The notes below the pieces were generated by a model. The model ran no database searches, was not told where the DNA came from, and worked only from the letters and a program-made list of their open reading frames with translations. 26,021 nucleotides of DNA from contig CAUDNR010004294.1 of assembly GCA_958430865.1 (NCBI GenBank), positions 1-26,021 of the forward strand. Direction: 5' to 3'. This stretch comes from Entrophospora sp. SA101 (Eukaryota; Glomeromycota; Glomeromycetes; Entrophosporales; Entrophosporaceae). Below are positions 1 through 26,021 of this stretch, in pieces; position 1 is the stretch's first letter; every line of letters begins with the position of its first letter. The position numbers and the translations under genes were made by a program.

Positions 1-371
1 CGATATTGAGAAATAATCTGAGGTTTGAAGTGAAAAAGTAATACCGTTTTTGAATAGCCGTGAATTCATGTAGAGGATACCTTTTGATATGAAAGAGTAT
101 TCATTAGATAGCTTTAATGGAGTACTTTCATTTTACTCTAACAACGAAGTTCGAGTTTATTATAAAAATCACGAGATATTTTAAAAAAACTTCATGTGAC
201 ACGAATTTCGAATTTATTTTCACATATAGAAAAGCAGCCTCAGGGAAATGTCACACGACTATTATAGAAATTTATATACGGAAATTCCATAGGAAAGGAA
301 ACACAGATTAATATTACCCAATCAGAATCCCGTACTCAAGCAAGCCACCCAAAATTAAAAAAAAATTATTA
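1..371. other. Gene-poor AT-rich sequence
   Basis: No gene can be supported here. A 64-codon open stretch on the plus strand at 117-311 has no recognisable domain and a composition that matches the surrounding DNA. A 14-bp word, atgtcacacgacta, at 248-261 recurs inverted at 3953-3966 with some flanking similarity, so both may be remnants of one dispersed repeat. Confidence 0.4.
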
Positions 372-473
372 TTTTCTTTATAATAACCGGGGGTAAGTAT
401 TATATTATAAATTAACTTTTACAAAATAAACATCATCTAATTAAATTATTATTTTTATTTTATTTCATAGATT
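372..473 (+). repeat. Stray copy of the intron-like repeat unit
   Basis: This is one isolated copy of the unit that forms the array at 8.9-11.9 kb. It has the acceptor-like end TTTCTTTATAATAACCGG (AG damaged to GG), then ggg, then a 78-nt intron-like segment from GTAAGTATTATATTATAAAT (393) through CATCATCTAATTAAAT to TTTCATAG (470), then att (471-473) and another GTAAGTA. The same 3-nt spacing between AG and GT is kept. A further GT...AG segment (474-511) is only 38 nt, probably too short to splice. The copy lies about 8.5 kb from the array and is not part of a recognisable gene. It shows that the unit exists outside the kinase locus. Confidence 0.75.
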
Positions 474-547
474 GTAAGTAATATATTAGTGAACATTTGT
501 ATGAATTTCAGGGATCAATAATGTTTTCTTAACATCAAAACTATGCA

Positions 548-932
548 ATGCAATGTGATAATGATATTTGCCTAGACAAAATAGTTAATTACATCAGATA
601 TACTATGGAACCCAAAAATTACAGCACATTAGAAATATTTTGAGGAAAGAACAAGGTAAAAAAACTCTAACACCCAGGTTAATGATTATAATACTCCCGA
701 GACTAATAATTCTAATGCCTCTAGAATCATCATTCCAACATCATCTAATCCAAGAACTAATCAAATATCACCTAATTCCAATCGTTGACACAGGAATAGG
801 AGAAACAGATATGGCTCATCTTGCAATTTTCAATAATGGAAGACATTGGTTGAATTGTATGTCAATATACAGATAATCAAAAAAAAGTGACATCTAAGAT
901 TATTGATAAATATTTGCAGAAGCGAAATGTGT
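548..932 (+). pseudogene. Decayed coding remnant, low-complexity protein, unknown
   Basis: I do not recognise this gene. Reading the plus strand across frames gives coding-like text: a segment around LDKIVNYIRYTMEPKNYSTL (about 550-640) ends at a TGA. An Asn/Ser/Thr/Pro-rich stretch free of stops follows (about 655-780, for example NDYNTPETNNSNASR). Then come an in-frame TGA, a TAA, the phrase WKTLVELYVN, and after a frameshift in a poly-A run near 880 a final SKIIDKYLQKRNV before TAA at about 930. The disordered, Asn-rich composition is common in AT-rich fungal proteins. The frame changes and stops argue for a dead gene, but an intron-containing live gene cannot be excluded. Confidence 0.35.
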
Positions 933-1637
933 AACTGTATGTCTAATAAAAAACAATCGCATGCATTGTATAATCATTATATCAAAGTTATTTTCCATTA
1001 ACAGTTTTATTTTTATTAAAAAAGTACAAATAGATTTGTGACTAATAGTGGGAATGGATATTAATTTATAACTTTAATCCGACATTGTCACGAGCTAAAA
1101 ATGTAAGACAACTAATTTTACTTGTCCAATTGAAATAGGTTGTCTGCATATGAAAGCCGTGATGGCCTCTGTTCAGATCTTGTTGTGTCAAAGGTGAATG
1201 AACATTATCAGGCCAGTAATGTAAATAACGTGAAACATTTGGGAATTAGGCCTCAATATTCGTGTAACACGTGTTTATAAGATGATAGAAATAGAAAGTA
1301 GAAGTAGACGAAGCCTTTTATTTTATAAATGTCTTCAATGAGAGATAGGAAAGCTGGTAAAGATATGCGAATCATGATAAACAACACATCTTATTGTTTG
1401 TTATGCAAAAAATTTTGTATCATTATTTTCGTTACACTGTATTAATTTTAAACCCTTATCAATTAATCCAAATTTCAAGGCAATCAAATAAGCTATTTTT
1501 AAAAAAAAAACCCCCCATCAATAACAAAGTTAAAAAATGTAAATTGTTTGTTACACGTCATTCCATGATATTCTCATAAAAAGAAACTTTATTCATTAAA
1601 ATGCCAAGTCAAATTTTATACTTTATATTTTTATATA
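933..1637. other. Intergenic, upstream of kinase 1
   Basis: I see no gene, RNA or repeat structure. The 61-codon open stretch at 1394-1579 contains a poly-A-encoded lysine run and has no domain. The last 60 bases before the kinase ATG are AT-rich, with no confident promoter motif. Confidence 0.5.
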
Positions 1638-3193
1638 ATGTCATATGTTAAACTATTATCATTATTAACACCAGAAAGAGTAGAGGGTGTATTGAAAATT
1701 TGTAGTGAAATGTATAATAATGCAATGGCTAATTCTGATAAAGAAAGTATAAAAGATTATTTTTTTTCATTAGTCAAAAAAAACGAGGAGCTTTATGAAA
1801 ATGAAAAAGAATATTGTAAAGAAAGGATTATTTATGAGGTTGAATTAAGAAATGCAAGAAATAAAGAAGGAAAACCAAGAGAATGTAATGAGTGTAAATT
1901 GATAAAATACTCAGATAGATTCTGTGAAGGTTGTATTAGTTTACAATTACAGAATCTTTTCTGTGATTGGACATCTGGAAATGACATAATTGATAATTTT
2001 ATTCAACAATGTCAAATAAAATCATCTTTGCCAGATTATATTTTAGAATGGATACCTTTTGAGCAATTTGAAGAAGTAACAGAGTTGACAAAAGGTGGAT
2101 TTAGTTCAATTTTTACTGCTAGATGGGCAAGAGGAAGTATTGTTGATTATGATGAAGATAAAAAGGAATTTAGTTATTGTGGATTGCAAAGAGTAGTATT
2201 GAAAAATTTAAATAACTCAAGTAATCCAGAAAGAGCATTTTTTGATGAGGTTGGTTAGTTGCTTATTTAAAACAAAATAAACAATACTGTATTATATTTA
2301 ATTGATTTTATATTTATTTTCAGGCAATGAATTATTGTAAAATTAAATCAGAAATGATTGTTCAATGCTTTGGTATAACTAAATTCCCAGATAGTGGAAA
2401 TTATGCAATAATTTTAAATTATTTATCAGATGGAAATTTAAGGGATTATTTACAAAAAAATCATTCAATTTTAACATTAAAAGATAGAATTACAATCTTT
2501 AGATATTTATGTGATGCATTAGATGATATACATAAAAAAGATTTAATCCATTGTGATCTACATAGTGGTAATATATTAGTAAATGGAGGTAATTGTTATA
2601 TTACAGATTTGGGATTATGTGGGCCAGTTGATGAAAAGTCATTAAATAAAATCCATGGAATTATACCATATGTTGCACCTGAGCTACTTAGAGGAAAAAT
2701 TAATACAAAGAGCACAAAAGAAACTGATATCTATAGTGTTGGGATGTTAATGTGGGAAATATTTGCAGGACATCCACCATTTGATGATAGAGCTCACAAC
2801 CATCGTTTGATTTTTGATATATGTGCAGAAGGTTTACGACCACCCATATTACCTGAAATACCTGATGATTATGTGCAAATGATGCAGAGGTGTTGGGATG
2901 TGGATCCATCAAAAAGACCAACTAGTAGTGACCTGTTTAATTTTGCTAAAAATAAAAGTAACGAAATTTTTAAAAACAAAAGTTTGAAAAATAATAGTAG
3001 CAATAATAGTTTAATAAAAAAAATACTCAAAATTTCTAAAATTAAGGAATCGCATTCAAATGCATATCATGCAAGTAGAATCTTAGATGATGAGATTGCT
3101 AAATCTAAAAACTTAAAAGTTTATACAAGTAATGATAGTTTGTTAGATACTCTTGATTGTAGTCCTTCTCTCTTAAACATTGAAGGTGAATAA
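1638..3193 (+). CDS. RIPK/TKL-like protein kinase (kinase 1), two exons
   Basis: The 493-residue protein is encoded by exons 1638-2249 and 2324-3193, joined in phase 0. Order: an N-terminal charged region (1-80); a probable zinc-binding module CNEC-x9-CEGC (C83, C86, C96, C99); then a kinase domain of about 145-415. Visible motifs are the loop TKGGFSSI (151-158, first Gly replaced by Lys), VVLK with K189, HCDLHSGN (D282 in HRD position), DLG (D299) and APE (322-324). Both metal- and base-type Asp residues are present, so activity is plausible despite HCD for HRD, DLG for DFG and the weak glycine loop. A Ser/Asn/Lys-rich tail includes HSNAYHASRIL, related to the tail of the kinase at 8811-13519. 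Family knowledge: this HCDLHSGN type is hugely expanded in Rhizophagus. Probably cytosolic Ser/Thr signalling; substrates unknown. The Met at 1638 is the only upstream start in frame. Confidence 0.9.
2250..2323 (+). other. Intron of kinase 1 (74 nt)
   Basis: The donor is the unusual GTTGGT after GAG and the acceptor is TTTTCAG before GCA. Without splicing the frame hits TAG at 2256. Splicing joins FFDE to AMNYC in frame inside the kinase N-lobe. The kinase at 8811-13519 has an intron at the homologous place (12419-12494), after SKE and before LQNH, which supports the call. Confidence 0.85.
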
Positions 3194-3576
3194 AAATTCC
3201 ATTATTAATCAATTGGAAATTATTATCCATTAATTATTATTAACATTAATTAATTAATTAACATTAGATTCTAGTAATGATAGCAAAAAGACTGATTTAA
3301 GTTTATTCATTATAATTATTTATCTTTTTATTAGAGATGGCCAAATGGCATATAGTTGAACACTATACAATACTATACATATAGTGCATATAATGCGTAT
3401 AGTACATATAGTAGTGTTGAAATTTGATCGGGTGATTTTCAAATGTAATACCATTATAATAAATGTGAAAAAAAAATTTAATTTGGCTATTATAATAAGC
3501 ATAAATCTTTAATTATTAAATATTATAAAAATCAAAACCACTTTCATTTTTATAAAATTTTCATCAGCTTCTTTGA
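3194..3576. other. Intergenic with a short imperfect hairpin
   Basis: This is 3' flanking sequence of kinase 1. Around 3356-3421 an imperfect inverted repeat (TTGAACACTATAC against ATATAGTAGTGTTGAA) encloses TATA-rich sequence. It could be a degraded hairpin repeat. No gene is supported. Confidence 0.35.
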
Positions 3577-3870
3577 TTAAATTTTCATCAATTTCTCAAT
3601 TGTGTTGTAATTTATCTGTACACTAGTATTTGAAGTATTAAAATGTTCTCCAAAATAATTTCTTTTAATTTGAATTGTGGCATTTGGACAAAGGCTTAAA
3701 TGTTTTTCACATCTAGATATTGAACTAGAACGTTGATATTTTGGACATTCGCATATAGATATTTCAAAACATAATTGCTTATAACCATTAACATTACCAA
3801 TATGTTTAAAATGTTGCCAAATTGCACTTTGGGCAAGTTTAAAATATATATATTGTGAGAAGAGTATTAA
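3577..3870 (-). pseudogene. BED-type zinc-finger-like fragment
   Basis: A minus-strand frame stays open for about 97 codons, from an upstream TAA (3871-3873) to its own TAA (3577-3579), but has no Met. It reads SAIWQHFKHIGNVNG, then CECPKYQRSSSISRCEKHLSLC. The W-x-x-F followed by CxC and H-x3-C resembles the BED zinc finger found at the N-terminus of hAT transposases and related host proteins. The C-terminal part is short and ends in NTIEKLMKI. It may be an isolated exon or a broken piece of a transposase-derived gene. The assignment is by motif shape only. Confidence 0.4.
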
Positions 3871-4112
3871 TTAATTTTTACGTGTAACATTACATCTATT
3901 ATTTGGCAATAACCTAAACAGGGATTGATTTACATTTACTATTACTATACAGTAGTCGTGTGACATGTCCGAAAATTTCCGGTGATCTACACAATTTTTT
4001 ATTAATATTAATAAAATTTCGAATTGAATGTCTTCACACCCTCGTTTGATACCCTTGTCGTGTAGCAATTGCCACCAAATTTGATACATAACTTCTTTGT
4101 CATATAAAGTAT

Positions 4113-5020
4113 ATCATTGCTCTTCCTACTGATATTGCTTCAGCTTCTCAAGGAATTCTATTATTTAATAAATGGACATACGATGATGTAGAAGTAAAAG
4201 ATATATCATTGACAGACTACATACAAATTCGTAATCCAGTTTATTTACCGCATACAGCTGGTCGTTTTTCCACAAAAATATTTAGAAAAGCACAAGTAAA
4301 TAATGTTTTTCTTTTTAATGTTGATAATTAAAAGGATCAAAAATCTCATTACTTGTTCAAAAATCTTTGTTGAACGTTTGACCAATTCACTTATGATGCA
4401 TGGGCGTAATAATGGAAAAAAAATTAATGGCAGTTAGGATTGTAAAACATGCATTTGAAATTATTCACGTTTCAACTGATCAAAACCCTATTCAAGTTTT
4501 GGTTGATGCTATAATTAACATTGGTCCGCGTGAAGATTCAACTCATATTAGTAGTGCAGGCACAGAAGCAGTTAATGTTTCACTCTTCGTAGAGTGAATC
4601 AATCTATTGCATTATTAACAATTGGAGTAAGTTGTGGACATTTCTTTTACAAAATTTTCTATTGATTATGATTATTTGAATATGTTTCTAAATATATTAT
4701 AATGACAACATGGTAATAATAGATACGTGAATCAGCTTTCAGAAATGTTAAAAGTATTGCCGAATGTTTGGCCGATGAATTAATTAATGCAGCTAGTTTG
4801 TATTTCATTTCATTTTTATTGGTCTTAATTTAAAAAAGTAAAAAAATTCCAATTAATGAAAATTTATGTTTTAATTAGAGGGAAGTTCAAATTCATATGC
4901 TATTAAAAAGAAAGATTAATTAGGTATTTGCTATTTGACCTATTTATTGTTTTTAAAAAAATTTAATATTAATACTAATGGAATACATTTTTTGAACGTG
5001 TTGCCAAGTCTAATCGTTAA
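4113..5020 (+). pseudogene. Pseudogene of 40S ribosomal protein uS7 (RPS5), introns retained
   Basis: Clear homology to eukaryotic uS7 covers nearly the whole protein. Exon A (4113-4295) has [25 protein letters not shown] and HTAGRFSTK. Exon B (4354-4626) has [16 protein letters not shown], then [15 protein letters not shown] and [14 protein letters not shown]. Exon C (about 4723-4795) has [19 protein letters not shown]. Exon D (4879-4923) has GSSNSYAIKKKD. Exon E (4995-5020) has ERVAKSNR plus stop. Lesions: the N-terminus is missing (in-frame TAA upstream); one extra A in the run at 4416-4423; about three codons and then one base lost near 4560-4585; a nonsense TAA at 4917-4919 where Glu is expected; and the last acceptor changed from AG to TG at 4993-4994. 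Retained intron positions show a DNA-level duplicate, not a retrocopy. The functional gene must be elsewhere. Confidence 0.9.
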
Positions 5021-5828
5021 AGATATAACTATTAATCAGTATTATTTATTTACTATAAATAAATTATCTAAAGGTTCTCGAACTTTCTAATTAATTCGAA
5101 ATATTTGGATTAATGTGATGTTTGCATCACAACAAGATTACGCCGTCAAAAAAAAAATTTATTATTGTGTACTGTATATCAATTTCAGAAAAGTAAAAAC
5201 AAAAAATTACTCCCAAAAATTAAGTTTAAAAAACAATAATTTTTTGCTAGCCAGCTCATATCCGCTCCTATTATGTTCAAGATTCAGCAAAGCGGAAAAG
5301 ATATGCTATTACTATTCCTTTACAACGGTCGCGTCTACTTCGTTGACAGTTCATTTCATCGACAGTTCATTTCGTCGACAAACACTTCACTGACAGTTAG
5401 TTTACATGTGATGATGATATTGTCACTGACTATTTTGGTGATTATAATTGATGATAATTATTGTTTTCAATAGTGCGAATCAGACGAATTGACAATATGC
5501 TAATGAATAGATAGTATTGAGATTTCAAAACTCGGGAAATATTTATTTTTCTTCAAGATGCATGAAATTCAGTCATTAATATGCTTGCAAACTAATTAGT
5601 ATCCAAATTTTCTTTTTATCTAAATTTCCTGATGCTTCGGAAATCATAATTCCTATAATCAATGCGTATGTATGTTACTATAAAATCATATGGATTGTGA
5701 ATCAGACCCTTTTACAATGTGTAAAATCTCAGATTTTTAAAAGAGAATGTCGCTTCTAAAAACTCTCTAAAAGAAAAAGGATAACGCAGCAGCGTAGTAC
5801 TGGTTCCAACTAATTTATTACGCTAATA
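5021..5828. other. Intergenic, minor short repeats
   Basis: No gene is supported. At about 5342-5400 the word gacagttcattt occurs twice and related gacag words follow, a small decayed tandem repeat. Two overlapping open stretches at 5115-5473 are products of this composition and have no domain. Confidence 0.4.
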
Positions 5829-5995
5829 ATAATGTTGGTTTCCAAAACTAAAGAGCTTCGCAAGTCAAAAGGTTTCGCCATAAGTCGAAACTAGTTTTGA
5901 TTTTTGACTATCGACTTTTGATTTAATTTTGACATATAACTTTTGATTTTATTTTTGACTTTCGCTTTTCAAAATAGTTTTGGAAACCAATGTTA
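5829..5995. mobile_element. MITE with 21-bp terminal inverted repeats
   Basis: The ends are inverted copies: TTGGTTTCCAAAACTA at 5835-5850 and its exact complement at 5975-5990. With two mismatches the match extends out to about 5830 and 5995. The direct repeat GCTAATA lies just outside both ends (5822-5828 and 5996-6002), consistent with a 7-8 bp target duplication. The interior is built of TTTTGACTTTCGA-like words and has no coding capacity. Superfamily not assigned; hAT would fit the duplication size. Confidence 0.65.
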
Positions 5996-6354
5996 GCTAA
6001 TAGCCAACCAACCAACTAATGATTAGGCGACATTTCTACAATTTTAGTTTTTCATTTTTCAATTAGGAAGAATAATACAGATCATTCCCGTTTAAAGTTG
6101 GCACCTGTAATGTAAATTACGGTATTACGGTGTTGCAACTAACCACAAATTACGGTTGTGTTGTAATGTTGTGTTGCAATGTTGTAATATTTGTTAAAAA
6201 TATTTATGTGATTGTTACATTCAAATAAAAAGTAGATCACGATCCTTACTTTTCTAGTTATATCAATCTTTTTTTTTCCCACGAGTATGTTTTATGCATT
6301 TTAAAAACCATTTCTTTTTCATTTTTTTCTTATAATAATTAAAGATGAATTTTG
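5996..6354. other. Intergenic, low-complexity
   Basis: At 6100-6190 there is a TTGTAATG/TTGCAATG-rich low-complexity stretch. No gene or RNA is seen. Confidence 0.4.
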
Positions 6355-6562
6355 CTACTGATAATAAAAATAAACTTGGTCCAAAATATAATAATATTTT
6401 ACACGTGATAACCGTCTTGGTGATAGACATTACCAAATTACGTGCAAGCTATGTTTGTCATTTTTTAAAGATGCCCGACCGTATATTTTACGTTCTCATA
6501 TAGTTTCTCAACGTTCAAAGGTATTTGAAACCATCAAAAATGAAGTAAATGAATTGATGTAA
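6355..6562 (+). pseudogene. Small zinc-finger-like coding fragment with frameshift
   Basis: An ATG at 6355 opens MNFATDNKNKLGPKYNNI, then the coding text moves by one frame near 6404 and continues RDNRLGDRHYQITCKLC, LRSHIVSQRSKVF and NEVNELM to TAA at 6560-6562. A C-x2-C followed by a His about 18 residues on could be the start of a BED/C2H2-like finger. The frameshift, lack of a partner domain and small size suggest a remnant. Recognition is weak. Confidence 0.3.
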
Positions 6563-8562
6563 TGAATAGATAAAACAATTCAATTTTTTATGTTTGTCTT
6601 GTTCTAATAATTACATTTTAATAAATATCATAATAATAATGTTTTTAAAAATGAGACAATATAAATAGAAAATCGGGTCTAGCTGCATCGTGAATACGTT
6701 GCAACTCTATGTATAGTTTTTATGTAATAGTAATATCCAAATTTGCAGGTATGTTGCAATAAAAGAATTGTAATGATTATCGAAAGTTCCAAATTATGTA
6801 AAAATGTGTGTCCCGGATGAATATAGAATTATTATATCGTTGTATGTATATTGCAATGATGCAAGAACAATAATTATCATGGGAAATTTACAAATGTTAT
6901 TAAACTACTTGTTTTTTCCGTATATTTTCTTTCAAAATAAAAAATGCCTCATCTTACAAATTAAAGTTTTATTAATCAAATTGGCTTTACATATATATGA
7001 GTTGTGCTAAATTGATGTTTTTTCGAGTTTTTGACTTTGAATTCAGTAGTAATACATAATAATATTAATGATGTGCTTGAACTATTTTTAGTGTCCGAGT
7101 TTGAAGCAACATTGATTGATCAATATTGGTACTTCGAATGATCTTTACATAGTACATACATAAGACAGGTTTTGTAAGTTTTAATTTGTTTTCTATTTTT
7201 ATCACTTAGATCTTCAAAAAATACTGAAATTTTTTATTGATGAATCGCGATAAATCGATCACTAGAGTTTGGTGATGATGAAGCTGTTCTTTAAATAATG
7301 CTATTTTCGTTTTTTTTCATTTACGTCCTTATTAAAAATGTTGTACGAAAGAATTATTTGTCACACGCCACTCAATTTTCCTTGAATATAGCGATAATAA
7401 TAAATAGTAGTAGCTGACATTTTCCTAAGTCATAGTACTAGCAATTACAGTAGCAATATAGATTATAAATATAATTATTGTTTATATTGTCTTGTTAGAG
7501 AAATAAGACCTATATTTAAACTAGTAATTTGAATAAAATGGATAAAATGAATAAAACAAATAAAACGAATAATCCAAATAAAATGAATATAACGAATAAA
7601 TTTTTTAATTCGAATAAATTTTTTTAATTCGAATTAGAGATCAACTGTATTACAAATAGAAGCCCTATTCCCAAGTATCCAAATAAATAAAACATAGAAT
7701 AGAGCTTTGTATATTTGATAGTTCAACAAATGAATATTTTTCTAAGTTTGCGTTGGGCATATACAACTCCTTTCTTTAGATTCAGAACCTTTCTTTGGCA
7801 TTTCAAACATTTTTTATTGTTCCAAGTAAAAAAAAGTATTAATTATAAATAAAGATGGAAAGAAAATTTTAAAATTTATTAACTAATCTAATACATATCT
7901 GATGCAGAATCTTTTGACCACCTTCGTCCTCCAATGAGACGATGCAATGGAAAAAATTCGGAGTGGAGGACGAGGAAGTTTGAATTTTATAAAATCGCAT
8001 TTGAGGTTTGCTCACTTTTCCGAAAAATCTCATCCAGAAAGGATAGTGAATAGATGCTTGTATAGCGTGGAAAGGATAATTAACATTGAATCTGGCGCCT
8101 AAATTCAATATTGTTTTTTGAAAATGATTTTTAGCAATCAGGATAGTAAATAATTTTATTTTCTCCTACCTCAGGTCTCAATGACTATAGAAAAATTGGG
8201 TTCCTTAAAAGCTCCATTTCTGTATTGGTGCTTCATGTGGAACCTAAACCTAAGATCCGAAGCGTTTCGGCTGAGAAGACAAAAGCTCCCGAGTATGTCT
8301 TTCATTTGATATGTTTCGAGGGCTTCACAAATACGGAGAGCGATCAGGTTGATTCATTGCATTGATTCGATTTAAACCATATAAATAATTTGATTTGACT
8401 TGGCTCGAATTTAATTCAAATATATACCATATGAAATAATTTGAATTCTGCATAATTTTAAAAGAGTTGCCTTTAAATTTTGGGGTGGGTGTTCGGATAC
8501 AAAATTCTGATTGGCTAATTTGAATTTCATGCGCGTGAATTCCAAAAGTCATGGATCTATAC
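6563..8562. other. Two-kilobase stretch without a recognised gene
   Basis: Two things stand out. First, 7530-7625 is an (AATAAAATG)-type tandem low-complexity repeat, similar to one at 20274-20347. Second, about 7900-8560 is noticeably less AT-rich than its surroundings. On its minus strand a 58-codon frame at 8171-8346 (LRICEALETYQMKDILGSF and onward) and a frame at 7869-8108 stay open, but neither starts with ATG or shows a domain I know. They could be remnants of an unidentified gene or repeat. Confidence 0.35.
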
Positions 8563-8652
8563 ACATCTAAACTCGACAAGTCGAAGATTTATTTATATTA
8601 TAAAGTACTTTAAACAATTGATTGCTGCGTCCGACTTATCGAGTTTAGATGT
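8563..8652. repeat. Inverted repeat, 21-bp arms
   Basis: ACATCTAAACTCGACAAGTCG at 8563-8583 and its complement at 8632-8652 pair with one mismatch, separated by 48 nt. It could form a hairpin or be the ends of a very short MITE. It lies about 160 bp upstream of the kinase 2 start codon. No direct duplication is obvious. Confidence 0.6.
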
Positions 8653-8810
8653 ATATACGTATAAATAACAAAGATCTGCATAAAATTTAGCCAATTGTAT
8701 ATACAAGCAATTTAACCAATCACGCACGATATTGGCCAAATCAACCATTTCTCTGCACTGTAGTAGTAGTAGGAGCAAAAAAAGTTTCCTTACAAAAAAA
8801 AAGAAAAAAA

Positions 8811-11800
8811 ATGAACGAAGGTATTTTTTCTTATAGTTTTTTTAAAATTTCAAGTAATTTTATATCTTAATTTAATAATTTGCTTTATAATAAAATAATA
8901 TTTAGCAAAATTTTATCATGGTAAATATTATAAATTAACTTGAATAGTTTTTATTAAATCATCATCTAATTAAATAAAATCATTTTTTATTTCTTTACAA
9001 TGATCAGGGAGTAAGTATCATATTATAAATTAAACTTTACAACACAGAATAAACTTTATTAAATCATAAATTATTTTATTTTTTATTTCTTTATAAATAA
9101 TTAGTTGGTAAGTGTTATATTATAAATTAACTTTTACAACATAAATAAACTTTATTAAAACATCACCTAATTAAATATTTTTATTTGCATTTCTTTATAA
9201 TAACTAGGGAGTAAGCATTGTATTATAAATTAACTCTTACAACACAAAATGAACTTTATCAAACATTACTGATTAAATAAATTAATTTTTTATTTCATCA
9301 TAATAACCAGAGAGTAAGTATTTATATTATAATTAACTTTTACAACACAAAATAAAACATCATCTAATTAAATAAGTTTATTTTTATTTTTTTATAATAA
9401 CCAGATCGTAAGTATTATATTATTAAATTACTCTTACATCATAAACTTTATTAAAACATCATCTGATTGAATAATTTTATTTTGATTTCTTTATAATAAC
9501 CAGTTTGTAAGTACTATATTATAAATATTATAAATCAACTTTTACAACACAAAATGAACTTTTATTAAACATCATTTAATTAAATAAATTGATTTTTATT
9601 TCATTATAATAACCAGCATGTAAATATTATGTTCCAAATTATAAATTAACTTTTACAACACATACTTTATTAAAACATCATCTAATTAAATATTTTTATT
9701 TATTTATAATAACCAGATCGTAAGTATTATATTATAAATTAACTTTTACAACACAAAATAAATTTTATCTTCAACATCATCTAATTAAATAATTTTTTTT
9801 TTATTTTATAATAACCAGTTCGTAAGTATTATATTATAAATTAACTTTTACAACACAAAATCAATTTTAATAACATTACTAATTAAATATTTTTATTTTT
9901 ATTTCTTATAATAATAACCAGATTGTAAGTATTATATTATAAATTAACTTTTACAACACAAACTTTATTAAAATTTGAATAATTATTTTTACTTCTTTAT
10001 AATAACTAGATCGTAAGTATTGTATTGTAATTAATTTTTTATAACATAAAATAAACTTTATTAAAGCATAATCTAATTAAATAAATTTATTTTATTTCTT
10101 TATAATAACCAGTTGGTAAGTATCATATTGTAAATTAACTTTTAAACACAAACTTTATTAAAGTTAAATAAATTTATTTTTATTTCTTTATAATAATCAG
10201 CTGGTAAGCATTATATTATAAATTAATTTTTACAACACAAAATAAACTTTATTAAAACATCACCTAATTAAATAAAATTTTTTTTTATTTCTTTATAATA
10301 ACCAGTTGGTAAGTATTATATACAACACAAAAAAGTGTGGTGGACATTTAAATCATGTAACCAATGATATTATTGACTAACCTTGAATTTTGTCAGCTAA
10401 TAATTGTTACCTCTGAGATTGAAGAACCACTTCAGAACCACACCTATTACTCACTTTTATAGTTGGAGTTTTTAAAAAAAATTTCAAATTGTTTATTATT
10501 ATTGAAAAATGCATGTAACATTTGAATGTCCACCATGACAAATAAAGCATCATCTAATTAAATTATTTTTTTTATTTCTTTATAATAACAGGGGGTAAGT
10601 ATTATATTATACATTAACTTTTACAAGACGGAATAAATTTTATTAAAGCATCATAAATTTGTTTTTCATTTCTTTATAAAACTAGCTGGTAAGTATTATA
10701 TTATAAATTAACTTTTACAACACCAAATAAACTTTATTAAACATCATCTAATTAAACAATTTTATTTTTATTTTTTTATAATAACCAGTTAGTAAGTATT
10801 ATATTATAAATTAACTTTTACAACATGAAATAAACTTTATCTAATTAAATTTATTTTTTATTTCTTTATAAACCAGCTGGTAAGTATTATATTACAAATT
10901 AACCTTTACAACAAAAAATAAACATCATCTAATTAAAAAAATTTATTTTTTATTTCTTTATAATAAAGCATGCAAGTATTATACTTTATATAACTTTTAT
11001 AATACAAAATAAACTTCATCTAATTAAAGATTTTATTTTTTATTTTTTTTTTTTATAATTAGGGGGTAAATATTATAAATTAACTTTTATAATAAACATT
11101 ATCTGATTAATAAATATATTTTTGTTTCTTTATAATAACCAGATTGTAAGTATTATATTATAATTAACCTTTACAACACAAAATAAACTTTCATCTTATT
11201 AAATAAATTATTTTTATTTCTTTATAATCAGATAGTAAGTATTATTATACTATAAATTAACTTTTACAACAAAATAAACTTTATTAAAGCATCACCTAAT
11301 CAAATAAATTTATTTTATAATAACCAGATTGTAAGTATTATATTATTATTTCTACAACACAAAATAAACTTTTATATAACTAAATAAATTATTTTCATTT
11401 CTATATCATAACCAGGTTGTAAGTATTATATTATAAATTAACTTTCAATACAAAATAAACATCATCTAATTAAATAAATTTATTTTTTATTTCTTCATAA
11501 TAACCAGCTGGTAAGTATTATATCATAAATTAAAAAAATAAACTTTATTAAAACTTCATTCAATTAAATAAGTTTAATTTTTATTTTTTATAATAACCAG
11601 GGGGTAAAGTATTACATTATAAATTAAACTTTTAAACAAAATAAACATCTAATTAAATGAACTTGTTTTATTTTGGTTTTTATTTCTTTATAATAACCAG
11701 CTAGTAAGTATTATTATAAATTAACTTTTACAACACAAATTAAAACATCATCTAATTAATAAAATTATTATTTATTTCTTTATAATAACTAGCTGGTAAG

Positions 11801-13519
11801 CATTATATTATAAATTGACTTTTACAATAAAAAATAATTTTTATCAAAGCATCATTCAATTAAACAAATTTATTTTTTATTTCTTTATAATGACTAGCAA
11901 TTGAAGAAGGTAAAACATTATATCATAAATTTATTTTTTTATAATTTTTACTTGGAACAAATACCTATTTTTATTATGTTAAAAATAAATGCTATTTTAT
12001 TTTTAATTTTTTTATAATAGACATTACTAAAAAGTTTAAAGAAAGGAAAGAAAAATATGGAATCTGTTCTGTTTGTGCAAAATATAATACTAATTACCAG
12101 TGGTGTCAATCATGTGATTCCAAATTGTTGGCTCAAAGTTGGACTACCAGTGGTAATGAAAAATTGGATAAAATAATTAGAACTACACAGCTTGAAGCAA
12201 AAGGATTTAATAGTTGTTATTACCTTGAATGGATTCCTTATGATCAACTCAAAATTGAAAAGGCAGCAGGTGAAGGTGGTTTTGCAACAGTGTATATGGG
12301 TTGCTGGTCAAATGGTCCTAAATATGTTCAGGAGGGTCAAAGATATTATTCTACGAATGGTCGTGTAGCATTAAAAAAGTTTAAAAACTCTCAAAATCCT
12401 GAAGAGTTGTCAAAGGAGGTAAATAATTTGATATAATTTAATTGATTTTTAAATAATATATTAATATATTAAATTTTTATTAATTTTGTAAAAGCTTCAA
12501 AATCATATTAAATTTATGGGACCTTATCATAAGGGCATTGTTGACATTTATGGTCTTTCACAAGATCCCAACACAAAAGAATATGTTTTAGTAATGAGAT
12601 ACACAGACAGTGGAAGTTTTAAAGATTATATAAAATCAAAATCAAATTATACAGGATGGAGCAACAGAATTACAATCCTACATAGTATTATCTTAGGTTT
12701 AAGCACCTTTCATAAAGAAGGACTTATGCATTGTGATCTTCACAGTGGTAATATTTTATATTTTCAATATTTAGAACAGCAGGTAATGATTGCAGATTTA
12801 GGGTTATCAAGCCCAGCTGATCAAGTAAAATCAAATAAAGATGATAAATTTGGAGTTCTGCCATATGTTGCACCAGAGGTTTTAAATAATGGACCTTATA
12901 CACAAAAATCTGACATCTATAGCTTTGGGATTTTAATGTCAGAAACATCAACATATCAGCAACCATTCAAAGATCAACCACATGATCAAGATCTTGCTCT
13001 CAGGATCTGTGGTGGCTTAAGGCCTAGTTTTTCAGATAATACTCCAGAATGTTATATTAAGTTAGCATACAAATGCACAGATGCTGATCCTGAAAAAAGA
13101 CCAACAGCAGATGAAATTTTAAAAATTATTACTTTTTGGAAAGATGCAATTGAATCTAATATTTCTAGTTATTCTGAAGAACAGCTTGATGAATTAGAAG
13201 AAGTAAAAAAAATATTTAAGAAAACAGGTAAAAAACCCTTCAATCCTTCAACAATTATGGCAATTGTTCATCCAAATGCTGTTTATACAAGTAGATTATT
13301 GAATTTTACAAATCTTCCTCAACCTGTAAACTCCAATAAAGTTACAATTATTAGTAATAACAATGGTAATTATCTAATTTATTGTTATATATTTATTTAA
13401 TCTTAATTATTTATTATTAATGATATTTTAAACTATAAACAATTATAGAATCTAAACAAATTGAATTAACTATGTCAGATTCTAAACAAATTGAATTAAC
13501 TATACCAAATAATTTATGA
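8811..13519 (+). CDS. RIPK/TKL-like kinase (kinase 2) with 28 consecutive 3-nt exons
   Basis: Predicted 486-residue kinase with 34 exons. Exon 1 (8811-8820) is ATGAACGAAG in an A-rich context; exon 2 is 8906-8920. Exons 3-30 are 3 nt each, starting at 9008, 9105, 9208, 9311, 9405, 9504, 9617, 9717, 9819, 9922, 10010, 10113, 10201, 10306, 10592, 10686, 10789, 10877, 10969, 11063, 11143, 11232, 11328, 11416, 11508, 11601, 11701, 11793. Exon 31 is 11898-11909; large exons are 12021-12418 and 12495-13365; the last is 13449-13519. Residues 1-9 read MNEAKFYHG, 28-41 WDYNCSGATAIEED, then ITKKFKERKEKYG. A CSVC-x9-CQSC module (C56, C59, C69, C72) precedes the kinase domain: GEGGFATV (124-131), VALK (K159), HCDLHSGN (D254), DLG (D274), APE (299-301). 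The tail has HPNAVYTSRLLNF (432-444). The large exons are near certain; the tiny-exon part is inferred from splice sites and frame and lacks transcript proof. Confidence 0.8.
8921..11897 (+). repeat. Tandem array of 29 related introns separated by single codons
   Basis: The unit is about 90-105 nt. It begins with a near-perfect donor (GTAAGTATTATATTATAAAT), has AACTTTTACAACACAAAATA in the middle and a possible branch site in CATCTAATTAAAT, and ends with a T-rich tract and TTTCTTTATAATAACCAG. Units are joined through exactly 3 variable bases in 28 of 28 junctions. Intron lengths are 77-110 nt; intron 16 is 283 nt because it contains a MITE. Donors are GTAAGT in most units, with GTAAAT, GTAAGC, GTAAAG variants and one GC donor (10972). 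Acceptors are CAG or TAG, with one AAG (10966-10968). All 29 interrupt the reading frame in phase 1. The flanks are conserved while the 3-nt spacers differ, which plain minisatellite duplication would not produce. Confidence 0.9.
10335..10537. mobile_element. hAT-like MITE inside intron 16 of kinase 2
   Basis: This 203-bp insert interrupts one array unit. Terminal inverted repeats are GTGTGGTGGACATTTAAAT at the left and the complement of CATGGTGGACATTCAAAT at the right, both followed by an ATGTAAC-like word. The flanking 8-mers ACAAAAAA (10327-10334) and ACAAATAA (10538-10545) match at 7 of 8 positions, the size of a hAT duplication. Removing the insert restores the unit text cacaaaataaag. 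It leaves the donor (10309) and acceptor (10591) intact. There is no coding capacity. The TIR resembles those at 13793 and 25944 (TGGTGGACATTT, TAGTGGACATTT). Confidence 0.8.
12419..12494 (+). other. Intron 32 of kinase 2 (76 nt)
   Basis: Donor GTAAAT after GAG, acceptor GTAAAAG before CTT, phase 0. Splicing joins SKE to LQNHIKFMGP across the kinase N-lobe, at the same place as the kinase 1 intron. Confidence 0.88.
13366..13448 (+). other. Intron 33 of kinase 2 (83 nt)
   Basis: Donor GTAATT after AACAATG, acceptor AATTATAG, phase 1. Unspliced, the frame would end at 13400 with an unrelated hydrophobic tail (NYLIYCYIFI). Spliced, it gains ESKQIELT and ends at TGA 13517-13519. Confidence 0.7.
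13451..13502 (+). repeat. Duplicated SKQIELT segment in the last kinase 2 exon
   Basis: A 22-nt sequence beginning tctaaacaaattgaattaac is repeated exactly 30 nt downstream (13451-13472 and 13481-13502). It encodes SKQIELTM then SKQIELTI, so the period is ten residues in frame. The frame-preserving repeat supports the exon being coding. Confidence 0.75.
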
Positions 13520-13784
13520 ATAAATTTTATTTATCTGATATTGAAATTTTTACATTGGTTTTTATTATTATTAAAAAAAAATTTTTAATGATTAAAGCTA
13601 ACCATCCTGTGATTTAACTTAATTGAAGTGACCTATCACCATGCCTCTTATCATTATTCAGTATTATTTATTTATTATTTTATTAACATTTTTATATTCA
13701 ACATTTATATACATATACTGTTTTAACATTTCATCATCTATAAACATTATAAATAAGGCCGTTCAAATTTAATTATTTGTTTAA
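13520..13784. other. Intergenic, 3' of kinase 2
   Basis: AT-rich sequence without a gene or clear repeat; it probably includes the 3' end of the kinase 2 transcript. Confidence 0.5.
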
Positions 13785-14025
13785 CATCCCCCAGCATAGT
13801 GGAAATTTGAAATGTTACACTAATTTTTTATATTGTGCAACGTAGCTTTACAATACACGGCAAACATTCTGGCAATAAAAAGTAAGTGATAAACTGGATT
13901 TGAATTTGATCCGAACTTGATCTCCAATTTAGAGAGGTAACAACTATACACTGGCGAAGTTTCAGAAGCAATGAGTTCTGTACAACATTTCGTGTAACAA
14001 CAAACTTCCACTATGCTCATCCCCC
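13785..14025. mobile_element. hAT-like MITE with perfect 8-bp target duplication
   Basis: The element proper is 13793-14017 (225 bp). Both ends begin AGCATAGTGGAA as inverted repeats, followed by related sequence up to GTTACAC. The target duplication CATCCCCC is exact at 13785-13792 and 14018-14025. Eight base pairs is typical of the hAT superfamily. There is no transposase. A diverged copy in the opposite orientation lies at 19261-19387, and the start of a related end lies at 25944. A 66-codon minus-strand frame inside (13820-14020) is not a gene. Confidence 0.85.
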
Positions 14026-14085
14026 CTAGATTTTCAAAATTCCAAACAATTATAAATCACGTAATTTTACTGTGTAACTAAATAA

Positions 14086-17010
14086 ATGATTTTTGGAAAA
14101 AAAAATATACCATTTACGCATTTTATTGTGGGAGTATATGATAAAAAATTGATGCTAGAGGTTGCAATAACAATTGGCGAAGATAATAATTTTGAGGATT
14201 TATTATTTGAAACAATTGGGTATTCTACTGAACAAATGGTTATTGCAAAATTCTATAATCCATTAACTAAAAATTGGACAAATGTTAGAGATTTTAGTAC
14301 AAAATTATCTTTGTGTAAGACTTTCAATCCTTGTCAAGTTCAATTTACTCTTGAGGATTTTGAAAGTGTTTTGCCAACAACAAAAAAACAATTGAACCAT
14401 TAAAAATCATTATGGAGAGCTCCAAAAAATTAAAGTTTACATCAAAACATTCTGTTACATCTAAAAAGGATAAATTATATAACAATTTAAATAATGTTTT
14501 GGAACAACTATCACTTGGTTGGATTAATCGTTTCCATGAATCAATTGGAAAATTTTTTACTAATAGTTTGGCTAATTTATTATGGTATATTGATCTTCAT
14601 CATGAAAATTTAAAGATTCATGAATATAAAATTCCAGATATTTTTTCACTTTGCCACAGTATCAAAATAACAAAAAATATAATCAATTTTATTTTACAAG
14701 TCATCATAAAAAAGAACAACTTAAATCAGACAAACTTGAGAATTTTGTTAAAGCAATTGGATCATCTATTTCTCAACCTTGGGCAAGTAAAGATATTTGG
14801 GAAGAGTTTATTGGAATAGTTTTTGATTTATGTCATATTGTGAGAGAATATGTTAAATATCTGAATTCTGTTAATAATCAAATGAAAGATATCCACTCTA
14901 GTGATGAAATGTTATTAACAATACTGAAATTGAAAGTAGAAAAAGTCAAGAAATTATTGATGAAAAATTTAATGAAGTCTCTTGTTTACTTGAACATTCT
15001 GACAATTATGAATTACATTTTCTTGATAATTATCTTCCAAAAAAGGCTAAACATAGATTTAATTTCATCAAAGAAATGATTCTAAGGGTACCATTCACAC
15101 TTTACCATTATAATCATGGCAATTATTTGGGGACATTGAATTTTATTTGGAAAATTCCTGAAGACATGTTAGCAAGGGATAAAAGTTCTGAATTACAAAT
15201 GATCACTTTAGCAAGTGAAATGACCAAAATTTTTACATGAAAAATGAAAAAGAATATTGCAGATTTTTATTTTTATTTTTTTTATTTTAGTATTCATTAA
15301 TTGGTAACTTATCACCTTCAGTGTTGAATGTTCTTTACCAAGATCTAGCTGGAGATTCATCAACACCTCCTAATGAAATTTCCAAGGAGGTAAAAGAGAG
15401 AATCCATGTCATGTTAGATATACAAGATGCTGAAATAGTATTTGATTTACATGTTAACAATGGATTAAAGGGTACAGAGTTTGATATATTTTGGAATGAA
15501 CTGTATGAATACTTTAATGAGGTATTTATAACAAAATTTGATATGCATTCATACTCAGATTGTTAATATAAATAATTTATTCATAGTAGTTTATTCCATC
15601 AGTTCATGATCGAAGGTCATCATCTGTTTATAATTACCACTAGCCATGTCTATTTCAGATTTAAAACATATAATTATATATCTTCTTCAGCAAAAAATGG
15701 ACTTTATTTCCTAATATTTATATTCCATCAGATGAATACATTCATTTACAATTTTGGCCAGGTAATCCGTTTGCAAATTCTGCTATAATATATACTGGTA
15801 GGTTTAATATAATTTATAAAGTCCAAAGTAGTCTTTTGAGCAAACATCACCCAGATGCACATTTTTGTGCTGCATTATTTCATTATACTAGATTATTTGC
15901 AATCTAATATAAAGAACATGTTAGCTTAATTTTTGCTGATGATAAGCATAAGATACCAATTGGGGAAGGAATAGAAACTTCCAGCGGAGTTTGAAATAAA
16001 AAATCACTCATACCAATTGGAGCACAATTAACTTCATCAGACCATGACTTTACAAACTTTTCTCTCACACCATCAGCCACACTTGTTTGTGATATTCTTA
16101 ATGATATAGGAGATTCTTTTTATAATGGTCAAGTTTTTGTTAACTTTAAAGACACAATTCTTCATGCAACAGAATTTTACAATACAATATTAGAACAATA
16201 TATTCTGAAATACCTGAAATGTTACTGCTTTATACTGATGGTAGTCCTGATCACAGAACAATTTTTGGTTCTGTACAAATTTCACTTATTTGTTTATTTC
16301 TACAAGGAGATTTTGATTTTTTTGCCAGTGTAAGAACTGCTCCCTATCACAGTTTGATGAATCCTCCAGAAAGAGTTATGTCTATACTTAATTTGGCTTT
16401 ACAAGGAGTATCTTAAAAAAAAAAATGAGATGGATGAAGTATTAGAAAACAATTTAAAAGGAAAAAATACATTAGAAGAAATAAGGACATCAGCTAAAAA
16501 AAATAATTTGTTAAAAATTGGCATAAAAGAATCCATTAAACCAGTTCAGGATTTATTAAATGAAAGAACAAAAAGGCTGTCACTAAATAAAAAAAATTTT
16601 ATCATCAAAAGGCCTGCTTTTAGAATTGAAATTGATCAAATTTTTCAGGTAATTCTATTAGCTAATATTTTTATTTATGAATAGATTATCTCAATTTTAA
16701 TAATATTTTTATATTTTTATAGAACATTCATAAAATTGATAGTACATTAACTCCTGATAAAACTTCAGCATATGTTTTACAAAAACATGATTCTTTACAA
16801 TTATTTCTTAAAAGCCATTGTCATATTAGGACATCTTCATTTCAAGTATGCTTTAATAACTTGTCTGTATTTAATATATAATTTAGTTAATCTAAATTAT
16901 TTATTTATTTTGTATCAGATAAAAAAATATATAGTTGGCTTGGTCTAAAGACCTCCTAAATTTTGGGCAAAATTTAAAAGTATAGAAGTCACTTTCTGTC
17001 CTACTTTTTA
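14086..17010 (+). pseudogene. Decayed transposon-like gene with YTDGSPDHR motif
   Basis: One long protein can be followed in pieces across frames. 14086-14390 begins MIFGKKNIPFTHFIVGVYD and contains CQVQFTLEDFESVLP. A one-base loss in the A run near 14385 leads to the frame with IIMESSKKLKFTSKHSV. Further frameshifts lie near 14650 (to the frame with SQPWASKDIWEEFIG) and near 14930 (to LPKKAKHRFNFIKEM). After an intron (about 15240-15290) come LYQDLAGDSSTPPNEISKE and, later, LQFWPGNPFANSAIIYTGR. In-frame stops are at 15905-15907 and 15992-15994, with another shift near 16195. YTDGSPDHRTIFGSVQISL is at 16231-16287 and NPPERVMSILNLALQG follows. Two more exons with clean GT-AG introns (after 16648 and near 16847) follow before the text ends at the foldback element. 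I associate this motif with an abundant uncharacterised family in Rhizophagus; that is recollection. Function unknown. Confidence 0.75.
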
Positions 17011-17017
17011 AAAAAAG

Positions 17018-17807
17018 GGTCTGGGACACTTTACCAACACCCACTTTACCAACAAGACACTTTACCAACAGGACACTTTACTGACAGGACACTTTACTGA
17101 CAGGACACTTTACCAACAATCAAAGTAAAGTCAAACTTGACATAGAAATGGTCTTGTGAGGAACACCACAACCCCCACAGAAACCACAAGATTGTAATCG
17201 TGAAATATGGATTCAAACAGTATTAAATAACATTAGATCAACTATAAAGTTTCTTCAGGACATTGCCCATAATATTTCATTTTAAAATTTTTTTTTAAAA
17301 AATTTTTTTTGGTGTATAATATTAATTAATGTGTCACAATAAAAGTTTTTTGTAAATGATTGATAAATAAATTTAATAAAAAAATAACATGAATATGCAA
17401 TTTTTATCAATTTCATCAGACAAAAAAAATATATTACACATGTATCTGTATTGTATTTTTATGAACTTGTTTTTGATGCAAAGTAAGGATAATAAGTGAT
17501 GTTATTAGTTATGACTTATGGCTGAGTTTTTCACTGCACAACAAACCAATTTTTAGCTAGTTATCCAGGTCTTCACACAGTCCTTGGCAAATTGTTGACA
17601 CAATACTTGCTGGTAAAGTGTCCTGTTGGTAAAGTGTCTTGTCAGTAAATTGTCCTGTTGGTAAAGTGTCCTGTTGGTAAAGTGCCCTGTTGGTAAAGTG
17701 CCCTGTTGGTAAAGTGTCCTGTTGGTAAAGTGTCCTGTTGGCAAAGTGTGTTGTCAGTAAAGTGGGTGTTGGTAAAGTGTCCTGTGGTAAAGTGGGTGTC
17801 CAGGTCC
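17018..17807. mobile_element. Foldback element with 16-bp tandem-repeat arms
   Basis: The left arm (17018-17118) is about six copies of a 16-bp unit, GACACTTTACCAACAG or GACACTTTACTGACAG. The right arm (about 17608-17807) is about a dozen copies of the complement (CTGTTGGTAAAGTGTC). The outermost bases also match as inverted repeats: GGTCTGGGACAC at the left and GGACCTGGACAC read from the right. The middle, 17119-17607, has no convincing gene. No target duplication was found. A 63-codon minus-strand frame at 17553-17744 is only the repeat translated. The element separates the plus-strand pseudogene from a minus-strand one whose text stops exactly at its right edge. Confidence 0.75.
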
Positions 17808-18680
17808 GAACTCTATGCCATCAACAGTTAATATTCTTAAATCAATTTTATGACTTGTGGTAGCTTTGGAAACTGTTTCACTCCTACAATCATTCATAAA
17901 CAACAAATCAGACTCACAATTGAGAACTACTTCAAAGTTAACAAAAATACTCACCATTTCAAATCTAAAATGGGATTTGTCATCTTCATGATATACTCCA
18001 GTTCCGTTAATTGCTTATTTCCTCCCTCTTTATCAACAAAAGTATGAGGATTTTCTAAAAGCATGTCAATTCTAATAATGAAAAAGTTGGATTTAAGCAA
18101 GCAAAACAAACAAAATAATTATATACAAAAGACATATGATAACATACACCAAATAATATATCTTTATAACTTGCCAATGCTTATCATCACCAGGTCATTC
18201 TTTTAGTTCAACAAGTATATATGCACAATCCAATATCTGTACACAGCACAAAACTAAAAAAAGTGAAATTAGTTATGTAATATACAATACAATAACAAAA
18301 CACACTTTTTACTTCTATTTTAATGATATCAGATAAAATCTCACCCTCAAGTTTTTTTATTTTTAAATTTATATGATTTGAAACATTTTGTTTTAAATCT
18401 TCCCAATCTTGACCAAACCAAGCATGCATTCCTCTATCAAATTCAAAAGACAAATCAATTATTGATGAAAGCCCAAGCCTATACATACATGTATACATCA
18501 GTGGTTAGTATTGTGATAAATATTAATAATAATTAATAATAATAAACATAATACACCTTAACAACTCAAAGTCTTTCCATCTACTTTAGCTAATTTCTTG
18601 GCATTTTCTATTGTTTTACATGTCATTTTTAATAGAGTATTGCAAGTGTGCAATCCAAGTTTCCTAATTAATGGGTTATT
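17808..18680 (-). pseudogene. Decayed multi-exon gene, unknown family, truncated by foldback element
   Basis: Minus-strand exons, 5' to 3'. About 18680-18558 carries LGLHTCNTLLKMTCKTIE and AKKLAKVDGKTLSC. About 18490-18310 carries MYRLGLSSIIDLSFEFDRG and WFGQDWEDLKQNVSNHIN. About 18225-18130 carries LDCAYILVELKE, then TGA where Trp would be expected, then PGDDKHWQVIKIYYLVY. About 18070-17808 carries NPHTFVDKEGGNKQLTELEY, then after a frame change LNCESDLLFMNDCRSETV and SHKIDLRILTVDGIEF. Splice-like GT/AG sites separate the first three blocks. The protein text ends at the foldback element, so the C-terminus was removed or displaced. I recall similar uncharacterised multi-copy proteins in Rhizophagus but cannot name a domain. 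Confidence 0.55.
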
Positions 18681-18700
18681 TTTATTTTTATGTTCAACAC

Positions 18701-18968
18701 ACAGCCTACCTGCTGGCTTTAAAGACTAGTGCCGTAAATTATGATGATGGTAGTAATTGTATCTACAGCATATAAAAAGTGGTTGCAATTACCTTTGTGA
18801 CCATTTTTGCAACCATACTTTTCCCTTTTTTTGGATTACAGCACTAATATTTAGCTGACTTACAGTTGATTCCACTATCTTACAGCCTACCTGCCTAGAT
18901 AGTTCCTTTATTTGACACAGCCTACCAGCTGACTTATGGTCAATATTACTTTTATCTTACAGCCTACC
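18701..18968. repeat. Four copies of ACAGCCTACC
   Basis: ACAGCCTACC occurs at 18701, 18882, 18917 and 18959. The neighbourhood repeats too: AGCTGACTTA precedes TATCTTACAGCCTACC twice (about 18853-18891 and 18928-18968). This looks like an old irregular tandem duplication. There is no coding content. Confidence 0.55.
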
Positions 18969-19025
18969 CACCTGGATAAAAGATCCCTAGAATATGCAGC
19001 TATTTATATCCCAAAGGCATCCCCT

Positions 19026-19090
19026 TGAGATGTATCTCAATAGTTAAGATTGTGGTTTCTTGCTGAGTTCAGCAAGGTTCTTTTTATCAG
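19026..19090 (+). repeat. Possible tRNA-derived SINE head
   Basis: TATCTCAATAGTTAAGA at 19033-19049 resembles a tRNA A box with D-loop, and AAGGTTCTT at 19074-19082 sits about where the B box (GGTTC) should be. TTGCTGAGTTCAGCAAGG between them can form a stem. No full cloverleaf or acceptor stem is evident, so this is at most a tRNA-like Pol III promoter region of a SINE. Confidence 0.3.
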
Positions 19091-19260
19091 TTTGTTAGTT
19101 AGGTCAAAGGTCAAGATTTATCTTGAGTAAATGTTGTGTGTTTTATTAGTGATAATATTTTTATTACAGTATTATTAGAATGTTAGAAAGGTGTTTATTA
19201 TTAGATCAATTAATTAAAAGATTGTTATATAAACATGATCATTCCAACTTGGTCTAAAAC

Positions 19261-19387
19261 AGCATAATGGAAGTTTGTTGTTACACGAAATGTCATACAG
19301 AACTCATTGCTCCTGAAACTTCACCAGTATATAGTCGTTACCTCTCTAAACTGGAGATCAAATTCAAATCCAGTTTATCACTATTAC
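19261..19387. mobile_element. Diverged half copy of the 13.8-kb MITE, inverted
   Basis: Starting with AGCATAATGGAAGTTTG, this matches the reverse complement of 14017 back to about 13880. It shares TTACACGAAATG, ACAGAACTCATTGCT, TTACCTCTCTAAA and AATTCAAATCCAGTTTATCA. The other terminus is missing and the 9 bases GTTCGGATC present in the 13.8-kb copy are absent. Confidence 0.85.
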
Positions 19388-19678
19388 TATGTTGTCTAAA
19401 ACTGAGTCTTTTTATATCTCTTAGGGTATTACAAATAACATGACTTTTACTCTGTTTTGTCCAATAAAATATGCTTATTAATGCTAAATAAATATTTGGG
19501 TCAACTGAACATTACAAAATTATGATTAATAATTCGCAATAAATATTTGCATCAGCTGAATAAATAAATAAATATAAATATAGGAATAGGAATAGGAATA
19601 ATGTTTAGTGTAACACTGCATAATGTGTGGCGCAGTCGTTATACAAAACATAGATATATTGGTAGTCACGTGACTCGC
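19388..19678. other. Intergenic
   Basis: A short microsatellite of TAGGAA units lies at 19580-19600, next to TAAA repeats. No gene is supported. Confidence 0.45.
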
Positions 19679-19998
19679 TCAGTAAGCTGGTTTGATTTGA
19701 TCGGCAAAGTGGGGAATCCATTGAAGATGATTGCTATAATGATACTTAGTTGCTTTAAGTTGAGTACTTTTAATCAATTCATCTAATGTTTCATTGCCAC
19801 TAGTCCATCCTCAGTTAATAGCTTGGGTCACATGATTGATACCATGCCCAATTAGTGTTATATCTATTGTAGGTTGGGCATTCACCATTTTCTCCTTTTC
19901 TTTTTTTTTGAATATTCATCATCATTATTTTTGTCAATAGAAGCATCAGCATGATCCTTATTTTCATCCAAAGTGTCTAAAATTTTATTTATTTCCAT
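19679..19998 (-). pseudogene. Relic of a third kinase of the same family (N-terminal part)
   Basis: Read on the minus strand, an ATG at 19998 opens MEINKILDTLDENKDHADAS and ends KKKKRRKW then TGA. After a one-base shift it continues GECPTYNRYNTNWAWYQSCD, which aligns with residues 54-73 of the kinase at 8811-13519 (GICSVCAKYNTNYQWCQSCD). After another shift come GWTSGNETLDELIKSTQLKA and YSNHLQWIPHFADQ, aligning with SGNEKLDKIIRTTQLEA and YLEWIPYDQ. Two of the four Cys are lost (C to Y at the second and third positions). Nothing of the catalytic domain follows, so it is a truncated dead copy. Confidence 0.8.
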
Positions 19999-21150
19999 TA
20001 AAAGAAATTTTTTATTTGTGTATCCGAATTCACCTAATTACAGCAATTTGGCATTATGTAAATAAACTCAGCATGATGCCCTAAAAAGTCTTAAAAGTTG
20101 TAAACTGTAAAAACATAATGCATGCAGTACAAAGTCACCAAATCTGGAAACTAAACAAAAATCAATATACTGTATACAACTATATACTACTTTGAGTAGA
20201 GTTTCTATTTGAATAAGGTTTATTTGTTTATTTGTTATCATTATGAATGAGTTACATTGAGAGTTTATTCAAATAAAATGGTAAAATGAATAAAATGAGT
20301 AATTCAAATAAAATGAATAATTCAAATAAAATGAATAATTCAATAATTTTTTTTTATATTTAATTTTTATAAATTATTCAGATACATATAATAATATTAT
20401 TAAATTTAATTTTATAACATTATTAACAAATTTATTGAGAAATACACCACTTCAACTTGTTAATGCTATAAAAAAAATGAAAACATTGTTTTGAAAAGAA
20501 ATAGCATAATACACAATATTAATATGTATGTTTATGATGTCTATTATAGTGTGCATATTTAATATCTAAATTCTAAAATAAATAAAAAATTCCAAAGGAT
20601 TGTGAGAAGTTATTACTTTTATATAATATCACTATTAAATATAAATAAATAATTATCTATAATTTTATTTCTCAAGCTATTTAATATTACGTCTGTAGTA
20701 GCCAATAAATAGCAAATAACACATAATAAAATGTCAAGATTTAAAATTCATCTAGTATATCTAAATCTATCTGTTGAGAATCTAAAAAAAATATTTATCA
20801 CAAGAGTGGACATTAATATTAAATTAATAAAAAGTAAAAGTAATCAATGATTAAATGTTATATATTAAACTTAATTTTGGTCTGGGTCAAACAGGAATTT
20901 TTGTCACTGGCCTATCTATGAAGTTTGCAGGGTCCTAGCATGCCCCATGTATATTCAAAATTTTAATTGGTCTACAAAAAATGACGCAATCCAGGAATCA
21001 ATAAAGAAATGAATAAAAGAAATGAATAAAGAAATGAAGATGATACTAATATTAACAATAGTAAGAATATTCACCGTCTGGTTTTGAGTACGTTCCATAT
21101 ATGGAAGTTATATTAATAGCACAAGTGTGGCGTTTATCCCTTGTGGCATT
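19999..21150. other. Intergenic, upstream of BiP
   Basis: An (AATAAAATG)-type low-complexity repeat lies at 20274-20347, like the one at 7530-7625. At 20999-21045 AATGAATAAAGAA words repeat. A less AT-rich block at about 20875-20960 reads like a fragment of a dispersed repeat but is not identified. No gene is supported. Confidence 0.45.
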
Positions 21151-21172
21151 GCCACGCTTAAACTCATCCAAT
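21151..21172. promoter_or_regulatory. Possible unfolded-protein-response element of BiP
   Basis: GCCACGCTT at 21151-21159 reads AAGCGTGGC on the other strand, close to the yeast Hac1 site core (CAGCGTG). A CCAAT box lies at 21168-21172. Both are within 145 bp of the BiP ATG. BiP genes are normally induced by ER stress. The motif is short and could occur by chance. Confidence 0.3.
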
Positions 21173-21291
21173 CAACTTTTGCCAACACCAATCTTTTCAC
21201 TAAATATAAATATTCAATTTAAAAATTTTTTTTTCAAACTAAAAAAACTATCAAAAAATAAAACGTTGATAGAAAATTAATATTTATAAAT

Positions 21292-23388
21292 ATGAAGAAA
21301 TCTAGTTTCTTCAAAATAGTATCATTGTTGTGCTCATTACTAGTCATAATACCTATATTATTAGTACCGGCCGAAGAAGCAACAACAGACGTTGGTACAG
21401 GTATTTATCGTTTTTTTTTTTTAAAAATAATTAAATAAAGTGTATTTTTTCGTGTTGAATTATTTATATATATTATTTTTTTTTTCAAATTTAAATCATT
21501 AGTTATTGGAATTGATTTGGGAACAACATATTCTTGCGTTGGTGTTCACTTAAACGGAAGAGTTGAAATATTGGCCAATGACCAAGGAAATCGTATTACA
21601 CCTTCTTATGTAGCCTTTACTGACGACGAACGTTTAGTTGGTGATGCAGCTAAAAATCAAGCTGCAAATAATCCTCAAAACACCATATTTGATGTAAAAC
21701 GTTTAATAGGAAGAAGATTTTCTGATAAAGATGTTCAGAATGATCTCAAACATTTCCCATTCAAAGTCGTAGATAATGACGATAAACCTGCTATTTCTGT
21801 TAAAGTTAAAGGCGAAGAAAAACTTTTTACACCTGAAGAAATTTCGGCTATGATATTAGTTAAAATGAAAGAAATTGCTGAATCGTTTTTGGGTAAAAAA
21901 GTCACTCATGCCGTTGTCACAGTTCCAGCTTATTTCAATGATGCTCAACGTCAGGCAACAAAAGATGCTGGCGTTATAGCTGGACTTAATGTTATGCGTA
22001 TTGTAAATGAACCAACAGCTGCTGCAATAGCGTATGGACTTGATAGATCAAAAGGTGAACGTCAAATTCTTGTTTACGATCTTGGTGGTGGCACTTTTGA
22101 TGTCTCATTATTGTCAATTGATGATGGTGTATTTGAAGTGTTGGCTACTGCTGGCGATACTCATTTGGGTGGTGAAGATTTTGATAATAGGGTTATTGAT
22201 TATTTTGCCAAATTATATAAAAAGAAACATAAGGTTGATGTCACAAAAGATTTGAAAGCAATGGGTAAATTAAAGCGTGAAGTTGAAAAAGCCAAACGTA
22301 CATTATCATCTCAAATGTCAACTCGTATTGAGATCGAATCTTTCTTCGATGGCAAGGATTTCTCTGAAACATTGACCCGTGCGAAATTTGAAGAATTGAA
22401 TAATGATCTTTTCCGTAAAACAATAAAGCCTGTTGAACAAGTAATGAAAGATGCAAAAATTGAAAAGTCAGCTGTTCATGATATAGTTTTGGTTGGGGGT
22501 TCCACACGTATTCCAAAAGTTCAACAACTCCTTGAGGAATTCTTTGATGGTAAAAAGGCCTCAAAAAATATCAATCCTGATGAAGCTGTTGCTTATGGTG
22601 CAGCTGTCCAAGGCGGTATTCTTTCTGGTGCTGAAAATGTTGAAGATCTCTTGTTAGTAGATGTTTGCCCATTGACTCTTGGGATTGAAACAACTGGTGG
22701 AGTTATGACAAAATTGATTCCTCGTAATACTGTCATTCCAACCAAAAAATCACAAATCTTCTCAACTGCAGTTGATAATCAACCAGTTGTATTGATTCAA
22801 GTGTTTGAAGGTGAACGTTCATTGACCAAGGATAATAACTTGCTTGGCAAATTTGAATTAACAGGAATTCCGCCAGCACCACGTGGTGTACCTCAAATTG
22901 AAGTCACTTTCGAAATTGATGCCAATGGTATCATGAAAGTTTCTGCGGCCGACAAAGGTACAGGAAAATCAGAATCTATTACAATTACAAATGATAAAGG
23001 ACGTCTTTCAAAAGAAGATATCGAAAGAATGGTCGAAGAAGCTGAACAATTTGCTGAAGAAGATCAAATACAAAAAGAAAGAATTGAATTAAGAAATAAA
23101 CTTGAAAATTATGTTTATACAACTAAAAGTCAATTAGATGATAATGGTGAACTCGGAAAGAAAATCAGTGAAGAAGATAAGAAAACAATCAAAGATGCGA
23201 TTAAGAAAACTATTGATTGGTTTGATGAATTTTCAAGTTCAGCCACTAAAGAAGATTTCGAAGAAAAAATAGAAGAAATAGAAGCTATTGTAAATCCAAT
23301 TACAAGTAAATTATATTCGTCAGATCCATCAGATGAAAAATCAACAACTGACGAGGATGATGAATTGCCAACACACGGAGAATTATAA
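21292..23388 (+). CDS. KAR2: ER chaperone BiP (Hsp70), ends in HGEL
   Basis: The 664-residue Hsp70 is encoded by exons 21292-21400 and 21503-23388. It folds imported proteins and helps pull them through the ER translocon, using ATP. Residues 1 to about 27 are a signal peptide ([10 protein letters not shown] then [15 protein letters not shown]). The ATPase domain follows with [14 protein letters not shown] (38-51), [17 protein letters not shown] (about 177-193), [12 protein letters not shown] (229-240) and [14 protein letters not shown]. The linker-like [14 protein letters not shown] opens the substrate-binding domain, and an acidic C-terminal lid ends THGEL. The length fits the family and all hallmark motifs are intact. 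The C-terminal tetrapeptide is HGEL rather than HDEL or KDEL. Its codon use is less AT-extreme than neighbouring kinase and relic genes, as expected for a highly expressed gene. Confidence 0.97.
21401..21502 (+). other. Intron of BiP (102 nt)
   Basis: Donor GTATTT after GGTACAG, acceptor CATTAG before TTATTGG, phase 1. It separates the signal-peptide exon from the Hsp70 body and joins TTDVGT to VIGIDLG. Confidence 0.9.
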
Positions 23389-24172
23389 AAAAATGGAACA
23401 AACATTTTTATTCATTTTTTTGTCAGAAATAACTTAAATATCCATTAATTATGCATATATATTCTTTCATGAAGTTAGACAATGTTCTTATTCTCATTCC
23501 AAAAATTGTAAAAATTAAAAGTCAAGAAAAAATTTTTAAATCAATACTAAAATTTTAAATTATAATATTAAAAGATGTTGAAAAGTATTCGTAATTTTGA
23601 TAGCTAAATGACCTTAGCTTAAAACTTACGAGTTAGAATTTCTTTTTATATAGAAATTTTTTGTGAAATATAAATATCCAGGCATTAATTTCTAAATTAT
23701 GGTAATCTTTAATCAATAATTAATAAACTTTTTTAATTTCAGATAATTATGTTGTTGACACGGTTTACCTCCTGACGATAATTTTTAAAACAATATCTTC
23801 ATTATAAACATTTGTTTTTATATCTCTTTCGTAAATCGTAAAATTGATTAAATTCGATTAGTGTTAGATTATTTGTTCCGTTGAAAAAAAGGAATCTAGA
23901 GTTTACTACTACTACTCAAGTATTAAGAGAACCTTAGAGTTAATAAATTAATTCTTCATAAAATTTTGTTTTTTGTTATTTTGAACCAGTATACACATTA
24001 TATCTCGTCTCGCATACAAATATGGGAGCAGTCTTCAGGATAAAACAAAAGATTTTTTCTTTATTTTTTCATAATAGCATAATAATATTTATTTAGCAAT
24101 ATTTTCCAATTTATAATATCCAGTTAATCAGATCGTACAGATCTAAGATCCAATATGCAAATTTTCGGGTAT
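23389..24172. other. Intergenic, 3' of BiP
   Basis: AT-rich; contains the probable BiP 3' UTR. No gene, RNA or clear repeat is seen. Confidence 0.5.
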
Positions 24173-25285
24173 TTATACTTTATAACAATCACCACCTGGA
24201 AATACTACTATCAATCCTAATTTATCCCCACAAACAACCCAATATGTTGCTTTCCCAACAATTGTTTGAATTCATGGCCTGCTGTTTCTTTGGGAGTTCC
24301 TTTAATCGATCGATGAAATTAACTAGATGTTTTGAAAATGCCAGATTTATTAGTGAACTTGTCTAACAAATCCACAGGAGATAATTATCAAATGGAATTC
24401 CTTTATATTTACAAACGTCATGTTATATTTTGCTTCACATAAAAATACCTTACAACCATAAATTAAAATTCCACCCCCTCCATCAGTGGTTTATCTTCCT
24501 GATTATTCATTACTCGATTAGAATAAATTTTTATAGACGCCTTGATCTTTTCGTTGAGAGCATTCTGTATGGCCAATAAAGTTCCTTCTTCCATTGCTTG
24601 ATCTTTGACTTTCGACCAGGTAACTTCCTTTTTGAGGTGAGAAGCATTGGTTCGGTAATATTGATTATATTGGATGTATTTTAGAGAAATGATGACCTTT
24701 GGGATTTCATTGTTATGATTAATAAATTCTAATCCCTTCCCGTCGGTAGGGAGAGATTCAGTATGGTATAACTCTTGCAGAACGTATGGTATGGTATGGT
24801 ATAGCCCATATTTTTCCATACCAAGTCACACAAAATTTTATTCTAAATCCTTTTTTGGTGGGTGTGAAGGGAAGTATGTTAGATTTAAGCATTGGTATAC
24901 AACCATTTTATTACACTTATACAATACCATACCATATGTTTTGCAAGAGTTATACCATACTGAATGTCCCTATACTCCTTCCCGTCAACACTTTTCAAAA
25001 AATTACAAAGGTCATCCTCGTTATGCATCGCATATTCTTCAAACTTTTCCAATGGTTCACCCTCACCATCATAGAATCGGATGTAAATGGTTTTTTTTAA
25101 CCGTTTAATGGTGTTCTGCAACCAGAAATGGTAACCCTACTTTGTGCAGATCTTTAGCTTTCAATCCTAACAATGTATCCCTTGTCACTTTATACTTCTC
25201 AAATCAAAAACTCTTTTAGCATTTCCCAATTAGCAAATCTCTTCTTAAGAAACAAATTAACTTCTTTTGGGGATCAATCCTGAAC
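24173..25285 (-). pseudogene. Decayed gene, unknown, possible SAM-like start, split by a MITE
   Basis: Minus-strand text from about 25285: EVNLFLKKRFANWEMLKEFL, then TGA and a frame change, TRDTLLGLKAKDLHKVGLPF (together a faint SAM-domain pattern), a frame change to NTIKRLKKTIYIRFYDGEGE, and FLKSVDGK at the MITE (24745-24976). Beyond it, in the same frame: DGKGLEFINHNNEIPKV, SHLKKEVTWSKVKDQAMEEG, NNQEDKPLM. Another shift gives GGILIYGCKVFLCEAKYNM, then PVDLLDKFTNKSGIFKTSS, TAA, KGTPKETAGHEFKQ, a shift, and GKATYWVVCGDKLGLIVVFP ending at TAA 24173-24175. At least four frame changes and two stops make this a pseudogene. Similar multi-copy proteins exist in Rhizophagus as far as I recall; function unknown. 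Confidence 0.65.
24735..24986. mobile_element. MITE with 10-bp target duplication (MULE-like)
   Basis: The element is 24745-24976 (232 bp). The ends are inverted repeats of about 45 bp containing ATTCAGTATGGTATAACTCT then TGCA and ATGGTATGGTAT. The target duplication CCTTCCCGTC is exact at 24735-24744 and 24977-24986. Removal of the element plus one duplication restores a continuous minus-strand reading frame through VDGK. Ten base pairs fits the 8-10 bp of MULE-type transposons. Open frames on both strands inside are artefacts of the inverted repeat. Confidence 0.85.
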
Positions 25286-25943
25286 TAAAGAACACTCAAC
25301 TCTTCTGTTTGAGTTTATTGGCAAGCTAAAATGGTATTCAAGAATCGAGAAGGACTAGCTTGCTTGCTAATGGATGATAGATATTCTCTTGAATGCTGTT
25401 ATGAAGAATTGGTTGGATAAATATTGTAGCATATGTGAATGTGAGATGAGCCTGCAAAAATACAAAACCACATTTGATTATACAAGATCAAGCAAGGAAT
25501 TTCCACAAAATGCACAAGTTAATATTTATGGTAATTATAAAATGGAGAAATAAAATGATGGAAGAAGATAAAATGATGATGATGACTGAATTTCTAATAG
25601 TAATAATACAGGTTGATTGTTACTTGAGCACATAAAATTTAAAGACATTGGTCACATGACATTATGCCATGTCACACACAATCTCACTTTTTATTATTAT
25701 TATGTAGTATTTCAACAATTCAAAAAACTTATCATAAATTTTTAAAGAATTAATTTTATTCTTTATATATGCGTACCACTAAAAAATATATTATTCCCAA
25801 AAAAATGACTACGTTTTACTCCCCATCTATAAAAGGCCTTTCTACAACAAAACTATAGGTGCTGCCCAAATTAAAAAATCAAGAATCCCAAATCCCAAAT
25901 TACTTTGTACATCCCAAATGTACAAATCCCAAATAATATGGAC
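25286..25943. other. Intergenic
   Basis: No gene is supported. Near 25884-25935 the word ATCCCAAA occurs several times, sometimes with GTACAAATCCC, as a short irregular repeat just before the terminal MITE. Confidence 0.45.
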
Positions 25944-26021
25944 CAGCATAGTGGACATTTGATTTCATTGGCTAAATTATGTGACGATCTCCCTTCCAGA
26001 TATCACGCAAAAATTAAATTT
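25944..26021. mobile_element. MITE end, cut by the window edge
   Basis: AGCATAGTGGACATTTGATT at 25944-25963 combines the AGCATAGTGG terminus of the 13793 element with the TGGACATTT of the 10335 element. The other end lies outside the window. Confidence 0.6.

Follow-up and report, generated by a model that had tools for sequence, protein, structure and literature searches.

A tandem array of predicted one-codon exons upstream of a protein kinase domain in Entrophospora sp. SA101

Main finding

In the glomeromycete Entrophospora sp. SA101, 28 consecutive nucleotide triplets located upstream of a protein kinase domain are probably genuine one-codon exons whose joined codons, read in phase 1, would form the variable N-terminus of the kinase. 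A first-pass annotation had proposed this run of single-codon exons, and the proposal finds strong evolutionary support in the near absence of stop codons between neighbouring triplets and in the constant phase of the initial ATG exons, both described below. Splicing itself, its order and the role of the resulting peptide are features that we infer from the sequence.

Layout of the gene

The window, i.e., the whole stretch of DNA analysed, comprises 26,021 nt of contig CAUDNR010004294.1 (assembly GCA_958430865.1), and all predicted exons lie on its forward strand. Exon 1 (ATGAACGAAG, 8811..8820) is a predicted ATG exon of 10 nt that ends in phase 1, followed by a predicted exon 2 of 15 nt (CAAAATTTTATCATG, 8906..8920). 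Between 9008 and 11795 lies a tandem array of intron-like units with 28 spacers, every one of them exactly 3 nt long and set in the context AG-NNN-GT, with a GT donor after 27 triplets and GC after one (after 10971). From the first to the last, the triplets are GGA (9008..9010), TTG (9105..9107), GGA (9208..9210), AGA (9311..9313), ATC (9405..9407), TTT (9504..9506), CAT (9617..9619), ATC (9717..9719), TTC (9819..9821), ATT (9922..9924), ATC (10010..10012), TTG (10113..10115), CTG (10201..10203), TTG (10306..10308), GGG (10592..10594), CTG (10686..10688), TTA (10789..10791), CTG (10877..10879), CAT followed by the GC donor (10969..10971), GGG (11063..11065), ATT (11143..11145), ATA (11232..11234), ATT (11328..11330), GTT (11416..11418), CTG (11508..11510), GGG with the donor GTAAAG (11601..11603), CTA (11701..11703), and CTG (11793..11795). 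The intron between the 14th and 15th triplets is 283 nt long and contains an insert with 16-nt inverted ends (10338..10535), which we take to be MITE-like.

Downstream of the array, a predicted 12-nt exon (CAATTGAAGAAG, 11898..11909) precedes kinase exon 1 (12021..12418), which is entered in phase 1 and encodes a CxxC module and the N-lobe, kinase exon 2 (12495..13365), containing the catalytic part, and a last exon with a TGA stop (13449..13519). All these elements of the first-pass annotation are present, and joining the sequence confirmed its reading of 41 sense codons without a stop that enter the kinase exon in the right frame, the 31 predicted introns upstream of this exon all being in phase 1. 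Together with kinase exon 1 and the two further exons, the 41-codon start yields a predicted protein of 486 amino acids with a protein kinase domain of the family PF07714 (PK_Tyr_Ser-Thr; E 1.1e-39; 136.7 bits vs. a Pfam gathering score of 23.1). In the open frame of kinase exon 1 the first in-frame Met falls within the kinase domain, with none before it, and thus an intact protein needs an upstream start. A second copy of the array, on contig C1833, is 99.4% identical to that of the window, and all 84 triplet bases are the same.

Recurrence in the genome

Beyond what the first-pass annotation had described, the arrays form a family across many genes. A search for the junction pattern with a spacer of 3 nt and up to 3 mismatches returned 410 matches in the genome and none with the reversed control, while exact flanks with a free spacer of 0 to 30 nt gave 130 matches, the spacer being 3 nt in all 100 matches listed. 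Mismatch-tolerant searches covered spacers of 2, 3, 4, and 6 nt; the 34, 5, and 85 matches obtained for 2, 4, and 6 nt, respectively, are by eye 3-nt junctions in a shifted register, with two exceptions, namely a true 2-nt spacer in C679 and a site at window position 385 that has no AG.

Among the arrays read, 24 are located directly before paralogous kinase exons in identical phase; in the paralogues read, entry into the kinase exon is in phase 1. The number of triplets varies widely between arrays. In all 22 loci where an ATG exon was found, its length is 1 mod 3 (7, 10, or 13 nt); exon 2 is 15 nt long in each of the 17 loci where it was found, its pattern giving no match in five, and the 12-nt exon has in several paralogues a shorter form that lacks the preceding AG. 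Single units at L010, L011, and L019 sit in other contexts. At L014a, no kinase exon was seen after the array. The locus L035 had been considered an array within a host gene, presumably epsin-like; this was rejected, since a relative on C1963 continues past the L035 break and the copy at L035 contains a TGA, which means that a rearrangement joined the array to a gene fragment.

Conservation of the splice sites and divergence of the triplets

In a set of 296 segments cut at mid-intron without the use of splice sites, AG is kept in 287 of 289 cases, the donor G in 287 of 290, and the donor T or C in 289 of 290. Thus, AG and GT/GC are about 99% conserved around a triplet that is nearly random, with an entropy of 1.90, 1.47, and 1.89 bits at its three positions. 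Gaps are as rare in the junction columns (about 2%) as in the anchor columns that served for cutting, and most columns of the intron body are 85–99% like the consensus, the array introns being many near-identical copies within one genome. The divergence of array introns lies in the same range as that of an ordinary intron of the same kinase genes, whereas the triplets appear to diverge several-fold faster than the introns, although these rate ratios are rough because unit-by-unit orthology is uncertain and only 26 reciprocal collinear unit pairs exist between arrays. Even when the flanks differ by 1–3%, triplets tend to be unlike, and they differ in 86% of 102 pairs. Neighbouring triplets are also mostly unlike, and for this reason an origin of the triplets as 3-bp target-site duplications was set aside.

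Stop codons between neighbouring triplets

The strongest evidence for the one-codon-exon reading comes from a lag test, in which stops in the codons formed between units at various distances were compared with 10,000 shuffles. For immediate 5'-to-3' neighbours in phase 1, 1 stop was found in 362 junctions of 30 arrays vs. 16.2 expected, a number as low in 0 of 10,000 shuffles. This count treated dead units and some gaps as breaks, one of which, in L036, contained a usable unit (AGT). When seven dead units were skipped over and missed units added, 3 stops remained in 380 junctions vs. 17.6 expected, again with 0 of 10,000 shuffles as low; a stop in L031 lies at AGT|GAT. Near-identical loci (L024, L028, L029) and loci comprising no more than two triplets (L010, L011, L019, L020, L025, L026, L027) are left out of the stop counts, as is L015, which belongs to another gene context and has 4 phase-1 stops in 46 junctions; pooled with it, the count is 7/426 vs. 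23.4 expected. The shortage is retained after removal of the last six triplets of arrays ending in CAT CTG (1/274 vs. 15.1) and of five close relatives as well (1/238 vs. 11.9), and a held-out set of six arrays, too small alone, gave 0/33 vs. 0.9.

No depletion is observed in reverse order (24, 20, and 19 stops at lags −1, −2, and −3 vs. 16.1, 14.7, and 13.3 expected) or in phase 2 (41 vs. 45.0); read in phase 0, six of the triplets are TGA. Forward lags of +3, +4, and +5 show no clear depletion either (14, 12, and 9 vs. 13.3, 12.0, and 10.6). Hence, stops are depleted only for near-neighbour joins in phase 1, which argues that selection acts on the triplets as a series joined in order and translated in this phase.

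At lag +2, stops are mildly low (9 vs. 14.6 expected, 379 of 10,000 shuffles as low; 10 vs. 16.5 with dead units skipped over, 208 of 10,000 as low), which could mean that some units are skipped. This shortage would suit a reading in which the triplets are alternative exons included in changing subsets, so that each gene would produce many N-termini; any subset keeps the frame, and units whose donor or acceptor is dead, of which there are at least seven, must be passed over. We regard this possibility, which is compatible with serial joining, as somewhat unlikely, since the lack of clear depletion at lags +3 to +5 indicates no selection on the skipping of two or more units, and in L014a and L036 a T|AG stop would arise if the dead unit were passed over.

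A different reading treats the whole array as a single long intron built from repeated intron copies, with exon 1 or 2 joined straight to the kinase exon and the triplets absent from the mRNA. Omitting all triplets indeed preserves the frame in the window gene, and the codon make-up of the joined triplets is unlike that of the kinase (Trp 6.4% vs. 1.4%, Arg 7.6% vs. 2.4%, third-position G 33% vs. 10%). However, a long intron gives no reason for a stop shortage limited to near neighbours in phase 1, for the genome-wide 3-nt spacer, or for 99% conserved AG and GT beside a near-random triplet, and we therefore consider it highly improbable. That the arrays are functionless satellite DNA within kinase copies in decay, their splice-like motifs being retained by descent, is barely credible: the copies are many, and truncation or fusion to other sequence is seen at some loci, but AG and GT rank among the best-kept and least gapped positions, neighbouring triplets rarely form a stop, and the kinase frame of the window is intact.

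The predicted joined peptide and its relatives

Apart from stops, no order-dependent codon usage was found in the joined codons (z 0.31; 23 blocks, short arrays left out). A search with joined residues 1–100 against 5.8 billion proteins returned 55 candidates and no relative, a result that says little because the collection seemingly lacks this fungal group. The first-pass annotation had looked to a paralogue with the same N-terminus in uninterrupted form, and the genome offers a weak version of it: S-T-D occurs in five of eight uninterrupted sister kinases near the site of the last triplets in most array genes, which encode T, S, and part of D, whereas no uninterrupted counterpart was found for the variable part.

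If a mobile introner-like intron had invaded a continuous exon at every codon, the triplets would be the remains of that exon, an origin that is compatible with their translation and would fit the alike introns, the mostly differing triplets, and the single units elsewhere in the genome. It is nevertheless improbable, as it does not account for insertions at every third nucleotide and in a single phase, the triplet number differs widely between arrays, the N-terminus of the eight sister kinases read is shorter and different, and a genome search with one joined peptide, in a query that included a fused foreign exon, gave no uninterrupted copy.

Comparison with known systems

The nearest known systems are the schistosome micro-exon genes (MEG) and the aphid bicycle genes, with which the window gene shares a run of many one-phase internal micro-exons (here 28 predicted, in phase 1). 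Bicycle exons are longer than one codon and, to our knowledge, the introns of MEG are not tandem copies of one intron. The exons of both systems mostly span several codons, whereas all those considered here measure 3 nt. As described in PMC10526429, MEG contain many short exons, mostly multiples of three, separated by longer introns of 100 to nearly 5000 bp, and encode varied, secreted proteins; the shortest exons are given as 6 bp, with most of 15 bp, in its body text, and as 3–81 bp in its abstract. The likeness extends to short exons in multiples of three between longer introns and to varied proteins, while the product is here a predicted kinase. Bicycle and megacycle genes are reported to have on average about 17 exons, almost all internal ones in one phase, and to encode putative secreted effectors, one gene containing more than 100 micro-exons (PMC9168663).

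That exons of 1–3 nt can be spliced is illustrated by a 3-bp micro-exon in Drosophila homothorax (PMC7392893) and by 1-nt micro-exons in plant APC11 and VPS55 (PMC8831610), which are isolated there and arrayed here. Fungal introner-like elements, as described in PMC4457414, resemble the 410 junction matches in being near-identical intron families within one genome. They have copies in unrelated genes, a probable difference from the kinase arrays considered here, and single units of the present family occur in other contexts as well; for one species, the same source traces less than 1% of the single intron gains to tandem duplication within a gene. Stepwise removal is described for adjoining intron units in recursive splicing (PMC6224609) and for stwintrons, with two 3-nt exons in duplicated lipase genes (PMC5639578). 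In the window gene, by contrast, each step would leave a codon behind, the units are separated by a 3-nt spacer, and the zero-length exon or nested intron of those systems is absent. Literature searches over titles and abstract openings of open-licence papers returned no precedent for an array of one-codon exons, and passages in PMC8786786 and PMC11333574 deal with other genes.

Proposed mechanism and implications

Downstream of 8811, about 31 short introns would be spliced out of the pre-mRNA, and translation of the joined triplets in phase 1 would give the kinase a variable N-terminal segment. Since only 3 nt separate an AG from the next donor, the introns on either side of a triplet could hardly be recognised at once, and the array introns may thus be removed stepwise by intron definition, either one after another or in alternating rounds. 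Because every unit equals one codon, the duplication, loss, or skipping of units would leave the frame intact, and this would account for the copy-number differences among paralogues and the persistence of some dead units. More broadly, and with about even chances of being right, the arrays may represent a new gene architecture in which the repeating unit is an intron with a single codon, of which up to about fifty kinase paralogues would each possess their own stack. The units would be spliced serially with every intact one kept, the codons would diversify several times faster than the introns to give each kinase its own N-terminal code, and arrays and kinase domains would be reshuffled against each other.

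The lag test of stops is usable on other suspected micro-exon arrays without RNA. If transcripts confirm the present reading, spliceosomes handle about thirty consecutive one-codon exons in one message, exons far smaller than the size usually thought to be recognisable. In that case, the N-termini annotated for this kinase family are probably incorrect, since the smallest micro-exons are reported to be often missed (PMC8831610) and a read unable to place the triplets would have to bridge about 3.1 kb (8920 to 12021), more than the maximum intron length of 3000 nt set for long-read mapping in one study of Rhizophagus irregularis (PMC10234402). The unit of an intron plus a codon would, moreover, let a genome extend and diversify a protein without risk to the reading frame.

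Gene layout in the window

From position 8811, the window holds, in order, ATGAACGAAG, a 15-nt exon, 28 spacers of 3 nt (triplets, 9008-11795), a 12-nt exon and a kinase gene whose exon 1 starts at 12021. The first-pass annotation had proposed that the triplets are 28 one-codon exons in a tandem array of intron-like units, and the arrangement is present as described, each triplet being flanked by AG on its 5' side and by GT on its 3' side (GC once). Of the 31 introns implied before the kinase exon, 30 measure 77-111 nt and one 283 nt, the latter owing its length to an insert at 10338-10535 whose inverted ends are 16 nt long. The joined frame indeed continues open into the kinase and encodes a 486-residue product that includes a protein kinase domain. 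Moreover, the open frame of the kinase exon contains no Met upstream of this domain, so that translation of an intact protein has to begin farther upstream. No open frame of at least 80 aa was found on the minus strand within the array among those listed.

A family of arrays across the genome

When up to three mismatches are allowed, the junction AACCAG-NNN-GTAAGTATTATATTATAAATT has 410 matches in the genome holding the window (101.3 Mb, 2123 contigs), against 0 for the reversed control. Exact flanks with a free spacer of 0-30 nt gave 130 matches, the spacer being 3 nt in all 100 listed. Setting the spacer to 2, 4 or 6 nt returned 34, 5 and 85 matches, respectively; inspected by eye, all are 3-nt junctions with the register shifted except for one true 2-nt spacer on contig C679 and one site without AG at window position 385. 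Further stretches were fetched from the same genome in sets of 20 and 13, followed by 8 for sister kinases and 6 as a held-out set. A kinase exon start lies downstream of the array in 24 loci read, including the window and its near-copy on contig C1833. In L030 (C939:12800-17200), the array lies 3' of the C-terminal part of another kinase, with phase 1 apparent by eye on both sides and an Asn-rich open frame following. Of 1064 candidates in a kinase search, 150 were scored. About 50 of these reach at least 80% identity, and almost all of their matches start at query residue 11-20, the place expected for the end of an array-type intron. About 100 others have 50-68% identity, most of them with an uninterrupted frame.

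Conserved splice sites and variable triplets

Units from 24 loci were cut at a mid-intron motif, which avoids selection by splice sites and yielded 296 segments. AG is conserved in 287/289, the donor G in 287/290 and donor T or C in 289/290, while the triplet between them is near-random (1.90, 1.47 and 1.89 bits per position) and gaps in splice-site and triplet columns are as few as in anchor columns. The 3' end occurs in two forms, CTTTATAATAACCAG and a shorter CATAG, and the 3-nt distance is kept in both. Three broken donors, in L009, L018 and L036, share one change (GTAAGT to ATAAGT). Foreign inserts lie within single intron units in the L012, L030, L031 and L036 arrays, where the triplets are intact.

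Depletion of stop codons

With phase-1 introns, the last base of one triplet and the first two of the next form a codon, the bases of which lie about 95 bp apart in the array. In a first set of 24 arrays (363 triplets), phase-1 stops were found at 1/329 junctions vs 15.2 in within-array shuffles, phase-2 stops numbered 37 vs 40.5 expected, and phase 0 held six TGA. The sole phase-1 stop belongs to L031, where the unit concerned has the donor GTAAGA. The held-out set of six arrays gave 0/33. For all 30 arrays, joining each triplet to its next 3' neighbour (lag +1) gave 1/362 stops vs 16.2 expected, and 0 of 10,000 shuffles were as low. Codons built at other lags served as a control: stops (expected) were 9 (14.6), 14 (13.3), 12 (12.0) and 9 (10.6) at lags +2 to +5, and 24 (16.1), 20 (14.7) and 19 (13.3) at lags -1 to -3, the negative lags thus lying somewhat over expectation. 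When units with a broken donor or acceptor were skipped and missed units added, lag +1 gave 3/380 vs 17.6 expected (0 of 10,000 as low), the additional stops falling in L014a and L036 after closing breaks. This depletion at lag +1, set against the control lags, shows that selection acts on the triplets as a serial chain, each linked to the one that follows.

The minus-strand array of L015 (C262:1-9999) lies in a different gene context and comprises 47 triplets, among which AGA and TGT are frequent. Its stops number 4/46 in phase 1 and 0/47 in phase 0, with some in phase 2 as well. Phase 0 is also where an open reading 5' of the array would end, although the host gene is uncertain. This locus was excluded from pooling once its stops had been seen; with L015 included, lag +1 gives 7/426 vs 23.4 expected, lower than all 10,000 shuffles.

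Evolution of arrays and kinases

Unit pairs differ by about 0.5-0.65 per triplet site once their flanks diverge by 1% or more, and by 0.29 below 1% (n=7). The collinear arrays of L021 and L035 are 6.7% divergent in introns and 33% divergent in triplets; over 26 reciprocal collinear unit pairs, the values are 5.1% and 50%. For an ordinary kinase intron, divergence ranges over 0-19% (mean about 10%; 21 pairs, seven array genes). Triplets therefore change several times faster than introns, although unit orthology is not certain. The window and C1833 are 99.4% alike in the array and differ by 8.7% over 369 nt of kinase exon. No difference separates L017 from L038 in 372 nt of kinase exon or in the ordinary kinase intron (0/81), yet their arrays differ by 4.5% in introns and 22% in triplets. 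Arrays and kinases thus assort apart.

Exon lengths and N-termini

The ATG exon is 10 nt in 20 of 22 loci and 7 or 13 nt otherwise, always 1 mod 3 (22/22). Exon 2 is 15 nt in 17/17 loci with a pattern match, and five loci gave no match. A possible 9-nt last micro-exon was seen by eye in L033 at the site of the window's 12-nt exon. This place is occupied in L012, L014, L017, L018, L021, L022 and L034, 3' of the array, by AATTGAAG followed directly by GTAAA, with AG adjoining GT; this could be a recursive splice point of zero length or no more than intron.

In many array genes, MNEAKFYKG is followed by the triplets and then GTSDNTKGFKERKEEYG, the last triplets CAT and CTG encoding T, S and part of D. 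A paralogue with a matching uninterrupted N-terminus had been suggested as a check, and it was only weakly borne out: S-T-D occurs at this position in 5 of the 8 uninterrupted sister kinases read (for example L048, starting MENILNENKHHNNTSTDKNDEYSKRRDEEYG), a match that is short and weak.

Other features of the window and related loci

A second-array remnant lies near the contig start (378-480), with one GG-for-AG junction (AACCGGGGGTAAGT) and one AG-ATT-GT; no ATG exon or kinase exon was seen with it in window positions 1-1700. A second kinase gene (1569-3193; two open frames, GGFSSIFTARW and HCDLHSGNIL) matches the window kinase by tblastn. The long open frame at 21439-23388 is presumably Hsp70-like. 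A 16-bp repeat (GACACTTTACCAACAA) forms two arrays, at 17025-17119 and 17611-17794, in opposite orientation with about 490 bp between them; these could be the ends of a mobile element. In L035/L042 (C2120:8866-9180), a gene fragment with TGA, which we take to be epsin-like, is joined to the array's 5' side; a relative occurs on C1963 (L043, L044).

Interpretation

Exons in aphid micro-exon genes are longer than one codon. Those genes (PMC9168663) and the schistosome micro-exon genes (PMC10526429), which also have longer exons, are the nearest known kind. Isolated exons of 1-3 nt occur in fly (PMC7392893) and plants (PMC8831610), and for the intron family the nearest known counterpart is the fungal introner-like elements (PMC4457414). 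No precedent for an array of one-codon exons was found in the open-licence papers searched. The joined peptide has an odd make-up, and codon-usage analysis of the arrays found no sign of ordinary conserved sequence in it. We infer the splicing steps and their order, as well as the role of the joined peptide. The triplets are very probably real one-codon exons, spliced serially, and the peptide that they encode is under selection to stay open. Our guess is that the joined triplets form a variable, probably unstructured N-terminus.
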